The position numbers and the translations under genes are program-made. A stretch of 64,000 bases of DNA from Synechococcus sp. PCC 7335. GTDB lineage: Bacteria; Cyanobacteriota; Cyanobacteriia; Phormidesmidales; Phormidesmidaceae. How positions within the stretch are numbered: position 1 is the first letter of the stretch; every line of letters starts with the position of its first letter. Below the pieces are notes generated by a model. That model did not search any database, had not been told where the DNA came from, and was given only the letters and a program-made list of their open reading frames with translations. Positions 1 through 64,000 of this stretch are shown one piece after another. The stretch is from positions 318,477 through 382,476 of the forward strand of contig NZ_DS989904.1 in NCBI RefSeq assembly GCF_000155595.1. Reading direction: 5' to 3'.

Positions 1-527
1 CAGGCGTTCCAAAATCTAGCACCATCCATATGCAGCTGTAGGTCGTTTCGTTGACAAACACCGGCAATTTCTTGAATTGTCTCTAAAGGAAAGACCCGGC
101 CACCGCTACGATTGTGCGTATTTTCAACGCAGACCAGTCGAGTCCGAGGAAAGTGAGGATCCACCGGACGCAATGACTTTTCAACGGCTGCCGCTGAGAA
201 AATGCCCCCTTCACCAGACAATAGCCGACAGCTAACGCCAGATAGAGCCGCCGGACCACCCCCTTCGTAGTAGTAGATATGGGCCTCAGCCTCCAAGACA
301 ATCTCATCACCAGGTTGAGTATGCGATCGCAGTGCCACCTGATTTGTCATTGTACCCGAAGGCATGTAAACCGCCGCTTTTTTGCCTAATAGCGCAGCAA
401 CGTAGGTCTCTAGCTCATTAACAGAAGGATCATCCCCTAGTACATCGTCTCCAACCGGCGCAGCTAGCATCACCTGTCGCATTTCCGGTGTTGGCTGAGT
501 GACTGTATCGCTACGCAAATCGATCAT
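1..527 (-). CDS. ltaE: Low-specificity L-threonine aldolase, partial (C-terminus outside window)
   Basis: PLP enzyme of the beta-eliminating lyase fold that cleaves L-threonine or L-allo-threonine to glycine and acetaldehyde. The minus-strand reading frame is open from 527 to the window edge. It starts MIDLRSDTVTQPTPEMR, the hallmark N-terminus of the family, followed by a GDDVLGDDP-type segment, a glycine-rich GTMTNQ PLP-phosphate region, and ENTHN followed by GG. The last visible residues (LHMDGARFWNA) match the segment just before the PLP lysine, which lies outside the window. I chose the ATG at 527 because it fits the family start. An in-frame ATG at 560 would add 11 residues, and neither has a strong Shine-Dalgarno sequence. 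Divergent from argC, with two operator-like inverted repeats between them. Confidence 0.9.
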   Translation of the reverse strand, partial: MIDLRSDTVTQPTPEMRQVMLAAPVGDDVLGDDPSVNELETYVAALLGKKAAVYMPSGTMTNQVALRSHTQPGDEIVLEAEAHIYYYEGGGPAALSGVSCRLLSGEGGIFSAAAVEKSLRPVDPHFPRTRLVCVENTHNRSGGRVFPLETIQEIAGVCQRNDLQLHMDGARFWNA

Positions 528-598
528 AATTTTGGCAAGCTGCAAAATAAAGACAGGCATAGGACAAAGGCAGCAACAGGCTAGTTGCCCTACCTAAC

Positions 599-677
599 CC
601 TAATCTAATAGGACGAAGATATGGTAACCGTTTGTAGACTAAGATTTCTAGAGTTGCAGACTGCCTAATAGATTAGG
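599..677. promoter_or_regulatory. Pair of palindrome-like boxes between ltaE and argC
   Basis: CCTAATCTAATAGG at 599-612 and CCTAATAGATTAGG at 664-677 are each near-palindromic (CCTAAT...ATTAGG type). The first matches the reverse complement of the second at 13 of 14 positions. Starts lie 65 bp apart, roughly six helical turns, in the divergent ltaE/argC promoter region. This looks like a two-site operator for a dimeric regulator, but it does not resemble an ArgR box and no regulator is identified. Confidence 0.4.
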
Positions 678-724
678 TAAGCGGACTTTAGAGAGGTTAG
701 CTGCTCGGCAGCAGAGGCGATCGC

Positions 725-1699
725 ATGACAGTTCCAAAGGTTTTTATCGATGGAGAAGCCGGTACAACCGGGCTACAGATCTATCAGCGCCTAGCTGATC
801 GTGAAGATTTGGAGGTAATCAGTATTGATCCAGATAAGCGGAAAGTGGCCAGTGAACGCGCCAAGATGATCAACGCAGCCGATGTGGCAATTTTATGCTT
901 GCCCGATGACGCTGCTCGCGAGGCCGTTAGCTGGGTTACCAACCCCCAGACCAAAATCCTAGATGCTAGCACCGCCCATAGAACGGCTGACGAGTGGGTC
1001 TATGGGTTTCCAGAGATGAGCGCAGATCAGCGATCGCACATCGCTACCGCTAACCGAGTGAGCAATCCAGGCTGCTATCCGACCGGATTTTTAGCGCTCA
1101 TGTCTCCGCTTGTTAGAGGCGGACTGCTGCCAGCGACGTTCCCAGCAACGGTCAATGCGATTTCAGGCTACTCCGGCGGCGGCAAGAAGCTAATCGCCCA
1201 GTACGAAGGCTTTCGAGCGGAGGCGCCGGCGGAGGAATCGCGATCGCCCTATAGTCCCTATGGTCTAGGCTTTAGGCACAAGCACGTTAAGGAAATGCAG
1301 AAATATGCGAGACTACATCACGTCCCGCTTTTTGTACCTGCTGTGGGTGACTTTGCCCAAGGAATGGTCGTACAGATACCGCTGCCGCTGTGGAGCCTAG
1401 AAGATGCGCCTACCGGAAAGCAGCTACATGAGAAACTCAGCAGTCACTATGCCAATGAACCGTTCGTCCCTGTAGCGCCGCTAAATGATCAGGGCCAGCT
1501 TCGTGACGGCAGTTTCTTTGAAACCAAAAGCGCCAATCAGACAAACGAAGTGCAGCTCTTCGTCTTTGCCAACGACGAGACCAAAGAAGCCTTGCTAATT
1601 GCTCGTCTAGATAACTTAGGCAAAGGCGCCTCAGGCGCAGCGGTACAAAATCTCAACATTATGCTGGGTTTATCCGAGAAGTCTGGTCTTTCTAGCTAG
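725..1699 (+). CDS. argC: N-acetyl-gamma-glutamyl-phosphate reductase, short (type 2) form
   Basis: NADPH-dependent third step of arginine synthesis, reducing N-acetylglutamyl phosphate to the semialdehyde. The 324-residue protein has an N-terminal nucleotide-binding motif DGEAGTTG (residues about 9-16), then ILDASTAHR and the active-site cysteine in SNPGCYPTGF (about residue 118). Length and motifs fit the uncommon type 2 family of about 310 residues rather than the longer type 1 form usual in cyanobacteria; that contrast is from memory. The ATG directly follows a HIP1 octamer (717-724), and GAGG about 7 nt upstream serves as ribosome binding site. Divergent from ltaE. The arginine-degrading agrE gene lies 13.5 kb away. 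Confidence 0.93.
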   Translation: MTVPKVFIDGEAGTTGLQIYQRLADREDLEVISIDPDKRKVASERAKMINAADVAILCLPDDAAREAVSWVTNPQTKILDASTAHRTADEWVYGFPEMSADQRSHIATANRVSNPGCYPTGFLALMSPLVRGGLLPATFPATVNAISGYSGGGKKLIAQYEGFRAEAPAEESRSPYSPYGLGFRHKHVKEMQKYARLHHVPLFVPAVGDFAQGMVVQIPLPLWSLEDAPTGKQLHEKLSSHYANEPFVPVAPLNDQGQLRDGSFFETKSANQTNEVQLFVFANDETKEALLIARLDNLGKGASGAAVQNLNIMLGLSEKSGLSS

Positions 1700-1848
1700 T
1701 TGTTGTAGTTGTTCTATTGGCTTAGCTGCAATACAAACTAAGTGCTTCTGGATGGAACGACAAACAATTCTCTTCTAAAGAAACTAGTGGGAAAAAAGGC
1801 TTACAGGGTAGTCTTGATCAATATTTGAATACAGGTGGATATTTATTT

Positions 1849-2238
1849 ATGGTACAGGTCAAAATCACAGGCAGCGCAGATGCTCTTAATCCCATAAAAT
1901 CAAAACTCTCAGACATTATTCATAGCTGTTTGCAAGAGGCTATTGGTACGCCAGAAGAAAAACGATTTCAAAGATTCTATCCTCTCGATGCAGAAAACTT
2001 TTACTATCCTAAGAGCTGCTCATCTCGATATACCATTATCGAGATTATCATGTTTGAAGGGCGCTCTGTGGGTGCGAAAAAGCGGTTGACTAGTTTGTTG
2101 TTTGAGCGAATTAATCAGAAGCTAGAAATAGCGGTAGAAGATATTGAGATTGCTATATTTGATTTGCCTAAACACAACTGGGGTATCCGCGGGCTTCCAG
2201 GTGACGAGCTGGTTCTCAACTATCCCATAAACATATAA
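1849..2238 (+). CDS. Tautomerase-superfamily protein lacking the N-terminal proline
   Basis: A 129-residue protein with the length and motif spacing of cyanobacterial tautomerase-fold proteins: EKRFQRFYPLD near residue 40, a central strand IIEIIMFEGRS, and a C-terminal HNWGIRGLPGDEL stretch. Tautomerases normally use Pro2 (Pro1 after Met removal) as general base. Here the mature N-terminus would be Val-Gln-Val, so canonical tautomerase chemistry is doubtful. I chose the ATG at 1849 because AGGTGGA lies about 9 nt upstream; a TTG at 1825 would add eight residues and would not restore a proline. Single gene, no obvious operon partner. Confidence 0.8.
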   Translation: MVQVKITGSADALNPIKSKLSDIIHSCLQEAIGTPEEKRFQRFYPLDAENFYYPKSCSSRYTIIEIIMFEGRSVGAKKRLTSLLFERINQKLEIAVEDIEIAIFDLPKHNWGIRGLPGDELVLNYPINI

Positions 2239-2345
2239 ACACACAGCTAAATATACACAGTCAAATACACGCAGCTAGATACATACCGCATAAATACATA
2301 GCCGAACTTTCGAGTTTAGAGACAGAGACCCAAAGGATTATCATC

Positions 2346-4202
2346 ATGGCCACAAGCACACAGCTCGAACTCTCATTCGACCAGATCTTCTTTTTTGGTG
2401 ATTCTCTATCTGACAACGGCAATATCTATGAGCTGTCTTCTAGACTGCTACAGATAGGATTACCACCAGATGGCTTTGGCTATAACCAAAAGTTTACCAA
2501 TGTCGAAACTAACGGCAATGGTGCGGTGTGGACTGAAGAAGTCCCCACTTTATTAGGGCTAGCAACAGAAGATGTGTATAACTTCGCTTTTGGCGGCGCC
2601 CGCGTACTAGGAGATGCCACTATCGGAAGTGTGCTTAGACTCGGTGAGGCTGCAGAACGGCTGGTAAGGCCTGATGTCAACTTAGACGACTTCGTTGATA
2701 GCACACTGACAGAGGAAGCAAGATCTCTGCTAGCAGGAAGCGAAGTGCTCGATAAGATATTCAATGCGATATCTACTGTCAATAACCTCAATCTAACTGG
2801 CCAAGTAACCAATGCGTTAGCCTCCGTACAAGGCCAATTTGAGGAGGGTACAGCAGCTTCCTTTCTAATTGGAGGCAATGATTATACAAACTTGGCCCCT
2901 GATCAAGATCCGCAAGCATTTATTACCGATATAATTTCAACCTTTCTTAGCAATGCCGCTCAAGTCGCTGCAGCCGGCGCTGATACATTGATCTACGTCA
3001 CGCAACCGCTTGTCTCGTCTGCACCTATCGGTAAACAGCTTATATCGGCGCTAACTGAGCAGGGACTATCAGGAACAGAAGCAGCAGAGGTTCTCGGTCA
3101 GATCGATCAGCTCGTTAGCGTTCAAAACCAGCAAGTAGCAGCAGGCTTTCAGGCATTAGGACAGCAGTTTGGCGCTAAGGTCGTGGTCGTTGATTTGGCT
3201 CAACTTGCAGAGGAGATACAAGCTGATCTCTCTGGGTTTGGATTCAAGTTTGGTGGGAGTCGCCTTCTCTCTGGTGGGACAAACCTCTCCAGTTTTCTAG
3301 ATTTCAACAACAATGGCATACCGGATGTTGGAGTCGATCCTGACACTAGTGAGATCATTGACCTACCTTTGCCCTTCGTTTCTACCGATATCAATGGTGA
3401 TGGAAAAAACGACATCTTTGTAGTCGCTGATGCGGAGTCACTGGAATTTGATCTTGACGAGATCATGTTTTTTGATACGGTTCATCCTTCTGCGGCTACT
3501 CACGATCTAATTGCGAACTTCTACATAGCTTCTCTAGCTCAAGGCGTTGATTTTCTGACGACGGCGGCAGATGAGCTTTTGGGTACTCAGCGTGGTGACC
3601 TTGTCTTTGCAAAAGCTGGAGATGACGCAGTAGAAGGCAAGCAGGCTAATGATGTCATTTTTGGCGGGTCGGGTGAGGATATTCTTTGGGGGAGTAGAGG
3701 CAACGATATTGTTATTGGTGGTGGCAGCAATGACTGGGTTATCGGAAACTCAGGAGCCGATATCGTTGCTGGTTCAGATGGCGACGATAGGCTACGCGGA
3801 CGAAGGGGAAGCGATATTTTAATCGGTGGCGAGGGCAGTGATGATATGAGGGGCGGATCGGGTAACGATCTGTTTATTCAAGCGGTCGATAGGGAGGCGA
3901 TCGCCTACGATATCGTTCGTGGAGGCCTAGGCTATGACACTCTATTTATTGAAGTCGAAAATACTGAGTTTGAGGCGGCTGAGTCTAGCATTGAGCGCTT
4001 TCGCGCTGGCCAGCCGCTTGAGTTTTCTATCGGCAATAGTGAGATTGAGCTGCGCAGCATTGAGCGAGTTATACTCGGTAACAGCGACAATCAAACTCAG
4101 TTTGATCAAGCCTACTCGCAGGCATTTGACGAACTAGGTGCTGGAGCGATCGCGTTAGTAGACGCAGCTGTGCGTTGGAACCAGCTAGACCCTATAGCCT
4201 AG
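2346..4202 (+). CDS. GDSL/SGNH-family esterase or lipase with C-terminal RTX calcium-binding repeats
   Basis: Predicted extracellular lipolytic enzyme. Block I FFGDSLSDNGN places the nucleophile at Ser20; GGNDYTNL supplies the block III Asn and DTVHPS the catalytic Asp-His pair near residue 378-381. Residues about 410-520 form a run of RTX-like glycine/aspartate nonapeptides (GGSGEDIL, GSRGNDIV and similar) that bind calcium and are typical of type I secretion substrates. Two further EF-hand-like loops, DFNNNGIPDVG and DINGDGKND, lie inside the catalytic domain before the catalytic His. There is no N-terminal signal peptide, consistent with C-terminally signalled export. A ribosome binding site AAGGA lies about 9 nt before the ATG. 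No type I exporter is visible nearby. Confidence 0.88.
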   Translation: MATSTQLELSFDQIFFFGDSLSDNGNIYELSSRLLQIGLPPDGFGYNQKFTNVETNGNGAVWTEEVPTLLGLATEDVYNFAFGGARVLGDATIGSVLRLGEAAERLVRPDVNLDDFVDSTLTEEARSLLAGSEVLDKIFNAISTVNNLNLTGQVTNALASVQGQFEEGTAASFLIGGNDYTNLAPDQDPQAFITDIISTFLSNAAQVAAAGADTLIYVTQPLVSSAPIGKQLISALTEQGLSGTEAAEVLGQIDQLVSVQNQQVAAGFQALGQQFGAKVVVVDLAQLAEEIQADLSGFGFKFGGSRLLSGGTNLSSFLDFNNNGIPDVGVDPDTSEIIDLPLPFVSTDINGDGKNDIFVVADAESLEFDLDEIMFFDTVHPSAATHDLIANFYIASLAQGVDFLTTAADELLGTQRGDLVFAKAGDDAVEGKQANDVIFGGSGEDILWGSRGNDIVIGGGSNDWVIGNSGADIVAGSDGDDRLRGRRGSDILIGGEGSDDMRGGSGNDLFIQAVDREAIAYDIVRGGLGYDTLFIEVENTEFEAAESSIERFRAGQPLEFSIGNSEIELRSIERVILGNSDNQTQFDQAYSQAFDELGAGAIALVDAAVRWNQLDPIA

Positions 4203-4375
4203 ATCGTATGGCATAGATCACCTAAACCTACACCTGATAAAGAAAATTTTCTTGAGCTCTAGAAAAAGTCGGATAAGTGCCAGTAAACCATGAGTTAGTA
4301 GGCGAAGACACGCTCAATAGTAAACAAGTTGAAAGCTCGAAGATCATCTAGAAGTCCATCAATGAACGACGCTAA

Positions 4376-4687
4376 ATGACTGTAAGTAGCAAGACCGCTA
4401 GAAAGCTCCTCTATGACTTTATGTTTGAAAGTAAGGATGCTAAGCAATGGGTAGAAGACGTATGGGGCTTGAGTCCATTTCTAGGCCAGGGTGCGGCGAA
4501 CGCCGCTGAAGTCCTCGGCGCCCTTATAGAGGTCTGCTCAGAACAACAGCTCAACGAGATTATCTCCAGCTTATATGCGGCTCATCAAGCGACTATTCAT
4601 GAACTAGCAACTGCTAGCGAGTGGCGTGTGCCTATTGATCCTAAACAATCAGTCGATCCACCAGCTGATACCGAAAAGAAACCGTAA
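4376..4687 (+). CDS. Hypothetical protein, 103 residues
   Basis: I do not recognise this protein. It is predicted mostly helical and soluble, with no signal peptide or membrane segment. Visible features are a Lys/Arg-rich N-terminus, a central WGLSPFLGQGAANAAEVLGAL segment that looks amphipathic, and an acidic/proline-rich C-terminal tail. It lies 173 bp downstream of the GDSL-RTX gene on the same strand and convergent with the DUF3370 gene. The reading frame has cyanobacterial-looking composition and a clean ATG. No strong Shine-Dalgarno sequence is visible, so the start is uncertain. Confidence 0.55.
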   Translation: MTVSSKTARKLLYDFMFESKDAKQWVEDVWGLSPFLGQGAANAAEVLGALIEVCSEQQLNEIISSLYAAHQATIHELATASEWRVPIDPKQSVDPPADTEKKP

Positions 4688-4714
4688 GGATTCTAGAGAA
4701 TCAGCGACTAGTCA

Positions 4715-6229
4715 CTATTTCAGTGTACGCACAGTCAACACCTGAGGCGGTGTCGCATCCGGCGGATATAAAAACTGAACATTAATATCTCTCTGTTCCC
4801 TTGGCGCTATCGTTACTGTAACGAGTGGCTGTCCTTGCTGTCCTCGATTCTGTTCTAGATACGTGAAAGCAGCTCGAGATCTGCCATTGTCTTCCTTATA
4901 AATAAACAGCACTGTGCCTCGAAAAAAGACTCGACCTTTGGGTCTTTCGTAAAACTGAAGGGCGTCGCTAAGACCATCGTTTTGGATAGGTGTTTGTACA
5001 GAGAGAGCCACTGTTCTAGGACTCTCTGTGTGGTTGTATAGCGGCAAGGTCAGGTTGTATTCGACCCCATAGTTGCCGTTAGCCCGGTACGCAGTATCTC
5101 GATAGCGAGCTCGAATGGGTGCACTCTGAATCTGGCCAGTACCAAAGGTATTACGCTCTAGGGTACTAATGCCGTAGGAAAACTGTTCTCCTTGATCGGG
5201 AATAGCCAGCTGATCTTGGTTTCGATCAGTTAAGGTCGCCCGCCATTGAGACCCCTGGGAGATGCCTGAAACACGACCATAGCGGAAGGGGTCTTCACGA
5301 CTGCCTGGCCTGCTAGGAGATAAGTCACGCGGCTCCAATAGCTGACTATGAAAAAGCAAATGCTTCCATTCATCTAGGCTTGGGACCTGCTCGTTTCCAT
5401 TGACTTGCGGAGCGTGCATAGCTAGGCTTGCAACATAGACTGGACCGCTGCTGTGTACCCGAATTAGCGTAGAACGTCCGTTGAGCCTAGAGCCTTCGCC
5501 AGAGCTAACATTTCTAGGCGGTGGGGTGATCGTGCTACCGGATGGATGCGTTCCGTCTGTAGGCACATTCAGGCGGCGAAGGGGAATGGGCGCATTGAGT
5601 AAAAGATGGGTAGTGCGAGGCGCGATGGTAACTTGATCGGGAAGCGCTCTGTGTCGGCGATCGCGTAGGACATCATTAACGACTCGACTCCCTGGACCAG
5701 AGAAGTTATTGCTATATAGGTTAGAAGTGCCAGAAGCAATCTCATTCCAAGGAGATTCTTGGCTGAGGTAGGAAGCGCCTTCTCGAATAGAAAGTGTAAT
5801 TGCCTGGTCCTCTGGATTGTGAACGAGGATTCCATGGTATACAGTGCGATCATCTCGGTCATCTTGCCCCTTGGCAACATGATGCGAAAAGATATCAAAG
5901 CGGCCGCTCAATGGATAATTGAGATGAGCCGAGGGTGCACGCTTGCCACTGGGGGGAAAGGTAGAAAGTAGAATTCCGTCAGATTCAATAATTTCAGGAC
6001 TATTACTATTGAAAACAGGTACCGTATCCAATCCACCTGGTAGCGGTCGCACCTCTTGTGGCACTGTGATTACGCTACTTTCTCGTGCAATTTGGCTTTG
6101 CGTCACTTGGCCTTGTGCAACCTGGCTCTGTACAACCTGATGAGTTTGTGCAGCAGAGAAGAAGTTTGCTTGAGGAAGATTTTGGAGATGATTTCCTATG
6201 AAAAGGAAAGAAACAAGAGAGAAAATCAA
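4715..6229 (-). CDS. DUF3370 domain-containing exported protein
   Basis: A 504-residue member of a family I know almost only from cyanobacteria, of unknown function. Recognisable landmarks are EVRPLPGGLDTVPVFNSNSP (about residues 57-76), the ILLSTFPPSGKR block and YHGILVHNPEDQ. A hydrophobic N-terminal stretch (about residues 2-13) suggests export to the periplasm or outer membrane, though the usual positive charges before it are missing. The frame opens with TTG at 6229 and no better start is visible upstream before a stop. Residues about 33-50 are a four-copy, five-residue repeat (QVVQS, QVAQG, QVTQS, QIARE) made by 15-bp duplications. Confidence 0.8.
   Translation of the reverse strand: MIFSLVSFLFIGNHLQNLPQANFFSAAQTHQVVQSQVAQGQVTQSQIARESSVITVPQEVRPLPGGLDTVPVFNSNSPEIIESDGILLSTFPPSGKRAPSAHLNYPLSGRFDIFSHHVAKGQDDRDDRTVYHGILVHNPEDQAITLSIREGASYLSQESPWNEIASGTSNLYSNNFSGPGSRVVNDVLRDRRHRALPDQVTIAPRTTHLLLNAPIPLRRLNVPTDGTHPSGSTITPPPRNVSSGEGSRLNGRSTLIRVHSSGPVYVASLAMHAPQVNGNEQVPSLDEWKHLLFHSQLLEPRDLSPSRPGSREDPFRYGRVSGISQGSQWRATLTDRNQDQLAIPDQGEQFSYGISTLERNTFGTGQIQSAPIRARYRDTAYRANGNYGVEYNLTLPLYNHTESPRTVALSVQTPIQNDGLSDALQFYERPKGRVFFRGTVLFIYKEDNGRSRAAFTYLEQNRGQQGQPLVTVTIAPREQRDINVQFLYPPDATPPQVLTVRTLK
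6085..6139. repeat. 15-bp in-frame tandem repeat, about 4 copies
   Basis: Degenerate 15-bp units in the N-terminal coding region of the DUF3370 gene encode QVxQx pentapeptides just after the export signal. The period is a multiple of three, so copy-number changes would keep the frame. Confidence 0.7.
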
Positions 6230-6467
6230 ATCTGTATTACCTATTTCTGACTAATTTTGTCTGACTAACTTTGCCTGACTGGCCGAGAGCTAGGGACGCT
6301 ATAGCGCGAGCTGTAGAATACAGAAGATATCACCCGTTTGTTCCCATGAGCAACTAGGGCATGAGTAACAGACAGAGAATAAAGCAGCCTTCCCCTTACT
6401 GACAGGCAATTGTGGCAACGACACTTAGGCGATCTCACACTCAGGCGATCTCTGAGTCTGATCCACT

Positions 6468-8486
6468 TTAGGCTTGACTTAGATAGTACTCTATACGTTC
6501 TTCTATCTGACTGATTGGGATGTTTTGCGTCCAGTACTCCGTTAGCGCATGGCCGAAGGCCCAGGCTCGTTGACTGGCGGCATGCTGTTCGCCGCTTTTA
6601 ATCAAGATGGGCCACAGCGCTAACAAGTCGAAATTTTTAGCTTCTGGGCTATCGGCTGCAAGCAAGGAGAATAGCTCATAGGCCATCTGCAACTTACCTA
6701 GAACAATCGGACCTTCTTCTACCGGAATTTTTTCGATTAGCAGTGCGCCCAGGGCAGGCGTACCGGTTGTCATCGTGGCAATAAACTGAAGGACTGGACT
6801 TTTCAGCAGCCTAGCGAGCCCTTCGGTGGTAGACATTTGAAAGGTGATGCGATCAATGATTTTGGCAGCAGCTTGGGAGCGAGCATCTTGACTACGCAAG
6901 AACCTAGCTAGACGTAGCTGCTTTGCAGGTGCGATCGCCTCGATTAGCGCCAGCGAAAGCGCCTCATCTCCCCAAGCGTCGCGTTCTCTTACTATGTCGC
7001 TAGTGACTAAGGGCAATACCTGCTGACAGTAGTCTGCTAGCTTTTCAGCTCGGTAGTTTACAGCAGAGCGAATGGCCTTTTCTTTGGGCCACGAGCCGCT
7101 CTGCCAGTAGTAGGGTGGACTCCACTCCCGCACAGGGCGCAGTCTGTCTACTTGGGTAACGATGGCAATTACGGGGAGACCCGTTACCTCAGCTCGCACC
7201 TCAGCTAAAAAATCAGCATCCATTTGTAGAGCAGGATCTAGGGCAGGGGTGACTAATAACAGTACATCCGCTTTGTTCGCATAGTCTATGACCTGTTCAC
7301 GCAAGTCTTCTCTAGCCACCTGCTCATACCCTGGGGTATCCCATAGCGTTATTGCCTCCGCTGGCTCTGTTGCTGGCTGTGTAGTTAGCTTGGATGTAAG
7401 GCCAGGCATCCTATCAGATAACCAACGATAGCTCTGAATTTTGTCTGTACTAGGTAATACATCGACGGCTGCTCGCTCGGATTGAAAGAGCGTATTAATC
7501 ACGCTGCTTTTACCAGCCCCAGTCCGCCCCACTAGCAAAATGCTGACTGGCTTTTGAGCAACGGCTTCGGTTGGCTCTGCTTTCTCTATAATCTCTCTTA
7601 AGGTTTCTGCCTTGGCCTGAGGTAACGCTGCGGGAGCTTCGGCCAAAACCGTATCAAGCTTAGTACCACCTTCACCGCCATAAAGTGTAATTGCCTGCTG
7701 CGCTAGATTTCTCAATACCGTTTCTCTTAGCATCGTGCTTAGGTTAAGCACGATTTGCTGATTGGCCTGGCTCATGTTCTTCGCACTGACCTGACGGGCG
7801 ATCGCCGCAGCTGGGTTTAGGGCCCACTGCGCCCAGTTAAACGCCTTCACCAGCTTTCTAGCCGAAGGTTCTAGGCGGCGATACAGCTCTACCCCTTCTA
7901 CCATCTGGCCAATCGAAACCTGACCTAACACGGGTGATAGCTTCTGCATCATCCGATCGGTATCATCCACCGTGCCCCGAATTAAGCCATAGGCTTCAGG
8001 TACATAGATAGATAGTAAAGGCCGCTTGACCTCAGGGTGATAGGTCTTTGCGATTACCGTTACTAGCGCTAAACAATGCTGCCAAAATAGCTGCCAGTCT
8101 TCCCAAACCGGCGGGTCATCCTTCGCGGTTTGCAAGATATCAGCTAGGGCCGCTTCAATTTTGACAATAGGATCATCATCTAACTGAGCTTCGCTACGAG
8201 CTAGACTAGCAGCGGCCTCGGCATTAGCCTCTTCTAGCTCAGCGTTCATTTCTGAGACAATCGCTTCTGCCTGTGCGATCGCGGGCTTTGTCCACCGGAC
8301 AACTAACCAGCGCCAGCCCAACAGCACAAATATGAATACCGCCCAGATCCAATTCAAATGCCAGGCTCTGATCTGCTGTCCCGCTGCCACTAACAGAAAT
8401 GTCGCAATAACGACAATCGGCGCCACTAAAACAGCCACCTGCCAAGATTTGAGTCGCATCAGCATCAGCATCACCTTTAAGCGCAT
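6468..8486 (-). CDS. Membrane-anchored Era/dynamin-like GTPase
   Basis: A 672-residue GTPase. Two hydrophobic segments (about residues 15-35 and 43-58) anchor it in a membrane, followed by a Glu/Ala-rich coiled coil (about 68-110) and a helical middle domain. The G domain has the P-loop GRTGAGKSS (about residue 324), switch II DTPGYE, and G4 TQVD. The C-terminal third is helical with a DUF697-like hydrophobic stretch (about residues 560-590). Likely role: membrane remodelling or stress GTPase; substrate unknown. Four in-frame ATGs occur in the first ten codons. An AAAGG sequence between the first and second favours initiation at 8471 or 8465 over 8486. A second gene of the same general type lies at 42005. 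Confidence 0.85.
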   Translation of the reverse strand: MRLKVMLMLMRLKSWQVAVLVAPIVVIATFLLVAAGQQIRAWHLNWIWAVFIFVLLGWRWLVVRWTKPAIAQAEAIVSEMNAELEEANAEAAASLARSEAQLDDDPIVKIEAALADILQTAKDDPPVWEDWQLFWQHCLALVTVIAKTYHPEVKRPLLSIYVPEAYGLIRGTVDDTDRMMQKLSPVLGQVSIGQMVEGVELYRRLEPSARKLVKAFNWAQWALNPAAAIARQVSAKNMSQANQQIVLNLSTMLRETVLRNLAQQAITLYGGEGGTKLDTVLAEAPAALPQAKAETLREIIEKAEPTEAVAQKPVSILLVGRTGAGKSSVINTLFQSERAAVDVLPSTDKIQSYRWLSDRMPGLTSKLTTQPATEPAEAITLWDTPGYEQVAREDLREQVIDYANKADVLLLVTPALDPALQMDADFLAEVRAEVTGLPVIAIVTQVDRLRPVREWSPPYYWQSGSWPKEKAIRSAVNYRAEKLADYCQQVLPLVTSDIVRERDAWGDEALSLALIEAIAPAKQLRLARFLRSQDARSQAAAKIIDRITFQMSTTEGLARLLKSPVLQFIATMTTGTPALGALLIEKIPVEEGPIVLGKLQMAYELFSLLAADSPEAKNFDLLALWPILIKSGEQHAASQRAWAFGHALTEYWTQNIPISQIEERIEYYLSQA

Positions 8487-8489
8487 ACG

Positions 8490-8687
8490 CTAAGTCAGGC
8501 TAACGCCAAACTCAACGCTTGCATAAAGTCTAATACCTATAGCAGCGTCAAAACCAAAATCGAAAGTTGACTCTGCAATAGCATCTAAGTAACAGGGCTG
8601 ATCAATCAAAGGCAGTATGCAATAGGCCAGCCGTTGAGCCCAGTTCAGACTACTAGGGTCAACGCATACCACTACTTTAGACTTCAC
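8490..8687 (-). CDS. Small hypothetical ORF upstream of the GTPase gene
   Basis: A 65-codon frame beginning with GTG and ending 3 bp before the GTPase frame, so it could be translationally coupled. It matches nothing I recognise. It contains no signal peptide or clear motif, and the AAAGG sequence near its GTG touches the start codon, which is poor spacing. It may be a chance frame in the leader. Confidence 0.25.
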   Translation of the reverse strand: MKSKVVVCVDPSSLNWAQRLAYCILPLIDQPCYLDAIAESTFDFGFDAAIGIRLYASVEFGVSLT

Positions 8688-8758
8688 CTTTGAACGTCAC
8701 AGTTTGAAGCTAGAAGGCACAGAAAACTGTAAAGCTCAAAGACTATAAAGCCTGTAGA

Positions 8759-8986
8759 CTATTGAGCCCGCTCAGAATCAGTTTTGCTCATGCTAAATAG
8801 AGATAACGGAAAGTCTGCTTCTTGCAAGTCAACTAAGCTAATCTCACTCAAATCAATTTCTGCACTGGCAGGCGGAGTGTGCTCTACTTCTTGAAGACCG
8901 TAAAGGAAAGCAGCTAGCAGCACTATAAAAGCAGTGCGAGGCAAGATAGGTTGTGATTTCTTTGAAGGAGAACGATAAGACACCAA
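8759..8986 (-). CDS. Small putative exported protein
   Basis: A 75-codon frame with a basic N-terminus (SPSKKSQ), a hydrophobic core TAFIVLLAAFLYG (residues about 18-31) and a PASA-E motif at about 40-43 resembling a signal-peptidase cleavage site, followed by a short acidic mature region of about 30 residues. The start is TTG at 8986 or GTG at 8983, without a good Shine-Dalgarno sequence. Same strand as the GTPase gene downstream. The signal-like architecture is the only support. Confidence 0.4.
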   Translation of the reverse strand: MVSYRSPSKKSQPILPRTAFIVLLAAFLYGLQEVEHTPPASAEIDLSEISLVDLQEADFPLSLFSMSKTDSERAQ

Positions 8987-9489
8987 GCCAAAAGTTAGAT
9001 TAGGTTAGACAGTGGAAAACATTCAGACATCTATGCCTTGTTCTTGGAAACAGAAGTAAACAAGATGCCGACTCCAGCGCTGAATATCAACGCTAAACAT
9101 GCACCAAAGCAACACTAATAGCAGGCAAAAAACCTATACAGGCAAGACGATCTAAAAGCAAAAATGCAGGCGAATTCAGCGCACTTAGCTAACAACTCAG
9201 CTAACAGAGTTAATTTACTGTAGCTTCTTTGCTATGGAGCGGATATTACAACGCTTTCTCTTGTCACTAAATTGTATCAGTAAGCCTAGCCATTCGTAAA
9301 CCTTCGAAGCACAATTTCATTAGGCTTTTACATAGTAATTACTTAACAAAAATATGATCTCAACGCATCAATATCTCTTTCAAAAGAGCGATTAAACGAC
9401 CCTTTAAAGCAGCTCAACTACCGGATCGAACCGATATAGTTACTGATAGCATTTTCTTTTAGACTCTAAACAGGAACTAGATAGCTTTC
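8987..9489. other. Intergenic region without recognised gene
   Basis: About 500 bp upstream of the FKBP gene and of the divergent small exported ORF. I looked for small photosystem or cytochrome peptides and RNA genes and recognised none. It presumably holds the divergent promoters. Confidence 0.5.
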
Positions 9490-9918
9490 ATGATTCAGTC
9501 AAAATCAGGTGACACCGTTAAAGTTCACTACACTGGTACTCTCAACAATGGTCAGGTGTTTGACTCTTCTAAAAATCGTGACCCCCTAGAATTTACGTTA
9601 GGTACTGGCATGGTGATCGCAGGCTTTGACGCAGCGGTAACCGGTTTGTCACCGGGTGAATCTATCACCACTACAATTCCAGTGGACAGAGCCTACGGTC
9701 CCTATCAAAAAGGGATGGTCGCAGAGATTGATCGCGCAAATATTCCAGCCGACTTTGAGCTAGAAGTGGGCCAGCGACTAGAAATGCAGGTACCCGGAGG
9801 CGAGGCGATGGCCGTTACGATTACGGATATTCAAGGTGATACGGTAACCCTTGATGGCAACCATCCGCTGGCTGGTCAAGATCTGACCTTTGAATTAGAA
9901 CTCGTCGAGATTATATAG
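9490..9918 (+). CDS. FKBP-type peptidyl-prolyl cis-trans isomerase, SlyD-like
   Basis: A 142-residue prolyl isomerase/chaperone. It opens with the FKBP strand VKVHYTGTLNNGQVFDSS, then PLEFTLGTGMVIAGFDAAV, which are the conserved FKBP-pocket elements. Residues about 70-125 form an insert-in-flap domain (AYGPYQKGMVAEIDRANIP onwards), as in SlyD. The protein ends right after the last FKBP strand (LTFELELVEI), so the His/Cys-rich metal-binding tail of E. coli SlyD is absent. Cytoplasmic. Followed 11 bp later by an SDR gene, so probably co-transcribed. Confidence 0.92.
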   Translation: MIQSKSGDTVKVHYTGTLNNGQVFDSSKNRDPLEFTLGTGMVIAGFDAAVTGLSPGESITTTIPVDRAYGPYQKGMVAEIDRANIPADFELEVGQRLEMQVPGGEAMAVTITDIQGDTVTLDGNHPLAGQDLTFELELVEII

Positions 9919-9929
9919 AGGAGATAGCG

Positions 9930-10613
9930 ATGACAACTTATCTAGTCACAGGGGCAAATCGTGGAATTGGCTATGAGTATTGTAAGCAGCTAGCAGCGCG
10001 GGGAGAGGAGGTGATTGCAGTATGCCGTCAGCCTTCGTCAGCGCTATCGGATCTTGATGTCGAGATCGTTAGAAACATCGACGTCGCTGACCAGCAGGCA
10101 ATCGAAACGTTGAAGAAGGCATTAGGTAACAGACCCATCGATGTGCTGATTAACAATGCAGGAATCTATCGTCAATCAAATTTAGACTCGCTGAACATCG
10201 ATGGGATCAAAGAGCAGTTTGAAGTAAATGCGATCGCGCCGCTAGTGCTGACCCAAGCGCTTTTACCCAATCTCACAGCTAGTGTTGATAGTAAAGGCGG
10301 TGCTAAGGTCGCTATCATGACTAGCCGTATGGGCTCAATCGAAGACAACACCTCTGGCGGTACCTACGGCTATCGCATGTCCAAAACCGCCGTTTCTATG
10401 GCTGGCAAATCGCTTTCCCACGATCTTAAGTCGAAGGGAATCGCAGTGGCTATCTTGCATCCGGGGCTAGTTAGCACCGATATGACTAACTTCAATAGCA
10501 ACGGCATCTCTCCAGAGGAGTCTGTGAAGGGACTGCTCAAGATTATTGATTCGCTAACGCTGGAAAAAACAGGTACCTTTTGGCATTCCAACGGTCAAGT
10601 CTTACCCTGGTAA
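9930..10613 (+). CDS. Short-chain dehydrogenase/reductase
   Basis: A 227-residue classical SDR with the cofactor motif TGANRGIG (residues 7-14), NNAG (about 75-78), catalytic Ser within IMTSRMGS and the YxxxK pair in YGYRMSK. An LHPGLVSTDM segment follows. Substrate unknown; the closest style is the C-factor/sniffer-like SDR group. GAGGAG about 6 nt before the ATG is a good ribosome binding site. It lies 11 bp downstream of the FKBP gene and is convergent with the isoaspartyl peptidase gene. Confidence 0.88.
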   Translation: MTTYLVTGANRGIGYEYCKQLAARGEEVIAVCRQPSSALSDLDVEIVRNIDVADQQAIETLKKALGNRPIDVLINNAGIYRQSNLDSLNIDGIKEQFEVNAIAPLVLTQALLPNLTASVDSKGGAKVAIMTSRMGSIEDNTSGGTYGYRMSKTAVSMAGKSLSHDLKSKGIAVAILHPGLVSTDMTNFNSNGISPEESVKGLLKIIDSLTLEKTGTFWHSNGQVLPW

Positions 10614-10631
10614 GTCACTTGTCTGGCTTCT

Positions 10632-10687
10632 TCCTATCCCAACTTTTCTATCCCAACTTTCCTATCCCAACTTTCCTATCCCAACTT
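10632..10687. repeat. 14-bp tandem repeat, 4 copies, across the iaaA stop codon
   Basis: Four units of TCCTATCCCAACTT (one with a single mismatch) at 10632-10645, 10646-10659, 10660-10673 and 10674-10687. The minus-strand stop codon of the isoaspartyl peptidase gene (10676-10678) lies inside the last unit, so downstream copies carry the same TAG sequence. Confidence 0.95.
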
Positions 10688-11620
10688 ACAGATCGCTTCA
10701 CCCCCTAGCTCAATCCAGCCATGGATCAAGCCAGAAGTAGATTGAGCCGCCGCGCACTTACCGTGACGATCTACCACGATTACGCCGCCTTCCCCATTCA
10801 CCTTTCTTACTAGGTACGCTATGCCTGCTTTTGCGGCCGCGATCGCATCTAGGTCCTTGAACTGCACGTAGTCAGAGACTGTCTTCGCAAACACCGTTCG
10901 TAAAAACTGTTCGCCATACCCCGTCGCTGATACTGCGCAGGTTTCATTATCAGCGAACACACCTGCGCCTACGACGGGCGTATCTCCTACCCGGCCCCAG
11001 CGCTTATTGACGAGTCCACCTGTGGAGGTTGCTGCTGCCAAGTTTCCCTGGCTATCCATACAGGCAGCACCCACCGTCCCTAATTTCTGAGCAAGCTTTT
11101 GAGCAGGCTTTACTTTCTCGTGATCAAGCATCATTCGCCCAGCGGCCTGCGCCTCTTTTAGCTGCTTGATACGAGCCTCCGTAATGAAATACGCATCGTC
11201 GCAAAGTTCAGCCTGACAGAATTTGGCAAATTCTAAAGCCCCTGCGCCTGCTAGCATCACATGATCGCCCTGGTCAAGCACTTGCCTAGCTAGTGAGATT
11301 GGATTTTTGATTTGTTTTACGCAAGTCACCGCACCCGCTTTCAAATCTTCTCCATTCATTAGCGCCGCGTCCATTTCCACTTCTCCGTTCTCATTGAGAA
11401 CGGAGCCCCTGCCAGCGTTATAAAGTGGCTCATTCTCTAGTAGATTGACGCAGTATTCAACCACATCTAGCGCCGCAGCCCCCGATTCCAACCACTGGCG
11501 TCCGGCTGCCAAAATCTCCAAAATACTTTCTTTAAACTCGGATTCACTGGCCTCGTATTTTAGATCTTCTAGGGCCCCGGCCCCACCATGAATAATTAGA
11601 GAGTAAGACTGTGTGGCCAT
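10676..11620 (-). CDS. iaaA: Isoaspartyl peptidase / plant-type L-asparaginase
   Basis: An N-terminal nucleophile hydrolase made as a 314-residue precursor that cleaves itself before a threonine to give alpha and beta subunits. It removes beta-aspartyl dipeptides, including those released from cyanophycin breakdown, and hydrolyses asparagine. Visible: N-terminal IIHGGAGALED, YNAGRGSVLNENGEVEMDAALM, the self-processing site GTVGAA with nucleophile Thr182, and downstream GGLVNKRWGRVGDTP and GTGYGEQ-like (SATGYGEQFLRT) motifs. Full length for the family. Overlapping function with agrE in nitrogen recycling is plausible but inferred. Its stop codon lies in a 14-bp tandem repeat. Confidence 0.93.
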   Translation of the reverse strand: MATQSYSLIIHGGAGALEDLKYEASESEFKESILEILAAGRQWLESGAAALDVVEYCVNLLENEPLYNAGRGSVLNENGEVEMDAALMNGEDLKAGAVTCVKQIKNPISLARQVLDQGDHVMLAGAGALEFAKFCQAELCDDAYFITEARIKQLKEAQAAGRMMLDHEKVKPAQKLAQKLGTVGAACMDSQGNLAAATSTGGLVNKRWGRVGDTPVVGAGVFADNETCAVSATGYGEQFLRTVFAKTVSDYVQFKDLDAIAAAKAGIAYLVRKVNGEGGVIVVDRHGKCAAAQSTSGLIHGWIELGGEAICKLG

Positions 11621-11644
11621 AGTGCGCTTCTAAAAGTGATTTGT

Positions 11645-13294
11645 CTAGTCTATAGTCTCACCTGGTGACAGCTCTTCTAGGATCGTAAAGCGAACGTGGT
11701 TGATCGCCAGATCGCCAATAGACAGATCCTCTGGTTTATTTGCTGCCTTCATCTTTTCAAAGGAGATTCCCTTCCCAATCTCAGTGTGAAACCAGGAGAG
11801 ACCCATAAAAAACCGCGTTGGATAGGGTCCACGTTCAATCACATCATCCACGTTGGATTCCATCGGGAGCCAGCCGAGGCTAGGAACATAAAACTCTAGC
11901 CACACATGGTTAAAGTCTGGCTCTAAGGGTAGGTTCTTTTGTTCGGGTTTAGCCGGACATTTGTATCGGCCAATCGTCCGACAGGCAATTCCATTTAACC
12001 GAGCTAGTGCTAGCAGCACGCCAACATACTCACCGCAAGATCCAACCCCTCTGGCAAGTGCCACGTCCGGCGTGTCAATCTTTGGTTGGATACCATAGGA
12101 GAGCTGGTCATACACGTAGTTGCGAATCTTCAGCATCTTTCGCAAAACATTCGACTCAGTGCCGCTAGCTTCTTCCGCAGCGGCTTTGATGATATCGGAG
12201 TCCATCGCTAGATCGTCATCATCGACCAGATATTTCTGCTGGAGGTCGGCGGTCAAAGGGGCCGCTTCTTCAACTTCACCGGGCGATAGGAAATACTTCA
12301 GACTATACATTTCAACCGTAGCTTTCCATCCAATCAGTCCAGCTTGATTAGGCTCTAAAGTATCAAACTTAAAGACGGCAACTCGCTGACCTTGCTGAAT
12401 TTCTTCTGTAAATGGATGACCGATGGCTTCTACTTTGCGCACTTTCTGGCGCAGCGTATCAGAGGGCAAAGCGATTCGCCATTCCACAGCTTCTAGCTTG
12501 ATAGCTTCTAAAGGCAGAAATTCTTCAACATAAGAGATCTCAACTAGGTAGCCGGTCGACAGACTGTAGGATTCACCTTCGGGTTGGTGAATGTGTAACG
12601 GATGTATAAAGGTGCGATCGCGAAACGTCAGCTGAAAGGGCGATTCTGCATTGGGATCGTCGCGGATATAGGGCTCTTCGTCCGCATAGGCAACGTAGCA
12701 AATAGGAACGCCATCTTCAAGATCTAAGAATGTGATACCTGTGGGTGAAGCAAATGGAGTCAGCGCACTTAGCTGGGTAGCACCTGTCTCTTTGTGCAGA
12801 CAGTAGACGGTTTGTTCAGCGCGATCACATACCCAAAGACCCGACTCAGTCGCCGAAATATTTTCAGATCCGACGCCTGGCTGTACCAACTTAGTCAAAG
12901 GCCGTCCGGTGGTTCTATCGAATACATGGATATATCCAGACTTCTGGCAGGTGGCATACACTCTGTCTTGCCAAACGGCTACACCACCAACCGCATAGGG
13001 TAGCCGCGCAAATGCTTTAGGAATTAACGTTTCTTTTGAGCAGCTAAAAACCGTTTGGTCTTTGGCATACCACAAGGTGTTCTCCCAAATAGCTAACCCA
13101 CTCACGCCTAGCCACTCTACAGTCTGCTCAGGATTTAGAACAACTGTATTATCTGTTAACGGATCGATCTCAACTAAATATCCCCGCACCGCATCGACTG
13201 CTAGTAGACGCTGCTGACTTGCTGCTAAGCCTGATAAAAAATACACCCCAATGGGTCGAACTGTTGAATGCTGTATGGGTCGCACTAAAGACAC
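11645..13294 (-). CDS. Beta-propeller-like plus transglutaminase-like domain protein
   Basis: A 549-residue protein. Residues about 20-200 show repeats of the form VGGVAVWQDRVYATCQKSGYIHVFDRTTG, suggesting an NHL/YncE-type beta-propeller. A beta-rich middle part (about 230-340) resembles the N-terminal domain often found before transglutaminase cores. Residues about 390-500 carry the papain-like triad: Cys420 in VGSCGEYVGV, His in FNHVWLEFY, and an Asp in ESNVDD. No signal peptide, so probably cytoplasmic. Activity could be peptidase or amide-transfer; substrate unknown. The frame starts with GTG at 13294. The gene lies 24 bp upstream of iaaA on the same strand and is likely co-transcribed with it. 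Confidence 0.8.
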   Translation of the reverse strand: MSLVRPIQHSTVRPIGVYFLSGLAASQQRLLAVDAVRGYLVEIDPLTDNTVVLNPEQTVEWLGVSGLAIWENTLWYAKDQTVFSCSKETLIPKAFARLPYAVGGVAVWQDRVYATCQKSGYIHVFDRTTGRPLTKLVQPGVGSENISATESGLWVCDRAEQTVYCLHKETGATQLSALTPFASPTGITFLDLEDGVPICYVAYADEEPYIRDDPNAESPFQLTFRDRTFIHPLHIHQPEGESYSLSTGYLVEISYVEEFLPLEAIKLEAVEWRIALPSDTLRQKVRKVEAIGHPFTEEIQQGQRVAVFKFDTLEPNQAGLIGWKATVEMYSLKYFLSPGEVEEAAPLTADLQQKYLVDDDDLAMDSDIIKAAAEEASGTESNVLRKMLKIRNYVYDQLSYGIQPKIDTPDVALARGVGSCGEYVGVLLALARLNGIACRTIGRYKCPAKPEQKNLPLEPDFNHVWLEFYVPSLGWLPMESNVDDVIERGPYPTRFFMGLSWFHTEIGKGISFEKMKAANKPEDLSIGDLAINHVRFTILEELSPGETID

Positions 13295-13410
13295 CTATCC
13301 GAAATTAAGACACGCTCTAGAATTTAGACTAACCGAACCTGCCTTAGCGCACCAAAAGGTACTACTTTAAAGTACATAAACCGCGCAGCTCAGGAAAATT
13401 GCTAAGTCCT

Positions 13411-13644
13411 ATGAAAATAGTTTATGACTCAGATAAGGACATACTACAACTTTCTTTTAATCAGGCAATGGTTGAAGAAACTACGCAAATAGCTCCTGGA
13501 CTGATCGCAGACTACGACGAAGATGGAAAGATCATTGGTTTAGAACTTAGGAAAGCCTCAATCCGTGTAGACAATCCTTACGAGCTTACCTATCTAATAG
13601 GTGAGTCCAATGCTAGCAAACCGTTTGCCAAAGTCAGTGAATAA
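13411..13644 (+). CDS. DUF2283 family protein
   Basis: A 77-residue protein beginning MKIVYDSDKDILQLSF, with APGLIADYDEDGKIIGLEL in the middle, the diagnostic pattern of DUF2283, a small beta-rich domain of unknown role often found beside DUF4258 toxin-like genes; none is visible here. I chose the ATG at 13411 for its match to the family start. A TTG at 13399 (12 bp upstream, preceded by AGGA) is the alternative. Confidence 0.75.
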   Translation: MKIVYDSDKDILQLSFNQAMVEETTQIAPGLIADYDEDGKIIGLELRKASIRVDNPYELTYLIGESNASKPFAKVSE

Positions 13645-14085
13645 TCGCACCCGCTTAGCATTAGTCTTTTGATATTAGTCTCTTAGTAAGTCCGCTTAGT
13701 AAATAGCGCAGTTGAGACACAAACCCAAACAGAAAACTTTTCTATAATTTGAGGTACCTAAGCTCTCCTATCCAGGATCTCTCAATGTTCGTGCCCGACT
13801 TAATTGACACCCTACTCGGTCAATAAAGGTAGTGAAAGTATTCGAAGTGTTCAAACGCTAGAAGACATAGCGCTGACAGCCTTAGCGCTAGCAGATATAG
13901 GTATAGTTACAAGAATTGCAACCTCAGAAGCCCTGCAGGATAACCATCGATAAACTCGCTATCTTCTCAACTCTTACTGACTTAGAAAGGCGATAGGGCA
14001 AAAGGACAATAGAGCAGTAAAGCGATAGAGCTAGAAATTAGATTCAAGCGTAAGCGCGTGTAATCTATGGATAAGGCACTAGGCT
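13645..14085. other. Intergenic region without recognised gene
   Basis: About 440 bp between the convergent DUF2283 and DUF4327-like genes. It has short imperfect repeats (TTAGTC/CTTAGTAA near 13665-13705; AGCGCTRRCAG-type near 13870-13895), but I see no gene, RNA or clear terminator. Confidence 0.5.
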
Positions 14086-14310
14086 CTAATCATTCTGCCA
14101 AGACTCGTGACCAATAAGATCGCACACGTAGTCGCGCAACAGATACTCATTGTCCTCTAAAACTTCTTCAACCAAGTGCCAATCCCTATCTCCAAAAAAT
14201 CTAGCAAGGGAGTAGAGCTGAGCAGTTCTGCCAATCGAGCCCCTATCTACCAAGGCTCTAACTTCGTCTTGGATCGAATGGATAGAATGTGGACGACACG
14301 TTTGCAGCAT
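14086..14310 (-). CDS. DUF4327-like small cyanobacterial protein
   Basis: A 74-residue protein with the pattern SIHSIQDEVRALVDRG...LYSLARFFGDRDWHLVEEVLEDNEYLLRDYVCDLIGHESW. This matches my memory of DUF4327, a cyanobacteria-specific family of about 70 residues with unknown function. The ATG at 14310 has a strong AGAGGA ribosome binding site 8 nt upstream. Single gene; the long intergenic region toward agrE lies upstream of it. Confidence 0.75.
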   Translation of the reverse strand: MLQTCRPHSIHSIQDEVRALVDRGSIGRTAQLYSLARFFGDRDWHLVEEVLEDNEYLLRDYVCDLIGHESWQND

Positions 14311-14955
14311 GGTGGATGTCCTCTAGAAATGGTTCACGACAAATGAAAATGCCCTACAGTCTAATCCGAGAGCTGGTTGCTTCTAAACGCTTGCTTCTAA
14401 ATGCTTACTTCTGAATTAGTCTGCTTTCAAAACACGTCGTTTTCTAACGCTGGTTGAAATAGTCAGCCTCACTATTTAAGGAAAGCAGTGAAAACTACAG
14501 ACTTCAAAGCTACTATCTTGTGCTCTCAAATCACGCTATCCTTTTGATTTTATTTCGAATCAACAAACTTCAGCGGAAAGCCTGAGACCTGAATTAATAC
14601 TGTCTGATTTGTTACTGCTAGATTCGCTACTATCTAATTCGCTCAAGCTTCAATTAACAACTGTATTTATCTGACTGTATTTATCTTTAGCCGATAATGA
14701 ACATATCGTTAGATGAGAAATCTCGTAATGAGAGCATGAATCTTGTATCTCTCACAGTAATTTTATATAGGACTGACAAAAATCATCTTTGTTGAGCAAC
14801 GTTCCTGTATTGTACAGCACACTTTTGCGAGAGAAGCAGACGTTGGTTAGGATTTCATAACATTACGTCCTAGCGTAGAAACTAGTGATCACTGTGATAG
14901 TAGCGCTGATATGATCTAGGTATGATAGGGTGGCCTTCTTGAGCAGTAGCCATTT

Positions 14956-15072
14956 TCCATTAGCTACCGCTTGAGAAAGCTCGCAAAGACAAGTGAGAGG
15001 ATTACTTTTATTTCCGCTGTAGACATAGCTAATAGAAGCGGCTTGTCAAACTCGGCTACTAGCCGTTTTTTT
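14956..15072 (+). promoter_or_regulatory. Candidate structured leader/attenuator of agrE
   Basis: In order on the plus strand: GTAGC paired with GCTAC across 12 nt (about 14956-14977), CTCGC with GTGAG, CCGCT (15014 region) with AGCGG (about 15036-15040), and CGGCT/AGCCG (15053-15065) followed by seven T residues (15066-15072). A second CGGCT copy (about 15039-15043) could compete for the same AGCCG. Alternative pairings before a U-run resemble transcription attenuation. The hairpin lies 176 bp before the agrE start codon, downstream of the TATGAT box. I do not recognise a known riboswitch consensus. Confidence 0.4.
15053..15072 (+). terminator. Rho-independent-type hairpin in the agrE leader
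   Basis: CGGCT-ACT-AGCCG stem-loop directly followed by T7. The stem is only 5 bp, but the U-run is textbook. It points toward agrE, so it is either an attenuator or the end of a short leader transcript. Confidence 0.5.
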
Positions 15073-15248
15073 ATGACTGTTTGCACGTCTGGTTCTAGCA
15101 TCATCCTAGCAGCGCAGCATCAGATGAGCGTTCTCTACAGGAAGAGTGTTGTTGATAGCCACAACGTTGATGATCGCAACAGCAGCAGAACGACTTAATG
15201 CTAATGATTTAGTTCGCAGGCCCAAACACTTCAAAGGAGATTTTTTGC

Positions 15249-17402
15249 ATGACTGAAACGATGGCTAACAAGGCAACATCAATTGATACCACTGATACCA
15301 CTCGAATTCTGATGTGTGCGCCACATCATTATGATGTGGACTATGTGATTAATCCCTGGATGGAAGGAAACATTCATCGCTCGTCTAGAGATCAAGCGGA
15401 AACTCAGTGGCAAAAGCTGCACGATGTTTTGAAAGAATATGCTGTGATCGAACTGATTGAGCCTAAGCCAGGCTGGCCTGATATGGTTTTCACTGCTAAC
15501 GCTGGGTTGATATTAGGCGATCGCGTTGTCCTTAGTCGATTTTTCCACGAAGAGCGACAGGGCGAAGAACCTCATTTTCAAAAATGGTTTGAGGATAACG
15601 GCTACACAGTCTATGTGCTGCCCAAAGGCTTGCCGTTTGAAGGGGCTGGCGATGCGCTATTCGATCGAGGCGGCGGTTGGCTTTGGGCAGGTTATGGCTT
15701 CCGCTCAGAGCTAGATTCTCATCCGTATTTGGCTAAATGGCTAGACGTAGAAGTCCTATCTCTACACTTAGTCGATAGCCGCTTCTACCATTTAGACACC
15801 TGCTTTTGCCCGCTTCAAGGCGGCTATTTACTTTACTATCCAGGCGCGTTTGATGCCTACTCCAATCGTCTAATCGAAATGAGAGTGCCTGCCGACAAGC
15901 GTATCGCCATTGATGAAGTCGATGCGGTCAACTTTGCTTGCAATACGGTCAATATTGATCGCACTGTAGTGATGAACAAAGCGACTGAGAGTTTGAAGCA
16001 GCGGCTAGATGAGCTAGGATTTACCGTCATCGAAACGCCGCTAACTGAATTTCTCAAAGCAGGCGGCGCTGCCAAGTGTCTGACACTGAAGATGAGCGAA
16101 CCTCGCTCGATAGAAACGCAGACCTCTACGGTACAAAGCCGAGTCATTCATTTAGAAGGACATTTGCTGGACTCTGGATTGGTCAACCGCGCTTTAGATA
16201 CGATTGTGAGCGGCGGTGGCAGCTTTCAAGTTTTGAGCTTTGATTTGGGAAAGCAACGACAAGATAGCTCGGTCGCCGAGGTGAAGGTGATTGCGCCAGA
16301 TGTCACCGTTATGGATGACATCATGGGACAGCTGATTGATCTTGGCGCCGCTAGCCTACCGCGTGAGGCTCAGCCTGCTGAGTTAGAGCCCGTTGTTCAA
16401 AACGGAGTAGCGCCGGATGATTTCTATGTAACCACGATCTATCCGACCGAAGTGCTCATTGGCGATCGCTGGATTAAGGTCAAAGGGCAGCGGATGGATG
16501 GCGCGATCGCCCTTTCTCAGACTGATAGTGGCCCAGTTGCTAGCTGCAAACTACTGCGCGACTTGGAAATCGGTGAATCGGTTGTTGTTGGCAGTAGAGG
16601 GATCCATACCATCAGAGAACTCGCGTCGCTTAAAAGCAAAAAGGCCGATGAGTTTAGCTTTATGGGAGCTGGGGTTTCTAGTGAGCGCCGAGTGGAGCTA
16701 GTCGTAGAGCAAATTGCCTGGGATCTTCGGCGGATTCGCGATCGTGGCGGTAAAGTAGTCGTTACCGCTGGCCCAGTCGTCATCCATACCGGTGGTAGTG
16801 AGCATCTAAAGCAGCTTATCCGCGGTGGCTATGTCCATGCGCTATTAGGAGGAAATGCGATCGCAGTTCATGATATCGAACAGGCGATGCTAGGCACTTC
16901 GCTAGGCATGGATATGAAGCGAGGGGTTTCAGTGCATGGCGGACACCGGCATCATCTCAAAGCGATTAATACTGTTCGGCGTCACGGTAGCATTGCCAAA
17001 ACTGTAGAAGCCGGCGAACTGACTAGCGGCGTCATGTATGAGTGCGTCAAAAACAACGTGCCTTTCTCGCTAGCAGGCTCTATCCGTGACGATGGTCCCC
17101 TGCCAGATACCAAGATGGATCTTATAGAAGCTCAAGCAGACTATGCCAGATTAGTTGAGGGTGCAGATCTCATCCTGATGCTTTCAACAATGCTACATTC
17201 TATTGGCGTCGGCAACATGACCCCGTCGGGCGTGAAGATGGTCTGCGTAGATATCAACCCAGCCGTTGTCACTAAGCTAAGCGATCGAGGCTCTGTAGAA
17301 TCAACTGGCGTTGTCACCGACGTTGGCCTATTTCTTAGCCTGCTGGTTCATCAGCTCAGCAAGCTGACCGGGCAGTACGCGCCGGTTGATGTGTTGAACT
17401 GA
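15249..17402 (+). CDS. agrE: Bifunctional arginine dihydrolase / ornithine cyclodeaminase
   Basis: AgrE/ArgZ-type enzyme of 717 residues. The N-terminal amidinotransferase-fold half (about 20-285) hydrolyses arginine to ornithine, CO2 and two ammonia. It shows NPWMEGN, FTANAG and ALFDRGG motifs, and the catalytic cysteine Cys277 in GGAAKCLTLKM. The C-terminal half (about 300-710) is the LOR/SDH-related domain that turns ornithine into proline and ammonia, with GGYVHALLGGNAIAVHDIEQ and a MLHSIGVGNM stretch near its end. This drives the cyanobacterial ornithine-ammonia cycle and mobilises cyanophycin nitrogen. AAGGAG about 10 nt before the ATG is a strong ribosome binding site. The long upstream region has attenuator-like hairpins, so regulation through the leader is possible. 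Confidence 0.93.
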   Translation: MTETMANKATSIDTTDTTRILMCAPHHYDVDYVINPWMEGNIHRSSRDQAETQWQKLHDVLKEYAVIELIEPKPGWPDMVFTANAGLILGDRVVLSRFFHEERQGEEPHFQKWFEDNGYTVYVLPKGLPFEGAGDALFDRGGGWLWAGYGFRSELDSHPYLAKWLDVEVLSLHLVDSRFYHLDTCFCPLQGGYLLYYPGAFDAYSNRLIEMRVPADKRIAIDEVDAVNFACNTVNIDRTVVMNKATESLKQRLDELGFTVIETPLTEFLKAGGAAKCLTLKMSEPRSIETQTSTVQSRVIHLEGHLLDSGLVNRALDTIVSGGGSFQVLSFDLGKQRQDSSVAEVKVIAPDVTVMDDIMGQLIDLGAASLPREAQPAELEPVVQNGVAPDDFYVTTIYPTEVLIGDRWIKVKGQRMDGAIALSQTDSGPVASCKLLRDLEIGESVVVGSRGIHTIRELASLKSKKADEFSFMGAGVSSERRVELVVEQIAWDLRRIRDRGGKVVVTAGPVVIHTGGSEHLKQLIRGGYVHALLGGNAIAVHDIEQAMLGTSLGMDMKRGVSVHGGHRHHLKAINTVRRHGSIAKTVEAGELTSGVMYECVKNNVPFSLAGSIRDDGPLPDTKMDLIEAQADYARLVEGADLILMLSTMLHSIGVGNMTPSGVKMVCVDINPAVVTKLSDRGSVESTGVVTDVGLFLSLLVHQLSKLTGQYAPVDVLN

Positions 17403-17451
17403 AGCTGTTGAAAAGGCACTGCTGCAACCAAGACTCTGTTGCACCAAATCG

Positions 17452-18021
17452 CTAGGAAGAAAATGTATAGGTGGGCAGGCCGTCAATGCTCACCTGATTC
17501 TTCTCACGCTGGTAGGCTTCGATACCTGCAAGGCCTTTTTTTTGTGCCCAAGTATTCAAATTATCTCGGTCTTCTCTATAGTCATACAGCGGCACTGCCA
17601 TACCACAAGAGGTTTGAACTAGATCAACACTCAAGTCGAACAGTTGTCTCGTTCCTGGCAGTTGAACAAAATGAGCAATCAGCTGATTCCAGCTCTGGTC
17701 ACGAGGGTAGATCGCCCTAGCAGTCCCATACAGCCGCAAAATCATCGGTGCGCCCTCAAAAGCGCAGAACATCACCGTCATCCGTCCGCTTTTAGAGCCG
17801 TTTTCTGCGACATTTTCGGCCAGATGTGCCGCTGTTTCATTACCACTACCGGTTACGCTTAGCCAGACAATCCGATTCGGACTGAGCACTCGCAAAGAAT
17901 CCATTCCTTTAGGCGACACATTCACTCTGCCTTCTCTGCTAGCTGTTCCCACAAAGAATATTTTTTGCTGTTCAATGAAAGTTTGGAGTGGCGGTGTGAT
18001 TTGCTCGTATTGTTTAGCCAT
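17452..18021 (-). CDS. Pyridoxamine 5'-phosphate oxidase-family flavin-binding protein
   Basis: A 189-residue split-barrel protein. FFVGTASREGRVNVSPKGMDSLRVL is the typical FMN-binding first half, followed by IVWLSVTGSGNETAAHL and GRMTVMFCAFEGAPMILRLYG. This subgroup (COG3576-like) is distinct from the true PdxH; F420- or FMN-dependent reduction is possible but unproven. Convergent with agrE (gap 49 bp), upstream of nothing on its strand. Start ATG at 18021. Confidence 0.88.
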   Translation of the reverse strand: MAKQYEQITPPLQTFIEQQKIFFVGTASREGRVNVSPKGMDSLRVLSPNRIVWLSVTGSGNETAAHLAENVAENGSKSGRMTVMFCAFEGAPMILRLYGTARAIYPRDQSWNQLIAHFVQLPGTRQLFDLSVDLVQTSCGMAVPLYDYREDRDNLNTWAQKKGLAGIEAYQREKNQVSIDGLPTYTFSS

Positions 18022-18078
18022 CGTTGTTTAGTTACAAAACCATCTCAATCCAACCTTTGTCGATACCATAGCGGATCG

Positions 18079-19050
18079 CTAGAACTTGTTTGGAACAAAG
18101 TGCTGAGTGTCCATAGGTGGACGCACATAGTCAATATTCTTCTGGCGTTCCGGAAGCTTTAACAGCGGTGGGGTGAGATCCTCATATTCGATCTGATTTA
18201 ACAGGTGAGTAATACAGTTTAGACGGGCTCTTTTTTTGTCATCTGCCTCTACAACATTCCAAGGCGATCGAGTTGTATCCGTAGCTCCAAACATATCATC
18301 TTTAGCCTTGGAGTATTCCACCCATCTCGCCCGCGCTTCTAAGTCCATCGGACTTAGCTTCCACCGCTTAATCGGGTTGTTTAGTCGTTCTTGAAAGCGC
18401 TTCTCCTGCTCTGCGTCACTCACCGAGAACCAGTACTTTACTAGCACAATCCCGGCTCGCTGTAGCATGTGCTCAAACTCAGGGCAAGAGCGTAAAAACT
18501 CAACATATTCCTGGTGCGTACAAAAACCCATTACCCGTTCGACTCCCGCTCGGTTGTACCAGCTTCGATCGAATAATACAATTTCTCCAGCAGACGGCAG
18601 CTGTGCTACATATCGCTGGAAGTACCACTGAGTCTTCTCTTTTTCCGTTGGGGTTCCAAGTGCGACTACTCGGCAGATACGAGGGTTCATGCACTCAGAG
18701 ATTCGCTTAATGGCCCCACCTTTGCCCGCGGCATCTCTGCCTTCAAACAAAACAACAACCTTGAGTCCCTTTTCTTTTACCCAGTACTGAAGCTTAACTA
18801 GCTCGGTCTGTAGCCGTTCCAATTCTTTACGATAGATTTTCTTGCTTAGCTTTTTGAACTTGTCCTCAGCGGCTGCTTTCTTGGACGCTTTCTCTTTACT
18901 TTTTTTTCCTTTGCTCTTTGCTTTTTTGTCCTTCTTGCCTTCTACCACTACACTTTGTGCCGGGTTAGTCTTTGCTAGATCCTTTTTTACAGTCGTTTTA
19001 GAGCTGTTGGTATCCACAGGTGGAGCTGAAGCAGGTTTCTTCTTTGCCAT
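18079..19050 (-). CDS. ppk2: Polyphosphate kinase 2
   Basis: PPK2 of 323 residues, transferring phosphate between polyphosphate and nucleotides. The Walker A motif EGRDAAGKGGAIKRI (about residues 104-118), the lid/Walker B region DRSWYNRAGVERVMGF, and KYWFSVSDAEQEKRF are all present, which suggests a single-domain class I enzyme. The first ~70 residues are a Lys/Ala/Ser-rich low-complexity extension that the core does not need, a possible polyanion-binding tail. The C-terminal core ends at ERQKNIDYVRPP as usual. Divergent from the gene at 19351. Confidence 0.93.
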   Translation of the reverse strand: MAKKKPASAPPVDTNSSKTTVKKDLAKTNPAQSVVVEGKKDKKAKSKGKKSKEKASKKAAAEDKFKKLSKKIYRKELERLQTELVKLQYWVKEKGLKVVVLFEGRDAAGKGGAIKRISECMNPRICRVVALGTPTEKEKTQWYFQRYVAQLPSAGEIVLFDRSWYNRAGVERVMGFCTHQEYVEFLRSCPEFEHMLQRAGIVLVKYWFSVSDAEQEKRFQERLNNPIKRWKLSPMDLEARARWVEYSKAKDDMFGATDTTRSPWNVVEADDKKRARLNCITHLLNQIEYEDLTPPLLKLPERQKNIDYVRPPMDTQHFVPNKF

Positions 19051-19350
19051 AGTTTGCGTTTGACTTGTGCTTAATTAAGGCGCTTAATTTAGACAGAGGA
19101 ATACATTCAATAGGGCAATGCATTTAATAGAGATACATTAATGGAGAAGTACTGAAGAAATTAGTGTGCATCTAGGAGCCTACCGCCCATGCCTGACATG
19201 GCAATTAGATCCCAACATTCACAGTCTATCCCCTTAGGTTAAGAGATGGTTTAGAAAACAGATCCCTTCTTTAACTGCTCTTAACTATTACGACTTAAAC
19301 CACAATGGCTTTATGATATTGCCGTCAAGCACCTCTAATTTGAGCCGCCC
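19051..19350. other. Divergent intergenic region, no gene seen
   Basis: 300 bp between ppk2 (minus) and the beta-hydroxyacid dehydrogenase gene (plus), A/T-rich with short repeats of TTTAATAGAG/TTCAATAGGG type near 19105-19135. Presumed divergent promoters. Confidence 0.5.
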
Positions 19351-20229
19351 ATGAAGATAGGACTATTAGGAACAGGACTAATGGGCGCGCCGATGGCCTA
19401 TCAGCTACATCATTCAGGCTTTGAAGTCGTAGCTTGGAATCGATCTCCTCAAAGATTGCTGCCGCTCAAAGAAGTTGGCATTCAGACAGCTGATAGTGCC
19501 GCTGAAGTGATTGCATCTGCCGAACTCACAATCACCATGCTCAGTGATGCCAGCGCTATTAAGTCCGCTTTATTTATCGATCCCGCTGCGCTTTCGAGTC
19601 GCACTATCTTGCAGATGGGAACCATTGCCCCGGCTGAAAGTCGCGAACTCTGCGTCCAAGTTCAAGCAGCCAAAGGGGACTATCTAGAATCGCCTGTACT
19701 TGGCAGTATTCCTCAGGTCAAATCTGGCTCACTTATTCTCATGGTCGGTGCCACCCCCGAACAGTTTGACCGCTGCCTACCGGTACTTGAGTGCTTTGGT
19801 CCTAGCCCCAAGCTAATGGGACCAGTAGGCACAGCTGCCACTGCCAAGCTAGCAATGAATCAGCTGATCGGTAGTTTGACTGCTGCTTTTTCTATGAGCT
19901 TAGGATTAGTTCAAAAAGAAGGTCTAGACATTGAGAAATTCATGTCAATCGTGCGAGAAAGTGCGCTGTATGCACCGACCTTTGATAAGAAGCTGACGCG
20001 GATGTGCGATCGCAATTTCTCCAATCCCAACTTTCCAACCAAGCATTTGCTCAAGGATATGAATTTGTTTACCCAGGCGGCGCAAGATCGAGGAATTGAT
20101 GCAACAGTAGCAGCAGGAGTCAGCCAGCTAGCCCAAAACGCGATCACCCAAGGATTAGCAGATGAAGATTATTCTGCTATTTACAATGTAATCAATATAC
20201 AGACCGATCAGTTGCAGCAGGATGAATAG
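19351..20229 (+). CDS. NAD(P)-dependent beta-hydroxyacid dehydrogenase family protein
   Basis: A 292-residue member of the 3-hydroxyisobutyrate dehydrogenase / GLYR1-like family. The Rossmann motif GLLGTGLMGAPMA is at residues 4-16; NRSP after the second strand suggests NADPH preference. The substrate-binding GSIPQVKSGSL segment (variant of the usual GGxxGA) and the catalytic lysine in KLAMNQL (about residue 171) follow. Probably a short-chain aldehyde or glyoxylate/succinic-semialdehyde reductase, but the substrate cannot be assigned from sequence. Full length, ATG start. Confidence 0.88.
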   Translation: MKIGLLGTGLMGAPMAYQLHHSGFEVVAWNRSPQRLLPLKEVGIQTADSAAEVIASAELTITMLSDASAIKSALFIDPAALSSRTILQMGTIAPAESRELCVQVQAAKGDYLESPVLGSIPQVKSGSLILMVGATPEQFDRCLPVLECFGPSPKLMGPVGTAATAKLAMNQLIGSLTAAFSMSLGLVQKEGLDIEKFMSIVRESALYAPTFDKKLTRMCDRNFSNPNFPTKHLLKDMNLFTQAAQDRGIDATVAAGVSQLAQNAITQGLADEDYSAIYNVINIQTDQLQQDE

Positions 20230-20369
20230 TAGCGAAACTGATCTACTAGTCGTCAAAGAGTAGACCAATCTATTAATAAGTCCATATTAATAAATCCATA
20301 ATAGTGGTGCTGTTTGAATATCAAAGTTTAAGAATAGACCACCCAGGAATTACAACATAGCGTAGAACT

Positions 20370-20879
20370 ATGAGACAGTCGAGATTGTTTTCAAGTCAAC
20401 TTCTTCTAGGACTGAGTATTGCACTTTTTCTGTTTGGAATCGCGTTCGTTCAGAGCCCTGGGAAAGCGTTACCTATGCCAGATAACAACGGGTTAGTTGT
20501 CAAACAGAGCCCTCACAGCGTAGAAGAAACAGAAAGGAGATTTCTGAATGTTCTCGACTCAAAGGGGCTAAATACATTTATCACGATAGACCACGGACAA
20601 AATGCTGAAGGCGTCGGACTAACCATGAGACCGACGCGAGTAGTGCTCTTTGGCAATCCAAAGCTAGGGACACCTCTCATGCAATGTGAGCAAAGTTTAG
20701 CGATCGATCTGCCCCAGAAACTATTGATCTGGCAAGACGACACCGACCAGGTCAATATTGCCTACAACGATCCTCGCTACTTAGGAGGACGTCATCAGCT
20801 AGGTAGCTGTAGCAGTAGAACTATTAGGCGGATGGCAGGTGCTTTGAACAAACTGTCTGCAAGTGCGATCACTCCGTAG
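20370..20879 (+). CDS. Exported DUF302 domain protein
   Basis: A 169-residue protein with a signal peptide (basic MRQSR, hydrophobic LLLGLSIALFLFGIAFV, cleavage around ALPMP, about residue 35). The DUF302 core follows: VKQSPHSVEETERRFLNVLDSKGL, then HGQNAEGVGLTMRPTRVVLFGNPKLGTPLM and LPQKLLIWQD. Family members are small periplasmic proteins of unknown biochemical role. Its stop codon is inside a 17-bp tandem duplication. Convergent with uppS. Confidence 0.87.
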   Translation: MRQSRLFSSQLLLGLSIALFLFGIAFVQSPGKALPMPDNNGLVVKQSPHSVEETERRFLNVLDSKGLNTFITIDHGQNAEGVGLTMRPTRVVLFGNPKLGTPLMQCEQSLAIDLPQKLLIWQDDTDQVNIAYNDPRYLGGRHQLGSCSSRTIRRMAGALNKLSASAITP

Positions 20880-20909
20880 ACTAAATCTAGGAGTAGACTA
20901 AATATAGGA
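20876..20909. repeat. 17-bp tandem repeat, 2 copies, across the DUF302 gene stop codon
   Basis: GTAGACTAAATCTAGGA (20876-20892) and GTAGACTAAATATAGGA (20893-20909), 16 of 17 identical. The TAG stop of the DUF302 gene is at 20877-20879, so the second copy carries a duplicate of the stop sequence. Confidence 0.95.
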
Positions 20910-20925
20910 ACAGTCCCCTTGTCAA

Positions 20926-21726
20926 CTAAGCTGTCAGCGCTGCTTTTTCTTTAGCTTTCTGGAGAAGAACGGCATCGCTTGCATTTCCGAACCGGCGATC
21001 GCGTCGCTGATAGATCAATAGTGCCCGATGAAACTGGGCTCGATCAAAGTCGGGCCAAAACGCATCAGTAAATACCATCTCGGTATAGGCTAGCTGCCAC
21101 AGCAGAAAATTACTTAGCCGCTGCTCACCACTAGTACGAATTAATAGATCAGGGTCACTGCCTTGCGTATACAAATGCTCAGCAATCATATCCTCAGTCA
21201 CCTCACAAGCAGTCACCGCTCCTTGCTCTACTTTCTGAGCTATTTGCTGACAAGCCATCGTAATCTCACTGCGGCTACCGTAATTAACAGCGACATTGAA
21301 ATCTATAGCAGTATTGTTCGCAGTTTCTTCCACTGCTAAGTTCATTTCTTTTTGTAGGATTGGAGGCAGCGCCGATAGATCTCCAATAAAACGAACTCGA
21401 ACGCCTTCTTGATGCATCGCCATCAGTTCTTTTTTTAGCATCTTCTCAAACAACACCATCAGAAAATCAACTTCTGTTGTAGGTCGTTTCCAGTTCTCTG
21501 TAGAAAAGGCATAGGCAGTCAGAGCCTCAATTCCCCAATCTTTGCAACAGCGTAATAAATCCTTGAGTACTCTAGCGCCTTGTCTGTGTCCAGCGACTCT
21601 AGGCAAGCACCGCTGATTGGCCCACCGGCCATTACCATCCATGATCACTGCTACATGCTTAGGCACGCACAAAGGATTGATATCGTCAGGAAGCACAGAA
21701 TAAGCGTGCATGTCAGTTCGCCGCAT
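20926..21726 (-). CDS. uppS: Isoprenyl transferase (undecaprenyl diphosphate synthase)
   Basis: Cis-prenyltransferase that makes the C55 lipid carrier for peptidoglycan and surface polysaccharides. The 266-residue sequence has the diagnostic [16 protein letters not shown] (catalytic Asp in MDGNGRW), [40 protein letters not shown] and the C-terminal [24 protein letters not shown]. Full length. Starts at ATG 21726, with ATG 21711 as a close alternative. Functionally upstream of the glycan cluster at 43-55 kb, which probably needs a lipid carrier, but not linked to it. Confidence 0.96.
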
Positions 21727-22061
21727 AAATGAATAGAAGACGCGCTCAGAATTCCCGGTGGTTTACTGGAGCTAGCAACTATAGCTAGTCTGCAAAGCCA
21801 CTGCTCATCTAAAATAATGTCGAATCGGTTGGCATCGTCAAGGTTCAAGCTATCGGACGCATTGCTGTAGTGTCAGTCGGAAAAAGTCGGTTGTCTCTCT
21901 AGTGTTGATATAGCTTCTGCTATCAGTGGCTCAGCCAACCCTGGTTTCAAGCAAGCCGGTTCGTTCGGAACATTCACCACACGATAGGTAGTCTACTATG
22001 CAAGCAGATCGTAATATCTGCATTGTTCACTTGGGGCTAGTACACTTAATTCGATGGGATT
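21727..22061. other. Divergent intergenic region, no gene seen
   Basis: 335 bp between uppS (minus) and the STAND ATPase gene (plus). I recognise no RNA or small gene. Confidence 0.5.
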
Positions 22062-23360
22062 ATGATTATAGAGCAAGCTATTGAGTATGCCGATCAGCTG
22101 CTATACGACCAGACAGGAAAGCATCTGAGCGATCTACAAAGCTATATTATTCAGCAAAGCTGGCAGGGTAGAACCTATGGACAGGTCGCTGCTTTAGCTG
22201 GATATAGCGAGGGTCATGTAAAGGATGTTGCCTCACAGCTATGGCGGTTATTATCCAATGCGCTGGGGGAGCGAATCACCAAGGGAAACTTGCGATCGCG
22301 TTTTATCAACCAGATCAAGCGCACGCTTAAAAAGGCCTCTACCGCTAATTTTCTAACACAGTCGCATATTCTAACGGTTCAAGGCTTCATCGGTCGAGAG
22401 CAAGCCCTTTCAACGCTACATTCTCTTAGTCAGCAGCAGCCTATAATTGTCATTCAAGGTGAAGCGGGGCTTGGAAAGACAACACTTGCACAGCGCTACT
22501 GCCAACAGTTTGAACAGGTCTTGGAGCTGCTTGTCGCCAGAGAGACTAGTCGGATTGTTCGAGTAGAAAGTGTTGTAGAAGAATGGCTGCAACAGCATTT
22601 CAACCAAGCACCTGCTGAAGAGTTTGGCATTACGCTGAGTCGGTTGAAGTATCAGCTCGAAAAAGACAACCATAGCGTAGTCTTGATTGATAATCTAGAA
22701 CCAGTACTGACAAAAAGCGGGCAGTTTGCCACAGAATATAGAGGATATGTAGAACTCCTACGCATCTTAGCTGCGACCAAAACAACAACAATCATCACTA
22801 GCCGCGATCGCCTTTGCGAACCTAGCTTGAAGGTGTACCATTACCGTCTACCAACTTTATCGCTAGCTGCTTGGCAACAGTTCTTTCAAGCGCATATCGA
22901 ACAGATAGCCTCTAAAAGAGTCGACTTTTATACCACTATCTTGCAGAGCATGCATCGAGCCTACAACGGTAATGCCAAGGCAATGGAAGTATTATGTGAA
23001 GCAGTTGTAGAAGATTTTGAAGGTGATTTGGGTGCCTACTGGCAACAGAACAGCACTAACCTCTTAGGCAGTGCTGAACTTAGAAATCTAATTAGTGGGC
23101 AAGTCAATCGCTTGCGCGACTTAGATCCAAAAGCATATACAGTAATTTGTCGATTGGCAGGTAATCACGCTCCAGACAGCTCTAGGTTTGATACAGATGA
23201 GATCTTGGCACTCATGTGGGATATTCCGCTTGAATGGCGGCGACAGATCTTAAGTTCGTTGCGCGATCGCTCTTTGTTGGCGTTTGAAAAGGGACGCTAC
23301 TGGCTACATCCTATGATCAAAGCTGAGGCGGTAGAACGGTTGAGCTATATCGAGCCTTAG
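22062..23360 (+). CDS. STAND-type NB-ARC ATPase with N-terminal vMAP-like helix-turn-helix
   Basis: A 432-residue predicted signalling ATPase. Residues about 1-95 match the helix-turn-helix domain that begins many cyanobacterial conflict-type ATPases (vWA-MoxR-associated): SWQGRTYGQVAALAGYSEGHVKD. The AAA/NB-ARC core follows, with GFIGREQAL, Walker A GEAGLGKTTLA (about 137-147), Walker B VVLIDNLE and sensor TTIITSRDR. Residues about 330-430 form a winged-helix-like region ending WLHPMIKAEAVERL. Homologs usually continue into WD40, TPR, pentapeptide or other effector domains; here the protein stops after the winged helix. It could be a complete minimal regulator or a shortened member. A clean stop at 23360 argues against a frameshift within it. 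Confidence 0.82.
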   Translation: MIIEQAIEYADQLLYDQTGKHLSDLQSYIIQQSWQGRTYGQVAALAGYSEGHVKDVASQLWRLLSNALGERITKGNLRSRFINQIKRTLKKASTANFLTQSHILTVQGFIGREQALSTLHSLSQQQPIIVIQGEAGLGKTTLAQRYCQQFEQVLELLVARETSRIVRVESVVEEWLQQHFNQAPAEEFGITLSRLKYQLEKDNHSVVLIDNLEPVLTKSGQFATEYRGYVELLRILAATKTTTIITSRDRLCEPSLKVYHYRLPTLSLAAWQQFFQAHIEQIASKRVDFYTTILQSMHRAYNGNAKAMEVLCEAVVEDFEGDLGAYWQQNSTNLLGSAELRNLISGQVNRLRDLDPKAYTVICRLAGNHAPDSSRFDTDEILALMWDIPLEWRRQILSSLRDRSLLAFEKGRYWLHPMIKAEAVERLSYIEP

Positions 23361-23512
23361 GTTCCTTCTAGCTTGAATGGCTCAAGCCTTCATACCATTA
23401 AGCCTTATCGCGAGTCAGTTGTTCCAATCGTAATATCAATCTCTAGTGACAGAAGAGGCTAGCGGATGGAATGCTAACCTATGAATTCGTTTAGACTCAC
23501 GCACGCACAGCT

Positions 23513-24382
23513 ATGCGCTGGAAAACAGGCCGTCGCAGTAGAAACATACAAGATCGTAGAGGAAGGCGCGGCTTCAGCCGTGGTGGGGGTAGTCCTATTG
23601 CCATCGGTGGCGGCGGACTTGGAATGGTTGTCGTTGCAATCGTCATTACCTTACTAGGTGGAGATCCCACCGTCCTACTAGACGCGGCTGCTCCTGTCCA
23701 GTCTGATCGAGCTCCCTACAACACATCCCCAATAGAAACTTCCCCCGAAGAAGATGCTCTAGCAGACTTTGTGTCTGTCGTCCTGGCCGATACCGAAGAT
23801 ACCTGGAACAGCATCTTTCCGCGTGAGTTTGGCGGTCGATACCAAGAGCCTACTCTAGTTCTTTTTACAGATGTCGTTCAGTCAGCCTGTGGGACCGCTC
23901 AATCGGCTGTTGGTCCTTTCTATTGTCCGGCAGACCAGCAGGTCTACATCGACCTGAGTTTCTACCAAGATCTGAAATACAAACTAGGCGCGCCTGGCGA
24001 CTTCGCCCAAGCCTATGTTATCGCTCACGAAGTTGGCCACCACATTCAAAATCTACTAGGCATCTCGAAAGAAGTCCGAGCTGCTCAAAGCCGCGCTAGC
24101 CAAACCCAAGCCAACCAGCTCTCGGTCCGTCAAGAGCTACAAGCCGACTGCTTAGCCGGTGTTTGGGCTTACCATACCAACCAACGCGGTCTTTTAGAAG
24201 CAGGAGATGTTGAAGAAGCCCTCAACGCCGCTAGCCAAATCGGAGACGACAACCTTCAAAGAAAACAGCGTGGCTACGTCACCCCTGACTCTTTCACCCA
24301 CGGCAGCGCTGCTCAAAGAGTCGAATGGTTTAGCCGCGGCTTCACTTCCGGTGACGTAGACCAGTGCGACACGTTTTCCTGA
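23513..24382 (+). CDS. Membrane-anchored neutral zinc metallopeptidase, YpfJ/KPN_02809 family
   Basis: A 289-residue protein. A basic, glycine-rich N-terminus is followed by one membrane segment (GGLGMVVVAIVITLLGG, about residues 36-52) and a periplasmic or outward catalytic domain. The zinc site is HEVGHH at residues 172-177, with a downstream ELQADCLAGVWAY glutamate ligand region. Other family marks: FTDVVQSACGTAQSAVGPFYCPADQQVYIDLSFY, and RVEWFSRGF near the end. Substrates unknown. The TGA stop (24380-24382) is the first three bases of the target duplication of an IS982-family element, so the insertion left the protein intact. Confidence 0.92.
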   Translation: MRWKTGRRSRNIQDRRGRRGFSRGGGSPIAIGGGGLGMVVVAIVITLLGGDPTVLLDAAAPVQSDRAPYNTSPIETSPEEDALADFVSVVLADTEDTWNSIFPREFGGRYQEPTLVLFTDVVQSACGTAQSAVGPFYCPADQQVYIDLSFYQDLKYKLGAPGDFAQAYVIAHEVGHHIQNLLGISKEVRAAQSRASQTQANQLSVRQELQADCLAGVWAYHTNQRGLLEAGDVEEALNAASQIGDDNLQRKQRGYVTPDSFTHGSAAQRVEWFSRGFTSGDVDQCDTFS

Positions 24383-24386
24383 GGTA
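24380..24386. repeat. Target-site duplication of the IS982-family element, left copy
   Basis: TGAGGTA, identical to 25366-25372. It includes the stop codon of the metallopeptidase gene. Confidence 0.9.
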
Positions 24387-24419
24387 ACGTCAGTTCGGGA
24401 TAAGATTCGCAGAAAAAAA

Positions 24420-24468
24420 GAAGGATAGGTACGCTGAGATTATCAAAACCAATCCAGCCCTATCCTTC
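24420..24468 (+). promoter_or_regulatory. Inverted repeat in the IS leader, just before the transposase start
   Basis: GAAGGATAGG at 24420-24429 is a perfect inverse of CCTATCCTTC at 24459-24468, giving a 10-bp stem with a 29-nt loop that ends 3 nt before the transposase ATG at 24472. If read-through RNA from the co-directional metallopeptidase gene enters the IS, this stem would bury the translation start region. Confidence 0.6.
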
Positions 24469-24471
24469 GCT

Positions 24472-25326
24472 ATGTCTAGTCTAGAAGAACTCTTTTGCCA
24501 CGTCGATGACTGCTGCAAGTGGTTCGAACCTCGCTGGCACCAGCAACTGCTAACCAGCGGCGCGACCAGTCGGCTACGAGCGCGTTCTTTGACGCTAAGC
24601 GAAATCCTAACTATTCTGATTCGCTTTCATCAAAGCCACTATCGCAACTTCAAGCACTACTACCTCAACGAAGTGCAAGAACATCTACGCAGTGCTTTCC
24701 CTAAGCTTGTTAGCTACAACCGCTTTGTCGAATGGACGCCCGCTTCTCTACTGCCTCTATGTTGCTACTTAAAGCACTGCTTCGGCCGTTGTAGCGGCAT
24801 CAGCTTCATCGATGCGACCAGTCTCAAAGTTTGCCACAACCGTCGCATCTATCAGCACCGTGTCTGTCGCGACACGGCAGCTCGCGGCAAGACTTCAGTC
24901 GGCTGGTTCTACGGCTTCAAGCTACATCTAGTCGTCAGTGACTGCGGTGAGCTGCTCGGTGCTACGCTAACACCCGGCAATACCGACGACCGTCAGCCTG
25001 TCGTTGACTTACTCAGTGAGCTGCATGGCAAGGTCTTTGCCGATAAGGGCTACGTCTCGAAAGACCTTGCTAAACAACTACGCGAAGACTTCGATATTGC
25101 CTTCTTTGCTAAACCGAGGCGCAACATGAAAAACCATCTGATGAGCTTAAACGACAAACTACTCGCGCGTCAGCGCTCTATCGTCGAGACGATTATCGAC
25201 CAGTTGAAGAACATCTCGCAGATTGAGCATTCTAGGCATCGCAGTCCCGTCAACTGTTGGGTGAACATTTTGTGTGGACTGATTGCCTACTGTCATCAAC
25301 CGAAGAAGCCTTCGTTTGAGCTGTAG
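24472..25326 (+). CDS. IS982-family transposase
   Basis: A 284-residue DDE transposase. Catalytic-region landmarks are [10 protein letters not shown] (first Asp), [15 protein letters not shown] and [11 protein letters not shown] (second Asp region), and [14 protein letters not shown] (Glu). The N-terminus [18 protein letters not shown] and segment [22 protein letters not shown] are typical of the family. Full length and intact, so probably active. Codon use is similar to neighbours. The ATG at 24472 follows a hairpin leader that may limit expression. Confidence 0.94.
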
Positions 25327-25365
25327 TTCTTAGTTTGTCGGCTTTGGCTTATCCCGAACTCACGT

Positions 25366-25372
25366 TGAGGTA
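25366..25372. repeat. Target-site duplication of the IS982-family element, right copy
   Basis: TGAGGTA, matching 24380-24386. Confidence 0.9.
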
Positions 25373-25373
25373 G

Positions 25374-25401
25374 GCTTGCGAAGCACCTCGCTTAGGCAAG
25401 C
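25374..25401. terminator. Hairpin between convergent genes, displaced by the IS
   Basis: GCTTGC-G-AAGC / ACCTC loop / GCTT-AG-GCAAGC forms a 10-bp stem with a small internal bulge. Before the IS insertion it lay 6 bp after the metallopeptidase DR, between that gene and the convergent kinase gene (stop at 25428). No T-run follows, so it may act as a bidirectional 3' stem rather than a classical terminator. Confidence 0.5.
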
Positions 25402-25427
25402 GCACTATTCAAGCCGATTCTTCTTGA

Positions 25428-27152
25428 TCAATCGTTTCTAGACTTGATGACACGCACAAACTGAGAATCGACAATGCGAGGTTGACCGTCGATTATTTCT
25501 AGTGTGAAAGTTCGTTCTTCCCGCTGAATATCAGCGTTAGGATAAACATAAGTATTCTGTCCAGTAAGCGTCAGTGTTTTCTCCGTTCGATCGACGACCG
25601 TAAGATTCTCTACAGTAACGCGGCTAAACTTTTCAAAAAACTCTTGGCTAAAGCTCAGGCTAAGTTCTTCTGAAAAGGCAGCAATAGCACTATCCCAAGA
25701 ACGGTTAGAGATATCGCTATAGAGAGTTTCGACTAGCGCGATCGCATCTTCAGGATCAGGCGCAGGTTCCCCTTTAGGAGCGGGTATAGGCGCAGGTGTA
25801 GGTGCAGGCCTGGGTGTAGGAGCTGATACAGGGCTAGGTGTTAGGTCCCCCTCAGTCGAGGGCTGTTCCGAAGGCTGTTCAACGCGCTCTAAACCATCTG
25901 GTGGTGACCTATCGGGTGACCTATCTGGCTCTGACACCACCTGCTCTGATACAGCTTGATTTGATAAGTTGTTGCGCCAAGCTAATAGACCAGTGCTCAA
26001 TATGGCAACAGCACCTATACAAAGACCGAAGGGCAACAAAACATTTCGTCTAGGCGGAGAGGTTGAAGGTGCTGCTGGTCTTTCGGTCTTTAGCAAGGTA
26101 GCCTGCGGTGAGTCAGCCTGCACTCCTTGATTTTGCGACGATACGGCTACAGTTTTGGCTGTGGTAGATGACGGCAGTGGCTGGGTAAGATCAGCAGAAT
26201 GATAGCTGCCTAAACTATTCTCACTATTTGGTTTAGGACGAGCGTACTCTGCAGGCGCTAGGGTCGTAAACTGGCTCAGCTCGGTCGGTAGAGAGTTCAA
26301 AGCGCTAAGGGCATCTGAAGCAGTCGGGAAACGGGTACGAAAGTCATAGCGCACCATCGTGTCTAAGAATGTTCTTAGGGCAGGGTGAATATAGGGTAGC
26401 GTTTCACACCAAGTAATTTCCCCAGTTTCAGGATCGATTGAGAGCGTACTAGGATGACGCTGGGTCAATCCTTGGATTGCAATCATGCCAACAGCATAGA
26501 TATCGCTGCTAAAGTGCGGGCGGCCTGCTACCTGTTCACTAGGCATATAGCCTTGAGTCCCAATAGAGATAGTTCTACCTAGGCTTGTCTGCGCTTGGGT
26601 GATCTGAGTAGTTACCTGTTTGACCGAACCAAAGTCAATCAGCACTAGACGGCTATCAAGATCGCGACGAACCAGATTCGAGGGTTTAATGTCGCGATGA
26701 ATCACCCGCTGCTCGTGCACAAACTTCAGCGTATCTAGCAGATCGCCTAAAAAGCTAACGACTGTAGCTTCTGACCAGCAAGCTGCTGTCTGCGTAGCCA
26801 AATTCAACTCAGATTCTAGCGAGTGACCCCGGACCAAATCCTGTACTAGGTAGAACTCTTGGTTTTCTTCAAAATGAGCTAATAGACGAGGAATCTGGGG
26901 ATGATCTCCCAGCTGAGAGAGCACGCTAGCTTCTGTTTCAAACAGCCGTCTAGCAATTCGTAACTCTTCAGCGTTGCTAAATTGAGGTTTGAGCTGTTTG
27001 ACCACGCATTCAGGATAACCGGGCCTATGACGATCTTGCGCTAAGAAAGTTTGTCCAAATCCGCCAGCGCCTAACCGTCCTGTAATCTGATAGCGCCCCC
27101 CCAGCAGAGGCAGACCTTCTATGTAGCTCGGTAGATGAGATTGATTACTCAT
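25428..27152 (-). CDS. Membrane Ser/Thr protein kinase with C-terminal NTF2-like domain
   Basis: Hanks-type kinase. The catalytic domain occupies about residues 20-280, with the glycine loop GAGGFGQTFLA, catalytic VIHRDIKPSNLV and DFGSVKQ, and the substrate-loop region IGTQGYMPSEQ. A Ser/Pro/Thr-rich linker precedes one membrane segment (LLPFGLCIGAVAILSTGLLAW, about 370-390 with this start). A second Pro/Ala repeat linker (PTPRPAPTPAPIPAP) then leads to a C-terminal domain of about 110 residues. That domain (DAIALVETLYSDISNRSWDSAIAAF...) looks like the SnoaL/NTF2 fold common behind cyanobacterial kinases. I chose ATG 27152; a GTG at 27179 would add nine residues, and neither has a clear ribosome binding site. 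Confidence 0.9.
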   Translation of the reverse strand: MSNQSHLPSYIEGLPLLGGRYQITGRLGAGGFGQTFLAQDRHRPGYPECVVKQLKPQFSNAEELRIARRLFETEASVLSQLGDHPQIPRLLAHFEENQEFYLVQDLVRGHSLESELNLATQTAACWSEATVVSFLGDLLDTLKFVHEQRVIHRDIKPSNLVRRDLDSRLVLIDFGSVKQVTTQITQAQTSLGRTISIGTQGYMPSEQVAGRPHFSSDIYAVGMIAIQGLTQRHPSTLSIDPETGEITWCETLPYIHPALRTFLDTMVRYDFRTRFPTASDALSALNSLPTELSQFTTLAPAEYARPKPNSENSLGSYHSADLTQPLPSSTTAKTVAVSSQNQGVQADSPQATLLKTERPAAPSTSPPRRNVLLPFGLCIGAVAILSTGLLAWRNNLSNQAVSEQVVSEPDRSPDRSPPDGLERVEQPSEQPSTEGDLTPSPVSAPTPRPAPTPAPIPAPKGEPAPDPEDAIALVETLYSDISNRSWDSAIAAFSEELSLSFSQEFFEKFSRVTVENLTVVDRTEKTLTLTGQNTYVYPNADIQREERTFTLEIIDGQPRIVDSQFVRVIKSRND

Positions 27153-27229
27153 AGAAGATTGACTATGGAAAAAGAGCACATTAGGCAGTCAATATAGATC
27201 TTAGTCCATACATCTTGCGTTGCACTTAG

Positions 27230-27273
27230 CGCTTCGACCTAACGCTTCAACTTGGCGCTTCGACCTAGCGCTT
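27230..27273. repeat. 13-bp tandem repeat, about 3.4 copies, upstream of the kinase gene
   Basis: CGCTTCGACCTAA (27230-27242), CGCTTCAACTTGG (27243-27255), CGCTTCGACCTAG (27256-27268) and a partial fourth unit. Located between the kinase start and the RNase gene stop. Confidence 0.85.
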
Positions 27274-27353
27274 TATGAATTAAGCGTTATCGCTTCTAGT
27301 AATAGTTTAAGCCAGGTGAACGCTGCTATAGGTGCATAGCAAATAAAACGGTT

Positions 27354-29399
27354 TCAGCTAGCTGACTCTTCAATAACGGTTTCCTCCTGGTTTGTCGCTA
27401 TGGCAACTTCCTTAAAGCGAATCATTTCTTGACGAGGGTCGGCGTAGCTTACCTGAATCGTCAGCCGCTCACCGACTTCTACAGCTCGGTCGAAGCGCAT
27501 AACGAATTCCAGGCCCAAGTCCTCAAAGATAATTAGGCCCAGGCTCTCATGTTCTCGCAGCCAGCGCACCATGATCACATCCCAGGGCTGTCCTGGGTTT
27601 GCTTCATTCTGCCGCTTTAGGTACTCGATTGCCCAATATTTCTTCGTCTGTCGCTCTACCATTACAGCTTCATAGGCGGCGTTAGAGACGCTGGCAATAA
27701 TCTCAGGCATCTCTACGGGCGTGAACGGCAGGTCGGCTCCGCGCAGATGGGCTTTGATTTGGAAGTGTCCCATCAGATCTGTGTAGCGACGGATGGGAGA
27801 GGTCACCTGGCAGTAGCGATCTAGCCCAAGGGTCGCGTGGCGGGCAGGCGTGATGTTCATCTCGCTCCGAGTCATACATCGGCGAATAGCAGAATCACGC
27901 ACCCATCCAGCTTCTAGCTGCATCAGTTCTTCTTCAGGAGGAAGTTCGGGCTGTGGCTGAGCGCGGAAGGGCAGCGGAATTTTATTGTCTTCGCCGTAGC
28001 GAGCCGCTATCTCACCAGTGAGAATCATCATCTCGGCAACCATTTCACGGGAGTTTGATGATTCGAGGATGTCGATAGTAATCACGTCATCGTCAACTTT
28101 AATGACAGATTCAGGCAGCTGAATATCAATAGCGCCTTGTGATTTTCGCCAGGATAAACGCTGTTTGGCATGATCGAATAGGGCAAGCAGTTCACTCTCT
28201 GCCTGAACACCTAGCTCGATCATTTCATCTGCGTCGTCATAAGTCAGTCGATAGGTGGGTTTCACGACGCTCGGCTGAATACTGTATTCTGCTACACTGC
28301 CATCTTCTGCAAGTAGCACACTGAAACTAAGCGCGTTGCATATCTGGCCTTGAACCAAGCTCATCGGTCCGGCAGCTAACTCGAAAGGGAACATAGGAAT
28401 GACGCCAGTTGGCAAGTACACGGTGGTACAGCGTCTGCGAGCCTCAGTATCTAATATGCCATTGAGACTGATCCAGTAAGTTGGATCAGCAATATGAATC
28501 CACAGCTTCTGACGGCCATCAGCTAGGGTTTCACAGCTAAGGCCGTCGTCGATCTCCTGGGTACTCTCATCATCTATGGTGTAGACCTTCAGATGGGTAA
28601 GATCAACGCGATCGCCTTCTTCAGCAGGCGGCGATTCAATGATTTGGGCTACGCTCGCACTCACTTCTTCAGGAAACTGAGTGGGAATCTGTCGGCGTCG
28701 TAAGGCTAGATTCTCGTGCTGATCCCATAGCCCTAGCGCAACCAAAAAGTCGAAGGCAGCCTCTGGTGACTTGTCTTGGTTAAGCTCAGTGAGTAGCTCT
28801 TGGGCAGCACTCTTTTGGCTAGATTCATCGCCTAGCAGCGCATAGCGTTCAACAATCTCCAAGCGCGGGCGATCGCTCTTTTCCCACTCAACCGACTCGC
28901 CAGATAGCGCGGCCTGAACTCGAGCCAAGAAGCCTTCTCGCTCTACCTGATTAGCAGCTTCACGCGCAATCTTATGCTGAAGCTCTTCAACTTGACTAGC
29001 CGATCTAGGTTCGTAATGGTCACCTTTTTGCTTAAAAAATATTTTGTCCTCGCTGAGCAGTCGATGCGCCGCGTAGCAGAGTGGCGGACTTTGATCAGAA
29101 AATAATAGCTGTGCTAGGGAAGCTGGTGTCGCTGGCTCTTCTAGCTCTAGCAATAGCTCCCATGCCACCTCCAGATTATCTGGATCGATATAGCTCTGCG
29201 CTTCGGTTGTAAACTCTTCAATCTCGGTAGGCTCATAGCTAGCATCGCTGACTTCATAGATGATTTGCCGAGGATGGATAGTATGAGACTGTCCAGCTTG
29301 ATCGACGAGGACCCAATTCTTTTTACCTTCTGGTCTATCAGCGACAGCTAGATAGGGCGATCCTTTCAGCTTGAATTCTATGAGCGTTCCCTTTTCCAC
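27354..29399 (-). CDS. Ribonuclease II/R family exoribonuclease
   Basis: A 681-residue 3'-to-5' exoribonuclease. The RNB catalytic domain spans about residues 270-580: TIDDESTQEIDDGLS supplies the metal-binding acidic cluster, WIHIADPTYWI follows, and RYCQVTSPIRRYTDLMGHFQIKAHL is the conserved C-terminal RNB motif. An S1-like region is at the end (about 600-665). The N-terminal part is short and divergent, as in the cyanobacterial and plastid RNR1-like group. The start is GTG at 29399, preceded closely by AAAGGA. Downstream of rpmG-rpsR on the same strand, an arrangement I know from other cyanobacteria. Confidence 0.9.
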   Translation of the reverse strand: MEKGTLIEFKLKGSPYLAVADRPEGKKNWVLVDQAGQSHTIHPRQIIYEVSDASYEPTEIEEFTTEAQSYIDPDNLEVAWELLLELEEPATPASLAQLLFSDQSPPLCYAAHRLLSEDKIFFKQKGDHYEPRSASQVEELQHKIAREAANQVEREGFLARVQAALSGESVEWEKSDRPRLEIVERYALLGDESSQKSAAQELLTELNQDKSPEAAFDFLVALGLWDQHENLALRRRQIPTQFPEEVSASVAQIIESPPAEEGDRVDLTHLKVYTIDDESTQEIDDGLSCETLADGRQKLWIHIADPTYWISLNGILDTEARRRCTTVYLPTGVIPMFPFELAAGPMSLVQGQICNALSFSVLLAEDGSVAEYSIQPSVVKPTYRLTYDDADEMIELGVQAESELLALFDHAKQRLSWRKSQGAIDIQLPESVIKVDDDVITIDILESSNSREMVAEMMILTGEIAARYGEDNKIPLPFRAQPQPELPPEEELMQLEAGWVRDSAIRRCMTRSEMNITPARHATLGLDRYCQVTSPIRRYTDLMGHFQIKAHLRGADLPFTPVEMPEIIASVSNAAYEAVMVERQTKKYWAIEYLKRQNEANPGQPWDVIMVRWLREHESLGLIIFEDLGLEFVMRFDRAVEVGERLTIQVSYADPRQEMIRFKEVAIATNQEETVIEESAS

Positions 29400-29681
29400 A
29401 GTTCCTTTGGTGTGAGTTTCTGGTGTGAGTTTTGAGCGATCGCCATCTCGCTCTCCCCGGCCAGGATTACAAAAAGAGCGACTATCATTAGCGGAGTTCT
29501 GAGTGCGAAATGGCTACAGCAAAAAAGCTACCTACACTACTAGTCAAAGTAGCAGACAAAAGAAACGAGTCCTTGCCCAATGCAGATAGCTTGATATTTA
29601 TTTGTTTGTCTGACACAAATTTTCTTCAGTGCAGTCTCTTCGATGCGATCTCTTCAGCAGGTCAGATAGCCCAAGAGCAGA

Positions 29682-29897
29682 CTAGCCATCTTCGTTGACG
29701 TACGGCAGCAAAGCAACCACACGGGCTCGCTTGATTGCCTTGGTTAGATCGCGCTGCTGCTTTGACGTCAGGCCAGTAATCCGACGAGGCAGGATTTTAC
29801 CGCGCTCGGTTACGAACTTGCGAAGCAAATCTACATCTTTGTAGTCAATTTTTTCTTCTGGTTTGATCGGAGAAACCCGACGACGGAAGTAAGCCAT
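29682..29897 (-). CDS. rpsR: 30S ribosomal protein S18
   Basis: 71 residues beginning [25 protein letters not shown], then [40 protein letters not shown], the highly conserved S18 sequence with its RNA-binding basic helix. Located 41 bp downstream of rpmG on the same strand, so co-transcribed. Confidence 0.97.
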
Positions 29898-29938
29898 AAC
29901 CTTTTATTCTCTATATCCTTAGCTAGTCGATCTCTTGT

Positions 29939-30127
29939 TTACTTAATTTCCTTATGGACGGTGTGCTTGTTGCAGTGGGTGCAAAACTTTTTCAGCTCCA
30001 TACGACCAGTCGTGTTACGACGGTTCTTTTGGGTGGTGTAGCGCGAAACCCCATTGGAGCGCTTGTCGGGATTAGTACGGCACTCGGTACATTCGAGTGT
30101 TATTACGAGACGGACGCCTTTTGCCAT
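29939..30127 (-). CDS. rpmG: 50S ribosomal protein L33
   Basis: 62 residues with the L33 pattern [25 protein letters not shown] and [17 protein letters not shown]. Both CxxC pairs are retained, so this is the zinc-binding form. First gene of the rpmG-rpsR(-RNase) unit. Confidence 0.97.
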
Positions 30128-30347
30128 GATTGCTGGAAGAACGAAGAACTTTGTGTCAATGCAGTCTTCAATTGTGCCATAGAATCAGAAAATATGAACT
30201 TAGATTTTGTATCCTATCTAGATAGGACTATCACCTTTGTAACCTGGCGGAAGTACAGTTTCCAGGCTGAAAGCGCAAATGGCACTGGTCAGGTGGCGCA
30301 TAACTCTCGTAGGCTATGCCGGCAGTGGACTGCAATGGCTTGTGCCG

Positions 30348-30743
30348 CTACGTAATGCTTACGGGGGTGATGTCTGTCTGTGAGAAATCATTTCCCTTGA
30401 ACAACAAAGGCTCTTCTCTTGCTTTTGCAAGAGCGTATGCAAAACAATCTCCAAAGTTGAGACCTGCTGAATGCCGCCCTTTGCCATATTCACGCCAAGC
30501 AGCCGCTGCGAGGACAGTTTGAACCTTATCAAAGGGTACAACTTTGAAATCGGCTTCATATACGAACAGTTCTAACTCCGTTCTACCCAGCGCCTGTTTT
30601 CGCGATTCAATTACCAAGTAACACTCTAGAAGTGTTGAGGCCGACATCAAACGAGTACTAGCTGCGGCGATTGCATATACAAAATCCGTTCGTTCTGGTT
30701 CATCGAATAGAACCGCGACAATTGCTGAGGTATCGATAACCAT
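30348..30743 (-). CDS. vapC: VapC-family PIN-domain toxin
   Basis: A 131-residue PIN-domain ribonuclease. N-terminal MVIDTSAIVAVLFDEPE gives the first catalytic Asp (residue 4). ECYLVIES follows at about 39-46 with the conserved Glu, then AGLNFGDCFAYALAKA with the third acidic residue, and LLFKGNDF at the end. The sequence matches the mycobacterial/rhizobial VapC subgroup paired with PSK-type antitoxins. The toxin ATG overlaps the antitoxin stop by one base (TAATG), so the pair is translationally coupled. Looks intact. Confidence 0.92.
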   Translation of the reverse strand: MVIDTSAIVAVLFDEPERTDFVYAIAAASTRLMSASTLLECYLVIESRKQALGRTELELFVYEADFKVVPFDKVQTVLAAAAWREYGKGRHSAGLNFGDCFAYALAKAREEPLLFKGNDFSQTDITPVSIT

Positions 30744-31000
30744 TACCTTGGCAACCCATCTTCGTCATAACCAAAGATGTCGTCCGCACTTCGTTTGTCA
30801 CAGTCAGGCAAAGCAGCACAGCGCAATGCAATCTCATTGAGTCGCTCAGCTAGAGGCCTTGGCTTAGAGCCTTCTTGCTCTGTTTTATGCCTAAATAATG
30901 CTTGCTGGAGAGCCGTCTTCACAGTTTCTGTCAAGCTTTGCCCTGTGAGAGCGGCAAGTTCACGAGCCATACTAAGGGCTTGTGTATCTTTGATGTTCAT
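30743..31000 (-). CDS. vapB: VapB-family antitoxin
   Basis: 85 residues from the ATG at 31000: MNIKDTQALSMARELAALTGQSLTETVKTALQQAL is the ribbon-helix-helix DNA-binding region of the PSK_trans_fac/Rv0623-like VapB family. The acidic C-terminus ADDIFGYDEDGLPR would wrap the toxin. A longer frame opens at 31048, but the family consistently starts MNIKD. Autoregulation of its own promoter is expected for such antitoxins. GGGA touches the start codon, so ribosome binding is not optimal. Confidence 0.9.
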   Translation of the reverse strand: MNIKDTQALSMARELAALTGQSLTETVKTALQQALFRHKTEQEGSKPRPLAERLNEIALRCAALPDCDKRSADDIFGYDEDGLPR

Positions 31001-31080
31001 TCCCGCATCAGCAATAGTATAAGAGCTATACCACTCTACCATCCTCAATGTTGATACGAGTTATGGCTCTGGTTATGGCT

Positions 31081-31653
31081 CTATGCAGGTGTTTGCTTTT
31101 GTTCAACGCCAAATCCGACGAGAGCCAGCTTATCTAGCGGCTGGCCTTCGGGGGGGCGAATGTAGTTGAAGATACGGCGAATCCGCATCTGAGGACTGAT
31201 CAAGGTGATGGAATCGACGGAGATGATGCGCGTATAGCGAGTGGTCATCAGCAATTCGCGGGTACGTGCATCAAAGCGAAAATCGGAAATGATCGGGCGA
31301 TCTTCTTCGTAGGCCCGGTCGCGCAAGTAGGCGCCTTCGAGCACATACTCAGCACTCACCGTCTCATCGTTAGGCACAAAAGCTAAGTTCAGCGACTGAT
31401 CTTTGACGACGCCTGCTTCAGAAACGGTATGAAAAACTAAGTGAAAGCCCGGACAGATCTGCATATCTGTACTCTGCTCAAAGCGGTTGTCCGAAAGGAC
31501 TTTAGCTTTTTTGTCGGCGGTCAGCGGCTGAACTTGAAATTCGGTATGCGATCGCTCAATTACCCCTTCGCTTAAATAATGATAAGTCCGCTCAGAATCC
31601 CAGCCACCCACGCAGCTATCAAAAAACTGATGAAAAATTGCAAGCGCTGTCAT
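31081..31653 (-). CDS. CpcS/CpeS-type phycobiliprotein bilin lyase
   Basis: A 190-residue lipocalin-like lyase that attaches a linear tetrapyrrole to a phycobiliprotein cysteine. Recognisable features are the N-terminal FFDSCVGGWDSERTYHYLSEG, the HTEFQVQPL strand, AYEEDRPIISDFRFDARTRELLMTTRYTRI and PQMRIRRIFNYIRPPEG near the end. Position next to cpeY suggests a role in phycoerythrin or phycoerythrobilin attachment (CpeS/CpeU-like), though the exact subgroup (CpcS, CpcU, CpeS or CpeU) cannot be settled by eye. It lies about 90 bp downstream of cpeY on the same strand. Confidence 0.87.
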   Translation of the reverse strand: MTALAIFHQFFDSCVGGWDSERTYHYLSEGVIERSHTEFQVQPLTADKKAKVLSDNRFEQSTDMQICPGFHLVFHTVSEAGVVKDQSLNLAFVPNDETVSAEYVLEGAYLRDRAYEEDRPIISDFRFDARTRELLMTTRYTRIISVDSITLISPQMRIRRIFNYIRPPEGQPLDKLALVGFGVEQKQTPA

Positions 31654-31714
31654 AGCTAGGCATCCTGAAACTATCGTTGTCTAACGGGTCGTTGTTATCT
31701 GTCGTCATTGTCTA

Positions 31715-31758
31715 TAGATTACAGAGAAGTTAGCTTTAGATTACAGAGAAGTTAGCTT
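31715..31758. repeat. 22-bp perfect tandem repeat across the cpeY stop codon
   Basis: TAGATTACAGAGAAGTTAGC+TT occurs at 31715-31736 and again, without change, at 31737-31758. The cpeY stop codon (31741-31743, minus strand) lies in the copy nearer the gene; the other copy is in the 3' untranslated region. Confidence 0.95.
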
Positions 31759-33003
31759 TTCTTGAACTAGCCAATCGGTAGAATCTATATCCGATTCGTT
31801 AACTGACACGCCTAACTGATCTAGCGCCAGGATTGCCGCATATTGAAGATCCCAAATAGGTATAGTCGCGGCTGTTTTCAATTCATCAATCGCCGCCGAA
31901 TTGCCAAGCTCGCCTAGGGCGATCGCGGCCGCCACTCTAGACTTTTGAAACTGCGGAGCCTTATTGTGCAGCGCCTCTACCAGCAAGTCGTAGGCTTCAC
32001 TCATCTTTAGCCAGCCGCACAGCCGCATCATGTGATAATGCGCGCCGTAATCGTTGTAGCCCTCGGATCTATAACTTTCAACTAGCGCTGTCGGTGCCGC
32101 CTCTGCGTAGTTTTCTATCAGTGTTTTGCTACTCAGGTAGCAGCGGCCAAAGTCGGTGCCGTATAGCGCTTGGATGAGTTCTTCGAGAGCAGGCAGCGAG
32201 CTGTAGGAATGAACAAGCGTGACGTCATCGGGATGGTCGCGCAGGGTCTTTTCTAGCCAAGGTTTGACTTGAGAGAAAGTGATCGCATCCGCCTCTATCC
32301 CCGCTGCTGCCAGCAGCTTAATGCCCCGCAGCCGAAACACCATCGAAACCGGACACTGAGCTATGTTTGGAATTGCCTTGAAGTACTGGGCGTCGATTAA
32401 ATCTTGAATACTGCCACGCCGCGCGTTCACATTCGTATTTTGCAAATAGCCTAGTATCTTCGGTATGACACTTTCATCGCCCTTTAGCCGGTAGAGAGCC
32501 GACAGCGCTGCACTGGCAATCGGTCCGCTTTCACTGCTTATAAAAGGGCGAATCCGTTCTACAGCCGGCTCATAGCCTAGAGTCGCTAGGGTGTGGATAA
32601 TGGTTCGATAGCTTTGCTCAGGTCGCTCTAACTGCTTAGCCAGTTGTTCTAGCGTGGCTGAGTTGTCTGTCCCAATTTCACCGAGTGCCCAGGCCGCATT
32701 TTCGACTAGATAGTTATCTTCGTCACTTAGGCAAGCTTTGATCGCAGGTAGAGCTGCCTTTACCTTCAATCGACCTAGGCTTTCCACCGCTTTTCGTCGC
32801 ACGATGCGATTATCTAGATCGGGCACCGTATTGTTCGCTGCTCGCATAAGCGCTGCGATCGCCCGCTCCGTATTAAAATTTACGAGGTGAGAGGCCGCAA
32901 TATACCGGCTCGATGCCTCGTTTGAATCATCCGCAGGCCCATCTAAAATCTCAATGGCCTGATCTTCGCTCAGATTAAACAGACTAGAAAACCGATTGGT
33001 CAT
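31741..33003 (-). CDS. cpeY: CpeY, HEAT-repeat phycoerythrobilin lyase subunit
   Basis: A 420-residue E/F-type bilin lyase. In characterised cyanobacteria CpeY, helped by CpeZ, attaches phycoerythrobilin to Cys82 of alpha-phycoerythrin. The sequence closely fits my memory of CpeY: RFSSLFNLSEDQAIEILD, SSRYIAASHLVNFNTERAI, LDNRIVRRKAVESLGRL, GTDFGRCYLSSKTLIENYA, YNDYGAHYHMMRLCGWL and QFQKSRVAAAIALGELG, all within HEAT/PBS repeats. I chose ATG 33003; a TTG at 33036 would add 11 residues. It shares a 147-bp divergent region with the CpeF-like gene. The stop codon is in a 22-bp tandem repeat. Confidence 0.9.
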   Translation of the reverse strand: MTNRFSSLFNLSEDQAIEILDGPADDSNEASSRYIAASHLVNFNTERAIAALMRAANNTVPDLDNRIVRRKAVESLGRLKVKAALPAIKACLSDEDNYLVENAAWALGEIGTDNSATLEQLAKQLERPEQSYRTIIHTLATLGYEPAVERIRPFISSESGPIASAALSALYRLKGDESVIPKILGYLQNTNVNARRGSIQDLIDAQYFKAIPNIAQCPVSMVFRLRGIKLLAAAGIEADAITFSQVKPWLEKTLRDHPDDVTLVHSYSSLPALEELIQALYGTDFGRCYLSSKTLIENYAEAAPTALVESYRSEGYNDYGAHYHMMRLCGWLKMSEAYDLLVEALHNKAPQFQKSRVAAAIALGELGNSAAIDELKTAATIPIWDLQYAAILALDQLGVSVNESDIDSTDWLVQEKLTSL

Positions 33004-33150
33004 AGCAGTCAAAAACCGGTCAAAGGCGGCCTGCAAAACTGTTCACTGCTTATAGGATCGCATTAGAGAGCGCCTAGATCAAAAAAACAATTCGAAACCA
33101 GCTTGTAAAATGCAGCTCCCTAGATAACCTCTGTATATAACCAAACGTTT

Positions 33151-34041
33151 ATGACTAGTCCCGGACAACCTGCCCTCTCCCACGCCGAAGCTGACGCACT
33201 TATCGTTGAAGTTCAAACTCAGCAGAACACAGGCACCTTCGATGCTACTGACGTCCAATTGATAGAGCAGCTAGTCGAAGGCTTCAACGATACTCGGGGA
33301 ATGAAACGTCTAGCCTTCGCTGAGATTTTGGGTAAAGTCGGGAAACCGGCTACGCCCGCACTAATCAACGGACTAAGGCAGCATGAAAACCCGACTGTCA
33401 GACGAGCCTGTGCTAAAACCATGACGCTAATCGCCGACCCCTCGACGATTCCAACCCTTGTCCATTCATTGCTTCATGATGACGATACGGTGGTTAGAGG
33501 ATCGGCTGTCGGTGCGTTAGCGGTGATGGGAGAAGCGGCCGCGCCTGTCCTGCTCGATATTATCGCCTCACCTGCCTACCCTGATAGCTCTAAAGGACTG
33601 GCAACTTGGGGGCTGTCTTTTATCGGCAGAGCTGGCGCACAGCATTTGTATCAGGCAATCGATTCTGACCAAGCCGAAGTTCGTAGCGCTGTGGTGGGTG
33701 CGCTCACTAGCCTGGCGCAAGATAATGACGACCAAGAGGCGCTAGGGTTGATTATTAGCAGCCTTAGCGATCGCTCTGCTATGGTTCGCTCTGAGGCTGC
33801 CGCCGCGCTTGGTAAACTCAGCAATCCAGACATGGTGAGCTATCTAACGACAGCGCTACCTGATAGAGATAGTGACGTTAGAAAGACAGTGGCAATGGCC
33901 CTGATGAAAATCGGAGACAGCCAGGCGATCGCACCTCTCAAGACTGCTTTAGAGAATGAAACCGACGAAGCTCTACAACCTGTTTTCCGGTTAGCCATTT
34001 CCCAGTTAGAACGAAAAGTGGAAGCGGATGATTGGGATTAG
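33151..34041 (+). CDS. cpeF: CpeF-like HEAT-repeat bilin lyase family protein
   Basis: A 296-residue protein made of about five HEAT/PBS-lyase repeats (RGMKRLAFAEILGKVGKPATPALINGL, NPTVRRACAKTMTLIADPSTIPTLVHSLL, DTVVRGSAVGALAVMGEAAAPVLLDII and so on). Length and sequence fit the CpeF (MpeV-related) group, which in Fremyella attaches the doubly linked phycoerythrobilin to beta-phycoerythrin. CpeZ is shorter (about 205 residues), so I think it less likely. The gene name is a family judgement from memory. Divergent from cpeY, which supports a phycoerythrin role. The C-terminus is acidic (EADDWD). Confidence 0.68.
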   Translation: MTSPGQPALSHAEADALIVEVQTQQNTGTFDATDVQLIEQLVEGFNDTRGMKRLAFAEILGKVGKPATPALINGLRQHENPTVRRACAKTMTLIADPSTIPTLVHSLLHDDDTVVRGSAVGALAVMGEAAAPVLLDIIASPAYPDSSKGLATWGLSFIGRAGAQHLYQAIDSDQAEVRSAVVGALTSLAQDNDDQEALGLIISSLSDRSAMVRSEAAAALGKLSNPDMVSYLTTALPDRDSDVRKTVAMALMKIGDSQAIAPLKTALENETDEALQPVFRLAISQLERKVEADDWD

Positions 34042-34130
34042 GGAAATATAAGCCACATACAGCTAGCAGATGAGTCCTTTGCAAAGCAAGAGAGCTACAC
34101 CTACGGGCGCTAGATGGCTACCTTCTATGC

Positions 34131-34160
34131 TTTCTATATCTTGACTTTCTATATCTTGAC
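34131..34160. repeat. 15-bp perfect tandem repeat just before a start codon
   Basis: TTTCTATATCTTGAC at 34131-34145 and 34146-34160. One base separates it from the ATG at 34162. If translation begins at the upstream ATG (34114), it encodes FYILT twice. Confidence 0.95.
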
Positions 34161-34161
34161 T

Positions 34162-35316
34162 ATGGAAACCAACGTTGCTTCCGCTTTAGAAGCTCGCAAT
34201 TATCAGCAAGCTACTTGTTTGTTAAAGCAGTGGCAGCAGCAAGAGCCGTCAAGTCCTTTACTGTGGCTATACGTAGCTAAGCTGCAAGAGCAAACGAACA
34301 AATTAGCATCCGCCCAGAAAACCTATCTAGCACTATTAAAACAATCTGCCAGTACAAAGATTATTCAACAGGCAAGGGCTGGGGTACAGCGGATAGAAAA
34401 TCTTCAAAAAACGGTAAAAGGTCAGGCAATACAAGCAAAAGTCAGCGCGAATGGTGCAGAATTAGCGATCTTAGCGATCGCCTCTCTTCCACCTTCTAAC
34501 CCACTTAGCCAGTCAGTAACCAATCAAGTCGCCAACCAAGCCACTAATCGAGCCGCTAAGTACGAAACGAGTCAAGCCACGAAAGCCGCCATTGAGAGCA
34601 TCGCTAGCGTCTTCAATCTCGATCTCTACACCGCTCGTCTAAAGCTGCCGAATAGCGGATTGCGCATTCATCGTATCGGCCCTTGGGTTGAAGTCGATTA
34701 CTATGCCCAGCAACTGGCCGCTCCCTGCTTCTGCGTCAAGATTAGTCAAATTAAGTCTCTTCAAACGTTTCAAGTCAAATACTTTGAAGCACTTTCACCT
34801 AACCTAGTTGTAGTATGCAAAAACGCAGATGGGCAGCTCGGTAGAATCAGCTTCGACACAGCAGAAGTCAGCCAGGTTATCAGCGCTCAGCTGCCTATTT
34901 TTGAGCAAGTTGTAGATTTAGGTAGTTGGGGTAGAACAGTCTATAAAGAAAGGGTGCTGGACTATGCACAAGTATTGGATTTGCAGTTGCCAGGAAGACA
35001 GATTGTGCTGAGGATATGCGATCGCCTCTACCAATATCAAAAGGGCATTACCCTTGGTACAACCACCGAACTCAGCAGCCGGATTCAGTGGAATGAATTG
35101 CGATCGCAGCTAATCAAAACCAGCAGTGATCGACACCATAGCGACTTTTCTAAATTTAGCGAAAGTGCTCTAGAATTTGTTCCGCTTCTACCGGCAATCT
35201 CCCCAAATCTAGACCTAAATCGCCGCGCTCCTAGCGACTGGGATCTTGTCTTTCATCTCTACAGTAGTCTCTGCTACTTCAGCTCTACAAAGTACACGGC
35301 TAAGACAAAACAGTGA
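34162..35316 (+). CDS. Conserved cyanobacterial protein with TPR-like N-terminus
   Basis: 384 residues from the ATG at 34162. Residues about 5-75 contain two TPR-like helical pairs (ALEARNYQQATCLLKQWQQQ, SPLLWLYVAKLQEQTNKLASAQKTYLALL). A low-complexity Asn/Gln/Ala/Thr linker follows (about 130-165), then a globular C-terminal domain with RLKLPNSGLRIHRIGPWVEVDYY and SFDTAEVSQVI. Function unknown; no signal peptide when started here. An ATG at 34114 would prepend 16 hydrophobic residues made partly by a tandem duplication. Downstream of and co-directional with the CpeF-like gene (gap about 120 bp), but not obviously related to it. Confidence 0.7.
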   Translation: METNVASALEARNYQQATCLLKQWQQQEPSSPLLWLYVAKLQEQTNKLASAQKTYLALLKQSASTKIIQQARAGVQRIENLQKTVKGQAIQAKVSANGAELAILAIASLPPSNPLSQSVTNQVANQATNRAAKYETSQATKAAIESIASVFNLDLYTARLKLPNSGLRIHRIGPWVEVDYYAQQLAAPCFCVKISQIKSLQTFQVKYFEALSPNLVVVCKNADGQLGRISFDTAEVSQVISAQLPIFEQVVDLGSWGRTVYKERVLDYAQVLDLQLPGRQIVLRICDRLYQYQKGITLGTTTELSSRIQWNELRSQLIKTSSDRHHSDFSKFSESALEFVPLLPAISPNLDLNRRAPSDWDLVFHLYSSLCYFSSTKYTAKTKQ

Positions 35317-35321
35317 TAAGC

Positions 35322-36218
35322 CTATGCGTAGCTTTTGTAGTCCGCAGCTAATGGGGTGGGTAGGTATGTCCTCCACAGATCTGCAAATCGAATTTTAGGC
35401 GATGACCAAGGCTTAAATGGACCGCTCCAGTGAATTAGCTTAGCCTCAGATAAGAATTTTTCACCAGAGGCTAGGAACAGATTTGTAACCGCTGGATGAG
35501 TACCATAGCCGCAGCGATTCCAGTTCTTGTCGGCCTGTAAGTAGTCTTTGAACATGAGATTAAAAACAGGCTCATCTCCCAAGGTATATAGCTTATAGTT
35601 GCTTTTGGCATCTAGGCTTAGATAATAATTTAGACGCTCATAAGTCTTCTCGTTCCAGAAAGAGAGATTGGTGAACCAAACGCCTGCATTAAATGTTTGT
35701 TTGAACTTTGGAATCTCTTCTCTCATCTTCATGAAATTGCTAAAATAGAAGATGCATGGGTAAAAGTGGGGGATAGATCCAAAGTAGCAATGTTCGTCTA
35801 GAGCCTTTGTATAGGCGTATAGCTCTGCGATATCTCCTAAAACGATCAAGTCCGTATCGAGATAGATGACTCTCTCTAGATCTTCAAAGGCGTCTCTAAA
35901 GAAAAACCGAGAGTATTGAATGTAGCGACTATTTCTTCGATCTTCTGTCTTTTCTTTGAATCGCTTGTCTAGATACTCTTGCATAAACGCGGGTGGTAGA
36001 TACGATTTTACTCGCCACTGCGCAGCTAACGAAGGGAGCGCTTCTCTAATTTTCTTCTCAAAGAACTGTTCTTCTCCAGGAGGCACCAATACATTAAACC
36101 GAATAGTATCAGGATTGCTAGCATTGCTTACAATAGAATTCATCGCCACAATCAACGATAGCCAGATTTTTCTATTGAGAGAAAAGACGATTTCTACATT
36201 CATTCCCTTAATTGTCAT
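35322..36218 (-). CDS. Glycosyltransferase family 8 protein
   Basis: A 298-residue retaining GT-A glycosyltransferase. The DxD metal/sugar-nucleotide motif is in RVIYLDTDLIVLGDIAEL, followed by FNAGVWFTNLSFWNE, and a C-terminal LIHWSGPFKPW with the conserved His and Gly-Pro-x-Lys-Pro-Trp typical of GT8. Donor probably UDP-glucose or UDP-galactose. A TTG (36221) and ATGs at 36218 and 36203 compete. AAGGGA touches the ATG at 36203, so I kept 36218. Convergent with the TPR gene (gap 5 bp). Confidence 0.87.
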   Translation of the reverse strand: MTIKGMNVEIVFSLNRKIWLSLIVAMNSIVSNASNPDTIRFNVLVPPGEEQFFEKKIREALPSLAAQWRVKSYLPPAFMQEYLDKRFKEKTEDRRNSRYIQYSRFFFRDAFEDLERVIYLDTDLIVLGDIAELYAYTKALDEHCYFGSIPHFYPCIFYFSNFMKMREEIPKFKQTFNAGVWFTNLSFWNEKTYERLNYYLSLDAKSNYKLYTLGDEPVFNLMFKDYLQADKNWNRCGYGTHPAVTNLFLASGEKFLSEAKLIHWSGPFKPWSSPKIRFADLWRTYLPTPLAADYKSYA

Positions 36219-36387
36219 CAATTGCTAAAACGTCAGCATCATTCAGCGCTTATTATACAAGGCGGGTCCTGAGGCCCATCAGAGGGCAACTATTTCTATC
36301 TATAGAGTTTGCTCTCAATACTTGTAGGTAGAATTAGCAAAAATATGTTGCTACGAACCCCTTGATCAAAAACAGCGGTCAGAATTA

Positions 36388-37161
36388 ATGAGCAGTCCTA
36401 CGGAGTCGACTCAATCAGCATTAGATTCAACTTCAGACTTAGTATCAGAGGTTCAAGCAACAGAAAACGACTCACAGCCTGTAACGATAGTCGATGAGCA
36501 CTTAGCTAAGCTAGAGCCTATCTACTTTGTCAGTGGACTTGGCGCTGATGAGCGAGTTTTTCAATGGCTGCGCTACGAGGGCTATCGGCCAGTCCACATT
36601 CGTTGGATATTGCCAGAACCTAATGAACCAATCGCTGACTATGCTAAGCGGCTAACAGCGCAGATACAAGATGAATGTCCGATTATAGTGGGCCTTTCTT
36701 TCGGTGGTTTGATTGCCGTAGAAATTGCTAAACAGATCGAAACTAAACAGGTAGTTCTACTCTCTAGCGCTAAGGATAGCTCAGAAGTACCTTTTTACTT
36801 CAAGCTATTTCGGGTCTTTCCGCTTCATCGAATTCTTCCGTTCAAAAGCTTACTTTGGGCAGTGTATTGGTTGCTCTATTGGCTGTTTGCACCAGAAGGA
36901 GATGAGCAGAAGCAGCTGCTCAAGACGATACTAATAGAAACCGATCCGCACTTCTTGAAATGGGCTTTGCACAAAGTGGTAACCTGGAAAAATCAGGAGA
37001 TTCCAGATGGCCTAGTGCATATTCACGGGAAGAGCGATCGCATCTTTCCCTATTGGTTCGTCAATCCCAATTACAGCTTAGAAAGAAGCGGGCACTTGAT
37101 GGTAATGAACCGAGCCGAAGAAGTCTCTGAGCTGTTAGAGCAGCTAATTATACGGGCATGA
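36388..37161 (+). CDS. Alpha/beta hydrolase
   Basis: A 257-residue protein. An acidic Ser/Thr-rich N-terminal stretch (about 1-45) precedes a short alpha/beta hydrolase core: PIYFVSGLGADERVF (oxyanion region), IIVGLSFGGLIAVEIA with nucleophile Ser in GLSFGG (about residue 108), and a C-terminal catalytic His in RSGHLMVMNRAEEV. A hydrophobic LLWAVYWLLYWLF segment (about 154-166) may form the cap or contact membranes. Substrate unknown. Convergent with the epimerase gene. Confidence 0.83.
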   Translation: MSSPTESTQSALDSTSDLVSEVQATENDSQPVTIVDEHLAKLEPIYFVSGLGADERVFQWLRYEGYRPVHIRWILPEPNEPIADYAKRLTAQIQDECPIIVGLSFGGLIAVEIAKQIETKQVVLLSSAKDSSEVPFYFKLFRVFPLHRILPFKSLLWAVYWLLYWLFAPEGDEQKQLLKTILIETDPHFLKWALHKVVTWKNQEIPDGLVHIHGKSDRIFPYWFVNPNYSLERSGHLMVMNRAEEVSELLEQLIIRA

Positions 37162-37201
37162 CTTTGACCGTATTGAACCTTGGCTATATGGCTGCAACTG
37201 T

Positions 37202-38017
37202 CTATTCCCAGAAGGTTGGATGAGAAAACTGATAGCCGGTACTTTTAATTTTTGCATTAGAAACACGGACATTTTTGCGGGTACTAGGTTGCGTCTCGTC
37301 CCAGAGCACCGGTGAGAGCTGATGGTGATCGCACACTTCGCTAATGAGTTCTCGAATAGTCGGTACTTCGTCTTGAACAAGATTGTATAGGCCCGATAGC
37401 TGCTGCTGTCTTGCCCAGTCGATGCCGCCTACAATGTCATCGAGATAAACCCAATTAGTCCCCTCGTTACCCTTGCCGGGTCTAGTTGTCCCAGCCGCTC
37501 GGCTGTATATTTTCCCTAACGTTCTACCAGGACCGTAGATACCACCTAGCCGTAAGATACAAACCTTTCTCTGCGGCATAATCGCAGACAGTAACGTTTG
37601 CTCAGTCGCCTCAATAATTTTTCCATTTTCAGTGATTGGTGAGGGCGGCATCAGCTCGGTAACCCAGGCACCATGATGCTCTCCGTAAACAGAGCAGGTA
37701 CTCGTATAAATGATCTGTTGCACATCAGTGCTAGGAAGAACTTCTGTCAGTGTTCTAGCGGTTCCTAAGTAGGTATCTCTATAGCTAGCGTCCTTGTGCG
37801 ACCCTACACACAGCAACACGACTTGTCTGTCAACCAATGCGTCTCGCATTTGCGAAGCGTTCGTTCCAATGGCAATGCGAACGTCATCTGCTAGCTGGCT
37901 AAGCGCTTCAACTCGTGATTGACGGGTAGTTGTAACGAGTAAATCAAAGCCTTTGGCTCGCCATAGCTTTGCAACCGCTGTGCCGACATATCCGCAGCCA
38001 ATAATTGCAGCTTTCAT
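37202..38017 (-). CDS. NAD-dependent epimerase/dehydratase family protein
   Basis: A 271-residue extended-SDR-like protein from the ATG at 38017: MKAAIIGCGYVGTAVAKLWRAKGFDLLVTT is a Rossmann start of the YeeZ-like subgroup. VVLLCVGSHKDASYRDTYLGTARTLTEVL, then IIYTSTCSVYGEHHGAWVTE and RLGGIYGPGRT follow; the usual YxxxK is not conserved in place, as in YeeZ relatives. Substrate unknown. A TTG at 38053 would add 12 residues and move the glycine motif away from the N-terminus, so I prefer the ATG. Confidence 0.85.
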   Translation of the reverse strand: MKAAIIGCGYVGTAVAKLWRAKGFDLLVTTTRQSRVEALSQLADDVRIAIGTNASQMRDALVDRQVVLLCVGSHKDASYRDTYLGTARTLTEVLPSTDVQQIIYTSTCSVYGEHHGAWVTELMPPSPITENGKIIEATEQTLLSAIMPQRKVCILRLGGIYGPGRTLGKIYSRAAGTTRPGKGNEGTNWVYLDDIVGGIDWARQQQLSGLYNLVQDEVPTIRELISEVCDHHQLSPVLWDETQPSTRKNVRVSNAKIKSTGYQFSHPTFWE

Positions 38018-38128
38018 ACTAGGTTCTATCAGTAACAGCAGTTCGCAACCCAATCAAGATCTTCAAATCCTCTTATGCTCACCGCGCACAGTACTCACAA
38101 AAAGAAAACATATCAGCTAAGACGATTC

Positions 38129-39349
38129 TCAAGATCTCGCTGAACCAGTGCTAGCCGGGGCAAAGGCAATCGGGTTTTGGTCGTATCGGTTGCGGTTAGA
38201 AATGGGTGGGCCTTGTTGAGTTCCGACTAGGCTAGCGGTGCTTTCTAAAGCAGTGCGTAGCTGTTTAGCAGCATAGATAGACATATCGCGAGGAACGTTG
38301 ATGCGATCGCGCAGATATCTCAAAGCAGCATCACTACCCTCTGGAGGTCGACAAGCATCTTGTGTCATCATCTGTGTCAGCGCGCAGCGTAGCGCTTCAT
38401 CAAATAGCGAATCGTCGGCGGGGTTCGCACGAATGATGTTCTGCCGATGCTTAATAACCCTAGCTAATGCTTCAGCTTTAGCCGTAGCCGGTTCTGGGTA
38501 GGTAACATCGGGCAGACCATACCATGGGCCTTGGTCCACCCGACGCTGATTGATTTTAGTTCTTGAATCATTATTTTCATAGCAGCCACCCATCTGGGGC
38601 GGTAAGTCATGCACATGGGTATGAAAATCGCTTTGGGTGCCCCGGTAGGTTAGTCGGCTCTCCATCGCATCAAACCAATCAGACAATTTGGGATTTTCCT
38701 CTCGCAAAGAATAGCCTTTGTAATAGTAGAGACTCGCATTCATCCGCTCTACATAAGGCGTAAAGACAATATCCGCGGTACTAAAATCCGATAAGAAGTA
38801 AGGACCTGGCGTTTGTGCTAATGCTGTTTCTACGCTAGCCACCACACGGACAAACTGCTCTCGGTTGTTCTTTTCTTGCCCAAACCAACCTGACGGTTGA
38901 CAAAGCCAGCTACACCACGCTCTGAACAACAGTCTTTCTAGCTGTCGCAAAGGCAGCACTTGAGCATCTCTCATGCCAGGGCCTAATGTACCAAATTCCT
39001 TTTCTAGAGCGATCAGGATATCATCGCTTTCTGTAATGATGTGGCCATCGATTGATAGAGCCGGTAGCATCCCAGAGGGCACTATTCGTTTATACCAGGC
39101 CTCCTTCTGGCCGTAGCAAAACATAGTGACTTTCTCGATACGGTAAGGGACTCGTTTTTCCTCTAGCCACAGCCAGACCTTTTGACAGTAAGGGCACCAA
39201 GCATGATTGTCGCGGTAGAGAGTAACGCGGACCTCAGCTTCTGACCGGCCAAATAGACGAAGCCGTGACTGAGCATTCGTAGGGCCGTTAATAGGATCGA
39301 GGCTAAAGTCAGTGAGTTCAGCGAGTTCAGTCCAGGAAAGGGAAGGCAT
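38129..39349 (-). CDS. Long glutathione S-transferase family protein
   Basis: 406 residues. The thioredoxin-fold N-terminal domain (about 40-125) has the motif CPYC in [19 protein letters not shown] and the glutathione-binding [18 protein letters not shown]. The helical GST C-terminal domain covers about 135-240. The remaining 160 residues ([13 protein letters not shown] onward) are an extra domain found in cyanobacterial and plastid long GSTs. The CPYC dithiol points to a thiol-transfer or deglutathionylation role rather than simple conjugation; this is inferred. Single gene on the minus strand. Confidence 0.85.
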
Positions 39350-39430
39350 GGCGTAGGGGGCTGATTAATATCGTAGAAATTTGCGCTGCTTGGGCTACGC
39401 GTCTTGAAGAGTCGTCCGCTTGTTCATACA

Positions 39431-40414
39431 TTACCGACTTTGAAAGATATTTTGTACCATTTGTTTTCTGCAAGCGGCTGAGGCGTTATCAAGTTCTGTG
39501 ATCTCGGCGGTAGTCAGGTGCCAACCCAGTGCCCCTGTATTCTGCTGAGCCTGCTGTACAGTCTTCGCACCAGGAATCGGGATAGTCCCTTTACAGATAC
39601 ACCAGTTGATAGCAGTTTGAGCCATCGTCTTTTCGTTAGCCTTGGCAATCGCTCTAAGGCAGTTTAATAGAGGCTGAACATCAGGGAGAATCTGCCCAAG
39701 CGCAAATCTTCTTAGACCCTTCGGCAGATCCGCCTTTTGAGTGTACTTACCCGTGAGAAGGCCTAGCGCTAGTGGGCTGTATGCAATCAGTTGAATACCA
39801 AGATCGTCACAAACGGATTTGAGATCTAGTTCTGAAATTGGGTAGGTAGATAAAAGAGAATATTGGACTTGCAGGGTGCAAACTTTGACACCCTGATCTG
39901 CTAGGCGTTGATGTGCCCAGCGTAGGCGTTTAGGACCATAGTTAGAGAGACCAAGACCCTTGGCACTGCCTCGCTGACAGAGTTCAGCTAGACCATCTAG
40001 CAGAGGACCTTCTTGAAAGGGAAGATAATTGGCGGTTGACCAGTGCATTTGTACGATGTCTAGCTGACCAAGTCGCTGCGCAGAAGCCTGACCCGCTGCC
40101 AGCATAGACCGTTTACTGAGTCGCCAGGGGTAGGGCGCTAGTTTTGTGGCCAAGCAAATTTTTTCTTTGTTTTGACCGCTATAGCTAGCACTGAACTGAC
40201 CAAGCAGGGTTTCGCTCTGTCCGCTCAGCCTACCCGTGCCGTAAGAATCACCCGTATCGAAGAGCGTTACCCCACGACTAACACAGTGATTGAAAACAGC
40301 TTGCAGTTGATCATTCATGCTCTCTTGATAGTTCCAGAGCAAACGATTACCCCAAGCCCAGGTGCCACAGCCCATTTTTGGAAGGGGAGGAAGCGCAGTA
40401 GCAGGAGAGTGCAT
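39431..40414 (-). CDS. Aldo/keto reductase
   Basis: A 327-residue (alpha/beta)8 NADPH oxidoreductase. MGCGTWAWGNRLLW at the N-terminus, LFDTGDSYGTG with catalytic Asp/Tyr, a Lys in CLATKLAPYP, and the His-containing IVQMHWS form the AKR tetrad. QVQYSLLSTYPISE and IPIPGAKTVQQAQQNTGAL close the cofactor site. It resembles plant/cyanobacterial AKRs of the pyridoxal reductase-like group; substrate not known. Different from the second AKR at 45993. Confidence 0.88.
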   Translation of the reverse strand: MHSPATALPPLPKMGCGTWAWGNRLLWNYQESMNDQLQAVFNHCVSRGVTLFDTGDSYGTGRLSGQSETLLGQFSASYSGQNKEKICLATKLAPYPWRLSKRSMLAAGQASAQRLGQLDIVQMHWSTANYLPFQEGPLLDGLAELCQRGSAKGLGLSNYGPKRLRWAHQRLADQGVKVCTLQVQYSLLSTYPISELDLKSVCDDLGIQLIAYSPLALGLLTGKYTQKADLPKGLRRFALGQILPDVQPLLNCLRAIAKANEKTMAQTAINWCICKGTIPIPGAKTVQQAQQNTGALGWHLTTAEITELDNASAACRKQMVQNIFQSR

Positions 40415-41311
40415 GGAGAGAGAGAACGAATGACTGTTTTATCTTCCCACAAAGGGGGAAAGCAGATGGGAAAGGTATCAGTACGGAGTTAAATACTATA
40501 CTCTCTATACCCTGCTCCTTAGAGATGCACTTTGTGTTTAAAGACCTTGCTAGACAAGGGCGACCCTTTAAAGGGGCACAGCATCCATAGGGTTTACGCT
40601 AACAGTTGACTAAACGCTGCTTGGAAAAGGGCTTTACAGGGTTAGGGCAATCTGGATATGGTCGATCTATCACCGCAAAGGAAAGAGATTGCTTTCTCTT
40701 TGTTGTTTAAGTTATAGGTTTAGGTCATATTGATTATGAATGCTTAAAAATAACCAAAAATATTGACATGAGCAATCGCTAGCTTAATACGATTGTATGT
40801 AGTGAATTTAGCGGGCTCATGTTGTTGCAACCCGTGCTTTATGAAATTGTGTTACAAATTTCCTGGGAAGATGAATGAGTTGTTGTAGTTCTTACAAACA
40901 TAAAGACGGGTAAGTATGGAGACAACCAAGGTTTGTTTTAGGTCTATGTGCTTATGTAGCGCTTACGCAAGATATATTCCAACAGTTTTTTGATGATAGG
41001 TATCTGCGTCAAAAAGACTTATTCTTCAAAAGGATATCTACTTCACAAAGACTTACAAAGACGTAGAAGAAGTCTAGGAATAACTATGCTAGTACTAGTT
41101 CTAGATAGGAGTTGGCAGCGATATTATCTTCCCTTTGTAGGATTGGTAAAATTCTGGCTATAGTGCCTTCTTTCAATATTTCTATAGAAGTGAAAGTGAT
41201 AGATGGGCTGAAAGTATATGACAAGTAAAGAATACATGGAATGAAGCCTTGTGAAATCGGGGTGACATGGGTATCAGGTAGAGGCTGAAGTTTGCTTAGG
41301 GTAAGACGTTT
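40415..41311. other. Long intergenic region with promoter but no recognised gene
   Basis: About 900 bp between a minus-strand aldo/keto reductase gene and the plus-strand membrane protein gene at 41312. Contents: a 7-bp-stem hairpin AAAGAGA...TCTCTTT at 40682-40701, a sigma70-like promoter (40763-40793), and hairpins after it. I see no open frame with coding character, tRNA or known small RNA consensus. Confidence 0.55.
40763..40793 (+). promoter_or_regulatory. Consensus-like promoter about 520 bp upstream of the 41312 gene
   Basis: A perfect TTGACA at 40763-40768 is followed by TAATAC at 40785-40790 (16-bp spacer) or TACGAT at 40788-40793 (19 bp). Transcription would start near 40800, leaving a leader of about 510 nt or a separate small RNA. 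Just downstream, CGGG...GTTG-TTG-CAACCCG forms a stem-loop. Confidence 0.45.
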
Positions 41312-42004
41312 ATGAAACGGTGGAACGAGCTGATGGTGGGCTATGCGCTAGGCACGCTGACGCATCAGGAGCACCGGGAGCTACTACAGCTAGCAATCGA
41401 TAATCCTCAGCTGATGTTAGATGCGGTTCGCTTGAGGCACATGAGTGCTGTGCAAATCGCACAAAAGGTGGATTGGCCAACGGAGGGATTTGAGGTAGGT
41501 GCAGAAGGATGGGCAGATACGGCAACGCGATCGCTTAGATTAGCGCTACCTGAACCCATTGCCTCTGAGCTAAATGAGGTTTCGCCAGCACCCGATTGTG
41601 CTCTATCAGATGTCTCGTCATATGGTTCAAACGATAGAGAACATCGCCAATTAAACCCACACCTCAACCCACACCACCTCGGAGATAGCCCAGTTGAGCT
41701 GCCTAAACCTGACCAGGTATCAGAAGCACCTTCCGATAGAATGAGAAGATCCTCAGCTATCTGGCGCTTGTTTTTTAGAAAAGGCATATGGCGCTGGATA
41801 ATGGTGCTTGGACTAATACTATTCGGAATTGACTACTGGCGAGTACGACAACTCTTAGCAATCACGCAAGGTAAAGTTCTTCAGCTAGAAAAGGCAATAT
41901 ACCAGCGACCTGAGGCAATTGACTGGCGATCTTTAGAAGGCCAAAGTCGAGTAAGAGTGGGCAGCGTCAAGGTAAAGGCGTCCAAGATAGATAGGGAAAG
42001 ATAA
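41312..42004 (+). CDS. Single-pass membrane protein paired with a GTPase
   Basis: A 230-residue protein I cannot place in a named family. The N-terminal ~50 residues are helical with a zinc-less anti-sigma-like flavour (RWNELMVGYALGTLTHQEHRELLQLA). A low-complexity polar/acidic linker spans about 75-150. One membrane segment (IWRWIMVLGLILFGIDYW, about 163-180) and a short helical tail follow. Its TAA stop is immediately followed by the ATG of the GTPase gene, so the two are surely co-translated. Possible anchor or regulator of that GTPase. Confidence 0.7.
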   Translation: MKRWNELMVGYALGTLTHQEHRELLQLAIDNPQLMLDAVRLRHMSAVQIAQKVDWPTEGFEVGAEGWADTATRSLRLALPEPIASELNEVSPAPDCALSDVSSYGSNDREHRQLNPHLNPHHLGDSPVELPKPDQVSEAPSDRMRRSSAIWRLFFRKGIWRWIMVLGLILFGIDYWRVRQLLAITQGKVLQLEKAIYQRPEAIDWRSLEGQSRVRVGSVKVKASKIDRER

Positions 42005-43345
42005 ATGGGCTGGCCAGATCGGCTACGACAAGGAGCTATTGGACTTTGGCAAGATGCGAGTGGTCGTCTTGGCCGATGGCTACCTACGGACGTCGCCCAG
42101 CTACAAAGAGCCTATGCTGATGCTCAGACCCAGGTCACTCAGGCGCTGCTCAACAACTTCAGTGTAAGCGACGAGAAGATAGCTGAAATTCTAGCTAAGG
42201 TGCGAGCTGAGCTACCGACAACAGAAGCGCTGCTGATGGGTAAACCTCAAGCCGGCAAAAGTTCAATTGTGCGCGGCCTAACTGGGGTGTCCGCAGAGAT
42301 TGTGGGCCAGGGCTTTAAACCACACACGCAGAACACAGCGCGCTATGCCTACCCTTCAGAAGAGCTACCGCTGCTGATTTTCACAGATACGGTAGGCCTA
42401 GGCGATATTGGTCAAAAAACAACAAGTATCGTTGAAGAGCTATCAAATGAGCTAGATAGACAGATCCACTGTGCCCAGATATTAATCTTAACAGTGAAGA
42501 TTAACGACTTTGCAGTAGACCAGTTAAAGCAGATCGCGCAGCAGCTTAAGCAAAATCATCCGAATGTGCCTTGTTTGCTAGCTGTGACCTGTCTGCATGA
42601 ACTCTATCCGCTACAGCAAGACGATCATCCTCCTTATCCACCAACAGATGCAGAGATACAGAGAGCTTTCTTAGAGCTACAGTCCTCTTTCTCAAGCTGC
42701 TTTGATCAAGCCGTTCTACTAGACTTTACGCTAGAAGAAGACGGCTACACGCCTGTGTTCTATGGTCAGGCAGCTCTAAGAGATACCCTAGCAGAGCTGC
42801 TACCGGCAGCAGAGGCAAAGGCAATCTATCAGCTCATTGATGAGCAAGATCAAGTAGGCCATCAGCTAGGCAATTTGTATCGAGATATAGGACGGCGCTA
42901 TATTTCAGCCTTTGCGGTAGCAGCGGCGACGCTGGCCGCCGTGCCTTTACCGCTTGCGACTATGCCAGTGCTAACAGCGCTACAGATCTCGATGGTAGGG
43001 CTATTAGGTCAGCTATATGGACAGAAGCTTAGTCAGTCGCAAGCAGGGGGGGTAGCCAGTGCGATCGCGGGCGGTTTTTTTGCTCAGGCGATTGGCCGCG
43101 AGCTAGTTAAATTTATCCCAGGTTTTGGCAGCGTGGTTGCCGCTTCTTGGGCCGCCGCCTATACTTGGGCGCTGGGCGAAGGGGCTTGCGCCTATTTCGG
43201 CGATTTGATGGGCGGTAAAAAGCCAGATCCTGAGCGAATTCAGCAGGTGATGGCCGAAGCGTTTGAGTCGGCGAAGGTACGATTCAAAGCGAGTGGAATG
43301 CAGAGAAACGTTCAGCAGAACAGGGATAGAACAGGCAGTGAGTAA
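42005..43345 (+). CDS. Era/dynamin-like GTPase with C-terminal hydrophobic DUF697-like domain
   Basis: A 446-residue GTPase. The P-loop GKPQAGKSSIVRGL (about 79-92), switch region TQNTARY, G3 FTDTVGLGD and a weak G4 (TCLHE) give the G domain. Residues about 290-400 are hydrophobic and glycine/alanine-rich (YISAFAVAAATLAAVPLPLATMPVLTALQISMVG, GGVASAIAGGFFAQAIG), the DUF697-like membrane-interacting module. The start codon directly abuts the stop of the membrane protein gene. Similar in plan to the GTPase at 6468, but with the membrane part at the C-terminal rather than the N-terminal end. Role in membrane dynamics is inferred. Confidence 0.87.
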   Translation: MGWPDRLRQGAIGLWQDASGRLGRWLPTDVAQLQRAYADAQTQVTQALLNNFSVSDEKIAEILAKVRAELPTTEALLMGKPQAGKSSIVRGLTGVSAEIVGQGFKPHTQNTARYAYPSEELPLLIFTDTVGLGDIGQKTTSIVEELSNELDRQIHCAQILILTVKINDFAVDQLKQIAQQLKQNHPNVPCLLAVTCLHELYPLQQDDHPPYPPTDAEIQRAFLELQSSFSSCFDQAVLLDFTLEEDGYTPVFYGQAALRDTLAELLPAAEAKAIYQLIDEQDQVGHQLGNLYRDIGRRYISAFAVAAATLAAVPLPLATMPVLTALQISMVGLLGQLYGQKLSQSQAGGVASAIAGGFFAQAIGRELVKFIPGFGSVVAASWAAAYTWALGEGACAYFGDLMGGKKPDPERIQQVMAEAFESAKVRFKASGMQRNVQQNRDRTGSE

Positions 43346-43391
43346 AGAGAAAAAGGCTTAACGAAGAACTTCGACTTTAGTTAGATAGTGA

Positions 43392-44642
43392 CTAGATATT
43401 GATTGCCTGAACGACTGGCCGATGGCCGTAGGGATAATGAACGACGCTAAGGTATCCCAGGCAAAGTGCTAGGCAGTTTTTGGGTAAAGTGTCTGCGAAA
43501 TCAGCTGGCGTAGAATCAGACTCTAGTCCTCTTGTGAGCACCTGTCTGAGTAGCTTTTGAATGCTGGGAGTGGGCGCGATCACCAAACCGGTCACCAACG
43601 GCGCGTCTAGCCAACAAGTCCGCCTCAAGTGCTGCTGCCAATCTTCTAGGAAATCAGCCTTTTGTGCTTCTAAACGAAGCATATTGGGATGCTGCTGTAT
43701 CAGCGAGCGAAGCCAGTGTTGTTCCTGATCTGTTGATACGCAAAAATCAATCGGCAGATCCTCAAGCCGCTCTGCCAAGCGCTGAAAGTGCTGAGCGCCC
43801 ATCGCATCATCTTGTTGCCCGCTAGGCACAAGCAGTAGGCGTAGTCCTCGTTTATTCACTTTGAGTTTGGGTAATGGCTCACTGAGTGCAGTTGTCTGAT
43901 TAAGCTGGTGAATCTGTACGCGCCCACTCAGTTGGGGAATTTCAGAACGTAATATTTCAGAATGTGATATTTCAGAATGAGGGGGTCCAAAAGTCAGTGT
44001 GCCAAAGAATACTAGCTCGCTAATCCCACAGTTGGACTGCTGCAAGCTATGGTGGCAGTCGGGCGGTAGCCCTAGCGCGGTGCTCAACAGCGCATGGATG
44101 GTGCCACTATGACTCACGACTAAAAGCGTACTGCCCATATGACGCGGCAGTATCTTCGTCCAAAAGCTGCGCCCCTCATGGTAGAGCTGTTGCACTGGGA
44201 AATACGTTTCTGCGGCGACAGAATGTTCCCCCTTGGTTGAATTCTCTGATTCCATAGGCAGTGCAAACTGGGCAGGACGCTGTTGCCATTGCCAGTACAG
44301 GATAGGAAACTGTTGCTTCACGTACTTGTAGCTCAATCCTTCCCAGACAGAAAGCGAAATTTCTTTGAGCTCACCACTTACCACAACCGGTGGGGAGCTA
44401 ATCGGGGCCATCGCCTTGACAATCTCATGAGCCGTTTGTTGAACTCGGCGCAGGGGACTGGTATAGATCAAATCGATCGGGGTGGTTACTGATAATTGCT
44501 TCAGATACTGTCCGACTAACCGCGCGGTTTCTTGCCCCTGCTGAGTGAGTTCAGACTGATTGGAGCTACCCTGATAGCGACCTTGGTCGTTGAATGTACT
44601 GCGTCCATGTCGAACCAGAATAACGCGGGTGATTGGTTGCAT
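43392..44642 (-). CDS. Two-domain histidine phosphatase family protein
   Basis: 416 residues. The N-terminal half (about 1-210) is a phosphoglycerate-mutase-like phosphatase with RHGRS (catalytic His), YTSPLRRVQQTA, an acidic LKEISLSVWEGLSY and the second His in VVSHSGTIHAL. The C-terminal half (about 250-415) has the same kind of fold pattern (LRLLLVPSGQQ, VTGLVIAPTPSIQKLL), but without the RHG catalytic histidine, so it is probably degenerate. The linker contains SEISHSEILRSEI, from a 15-bp triplication. Last gene of the minus-strand glycan cluster, 41 bp after a GT2 gene. Substrate could be a sugar phosphate, but this is not shown. Confidence 0.83.
   Translation of the reverse strand: MQPITRVILVRHGRSTFNDQGRYQGSSNQSELTQQGQETARLVGQYLKQLSVTTPIDLIYTSPLRRVQQTAHEIVKAMAPISSPPVVVSGELKEISLSVWEGLSYKYVKQQFPILYWQWQQRPAQFALPMESENSTKGEHSVAAETYFPVQQLYHEGRSFWTKILPRHMGSTLLVVSHSGTIHALLSTALGLPPDCHHSLQQSNCGISELVFFGTLTFGPPHSEISHSEILRSEIPQLSGRVQIHQLNQTTALSEPLPKLKVNKRGLRLLLVPSGQQDDAMGAQHFQRLAERLEDLPIDFCVSTDQEQHWLRSLIQQHPNMLRLEAQKADFLEDWQQHLRRTCWLDAPLVTGLVIAPTPSIQKLLRQVLTRGLESDSTPADFADTLPKNCLALCLGYLSVVHYPYGHRPVVQAINI
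43939..43983. repeat. 15-bp in-frame tandem repeat, 3 copies
   Basis: ATTTCAGAACGTAAT, ATTTCAGAATGTGAT and ATTTCAGAATGAGGG at 43939, 43954 and 43969. They encode the repeated SEI motif in the linker of the histidine phosphatase protein. Confidence 0.9.
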
Positions 44643-44682
44643 ATCATTGCTTTACAGGGTGATTTTCTTCATGGCGATCGCA

Positions 44683-45897
44683 CTAGCGCTGCCGAGCAGC
44701 TTGCAACGTGTGACGAACGGCAGCGGATTGAATTGGATGGGGCGTTTCAGGATGCTTTTTGAGGTAGCGACCATAGAGATAGTGGTTAATTTTTCTTTCA
44801 ATAGCAGCCAATAGATTCTCTAGGCGATCGCTGCCTCTGCCGCAAGTAAGCCGATCGACTAGGGGGAGAACTAACAGCTCACGACGACGAGCGCCCAGCT
44901 TTGCATAGCGTTTCTTGAAGTATTTATCTTCTGTTAAGTCCCACTTCTGGCGCAGGTGATTCAGGCTAGCTAGATCCCAAGCATCACTCCAGCGCAGCAT
45001 GAAGTAAGGCAGATCATAAAGCTTAAATTCTGGTAGCTTTAGCTGGCCAAACCATTGAATCAAGCCCACTTTGTTGTTATCAATGCCGACCGTATCCGTG
45101 GTGACAACAGCGGTGCGATCGCTATAGATCTTGCCACCGGCCTCAGTGACCATGAAGCAGAAATCAATATGCTCGCGAGTAGCCAACATGCCTTCATCGA
45201 GTAAGCCACCTGTCTGCTTAAACGGTGCCGTCTCAAATAGGCTAGTGCGCGCCAGCATACAGTGAAATTCGACATAGTCGCACTGAACCGGGCGCAGCTC
45301 TTCCGGGACTTCGGCCACGGGTCTGCCCGTAAGATAGGCAGACTGTTTGATCTTGCGCCTAGGCTGACCGCGTTTGAAATCAGTTTGAATATACGAGCGA
45401 CCGCCTGCGTTGTGAATCACCTGATGAAGCGGTTTGCCAATGCAGGTCAGCGGCCCCACTACCGCCGCGCCAGTTTGTTCCGCACAGCTCACCAGCTTAG
45501 TCAGCCAGCCATTTTTGACAACAACGTCATTTTCTACAAAGACAACATAGTCACTGTCCGTCTGGGTTAGCACCTGGCGTAATCCTACGTTTCTAGCCTG
45601 GTTAGGAGAGAGATATCGCTCTGTGCGAATCACCTTAAAAGATTCTTGTCTAGCCTTTTGTTGAATGTAGCGTGCGACTGGTCGGGGCGAACAGACATCA
45701 ACAAAAACAAGCTCAAAAGGATAGTCCGTATTTTGATAAATGCTCTCTAAGCAGGCCTGAGTATAGCTAAAGCGCTCCCTAGGGCCAATCACAAGTGTGA
45801 CTTTGGGCTTTTGGTCAGGCAGGGCTAATTCAGATAGTGAGCCAGAGCGCGTAGAGAGCGGCGGAGTCTTTGGAAACGTCGTGTCAGTGACTGTCAT
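44683..45897 (-). CDS. Glycosyltransferase family 2 protein (paralog of 47076)
   Basis: A 404-residue inverting GT-A enzyme: VTLVIGPRERFSYTQACLESIYQNTDYPFELVFVD, LSPNQARNVGLRQVL, then the metal-binding VFVENDVVVKNGWL (ENDV replaces the usual DxD). The C-terminal half has DLPYFMLRWSDAWDLASLNHLRQKWDLTEDKYFKKRYAKLGARRRELL, nearly the same as in the GT2 gene at 47076, so the two are duplicates that diverged. Good ribosome binding site (AGGAG) before ATG 45897. Part of the glycan cluster. Confidence 0.9.
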   Translation of the reverse strand: MTVTDTTFPKTPPLSTRSGSLSELALPDQKPKVTLVIGPRERFSYTQACLESIYQNTDYPFELVFVDVCSPRPVARYIQQKARQESFKVIRTERYLSPNQARNVGLRQVLTQTDSDYVVFVENDVVVKNGWLTKLVSCAEQTGAAVVGPLTCIGKPLHQVIHNAGGRSYIQTDFKRGQPRRKIKQSAYLTGRPVAEVPEELRPVQCDYVEFHCMLARTSLFETAPFKQTGGLLDEGMLATREHIDFCFMVTEAGGKIYSDRTAVVTTDTVGIDNNKVGLIQWFGQLKLPEFKLYDLPYFMLRWSDAWDLASLNHLRQKWDLTEDKYFKKRYAKLGARRRELLVLPLVDRLTCGRGSDRLENLLAAIERKINHYLYGRYLKKHPETPHPIQSAAVRHTLQAARQR

Positions 45898-45992
45898 GGG
45901 ACTATCTCCTAAGCGGATTGTGTTGTTCTAGTTGGGTGCTTTTTGTGAGATTACCGCAGCGGCGGGTCCGATCAAGGCGCTGTGGCTGAAAG

Positions 45993-46955
45993 TTAGGCGA
46001 TCGCGAGGTTTTTATCTTTTTTTGTACAGCGAATCAGATAGTCTCTTTCTGCTGGAGACATCAGTTTTTCGCCAGCACTAGCATTGATAGAGACTTGTTC
46101 AGGCGACTTGGCACCTGCGATCGCAACCGGCGCGATCGGATGAGAAATCACAAAACCCAGCGCCGCTTTCACCATCTCCTCACCGGGCTGCACAGCCGCT
46201 TTAAGACTGTCAACTTTAGCCAGCTTACGAGCGAGCTTTGCCTTGGCGCGATCATCTTTGTACCACTCAGAGCGCACCGTATCGGTAAAGACGGTATCCG
46301 CAGAATATTTGCCCGACAGCAGTCCTTTGTGCAGTGAACCTCTGACCAACACTGCAATATTGTGCGCTTGGCAGTAAGGCAAGAATTCTTGATCAGGATT
46401 GCGACTGAGCAGCGAGTAGTCGACTTCTACCACGCTACAGCGGTCGCTAGCATTGAACAGCTTCAGCACGTCTAGGCGATCGGTAGAGATGCCGTAGGTT
46501 CCAATCAGTCCCTGCTGTTGCAGTAGCTCAAACCCTTCAAGATAGGTCTCAGCTAGCTGCGGATCGGCTAGCTTGCCCTCATGGCACAGCATAACGTCGA
46601 TATAGTCTGTTTTGAGGCGATAGAGCGAGGCGTGGGCGCATAGTCTCACCATATCAGTGGTGGTAATCGGCACCATCTGGCCGGAGCGTCTGCCCCAACG
46701 GCCCATCTTTGTGACGATATGCACTCGATCGCGCCTCCCTTCTAGAGCTTTACCAACCCGCTCTTCTGAGAGACCAGCGGGCATACCATATGATTCGGCG
46801 GTGTCGATGAGATTGATTCCTTTTTCGACAGCGCTGCGAACAGTCGCGATCGCCCCCTCTTCTTCAATATGGCCCCACTGGTTGCCAATGTTCCAGGTAC
46901 CAAGGCCAATCGCCGAGGCTCGAATGCCGGTTTTGCCCAAGTTGCGATAGAGCAT
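45993..46955 (-). CDS. Aldo/keto reductase within the glycan cluster
   Basis: A 320-residue AKR from the ATG at 46955, which has AGGAG 8 nt upstream; a longer frame begins at 47003 but lacks a ribosome binding site. MLYRNLGKTGIRASAIGLGTWNIGNQWG, INLIDTAESYGMP (Asp/Tyr), HIVTKMGRWG (Lys), DVMLCHEGKL (His position) and APVAIAGAKSPEQ (cofactor) mark the family. It could modify a sugar or aldehyde made by the surrounding pathway; this is only inferred from position. Confidence 0.88.
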   Translation of the reverse strand: MLYRNLGKTGIRASAIGLGTWNIGNQWGHIEEEGAIATVRSAVEKGINLIDTAESYGMPAGLSEERVGKALEGRRDRVHIVTKMGRWGRRSGQMVPITTTDMVRLCAHASLYRLKTDYIDVMLCHEGKLADPQLAETYLEGFELLQQQGLIGTYGISTDRLDVLKLFNASDRCSVVEVDYSLLSRNPDQEFLPYCQAHNIAVLVRGSLHKGLLSGKYSADTVFTDTVRSEWYKDDRAKAKLARKLAKVDSLKAAVQPGEEMVKAALGFVISHPIAPVAIAGAKSPEQVSINASAGEKLMSPAERDYLIRCTKKDKNLAIA

Positions 46956-46982
46956 CGTGAAATCTCCTAAATAATGACAGGC

Positions 46983-47060
46983 TGAACAATGTAGGTTGAA
47001 CAATAAGTAATGAACAATGAGTAATGAACAATAGGTGATGAACGGTTGAACAATCAGCGC
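46983..47060. repeat. 14-bp imperfect tandem repeat, about 5 copies
   Basis: Units of the form TGAACAATRAGTAA start at 46983, 46997, 47011 and 47025, with an 8-bp stub at 47039 and another unit at 47047. They fill the gap between the aldo/keto reductase start and the upstream GT2 stop. Confidence 0.9.
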
Positions 47061-47090
47061 TAGGGAGAGGCATTGCTAGGGAGAGGCGTT
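47059..47090. repeat. 16-bp tandem repeat, 2 copies, across the GT2 stop codon
   Basis: GCTAGGGAGAGGCATT (47059-47074) and GCTAGGGAGAGGCGTT (47075-47090), 15 of 16 identical. The GT2 stop codon is at 47076-47078, inside the gene-proximal copy; the other copy repeats the TAG downstream. Confidence 0.95.
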
Positions 47091-48275
47091 ACTAGCCCTG
47101 GCTGGTAGCTGATTGGGCGAGAGGGCACGCGAGGAGAGCGAATGCGCGCGATCGCATCCAGAGAATGTTTTGCCAGGAAATGTTTTGTCAGGAAAGGTAG
47201 TCTCTAGAGACTCTTTGAGAAAGGCGGTATCAACGTGCTGTAAAAAGGTCCGATACTGTTTGGATAAATAGCGGTTAAACAGCTTTTCAACGCCAACCAA
47301 CCGCTTTTCTAGCCATTTTTTAGCGGGCTCATTGAGAAAAGAAAACTGGGAAACAAGCGGTTTGATCAGCTCTTTGCGTCGCCGTTGACCTAGCTTTTTA
47401 TAGCGCTTTTGAAAGTAGCGGCTCTCTGCTAGATTCCATTTCTTCTGAAAATGTTTGAGGCTTGCTAGCTCCCACTCGTCGCTCCAGCGCAGCATAAAAT
47501 AGGGCAGATCAGAAAGCTCCATCGTGGGCGCAGGCGGATGGGTTAAGAATGTAACCACTGAAGTGGGCTCTAGGTAGATCGGCTCTCCTAGCCTAGTCAC
47601 CGTCATACAAAAATCCAGATATTCTTTAGTGCAAGAGAATCCTTCGTCGAGTAGGCCAATGCGATTGAACAGACTAGTCCGCACCAGCATGGCATGAAAC
47701 TCTATGAAACCAACAGTTTGTCGCTGAAGCTGGTCTTTGACTTCAGCGATAGGCTGGTTTTGAAAATAGGTCTTCTCCTCAATTGTCCACTGCCCAGCCT
47801 GATCGATTGTGCTTTTTGGCCCCCGCTCTCCTCGGGAGAAGCTAGCATATTCTGTGGGCTCCATATAGTCGCCACCGATGCAGTGGACAATGGTATGAAT
47901 TGGCTCGTACTGACACACTAGCGAACCAATCACAGCCGCTCCGGTTTCGCGCTCACACTGCATCAAGGCCGTGAGCCAGCCGGGTGCAAAGATGATGTCG
48001 TTGTCCACAAAAACAACAAACGGGGTTTTAACGCGCCGTAAGCCAACATTTCTAGCTTGGTTAGGGGAGAGATAATAGGGCGATCGCACCCACTCAAACG
48101 CTTTTTGCTGTGACTGGTCTTCTAAATACTCACGAACATGATCCGGCGAATTGTTGTCTACATAGATCAGATGAAAAGGATGCTGAGTATTCTCGTATAG
48201 GCTCTCTAGTGACTTTTGAGTAAACTGGAAGCGTTCTCTAGGAACGACAATAATCGTGACTTGAGGATGTTTCAT
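47076..48275 (-). CDS. Glycosyltransferase family 2 protein (paralog of 44683)
   Basis: 399 residues. VTIIVVPRERFQFTQKSLESLYENTQHPFHLIYVDNNSP, LSPNQARNVGLRRVKTPFVVFVDNDIIFAPGWL (DNDI as metal site) and HAMLVRTSLFNRIGLLDEGF form the GT-A core. The tail DLPYFMLRWSDEWELASLKHFQKKWNLAESRYFQKRYKKLGQRRRKEL is shared with the GT2 at 44683. The C-terminal end holds a 15-bp duplication (TFPDKTFPGKTFSG), and the stop codon is in a 16-bp repeat. Its ATG overlaps the ABC transporter stop by 4 bp (ATGA), so the genes are translationally coupled. Confidence 0.9.
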   Translation of the reverse strand: MKHPQVTIIVVPRERFQFTQKSLESLYENTQHPFHLIYVDNNSPDHVREYLEDQSQQKAFEWVRSPYYLSPNQARNVGLRRVKTPFVVFVDNDIIFAPGWLTALMQCERETGAAVIGSLVCQYEPIHTIVHCIGGDYMEPTEYASFSRGERGPKSTIDQAGQWTIEEKTYFQNQPIAEVKDQLQRQTVGFIEFHAMLVRTSLFNRIGLLDEGFSCTKEYLDFCMTVTRLGEPIYLEPTSVVTFLTHPPAPTMELSDLPYFMLRWSDEWELASLKHFQKKWNLAESRYFQKRYKKLGQRRRKELIKPLVSQFSFLNEPAKKWLEKRLVGVEKLFNRYLSKQYRTFLQHVDTAFLKESLETTFPDKTFPGKTFSGCDRAHSLSSRALSPNQLPARASNASP

Positions 48276-50155
48276 AGGACTTTGGGATTGGTTTGCAGTG
48301 CTTTTTCTGGCGGAATCGCCGTTTGTATCTGATAAAGGGCGGCGTAGTGCCCTCCCTGATGCATTAACGCTGAGTGAGTGCCGCGCTCTAAAATTTGACC
48401 GTTTTCAACGTAAAGGATTTGATCGAATTCTTTCGAGACTCTAAGGTCATGCGTGATTAGGAATGTTGTTGCGCTGGTGGTCAAACGGGTCAACGCTTCA
48501 TTCACGGCTTTTTCACTTTTATTGTCGAGTCCAACCGTGGGCTCATCCAAAATCACAATTCGGGCTTGGCGAACAGCAGCCCTGGCGATCGCAATTCGCT
48601 GCCTTTGCCCACCCGAAAGCGTCGAGCCTCGCTCGCTCATCAGCGTGTCGTACCCGTCGGGCAGCCGCAAAATAAAGTCATGAGCATTGGCTAGCTTGGC
48701 AGCTTTTTCAATCTCCGCATCACTTACTCCCCCTGATCCGTAGCCAACTCCATAATCAATTCCGTAGGCAATATTTTCTCGAACCGTCGTGCCAAACAGA
48801 ATGCTATCTTGCAGCACAATGCTGATTTGCTGCCGCAAAGAATCCAGCTCGTATTCGCGAATATCTCTGCCATCGATAGTGACCTGCCCTAGCAGTGGAT
48901 CGTACAACCGCAGCAGCAGACTCACCAGCGTAGACTTACCGCTACCCGAAGGCCCCACTAGAGCAATCCGCTGACCGGCCTTGGCCTCAAAGCTGACATT
49001 CTCCAACACCATGCGGTTCGCTTCATAGGCAAAATAAACGTTACGAAAGGCAATATCACCGTGAAATGGCGGTGCGGCGATCGCACCAGGCTGATTGCGA
49101 ATGTCGGGAATCATCTCAAACAGATCGATAATTCTCTCGCCGGACGCGGTAGCCTTAGAGATTTTTGCAGCTTCTTTCGCTAGGTCACGAGTTGGCTTGA
49201 AGGCCGTCTTTAGGTAGGTGATAAAGACCAGCAGATCACCAGGGGTGGCGGTGCCTTGCTGAACGAGGATGGCGCCGCGCCAAAGCACTAGGGCCGTGGC
49301 GATCGCCACCAAAATTTCTGCCGTCCGCTGTAGTCCCGAAGAAAGCTGCTGCGTACGAGCAGTATCTTCTAGGCTCTGGCGATTGTCACTTGCAAATATC
49401 TTCTCTAGCCGCTTTTCGAGCGAGAGCGCCTGCACAACTTTAATCGCGCCGATTGATTCTGCCACCGTGGCGGCCATAGCACTTTCTCTACGGCGCTGCT
49501 GACGAGAGACTGTCTTAATCCGCTTCGTCATTCTTAAGCTGGAAATGACAAAAAGTGGAAAAACCATCGTGCCAATGAGGGCTAGCTCCCAATCGATCCA
49601 GAACATTACACAGACCATGCTAATCAGCGTCAGCGTGTCTACAGCTAGCGGCAGCGTCGCATTGACGGTGGCGCCGCGTAAGGTGTCTACATCGCTGGTG
49701 AGACGAGTGATCAGATCGCCACTTTTAGACCGATAGTGAAAAGAGAGAGAGAGTCGCTGAATATGGGCGTATAGATCGGCTCTGACCTCGGCAATGATGC
49801 GGCTTGCAGCTAGTGAAAGCCCAACCAAACTAGCGTAGGCAGACATTGCCCGCAGCGCCGCTGTTGCAATAATTGCGATCGCTAGCACAGCCAGCAGCAG
49901 ATTAGGGCTAAGATCTCTTAGCAGCGGCCAGTCTAGCTCGGCGCTGTGGGCATCCGGCACCAGCACAAAGTCAAAAATCAGCTTCAGTGGCCAGGGCGCA
50001 AGTAGCCGAGCTAGTACTTTGGCCACTAGCGCTAGTCCGGCAAGCAGGAGAAGGCCCTTTTGTTTGCGAATTTGGGGCCAAAATCGCCGCATAATTCGCC
50101 GTAATCTAGGGAGTGCCTGCTGAATAGTTTTAGGCCGCTTGCGGTTAATCATCAT
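48272..50155 (-). CDS. ABC exporter, fused membrane and ATPase domains (MsbA-like)
   Basis: A 627-residue half-transporter. About six membrane helices in residues 30-330 form a type IV exporter domain (LLLLAGLALVAKVLARLLAPWPL and so on; ITRLTSDVDTLRGATVNATLP is a typical coupling region). The nucleotide-binding domain has Walker A GPSGSGKSTLVSLLLRLYDP, Q-loop SIVLQDSILFG, signature LSGGQRQRIAIARA, Walker B RIVILDEPTVGLD and switch His in LITHDLR. Works as a homodimer. Overlaps the GT4 upstream and the GT2 downstream by 4 bp each, which ties it to glycan or glycolipid export. Confidence 0.93.
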   Translation of the reverse strand: MMINRKRPKTIQQALPRLRRIMRRFWPQIRKQKGLLLLAGLALVAKVLARLLAPWPLKLIFDFVLVPDAHSAELDWPLLRDLSPNLLLAVLAIAIIATAALRAMSAYASLVGLSLAASRIIAEVRADLYAHIQRLSLSFHYRSKSGDLITRLTSDVDTLRGATVNATLPLAVDTLTLISMVCVMFWIDWELALIGTMVFPLFVISSLRMTKRIKTVSRQQRRRESAMAATVAESIGAIKVVQALSLEKRLEKIFASDNRQSLEDTARTQQLSSGLQRTAEILVAIATALVLWRGAILVQQGTATPGDLLVFITYLKTAFKPTRDLAKEAAKISKATASGERIIDLFEMIPDIRNQPGAIAAPPFHGDIAFRNVYFAYEANRMVLENVSFEAKAGQRIALVGPSGSGKSTLVSLLLRLYDPLLGQVTIDGRDIREYELDSLRQQISIVLQDSILFGTTVRENIAYGIDYGVGYGSGGVSDAEIEKAAKLANAHDFILRLPDGYDTLMSERGSTLSGGQRQRIAIARAAVRQARIVILDEPTVGLDNKSEKAVNEALTRLTTSATTFLITHDLRVSKEFDQILYVENGQILERGTHSALMHQGGHYAALYQIQTAIPPEKALQTNPKVL

Positions 50156-51417
50156 GCTAAGGAGTTAAAGGAGACTTTTTCTAGCGGAGGCCTTTCAAGA
50201 GACTTTTTAAAGGGAGACCTTTCAAGAGACTTTTCAGGCTCAAGTACCTGTTGATAGACGGTCTTCCAGTGTTGCTGTTCAACCGCAGGCGCAAGCTGAG
50301 TCAGCGCTTTTTGCCTAGCAGCCATACCCAGCTGTCGCCGTAGGTCAGGTTGACTCACCAACTGCCAAAGCGCCTTGGTCAGAGCTTCAGTATGGCTAGG
50401 CGGCACAATCAGACCGTCGGTGCCGTCTTTGATGATTTCGCCAATGGCATCTACACCGCTGCCCACAATCGCTCTAGCAGCAAGCATGGCCTCTAGCAAA
50501 GCATTGGGACAGCCATCGCGCAGGGAAGGAATAGCAAAAATATCCATCTGCGGCAGATAAGCGAGCGCCTCTTGGCGGCTGATTTTGCCCGTAATCACCA
50601 CGCGATCGGCAAAGCCACTATCCGACAGCGCTTTCTCCCAATAGTCTCGCTCTTTCTCAGCAAAAGCGCCCACCAGCAACAGCGTGAGATCTGCCCTTTC
50701 TCTCAGCTGATAGCAGGCATCAAATAGATATTCGAGTCCTTTTTTATCTCTGAAGCTACCAACCGATCCAATCACGGTTCCGTGGAGTTGATCAGCTAAG
50801 GCAGGCACAGGCAGATGGTCGAAAGACACGGGGGCGATCGCATTCCAAAAAGCAGAAGAGCGATCTCGAATAGAGGGGGCGATCGCCCTAGCTCGGCGCA
50901 TCAAGTCTCGACTCACAAACGTGGTCCAATCGGAATGGGCCAGTGTCCAGCTCACCTGGGAAAATTGAGCCGGGCTGAACACATGTTTGTTCAAATCCGC
51001 GCCCCGAACGCTGTTGATTACAGGCAGTCCGTTTTCGTTAGCGAGCAGCGTCGTCAAAAAGCCCATTTCATTAATAAAAAAGGCATGCAGTACGTCAAAT
51101 CTATACTGGTCATGCAGTGCCTGTAGCTGAGCGTGCAAATCACACAGATAGTCCTGGGCCTTAGCCTGCTCAGAGCGAACGGCTGGCTTTAGACGATGAA
51201 CCGTAATCTTGCCAGAGCAAGCGGTATGACAAGTAGCGCGGCGATAGTCTCCAGCCGCCGCTAAGGCTCGCTCTTCGCGAAAGACGGCTCGAAAAACAGC
51301 CACATGAACCTCATAGCCCAAGTCGATTAGCATATTGGCAATCCGACTGACCGATTGCCCCACCCCGCCCACATCGGGGGGGAACTCTAGCGTGGTTATA
51401 CAAACTCTCTTTGTCAT
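50152..51417 (-). CDS. Glycosyltransferase family 4 (GT-B) protein
   Basis: A 421-residue retaining GT-B enzyme. TLEFPPDVGGVGQSVSRIANMLIDLGYEVHV is the acceptor-side N-terminal motif; GSVGSFRDKKGLEYLFDACYQL and the EX7E-type SLRDGCPNALLEAMLAARAIVGSGVDAIGEII region mark GT4 C-terminal donor binding. The C-terminal tail contains two copies of a nine-residue repeat (KSLERSPFK/KSLERPPLE), from a 27-bp duplication at 50191-50234. Its stop overlaps the ABC transporter start (ATGA). Confidence 0.9.
   Translation of the reverse strand: MTKRVCITTLEFPPDVGGVGQSVSRIANMLIDLGYEVHVAVFRAVFREERALAAAGDYRRATCHTACSGKITVHRLKPAVRSEQAKAQDYLCDLHAQLQALHDQYRFDVLHAFFINEMGFLTTLLANENGLPVINSVRGADLNKHVFSPAQFSQVSWTLAHSDWTTFVSRDLMRRARAIAPSIRDRSSAFWNAIAPVSFDHLPVPALADQLHGTVIGSVGSFRDKKGLEYLFDACYQLRERADLTLLLVGAFAEKERDYWEKALSDSGFADRVVITGKISRQEALAYLPQMDIFAIPSLRDGCPNALLEAMLAARAIVGSGVDAIGEIIKDGTDGLIVPPSHTEALTKALWQLVSQPDLRRQLGMAARQKALTQLAPAVEQQHWKTVYQQVLEPEKSLERSPFKKSLERPPLEKVSFNSLA
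50191..50234. repeat. 27-bp-period in-frame tandem repeat, 2 copies
   Basis: CCTTTCAAGAGACTTTT occurs at 50191-50207 and 50218-50234, 27 bp apart, encoding the repeated KSLER motif at the GT4 C-terminus. Confidence 0.9.
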
Positions 51418-51536
51418 AAATTTTCTCCCTCGTTTGTAATTCGTTTATGCTTTTGATTTGTTGGAGTGAATTCGTTGAAGCCAGAAGTGGGTATCGCCAC
51501 AGAGCCAGAGCAAAGTCAGAGCAGGGTCAGACTGCT

Positions 51537-52769
51537 TTAGCAAAAACATTCTTGTGGTAACAACAGCTTCTGCAAATAGCTGGCTGTATGAGCCGCGCCC
51601 TGTAAATCAATGGTGGGAATCACCGACGTTTGAGCAGATGTTTGAGCCGGCATTTGAGCGGACGTTTGTTGTATGGCCGTTACGACAGCATCGGCAAAGC
51701 GTTCTGCCTGCAAGTCTGACGGAGTGAGCAAAGTCAAAAGGCCCAGGCGCGCTAGCTTTTCGGCTCGGATACGCTGTTCGTCGGTTTGGCTAGGGTTCAA
51801 AGAAGGTAGCAGCAGCGATCGCACGCCAGTTCTCAACAGATTCATCGTCGTGTTGTAACCACCCAAACTCACTGACAAGTCAGCTTTATCCATGTAGTCA
51901 ATCAATCGCGATGTGTATCTTCGCAGCGTAACGTTGGGCCGATCGGCCGCCGCCCGTTGCAGATCTAAAAAGTCTGCTTCAGGCATAAATGGCCCGGCAA
52001 AAGCATAGATTTGGTGGGACAGCCGATTGGCTAAAAGTGAGCTGGCATCTACAGCAGCCCTCAATAGGGGATACCCATGTCTGCCACCACCCGCACTCAC
52101 CACAATCGTTGGTGACGAGTCACTGAGTCCGGCAATGTCGTCTAGGGTTGGCGTTTTTATGGTAGGTGATGACTGGGCTACATAGCCCGTATAGATAATC
52201 TCGCAGTTCAAATCGCGCACCCGAGAAAAACAATCTTCTAGCGGTTGAAAATTCGCATCAGCGTGAAACAACACTGCATCATAAAACTGATTGATTAACC
52301 GACACACCTTAGCCGCTCTTCTAGCCTTCGTATCAGCTGGTAGCGGCTGAGTCATAATCAAATCTCTGAGGCTACAGACTATTTTGACCGGCCATGGTGA
52401 AGCCTTAGCCTGTTCGAGCAAAGGCTTTAGCTCATACTTCATTCTCAACTTGCTAAAAGGAAAACACTCTGTAATCAGACAGTCTGGCCGAAACCAGTCA
52501 AACACATCGAGCAGTTGCTGTTTACGCTGCGTCTTTACCTCCTCAAGCGATCGCGTCTCATCTAGCGGTACCAGCTTTGCCTCCTTTTCCCAAAGTCCCG
52601 GTAAACAAACCATCTTCACCTCAGCTGGCAACTCAAACGCCGATACCAGTTGACCACCGTTGACAAAGCAAACCTCAAACGTTGGCACCAGGCTGCGGAT
52701 AATCTCTCGACAGCGCACTAAATGGCCTATCCCAGCCAAATGCTGGCAGTAGATCATAATTTTTTTCAT
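51537..52769 (-). CDS. MurG/COG4671-like predicted glycosyltransferase, copy 1
   Basis: 410 residues of GT-B type. The N-terminal acceptor-domain motif CQHLAGIGHLVRCREIIRSL (GxGHxxR) and the donor-domain segment TIVVSAGGGRHGYPLLRAAV, then ADLSVSLGGYNTTMNLL and PSLNPSQTDEQRIRAEKLARLG, match the predicted glycosyltransferase family COG4671. The tail carries QTSAQMPAQTSAQTS repeats. Homologous along its length to the genes at 52838 and 54137. Part of the minus-strand cluster. Confidence 0.85.
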   Translation of the reverse strand: MKKIMIYCQHLAGIGHLVRCREIIRSLVPTFEVCFVNGGQLVSAFELPAEVKMVCLPGLWEKEAKLVPLDETRSLEEVKTQRKQQLLDVFDWFRPDCLITECFPFSKLRMKYELKPLLEQAKASPWPVKIVCSLRDLIMTQPLPADTKARRAAKVCRLINQFYDAVLFHADANFQPLEDCFSRVRDLNCEIIYTGYVAQSSPTIKTPTLDDIAGLSDSSPTIVVSAGGGRHGYPLLRAAVDASSLLANRLSHQIYAFAGPFMPEADFLDLQRAAADRPNVTLRRYTSRLIDYMDKADLSVSLGGYNTTMNLLRTGVRSLLLPSLNPSQTDEQRIRAEKLARLGLLTLLTPSDLQAERFADAVVTAIQQTSAQMPAQTSAQTSVIPTIDLQGAAHTASYLQKLLLPQECFC

Positions 52770-52837
52770 CTTTCTCTTTCTTTAAGAGTCAATAAAACAA
52801 ATGCAAGAACGAACAAACAAACGAACGAAGCGCCAAT

Positions 52838-54067
52838 CTACGCTGCGCTCATCTGCGGGATGTCTTCATGCTCAGCCAATCCGACATCTGCTAAGGTGCC
52901 TGTCGCGAGCGCATTAACGAATCGCGCTGTATTGTCTACGCCGTTGAGATTAACCTTAATTTGACTAGGCGAATGCTGAAGATGCGCGATCACTGCCTCA
53001 GAAAAGCGCTCAGGTTCTAAATCTTCTGGGTAGATCCGCCGCGCTTTTCCTAGCTGTGATAGTCGCTCAACGCGCATAGTTTGCTCTTGATCGCCATTGC
53101 CCACAAATGGCATCATCATGGCCCTTACACCTGTTGTCAAAATGTTCATAGTGGTGTTGTAGCCAGACATACTGATCGAGAGTTCTGCTTTCTCCATGAA
53201 AGCTAGCAAGTTGGGCGTGTAGCGGTGAATCTGAAGGTTGGTGCGATCACGTGCCATTGCCTTGAGCGCCCAAAATTTATGGCTAGGCATGAACGGTCCG
53301 GTAAATATCTGAATATGGTGAGGAATCTCACGCTCTAATATTTCAGCGGCTGCCACAGCGCACTCAAGCAACTCATGACCGAAGCGGCCACCGCCAACGC
53401 TCACCAAAATCATCGGTTCAGGCTTAGACAGGGTAAGCCGATCAACCCCAGTGAGCCGATTATTTTCAGGCCGTTGCACCACATATCCGGTATAGCGCAC
53501 ATCGCAGTTCAAATCAGCTACTCTAGAGAAACTCTCTTGCAATGGGTGTAAGGCAGGATCGCCGTGGATTAGCAGCTGATCAAAATGTTCATTAATTAAG
53601 CGCACAACCTTCGCCTCGTGGCGGGCCTGATCGGATTTAGTGACAACAATGTCCCGCAGGCTAGAAACGATCTTGGTTCCCTGCGCTTTGGCCGCCTCGA
53701 TTAGCGGCAGTAGCTCAAAAGAGAATCGTCTCCTGCCAAAAGGAAAAAGCTCAATCATCAGCACATCCGGCTGAAAATCTCGTATCGTTGCCAAAAGCCG
53801 CTGTCGGCGGAACTCCTGCGCTTTTTCCAGGCTAAGATGCGGATCAACCGGTCGTAGCTCGCGAAATTCAGCGTCGGTCTTAATCGCAGGCAAGTTAATT
53901 AGCTGTACATCTTCTGGTGGCTGAAACCCTTGGATAACCTCGCCGCCGTTGACAAAGCATACTTTAAAGTCAGCGCCCAGCCCTCGGACAATTTCCATAC
54001 TGCGAATGAGGTGTCCCATCCCCAGAATGTGCTGACAGTAGAACATTAGTTTTTTCATGGCAGTCAT
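52838..54067 (-). CDS. MurG/COG4671-like predicted glycosyltransferase, copy 2
   Basis: 409 residues. CQHILGMGHLIRSMEIVRGL, a central IVSSLRDIVVTKSD, DLNCDVRYTGYVVQRP, ILVSVGGGRFGHELLECAV, and AELSISMSGYNTTMNILTTGVRAMMMP align step by step with copy 1, so the two arose by tandem duplication. The serine/glycine loop SMSGYNTT and the GGGRFG loop would hold the nucleotide-sugar. Acceptor and sugar unknown. Gaps to neighbours are about 70 bp. Confidence 0.85.
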   Translation of the reverse strand: MTAMKKLMFYCQHILGMGHLIRSMEIVRGLGADFKVCFVNGGEVIQGFQPPEDVQLINLPAIKTDAEFRELRPVDPHLSLEKAQEFRRQRLLATIRDFQPDVLMIELFPFGRRRFSFELLPLIEAAKAQGTKIVSSLRDIVVTKSDQARHEAKVVRLINEHFDQLLIHGDPALHPLQESFSRVADLNCDVRYTGYVVQRPENNRLTGVDRLTLSKPEPMILVSVGGGRFGHELLECAVAAAEILEREIPHHIQIFTGPFMPSHKFWALKAMARDRTNLQIHRYTPNLLAFMEKAELSISMSGYNTTMNILTTGVRAMMMPFVGNGDQEQTMRVERLSQLGKARRIYPEDLEPERFSEAVIAHLQHSPSQIKVNLNGVDNTARFVNALATGTLADVGLAEHEDIPQMSAA

Positions 54068-54136
54068 CTCTAAATCGTTGTAGTCAGAATGTTTTAGTCA
54101 GAATGTCTCAGTGAGATTGTTGACGGGTATAGCAGG

Positions 54137-55480
54137 TCATGCCAGCCAGCCCATAAAAGGGGGAACAAGAACAGATTTAGTCATCAGATCGGGAATCGGC
54201 TGTTGAGCTGAGGCTAGAAGCGCGCTGAGATATCCTGAGATTTGAGGCAGTCCGTTCAAGTCCAAACTCTCTGACCTATGCTTTGGTCGCGTTGCCATCC
54301 TCTCGGGTGGGAGAAAGGGCTGATAGAGCAGATCGAGTACCGCCTGAATAAGCGATCGCCCAGTTACCTGCTCAGGATGGACCATTGTTATCCAGCCTTT
54401 TTTGGCAAAGTTAATCGCGCGAATTAGCTGCTCTTGCGAGGGATGTATTCGTGGAACCACCACCGTTCGTTTGCCCAGCATCAGAATTTCTGTCAGTGTG
54501 TTGTACCCACCCATAGACACCACCGCATCCGCTGCCTGCAAATAGCTCAGCAGATCGGTAGTGAAGCTCTGGAAACTGATACTAGAGCAGCCAGCCGCTA
54601 ATTCCTCCAGCCTTGAGCGCTGTTCGATCGGCATTTCAGGCCCGCTCAATATCAAACTGTGGATAATAGGACCGGTCACATCAGACAAGTCCAGCGACGG
54701 TTCATCATCAGCGGTTTGGCGGCGTGGGGGTAAAGCCTGAATCAGCTTCAGCCCTTCTAGGTAGGTATGGACTAGGCTAAAGCCATCTTCTCCGCCACCC
54801 GGCGTAACCAGCACCAGTGAGTCAGTCGGTTTAATGCCTAGCTGCGCTCTAGGATCAACCTGCTCGTGGCCCGTTAATTGCTTGCGAATATAGCCGCAAT
54901 ATCGCACTTTATGTGCAATTGGTAAGGGCAATCGATATTCTTGAACTAAGTCAAATACGCTCTGCACGCCAGCGACTAAGACCTGGTCGTAGTGGGTTTG
55001 AATAGCGTGGTGGTGACCCCATCTACACCATTCGTCAATCGTCTTTTCGGGGGTATCTAAAATATCACGCAGCAACAGCACCCGCTTATTCTCAGGCACC
55101 GTTTGTTGTAAGTAGCTCAGAGTATTAGCCAGTTCACCCCTTAAACCAGTAGGCTTTTTATCAACTAGTAGCAGATTAGGTTTGAAGTGAACAGCGGCTG
55201 AGTAAATTAGGTGCGATCGCAGCGCCACTGTCTCTTCAATAGAAGTTCCGAGATACTTTGCAGAAAGCTCTCCAGAAACGCCTCGATTCAAACAGGGCAG
55301 TTTGATATAGTCCAATCCCTGAGGTAGGCGAAACTCGTGAATCATTGGCGAACCGGACACCAGTAAGATAGAGAGATTTGGCCAGTGTTTAAGCAGATGT
55401 TCGCAGATCGCCAGCATCCGTCGCAGGTTGCCGAGCCCAAAAGCATCATGAGAGTACACCATTATTCGAGTAGTGTTCAT
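54137..55480 (-). CDS. MurG/COG4671-like predicted glycosyltransferase, copy 3 (divergent)
   Basis: 447 residues from the ATG at 55480, which has a GGAGAG ribosome binding site; a frame open to 55603 would add 41 residues unlike the family. MVYSHDAFGLGNLRRMLAICEHLLKHWP is the COG4671 start (here GLGN replaces GxGH), followed by VLLLRDILDTPEKTI, LVLVTPGGGEDGFSLVHTYLEGL and ADAVVSMGGYNTLTEILMLGKRTVVVP. More distant from copies 1 and 2 than these are from each other. First gene of the cluster, divergent from the sensor kinase. Confidence 0.86.
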   Translation of the reverse strand: MNTTRIMVYSHDAFGLGNLRRMLAICEHLLKHWPNLSILLVSGSPMIHEFRLPQGLDYIKLPCLNRGVSGELSAKYLGTSIEETVALRSHLIYSAAVHFKPNLLLVDKKPTGLRGELANTLSYLQQTVPENKRVLLLRDILDTPEKTIDEWCRWGHHHAIQTHYDQVLVAGVQSVFDLVQEYRLPLPIAHKVRYCGYIRKQLTGHEQVDPRAQLGIKPTDSLVLVTPGGGEDGFSLVHTYLEGLKLIQALPPRRQTADDEPSLDLSDVTGPIIHSLILSGPEMPIEQRSRLEELAAGCSSISFQSFTTDLLSYLQAADAVVSMGGYNTLTEILMLGKRTVVVPRIHPSQEQLIRAINFAKKGWITMVHPEQVTGRSLIQAVLDLLYQPFLPPERMATRPKHRSESLDLNGLPQISGYLSALLASAQQPIPDLMTKSVLVPPFMGWLA

Positions 55481-55626
55481 ATGTATTCTCTCTCCATCTT
55501 CTTTCCATCGTTTCGGACATCTTGTAGATAGCTTGTGGCGAATTCGCAGCGAATCAATCGAGCCGACTAAGTTCAATATTGCAAGCAGCCATAAGGGAGG
55601 CATGAAATTTTAGTTAGAAGAAATTC

Positions 55627-55695
55627 ATGAGAAAAAGTTCATGAGAAAACTCTCACGAAAGGCCAACCAACTCTATGAGATAGTTAATGAGATAG
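55627..55695 (+). promoter_or_regulatory. Four ATGAGA direct repeats in the cluster/sensor-kinase divergent region
   Basis: ATGAGA occurs at 55627, 55641, 55675 and 55687, all on the plus strand. The first two are part of TTCATGAGAAAA units 14 bp apart, the last two of ATGAGATAG units 12 bp apart. Direct repeats are the usual operator form for OmpR-family regulators, and one is encoded 2 kb away. The region lies between the glycan cluster (start 55480) and the kinase (start 55743). Confidence 0.5.
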
Positions 55696-55742
55696 CCACC
55701 GTTAGCTAGAGTGGATGGCCTGGCGTCTTTTTGGTGAGTGCC

Positions 55743-57236
55743 ATGAACAATTCGTCAAATGCCTTTGCGTCAAATGCCTTTGCTAAGATTGGGCACTCTC
55801 TATGGCAGCAATTTTTCAAAGAAACGCGTACGCGAATCTTGTTGCTTTATGCGTTCCTGATGCTGATCTTAACTGGGCTAACGGTTCCTATATTTAGATA
55901 TCTCCTATTTCAACAAGTGGATCAGCGAGTGCGAGCTAACCTCGCCATAGAAAGAGAAAATTTCTTAGCGGCTTTCGCAGATTGGCAGCGACCTAATGGA
56001 CAAAACGCTCAGGACCTAAAATCTTTTGTTGTTGAATATTTAGACAATAACCTCGTAGAGGACGACAACTTTCAACTTGTTTTGATAGAGGGTGTAGGTC
56101 ATTTTTCTAGCCCAGACTATTTACTAACGCCCTTTAGTCCAGATTCAGACCTGTTTGAGCAGTGGCAAACAGTGACTGCCTTCACCATGGATAGCCAATT
56201 GAGCGGTGATCCTAAGATTGGCAAACTCTTATACAAAGCTGACCCATTGATTGTTGACGGCAGGCAACTAGCAGTACATGTGGTGGTTCACGCGGCGGCA
56301 GGAGAGCGCCAAGAGACACTTGAGGGAGTCTATGTCTTCAGCTGGATGATCGTGTCAATAGTGGCGCTTTCACTTTTGCTAGCTTGGATAGGGGCAGGTC
56401 GCCTACTGAAACCTATTCGAGAGCTAGCTCAAACGGCGCGCTCCATTAGTGAATCTAATCTGACTAGGCGAATTCCGCTGCCTAATGGCAACGGCGAACT
56501 CACTGATTTGACCCACACTTTCAATGACATGATGGATCGAATTCAGGCCGCATTTGACAGCCAGCGCGACTTTATAAACGACGCAGGACATGAACTGCGT
56601 ACCCCGATCACAATTATTCAGGGTCACTTGGAGCTGATGGATGAGGAGAATCCCCAAGAGTGCCGAGAAACCATCAAGCTAGTGATGGATGAGCTAGATC
56701 GAATGGGGCGATTGGTGAGCGATATGCTGCTGCTAGCCAAGTCTGAAAGACCTAACTTCTTACAGTTAGAGACCGTTGAGATAGATGCTTTTGCCGAGGA
56801 AATCTTTACGAAAGCAACTGCGCTAGCTCAGCGTCACTGGATACTAAAAGTAGAAGGCAAAGGCAATGTTGTCTGCGATCGCCAGAAGCTCACTGGCGCA
56901 ATTCTTAATCTACTAAAAAACGCTGTTCAGCATACCCAAGGAACAGACACGATAGAGCTGGGCTGTTATTCGAAAAAGGACGCGGATCATCCAAACCATG
57001 ATCAGGTTCGGTTTTGGGTGCGCGATACGGGTGAGGGCATTAGCCCAGCTGACCAACAGCGGATCTTTTCTCGGTTTGCCAGAGGTCAAAATTATCAGCG
57101 ACGCTCAGATGGGTCTGGATTGGGACTGGCCATTACAGCTGCTGTGGCCGAAGCACACGGCGGCCAGGTAACGCTGCATAGCAAAGTCGGTCAGGGGACT
57201 ACTTTTTGGTTGGATTTGCCGCAGAGGAGGCCGTGA
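55743..57236 (+). CDS. HAMP-containing sensor histidine kinase
   Basis: 497 residues from ATG 55743 (GGTGAG just upstream; TTG 55731 is an alternative). Membrane helix 1 at about 30-55, a periplasmic sensor of about 130 residues, helix 2 at about 192-215 (MIVSIVALSLLLAWIGAGRLL), HAMP to about 270, then the phosphoacceptor His283 in NDAGHELRTPITIIQGHLEL. N box NLLKNAVQHT, G1 DTGEGI, G2 GSGLGLAI complete the ATPase. Near the N-terminus a 15-bp duplication encodes FASN twice. Its 3' end overlaps the convergent REC-only regulator gene by 38 bp. Signal unknown; nearby glycan cluster is the likely target. Confidence 0.92.
   Translation: MNNSSNAFASNAFAKIGHSLWQQFFKETRTRILLLYAFLMLILTGLTVPIFRYLLFQQVDQRVRANLAIERENFLAAFADWQRPNGQNAQDLKSFVVEYLDNNLVEDDNFQLVLIEGVGHFSSPDYLLTPFSPDSDLFEQWQTVTAFTMDSQLSGDPKIGKLLYKADPLIVDGRQLAVHVVVHAAAGERQETLEGVYVFSWMIVSIVALSLLLAWIGAGRLLKPIRELAQTARSISESNLTRRIPLPNGNGELTDLTHTFNDMMDRIQAAFDSQRDFINDAGHELRTPITIIQGHLELMDEENPQECRETIKLVMDELDRMGRLVSDMLLLAKSERPNFLQLETVEIDAFAEEIFTKATALAQRHWILKVEGKGNVVCDRQKLTGAILNLLKNAVQHTQGTDTIELGCYSKKDADHPNHDQVRFWVRDTGEGISPADQQRIFSRFARGQNYQRRSDGSGLGLAITAAVAEAHGGQVTLHSKVGQGTTFWLDLPQRRP
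55753..55782. repeat. 15-bp perfect tandem repeat near the sensor kinase N-terminus
   Basis: CGTCAAATGCCTTTG at 55753-55767 and 55768-55782, in frame, starting four codons after the chosen ATG. Confidence 0.95.
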
Positions 57237-57579
57237 TCTGGCGTTCTACTGCCGCGAGCAGTTCCTTAAAGCGAAACGGCTTTTGCAGATAGTCGTTGGC
57301 TCGCTCGGCCAAAACGTCCTGCTGTAAATCGCTCATAGCAGTCATGACAATTACGGGCGATAAAACGCCGCGATTACGCAATTCCCTCAGCACCGTCCAA
57401 CCATCTTTTACAGGCAGCCTTAAATCCAGCAAAATAGCATCATAGGTCTGTGCCTCTGATGCTGCTAGCGCCTGATTGCCATCTACAGCGACTGTGATAT
57501 CAAAGCCATGCTTTCTAAAGCCTTTGGCAATAAAGGCGGCGAGGTTTTCCTCGTCTTCAACAATCAGAATTTGATTCAT
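57199..57579 (-). CDS. Single-domain response regulator
   Basis: 126 residues of one receiver domain: acidic pocket VEDEEN (residues 7-12), phosphoacceptor Asp52 in AILLDLRLPVKDGW, Thr in VIVMTAMSD and Lys in LQKPFRFKELL. No output domain, so it would act through phosphotransfer or protein contact. Downstream of the OmpR-type regulator on the same strand (gap 140 bp), and convergent with the kinase with a 38-bp overlap at the 3' ends. Confidence 0.92.
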   Translation of the reverse strand: MNQILIVEDEENLAAFIAKGFRKHGFDITVAVDGNQALAASEAQTYDAILLDLRLPVKDGWTVLRELRNRGVLSPVIVMTAMSDLQQDVLAERANDYLQKPFRFKELLAAVERQITASSAANPTKK

Positions 57580-57719
57580 TTTAAGCGTTTAACCGAATCT
57601 GAAAAACAAGCCTGGGATTAGTATGGACATACCTTACTCTGTGAGGGCTATCGCTTGCATGAGAAAGTTCTTATAATTCCTCGCATCCGTGCTCGCCGTT
57701 CGTGCTCACATAACCGCCA

Positions 57720-58400
57720 TCACGACTGCCGCAATCGATAGCCTATCCCGCGCACGGTTTCAATCAGATCGGCTCCTAGCTTTTTTCGTAGATAGCCCAC
57801 ATAGACATCAACGATATTAGATCCTGGGCTGTAGTCATACCCCCACACCCTATCCAATAGCTGCTCCCGGCTTAATACCTGACCTGGATGCCTGAAAAAA
57901 GTTTCTGCTAGCGTAAACTCCCGGGCGGGCAAATCGACTATCTCACCGCTTACCTGCACCCGCCTAGTGAGCAAATCCAGACTCACATTGCTTGCCCACA
58001 GCATCTGATCGTTGCCAGTAGCAGCGCTTCCTGCCGCAGGAGCCTGCCTCAGGCGGACTCTCACCCTAGCTAGCAGCTCCTCAAAGCGAAAGGGTTTGGT
58101 CACATAGTCGTCTGCGCCCCCTTCTAGTCCGGTCACCTTATCGTGGATGTCATCTCTGGCAGTCAGAATAATGATGGGTAAGGTTGCGCCCTGACCGCGC
58201 AGCTCTTCAATCACCTGAAGACCATCTTTGTCAGGCAACCCTAAGTCAAGAATAAGCAGATCGAAGCTAGCCTCTAGCGTTTGCGCGATCGCCTGTTGAG
58301 CAGTAATAGCGACCTCCGTTGTAAATCCATGAGCATTCAATCCCTTCTTGATAAAGGATGCAATTCGAGGCTCGTCTTCTGTAATTAGAATCTTGTGCAT
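57720..58400 (-). CDS. OmpR-family response regulator
   Basis: 226 residues. Receiver domain (about 1-118) with phosphoacceptor Asp52 in LLILDLGLPDKDG and TARDD/KPFRFEELL. C-terminal winged-helix DNA-binding domain (about 130-226) with LTRRVQVSGEIVDLPAREFTLAETFFRHPGQVLSREQLLDRVWGYDYSPGSNIVDVYVGYLRKKL. Probable partner of the kinase at 55743, though the two are on opposite strands. The ATGAGA direct repeats 2 kb away are candidate targets. Confidence 0.93.
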   Translation of the reverse strand: MHKILITEDEPRIASFIKKGLNAHGFTTEVAITAQQAIAQTLEASFDLLILDLGLPDKDGLQVIEELRGQGATLPIIILTARDDIHDKVTGLEGGADDYVTKPFRFEELLARVRVRLRQAPAAGSAATGNDQMLWASNVSLDLLTRRVQVSGEIVDLPAREFTLAETFFRHPGQVLSREQLLDRVWGYDYSPGSNIVDVYVGYLRKKLGADLIETVRGIGYRLRQS

Positions 58401-58735
58401 AGACCTTTAGGAGCGACTCTTCTAAGGCTTGTAAAGATACTCTTAATGGTTCATTCATAGAACCTTGCTTGAACAAGAAAACTATGGATTTTCACTTCTT
58501 AGAAAAGACAATCTATAAATAATCTAGCAAATTTCAACGTGGAGTTAGAAAAAGGTAGCCCGCTCAAACTACCGGAGCGCAGCATCTCGAGTATTCAGTC
58601 ACATCTGATAAAATAAACTGCTAGGCTGTAATGCTTTTTGTAATGCTTTTAGAACTGATATACTAATCCCTGATAGATAAGCCCTGACAAATAAAGCCCT
58701 GACAGATAAGTTCTTGAAACACTTGCGATCAAACA
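58401..58735. other. Intergenic region with short repeats
   Basis: 335 bp between the OmpR-type regulator and the U32 peptidase gene stop. It holds TAATGCTTTT twice (near 58629-58650) and the 14-bp repeat listed separately. No gene seen. Confidence 0.5.
58668..58710. repeat. 14-15-bp tandem repeat, 3 copies
   Basis: CCCTGATAGATAAG (58668), CCCTGACAAATAAAG (58682) and CCCTGACAGATAAG (58697), 25 bp downstream (in transcription sense) of the U32 peptidase stop codon. Confidence 0.9.
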
Positions 58736-61372
58736 CTATCGATGGCTTTTCTCTAAGGTTCCTCGGGTTACGCCTAGCTGACTAGCGAGATTGAGCGAAC
58801 GCCACAGATCAACACCTTCTAGCTCGCCATCGACTAGCTTTCGATATGCGGATAGTATTTCAGTGACTTGTTCAGGAGTCTCGTCTAGAAACTCAATTCG
58901 GAAGTAGCGAGCACCTTTCTCAATCAATCTAGCGGCAAATTCTGCGCCGGTTTGGGCCTTGCCATTGAAGAGCGTATTACGACAGCCTGCATCGGCTGAA
59001 AGGATATGTTCTGCGCCTGTGCGATCGCGCAATTTCACCTTATGTTTTTCACACGGGCGACCGCAGTTGGTAAAATCTGTTCCTTCTGATAAAAAGGCGC
59101 AGAAGACGCAGTGTGCCATATGAAACATCGGCATGTGCTGATGCAAGGTAATCTCGAACCATTCAGCAGGGGCCGTTTCTAGTAAATTCTCTAACTGTTG
59201 CACGTTTAGATCATAAGAAGCACTGAGTCTTTCTAGGTTAAATTCCCCTTTAAAGTAGCTAGCCGTAATCGGGTTAGCTACGTTTAAGGAAAAGTCACCA
59301 ATGGCGCGATCGCCACTAAAGTAGTCAAGCTGGTCGTAGTTGCGAATTAGATAGCCATCAGCCTTAGCTTTGCGAACCTGATCGAGAATATAGCGTTCGC
59401 TGGGCTTGGTAATACGAGGCGGGGCGATAAATAGCTCTGCGGTACTTCTCCTGATTAAAGCAACAGCTTCTTGATAGTGGATAGGATTTTCGAATTCACA
59501 GTAGATTGTGGGTGCATTTGTCGTGATCGCCGCCTGAAGCTGTGACAGGTTGCGCACCAACGGAATTAGCTGAACTGCCAGCTTCTGTTCTACCGGGCTT
59601 TGCTCAGATAGCTGTTGTTTTAGATGCGCAGGTTGGTTAACCGGAAGAACCGGAAGAAGATCACGGTAAGAAGCATGAGGATTTAACGTCCATGATTTTA
59701 GCTGTTGTTTTTGTTCTATAAGCTGGGTAACCAGCTCTCTTCGTAGCTGATTGAGCGCGCTCACAGGGACCATCACCTGGCCCTCTAGATTGTTCTGAAG
59801 ATCTTTTAGATTGAAAGGGGTAGTGCCCAGTCTAGAAAGTTGTTGAATGAGTCGCTCTGTAGTCAGTGGTTTACTATGAGCAGAGACTAAAGCAACTTCT
59901 GTAGTGGCTTGAGCCGTGTGACCACTGTAGTCGTGAGCGATCGCCTTTAGCAGTCCTCCTGCTTTGCCGAATACTTCAATCGATATCGGTCGCTTAAACC
60001 GGGGCTGATTGCCGCTATAGGTTTGCCGTACGGCTCTATCAAGTTCTGGATCGCTCGTTTTCCAAATGCGATCGCCCACCTGTATTCGAGTAAAATCAAG
60101 CGATTTACGACCAAAACTTAAAAAAGTCTCTTCTCCTTTAGTCTCAACGCCATATAGCCGCCCGCCCTGTTCATCATCAGGCTGACTGCTATCAATAACA
60201 ACACCATCACCTGGCTTAACTGCAATCAACAATTTAACAACGATTCGATGTTCTCTTTTTGTCTTAACAATCTTCTCAACTTGTCCAACTAGCGCGCCGC
60301 GCTTTTTCCCAAATCGTGCGTGAACTAGCCTTTGATTATCAATTCCTTGAAACCAGCCTGTAGAAAGACCTCTAGAAAAAGCCATCTCTAGTGAATAGCG
60401 CTCATCACCACTAGGATAGTAGGAAGCTTCTAGCCGTTTGAACTTGAGATCTAGCTGGTGATCGCTATGATCATGATCCTGCTCTAATCGTTCGACGGTT
60501 TGATCAAATACTCGGTCTAGTACCTGGCGATAAACGCGGGTGACGTTAGCAACATATTCAGGCGTCTTCAATCGACCTTCTATCTTCAAACTAGCAATGC
60601 CAGATCTAATCAAATCAGGAACAACCGGTAGACCAGAAAGATCTTGTGGACTGAGCAAATAGGCGCGATCGCCCAAATCTACTTCTTTTCCATCGGCAAG
60701 CAAATCATAGGTCATTCGGCAAGCTTGAGCACACTCTCCCCTATTCGCCGACCGACCGCCTAATGATTCGCTTGTCAAGCACTGACCAGAATAAGCAACG
60801 CACAGCGCTCCGTGCACAAATGTTTCTAGCGGCATAGCAATATTCTCTTTCTTTAACTGCCGCTGAATTCGATTAATTTCTTTGATTGAACATTCACGCG
60901 CCAAGACAACAAGCTCAGCTCCTATCTGCTGAGCAAACTTTACGCCTGCTGCAGAAGTAATGGTCATCTGGGTAGAAGCGTGAATTGGAAAGTCCGAAGA
61001 AAGATGGCGGATGAGGCGACAAATACCCACATCTTGAACGATGGCTGCATCTACACCGGATTTGATGATCGTTCGCAGATAATGCGCTGCCGCCTTCAAC
61101 TCCGCTGGAAAGATTAGTGTGTTTAGCGTGACATAGCCTCTAACGCCTCGCCTATGCAAGAAAGTCATTAGCTCAGGCAAGTCTGCAATCGTAAAGTTAT
61201 GTGCTCTCATGCGAGCATTGAATCGATCAAGCCCAAAGTAAATAGCATCCGCTCCATTTTCCACCGCAGCTTTCACACAGTCCCAGTCTCCTGCAGGTGC
61301 TAGCAGTTCTGTTTTTTGTAGATCGAAAATAGGCTCTGAGTCCTTTGATAGCAGGTGGCTAGAGACGCTCAT
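58736..61372 (-). CDS. Peptidase U32 family protein (RlhA/YhbU-type)
   Basis: 878 residues from ATG 61372; a frame open to 61495 would add 41 residues that do not match the family. TELLAPAGDWDCVKAAVENGADAIYFGLDRFNARMRA and the U32 signature ETFVHGALCVAYSGQCLTS are present, with further Cys pairs (NRGECAQACRMTYDLL). A long C-terminal module has HCVFCAFLSEGTDFTNCGRPCEKH, a possible metal or Fe-S cluster site. Characterised relatives of this layout are prephenate-dependent 23S rRNA C2501 hydroxylation factors (RlhA), so 'collagenase' annotations are probably misleading. Divergent from the phosphoribulokinase paralog. Confidence 0.88.
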   Translation of the reverse strand: MSVSSHLLSKDSEPIFDLQKTELLAPAGDWDCVKAAVENGADAIYFGLDRFNARMRAHNFTIADLPELMTFLHRRGVRGYVTLNTLIFPAELKAAAHYLRTIIKSGVDAAIVQDVGICRLIRHLSSDFPIHASTQMTITSAAGVKFAQQIGAELVVLARECSIKEINRIQRQLKKENIAMPLETFVHGALCVAYSGQCLTSESLGGRSANRGECAQACRMTYDLLADGKEVDLGDRAYLLSPQDLSGLPVVPDLIRSGIASLKIEGRLKTPEYVANVTRVYRQVLDRVFDQTVERLEQDHDHSDHQLDLKFKRLEASYYPSGDERYSLEMAFSRGLSTGWFQGIDNQRLVHARFGKKRGALVGQVEKIVKTKREHRIVVKLLIAVKPGDGVVIDSSQPDDEQGGRLYGVETKGEETFLSFGRKSLDFTRIQVGDRIWKTSDPELDRAVRQTYSGNQPRFKRPISIEVFGKAGGLLKAIAHDYSGHTAQATTEVALVSAHSKPLTTERLIQQLSRLGTTPFNLKDLQNNLEGQVMVPVSALNQLRRELVTQLIEQKQQLKSWTLNPHASYRDLLPVLPVNQPAHLKQQLSEQSPVEQKLAVQLIPLVRNLSQLQAAITTNAPTIYCEFENPIHYQEAVALIRRSTAELFIAPPRITKPSERYILDQVRKAKADGYLIRNYDQLDYFSGDRAIGDFSLNVANPITASYFKGEFNLERLSASYDLNVQQLENLLETAPAEWFEITLHQHMPMFHMAHCVFCAFLSEGTDFTNCGRPCEKHKVKLRDRTGAEHILSADAGCRNTLFNGKAQTGAEFAARLIEKGARYFRIEFLDETPEQVTEILSAYRKLVDGELEGVDLWRSLNLASQLGVTRGTLEKSHR

Positions 61373-61585
61373 AGTGTGAAACAAGCAGGGAAATAAGGGC
61401 GTTCGAGAACGGATAAGCGCTGATGAAGCTGATAAGGATGGACAGACCTTTGTATGAACCAGAAGACCCTCAGCCATCTCCAAAGTGTATATCAAACGCT
61501 TGAGTCAATGACCGTTGCTCCCTAGAATTAGGTTTGTATTAAGGAATGCGAAAACTTCAAGCAGGACTAGAGAGTAAGAGGAACC

Positions 61586-62539
61586 ATGGCTGAACGTCCA
61601 ATCATCGTTGGCATTGTGGGCGATAGCGCCGCCGGCAAAACTACCTTGACCCGTGGCATCGCCCAGGTGCTAGGTGAAGAAAACGTCGTAGCCATCTGTA
61701 CAGACGACTATCACCGCTATGATCGTAAACAGCGGGCAGAGATGGGCATTTCCGCGCTGCACCCAGACTGTAACTATCTCGATATCATCGAACAACACCT
61801 GCAAGATCTGCGTAATGGCAAAGCAATCCTCAAGCCGATCTACAACCACACAACAGGTGAGTTTGATCCGCCTGAATACATTCAGCCTAAAAAGTTTGTC
61901 ATTGTAGAAGGATTGCTGGGCTATTCTACCAAAGCCGCTCGCGACGCTTATGATGTGAAAGTATATCTAGCACCGCCTGAGGATTTGCGAGCGAAGTGGA
62001 AAATCAAGCGAGACACCCGCAAGCGTGGCTATACAGATGAGCAAGTCCTCGAAGCTTTACGCAAGCGTGAGCCCGATTCAGAAGCCTTTATCCGTCCGCA
62101 GAGGCAGTGGTCCGATGTAATCGTGTCTTTTATTCCACCTGAAAACAAGGACGATCAGGGCAACGACCTGCTGCTCGATGTCAAACTGGTTCTACGGCCA
62201 ACGCTGCCTCACCCAGACTTTACCCATATCCTCGATGACAAAGGTAATGACCTAGGTGATGCAATCCGCTTACTGCTAGATCGCGATATGGGCAAGCCAG
62301 TCGATGTATTGTCTGTAGATGGCCACGCTAACGAAGCACAGGTACAGCAGCTAGAGCGTATCCTGTGTAGCGAGGTACCTTATCTGGGTCAGTTCTGTAG
62401 CCTAGAGGGTAATCAGGATGTGGGCAAGGTAGTCGGTACGACAGGCGAGTCGCTGCAAAGCTATCCGCTGGCGCTGACACAGCTATTGATCACCTATCAC
62501 ATGCTGAAGGCTGTAAAGCGAACTCAAGGGAGGAAGTAA
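61586..62539 (+). CDS. Phosphoribulokinase/uridine kinase-family paralog
   Basis: 317 residues. VGIVGDSAAGKTTLTRGIAQVLG (Walker A at 12-19), VVAICTDDYHRYDRKQRAEMGISALHPDCN, KPIYNHTTGEFDPPEYIQPKKFVIVEGLLGY and WKIKRDTRKRGYT align with phosphoribulokinase. But the redox cysteine that Calvin-cycle PRK carries in Walker A (GCGKS) is Ala16 here, while Cys38 (matching the second) remains. The C-terminal half (KPVDVLSVDGHANEAQVQQLERIL onward) differs from true PRK. I know this paralog from other cyanobacteria, without a proven substrate. AGAGGA lies 4-5 nt before the ATG. Confidence 0.88.
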   Translation: MAERPIIVGIVGDSAAGKTTLTRGIAQVLGEENVVAICTDDYHRYDRKQRAEMGISALHPDCNYLDIIEQHLQDLRNGKAILKPIYNHTTGEFDPPEYIQPKKFVIVEGLLGYSTKAARDAYDVKVYLAPPEDLRAKWKIKRDTRKRGYTDEQVLEALRKREPDSEAFIRPQRQWSDVIVSFIPPENKDDQGNDLLLDVKLVLRPTLPHPDFTHILDDKGNDLGDAIRLLLDRDMGKPVDVLSVDGHANEAQVQQLERILCSEVPYLGQFCSLEGNQDVGKVVGTTGESLQSYPLALTQLLITYHMLKAVKRTQGRK

Positions 62540-62678
62540 GCTGCCTAGTTCGTCAAAAGCCGCAGAGCAAGCTGGAGCGAACTGAGACGAAAGTCTGTGG
62601 CCGACAGCGACAAGATAAGATGAGGCGAACGGTGTAACTTTGGTTCATCGGCTGTTTTTTTAGGGTAAGTAGCACATT

Positions 62679-63293
62679 ATGGTTCAGTCTCTAGCTCAAA
62701 GCCCGATGAGTTTTGAGGCTTTCCTAGATTGGTACCCGAACGACGGCTGTCGGTACGAATTTATTGAGGGAGGTATTGTTGAAGTATTGCCAACTGGCCC
62801 TCATGAAGACATCGGTGGGTTCTTGAGTGCTGAGCTTAACTTTGAAATTCGTCGCAGTCAAAAGCCCTATTCCATTCCTCGTAATTGCTTGATTCGGCCA
62901 CGAGCGGAAAACTCTGGCTATATGCAAGATGTTGTTCTTCTCGACCGTGAACAATTGCCTCAAGAGTCTATGTGGCCAACCGCGTCGGTGATTCAGCACG
63001 GTGCCACTGTGCTCTTAGTGGTCGAGGTAGTCAGCAAAAATTGGCGAGATGATTATGGACACAAGTTCGTTGAATATGAAGCGATGGGCATACAAGAATA
63101 TTGGATGGTGGACTTTCGAGCGCTGGGGGCAGTGCGCCATATCGGCAAGCCCAAGCAACCGACAATTACGATCTGCCAGTTGGAGGGTGAAGAATATCGA
63201 GTTCGGAGATTTGTTACTGGCGAAAAGCTGGTTTCTGGAATATTTCCTCAGCTTAATCTGACGACAGATGCGGTGTTTGCAGCCGCAGAATGA
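62679..63293 (+). CDS. Uma2 family (DUF820) restriction-endonuclease-fold protein
   Basis: 204 residues: MSFEAFLDWYPNDGCRYEFIEGGIVEVLPTGPHEDIGGFLSAEL is the Uma2 N-terminal block, QDVVLLDREQLP carries the catalytic Asp region and LLVVEVVSKNWRDDYGHKFVEYEAMGIQEYWMVDFRALG contains the ExK-like (EVVSKN) and IQEYWMVD core. The family is greatly expanded in cyanobacteria; its role (mobile-element or genome-maintenance related) is unknown. Stands alone. Confidence 0.92.
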   Translation: MVQSLAQSPMSFEAFLDWYPNDGCRYEFIEGGIVEVLPTGPHEDIGGFLSAELNFEIRRSQKPYSIPRNCLIRPRAENSGYMQDVVLLDREQLPQESMWPTASVIQHGATVLLVVEVVSKNWRDDYGHKFVEYEAMGIQEYWMVDFRALGAVRHIGKPKQPTITICQLEGEEYRVRRFVTGEKLVSGIFPQLNLTTDAVFAAAE

Positions 63294-63359
63294 CTTCATA
63301 TACTAGAGACTGTGAGCATGTGAAGCTCAGCATAGGGATTCTACTCTTTTTCTTTTCTT

Positions 63360-64000
63360 CTACAATTGGGTGAGTAATGCAGCAGATTCTTTCGGCGTGA
63401 CTAGGCTATTAGCGCAGAGGATACCGGAGGCGGCGACCGCTGGCACACCGATACCGGGTAGAGTGCTGTCACCGACTAGATGCAGCCCTTCGATTGGGGT
63501 TTTACCGCTGGGGAATCGACCTGCTTGGGCAGAGATGGCTGGGCCATAAGTGCCTTTGTGTCGACGGAGGAATCGACTGTGGGTCAGTGGGGTGCCAATT
63601 AGCTCTAGCTCAATGCGATCGCGCAGATCAGGAATAATCCTCTCTACCGCTCGAAACAGCGTTTCTGCCTTCTCTCTTTTCTTCTGTTCGTAGTGTTCAT
63701 CTTTCTGCCAACCAGCAAAGGGCTCTAGTGTGTAGGCATGCACCGTGTGATAGCCCGCTGGCGCCTGCTGAGGATCGAGCACGGTTGGGATAGACACCAT
63801 ACAGGTGTTCCCAGGTACTGTGATATCTTTTTGATTGTCATGAACAACAACATGGTGAATAGGCACTGACTCTAGTCCATCTGCTCTGATGCCTAAGTGC
63901 AAATGCATAAAGCTATCCACCGCTGGCGTAGAAAGTGCTGCTTGACGGTAGTTAGCGCCTAACTCTGTTGGATCGAGTAAGTGGCTATAGGTATCCCAGC
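63360..64000 (-). CDS. CRTISO/CrtH-like FAD-dependent carotenoid isomerase or desaturase, partial
   Basis: The C-terminal ~213 residues of a phytoene-dehydrogenase-related flavoprotein; the frame is open to the window edge and the N-terminal FAD motif is outside. DSFMHLHLGIRADGLESVPIHHVVVHD, AGYHTVHAYTLEPFAGW, ELIGTPLTHSRFLRRHKGTYGPAISAQ and LHLVGDSTLPGIGVPAVAASGILCANSL match the CrtH/CRTISO group, in which VGDSTLPGIGVPA is the C-terminal FAD-binding motif. True CrtH isomerises cis-lycopene; whether this is CrtH or a paralog cannot be decided from this part. On the minus strand, convergent with the Uma2 gene. Confidence 0.85.
   Translation of the reverse strand, partial: WDTYSHLLDPTELGANYRQAALSTPAVDSFMHLHLGIRADGLESVPIHHVVVHDNQKDITVPGNTCMVSIPTVLDPQQAPAGYHTVHAYTLEPFAGWQKDEHYEQKKREKAETLFRAVERIIPDLRDRIELELIGTPLTHSRFLRRHKGTYGPAISAQAGRFPSGKTPIEGLHLVGDSTLPGIGVPAVAASGILCANSLVTPKESAALLTQL

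Follow-up and report, generated by a model that had tools for sequence, protein, structure and literature searches.

A second phosphoribulokinase-family kinase of Synechococcus sp. PCC 7335 in which neither plant-type redox cysteine pair is complete

The window analysed here, a stretch of 64,000 nucleotides from Synechococcus sp. PCC 7335 (contig NZ_DS989904.1, positions 318,477 to 382,476), carries a PRK-family gene with an ATG start (61586..62539, plus strand) whose product of 317 residues probably acts as a true Ru5P kinase, one that differs from the plant-type enzyme and does not have its thioredoxin switch. This reading was preferred because of family, fold, an intact catalytic dyad with intact Ru5P and ATP ligands, and purifying selection; and also because both plant-type redox pairs are absent and the two full-length relatives that scored best among those found outside cyanobacteria belong to Rubisco clusters. 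Points weighing against it are a leucine at residue 111, the lack of a conserved neighbour, a promoter-like block unique to this gene and a weak grouping in the tree.

A single alignment, containing 40 paralogs, 24 canonical cyanobacterial PRKs and some smaller groups, served to compare residues. Ortholog counts out of 110 refer to the window protein and 109 further loci (108 different sequences), and seven additional orthologs with medium or low ortholog scores were included in the residue check. The following features are considered:

61500..61528, plus strand: promoter-like block TTGAGT-N17-TAGAAT, beginning 86 bases before the ATG, from a footprint of six close relatives
61586..62539, plus strand: PRK-family kinase paralog (PF00485, NF005655; best PDB matches 9qko, 9qkp and 9qkn)
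61604..61642, plus strand: beta1 and Walker A P-loop, IVGIVGDSAAGKT, residues 7-19 with Ala15-Ala16; Ala16 in 110/110 orthologs
61697..61726, plus strand: CTDDYHRYDR, residues 38-47, with Cys38, catalytic Asp40 and the Ru5P ligands His43 and Arg47, mapped from excerpts of PMC5241800 and PMC9978339; 110/110
61769..61771, plus strand: Cys62, Ala in 24/24 canonical PRKs and Cys in the Mycobacterium and Allomeiothermus relatives
61841..61849, plus strand: Tyr86-Asn87-His88, where Tyr86 and His88 are Ru5P-phosphate ligands and His88 is also the dyad histidine (CrPRK His105), by alignment mapping
61907..61918, plus strand: EGLL, residues 108-111, with Leu111 for the His of EGLH; Leu in 110/110 orthologs
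62366..62398, plus strand: Cys261-X9-Cys271, candidate cysteine pair of the cyanobacterial branch; Cys in 110/110 at both positions

Family assignment and the canonical PRK of the same genome

The paralog scored 146 bits against Pfam PF00485 (PRK; cut-off 22) and 457.6 bits against the NCBIfam phosphoribulokinase model NF005655 (cut-off 236), which could not separate both PRKs of this genome, the canonical one reaching 501 bits. The latter, a protein of 335 residues, was located at G000:C1:4205885-4206430 (L001) and carries Cys19, Cys41, Cys230 and Cys236; it and the paralog were the only two members recovered when the assembly (95% complete) was searched with PF00485. The original prediction of a paralog was thus confirmed; the circumstance named as refuting it, a genome lacking any other PRK gene, does not apply here. 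Its description of a conserved catalytic kinase part and a C-terminal half divergent from Calvin-cycle PRK also agreed with the identities to the canonical enzyme, which were 36% overall, 43% over the kinase part (residues 5-184) and 26% over 114 alignable columns of the C-terminal half. Judged by these sequences, the second PRK is clearly distinct from the plant-type Calvin-cycle enzyme of the same genome.

Model NF011997 (PRK15453), which we take to represent bacterial-type (class III) PRK, gave 49.7 bits on the paralog, below its cut-off of 362, and the two Udk models TIGR00235 and NF004018 also stayed below theirs (104.4 vs 220.3 and 111.2 vs 180 bits). PRKs have been divided into classes IA, IB, II and III (Wilson et al. 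2019, as cited in an excerpt of Fukui et al. 2022, PMC9199185); neither cysteine pair of class IA is complete in the paralog.

Structural relatives

An AF2 model of the paralog, built with 40 sequences (pLDDT 84, pTM 0.85), matched 9qkp, 9qko and 9qkn with Z values of 38.1, 37.6 and 32.8 and 72-76% identity over 300-308 residues. Next were archaeal PRK 5b3f (Z 28.6) and plant and cyanobacterial PRKs (24-26); R. sphaeroides PRK reached 19.2, and uridine kinases gave 17-19. By phmmer, similarity to the PDB class extended over residues 1-309 and 1-311 (E 1.3e-166 and 4.8e-158). The three entries were released on 2026-04-08 under titles reading "cyanobacteria specific PRK" and derive from Chroococcidiopsis (Hyella disjuncta) PCC 6712 (9qko, 9qkp) and Gloeocapsa PCC 73106 (9qkn); in the sequence table, 9qkn was labelled 'Uridine kinase'. 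Their alignments also displayed the A15-A16 P-loop and the four cysteines discussed below. The window protein is therefore a member of this structural family, which is already in the PDB and so known to structural biologists, the PDB titles being silent on any test of PRK activity. No paper on this PRK class was recognised in the literature searched, a scope that left out bioRxiv and most subscription journals. The label "cyanobacteria specific" appears not to suit the group in its wider sense, since more distant full-length relatives were encountered in Actinomycetota and Deinococcota.

Redox cysteines

The P-loop of the paralog reads GDSAAGKT, and the alanine at residue 16 stands where all 24 canonical cyanobacterial PRKs compared have cysteine; the replacement of the first switch cysteine, already pointed out in the original prediction, was observed in 110/110 orthologs. 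Cysteine numbers 19, 41, 230 and 236 are those given for Anabaena PRK in an excerpt of Fukui et al. 2022 (PMC9199185). The N-terminal pair Cys19/Cys41 was complete in 24/24 canonical enzymes and corresponded to A16 and C38 in 110/110 orthologs; with these residues, the plant-type disulfide Cys19-Cys41 cannot form. The C-terminal pair Cys230/Cys236 was likewise present in 24/24 canonical enzymes, whereas none of the 40 aligned paralogs displayed cysteine at either column, these being gaps in 40 and 39 of them, respectively. Only Cys41 (= Cys38) is thus retained of the four. The same excerpt describes Cys230/Cys236 as the pair regulated by thioredoxin in Anabaena PRK and the C-terminal cysteine pair as important for complex formation and dissociation. 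Since thioredoxin acts on that pair in Anabaena PRK, its loss may outweigh that of the Walker A cysteine. The original prediction was right about the latter, and had overlooked the absence of Cys230/Cys236, the retention of Cys38 and the invariance of Cys62, Cys261 and Cys271.

Cys38, Cys62, Cys261 and Cys271 were invariant in 110/110 orthologs and in 7/7 further ones, so the enzyme may not be insensitive to redox. They could form other disulfides, one between Cys38 and Cys62 close to the active site and one between Cys261 and Cys271 in the C-terminal domain, so that the enzyme would be a dark-regulated PRK after all. Besides the invariance of the four residues, this agrees with Cys38 being the surviving half of the canonical N-terminal pair and with Cys261/Cys271 setting the paralog branch apart, no cysteine being found in these columns in the 24 canonical PRKs or in two PRKs encoded in Rubisco clusters (see below). 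However, a Mycobacterium relative combines Cys62 with Ser at residue 38, so Cys62 need not pair with Cys38, and invariance of cysteines is weak evidence among proteins sharing about 63-97% identity within the clade. A switch of this kind was considered rather unlikely.

According to PMC11257934, the Ru5P site is where CP12 binds to canonical PRK. This site is intact in the paralog, which may therefore not escape from CP12, although the missing C-terminal cysteine pair argues for such an escape. Insensitivity to dark inactivation, as originally proposed, was consequently supported for the absence of the plant-type switch and not for insensitivity itself, given the four invariant cysteines and the intact CP12-binding Ru5P site. 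Four ORFs with a CP12 domain were observed in the genome (G000, C1:3879220, C1:3668107, C1:1670179 and C2:172503), in open frames of 78 to 247 residues.

Active site and substrate residues

In Kono et al. 2017 (PMC5241800), the Ru5P residues of Methanospirillum hungatei PRK (MhPRK) are Arg59, Arg62, Tyr98, His100, His55 and Lys151, and Arg154 is assigned to ATP; a review (PMC9978339) gives Asp57/His105 as the catalytic dyad of Chlamydomonas PRK (CrPRK). Counted along the 5b3f alignment (chain number = published number + 20), MhPRK His55, Arg59, Arg62, Tyr98, His100, Lys151 and Arg154 corresponded to H43, R47, R50, Y86, H88, K139 and R142 of the paralog, and the dyad to D40/H88, by counting without the Chlamydomonas sequence itself. 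All eight residues were invariant in 110/110 orthologs and 7/7 further ones, which makes an unrelated substrate unlikely. The comparison of substrate-binding residues called for at the outset thus found these Ru5P and ATP ligands conserved. The suggestion that the enzyme "phosphorylates something else" lost ground, the dyad and the Ru5P-phosphate ligands being invariant and the best-scoring non-cyanobacterial relatives found being encoded with Rubisco.

Leu111 was the one PRK hallmark lost. The histidine of EGLH was present in 24/24 canonical PRKs and in archaeal 5b3f, while both Rubisco-cluster PRKs displayed Leu111. Leu111 is thus compatible with a PRK working alongside Rubisco.

Another acceptor, for instance a nucleoside or a different sugar phosphate, was judged improbable. 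It would fit the 'Uridine kinase' label of 9qkn (despite its PRK title), the leucine at residue 111 in four of eight uridine-kinase-like proteins and the scarcity of Udk, which exceeded its curated cut-off in 0/291 class genomes vs 7/14 control genomes. Against it, the paralog reached only 104 bits with the udk model (cut-off 220); residue 43 was Tyr in 8/8 uridine-kinase-like proteins and Arg47 and His88 occurred in 0/8; Leu111 is common to PRKs encoded beside Rubisco; and genomes without the paralog that both searches covered (e.g. G002, G014) also lacked udk over the cut-off, so the two do not trade places. The paralog as substitute for a missing Udk was rejected, as the 291 class genomes without Udk over the cut-off include paralog-free ones. 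Udk-like proteins scoring below the cut-off were present in some genomes.

That the paralog has little kinase activity and serves mainly as a regulatory partner, such as a subunit swapped with canonical PRK, appeared very improbable. All 78 genomes carrying the paralog did show a second PRK-like match, but the catalytic residues are all invariant, which a pseudoenzyme would not need, and the C-terminal domain is strongly unlike that of canonical PRK (26%). In M. hungatei PRK the dimer interface is made by the C-terminal domain (PMC5241800, excerpt).

Distribution and selection

Orthologs of the paralog, the probable second Ru5P kinase, were found in 78 out of 386 genomes searched in the phylum, all at 457 bits or more, with the next score at 197. 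At E 1e-20, 127 class genomes gave any match, 78 with the paralog and 49 without. A single stop interrupted the matched stretch in five of the 78; in 5/5 the gene lies within an open frame of 312-360 codons, and the stop is probably the gene's natural end. A hand tally by family, covering matching genomes (most genomes without a match are absent from the listing), uncovered an all-or-none distribution in 26 of 28 families, with the paralog present in 13 and absent in 13; it occurred in 42/42 genomes of one family (f7) and in 0/16 of another (f6). The mixed families displayed it in 5/6 (f12, where the sixth genome, G159, holds a broken copy) and 1/2 (f16) genomes. The copy of G159 (C143:15178-16098) lies in several pieces, one with a stop, and represents either a pseudogene or an error of assembly. 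From 287 confirmed loci, 80 were retained, and 79 of these had cyanobacterial titles; the exception, L099, is labelled Gracilibacteria and perhaps comes from a mislabelled bin.

Four pairs were compared for dN/dS; the ratios that could be computed were 0.02 and 0.04 by NG86 and 0.04, 0.04 and 0.08 by YN00, the most distant pair giving no value by either method. The paralog is under purifying selection.

Gene neighbourhood and upstream region

No neighbour gene was kept across loci: the commonest cluster, peptidase U32, occurred in 15/81 and every other cluster in 13 or fewer, counts that are underestimates as many of the 81 loci lie on short contigs. Visual inspection of the 25 largest neighbour clusters revealed no recognisable Calvin-cycle gene. 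In the window itself, three adjacent minus-strand genes (51537-55603) each encode a glycosyltransferase family 28 C-terminal domain. They are followed at 55731-58400 by a histidine kinase (plus strand) that overlaps tail-to-tail with a single-domain response regulator (minus strand), and then by a regulator with a Trans_reg_C domain (minus strand).

The promoter-like block upstream of the gene was conserved in Leptolyngbyaceae-like loci, and its spacer was also strongly conserved among close relatives. A looser pattern (up to four substitutions) was encountered in 26 out of 108 upstream regions, three of them copies of the window's own; the looser pattern was run without shuffled sequences for comparison, and chance may account for the weakest matches. 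With up to three mismatches, the block had one match in its own genome and the reversed control none. Within this genome it is thus unique to the paralog's gene, and no regulation shared with other Calvin genes was seen. Searches of 107 upstream regions with what we take to be the motif forms of NtcA, HLR1, LexA and CmpR/RbcR-like sites yielded 1, 0, 0 and 3 matches, respectively.

Relatives outside cyanobacteria and phylogeny

A tblastn search of a plasmid collection gave 70 matching records, five of them over 80% of the query. The two best, both at 97% coverage, were from Mycobacterium intracellulare subsp. chimaera AH16 (44.5%) and Allomeiothermus silvanus pMESIL01 (41.5%). When all were scored on a single phmmer scale, these relatives reached 272 and 251 bits, vs 183-198 for four canonical PRKs (183 for that of the same genome). 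The Mycobacterium plasmid cluster contains tkt, rpe, an aldolase, the large and small Rubisco subunits and cbbX, partly on the other strand; in Allomeiothermus, rbcL, rbcS and cbbX lie immediately upstream, rpe and fba come next, and glpX and tkt are close by. Among 50,697 phage records, nine matched the paralog, none over 80% of the query.

In the second of two kinase-domain trees, the paralog grouped with Mycobacterium alone at 91/79, and all three together at 77/0, which is weak support for joining it to the two Rubisco-cluster PRKs. A recent duplication of cyanobacterial PRK was disfavoured, as the paralog clade (100/96 in the first tree) was set apart from canonical PRK. A tree joining both was not rejected (AU p 0.165, second tree), so that either order of the splits may apply. 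The first tree drew on 21/40 aligned paralogs and the full set of 24 canonical PRKs; the second was made with 13/40 and 11/24 and excluded L133 and the Udk-like L115-L118, whereas L113, L114, L132 and L134-L140 were excluded from both. The kinase domain of 5b3f fell with canonical PRK (98/93 together with L133, and 96/94 in the second tree), with long branches flagged in both trees.

Further PRK-like proteins were noticed. L133 (G229:C240:8383-8919), from a genome without the paralog, is a third kind, with a frame of 352 residues, Ser16, Glu38 and EGLH. In L124-L127 (from genomes of the phylum), L175 (3915-5897) and L176 (3801-5900), frames or proteins of 660-708 residues, a PRK-like kinase domain stands behind some 370-400 residues. 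Such long genes on E. coli and Hirschia plasmids adjoin GtrA, GT2, phosphodiesterase-like and HAD hydrolase genes, and perhaps belong to an undescribed sugar-phosphate or lipid pathway. L113 (G103:C1:1050336) and L114 (G434:C188:5549) carry uridine-kinase-like domains C-terminally in longer proteins, the N-termini of which looked by eye TIR-domain-like in one and HTH-domain-like in the other.

Proposed role

As a second PRK, the paralog would convert ATP and Ru5P to RuBP in vivo without being turned off by the usual thioredoxin disulfides. RuBP could then still be formed while canonical PRK is tied up with GAPDH and CP12, as in darkness, dim light or sugar-fed growth, and the paralog's own invariant cysteines might provide a different switch. 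A broader proposal is that many cyanobacteria possess a second RuBP route through a thioredoxin- and CP12-independent class of Ru5P kinase, common to Rubisco-bearing actinobacteria and Deinococcota, with Rubisco running when GAPDH-CP12-PRK is shut and Cys261/Cys271 acting as a separate regulator; this is put forward tentatively, the balance being somewhat against it. If true, it would add a class to the published four-class scheme. Two reviews (PMC9978339 and PMC11257934) treat PRK in plants and in most cyanobacteria as a single enzyme that thioredoxin and CP12 close at night; in contrast, among the 127 class genomes that gave a PRK-like match, 78 hold a second PRK without either switch pair. 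Should the paralog make RuBP, it would represent an open valve absent from models of dark and sugar-fed carbon flux, and a natural switch-free PRK for engineered carbon fixation.

Comparison with known PRKs and related kinases

Udk has the PF00485 fold family in common with the paralog, and 8/8 proteins compared lacked His43, Arg47 and His88. Archaeal PRK (class II, M. hungatei 5b3f) is 44% identical to the paralog over 177 kinase-domain residues (Z 28.6), but differs in having Ser16, Thr38, Ala62 and an EGLH motif. Plant-type (class IA) PRK shares the fold family, the catalytic dyad and the Ru5P and ATP ligands; that of the same genome (36% identity) has Cys19/41, Cys230/236 and EGLH, of which the paralog retains Cys41 (= Cys38) alone. 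The Rubisco-cluster PRKs of Mycobacterium and Allomeiothermus, a comparison resting on the two such clusters found, share Ala16, Cys62, Leu111 and the catalytic residues at 43-45% aligned identity; they lack Cys261/Cys271 and are clustered with Rubisco, unlike the paralog with its lack of a conserved neighbour. The "cyanobacteria specific PRK" of 9qkn, 9qko and 9qkp displayed no essential difference from the window protein, with which it shares homology over the full length as well as the fold.
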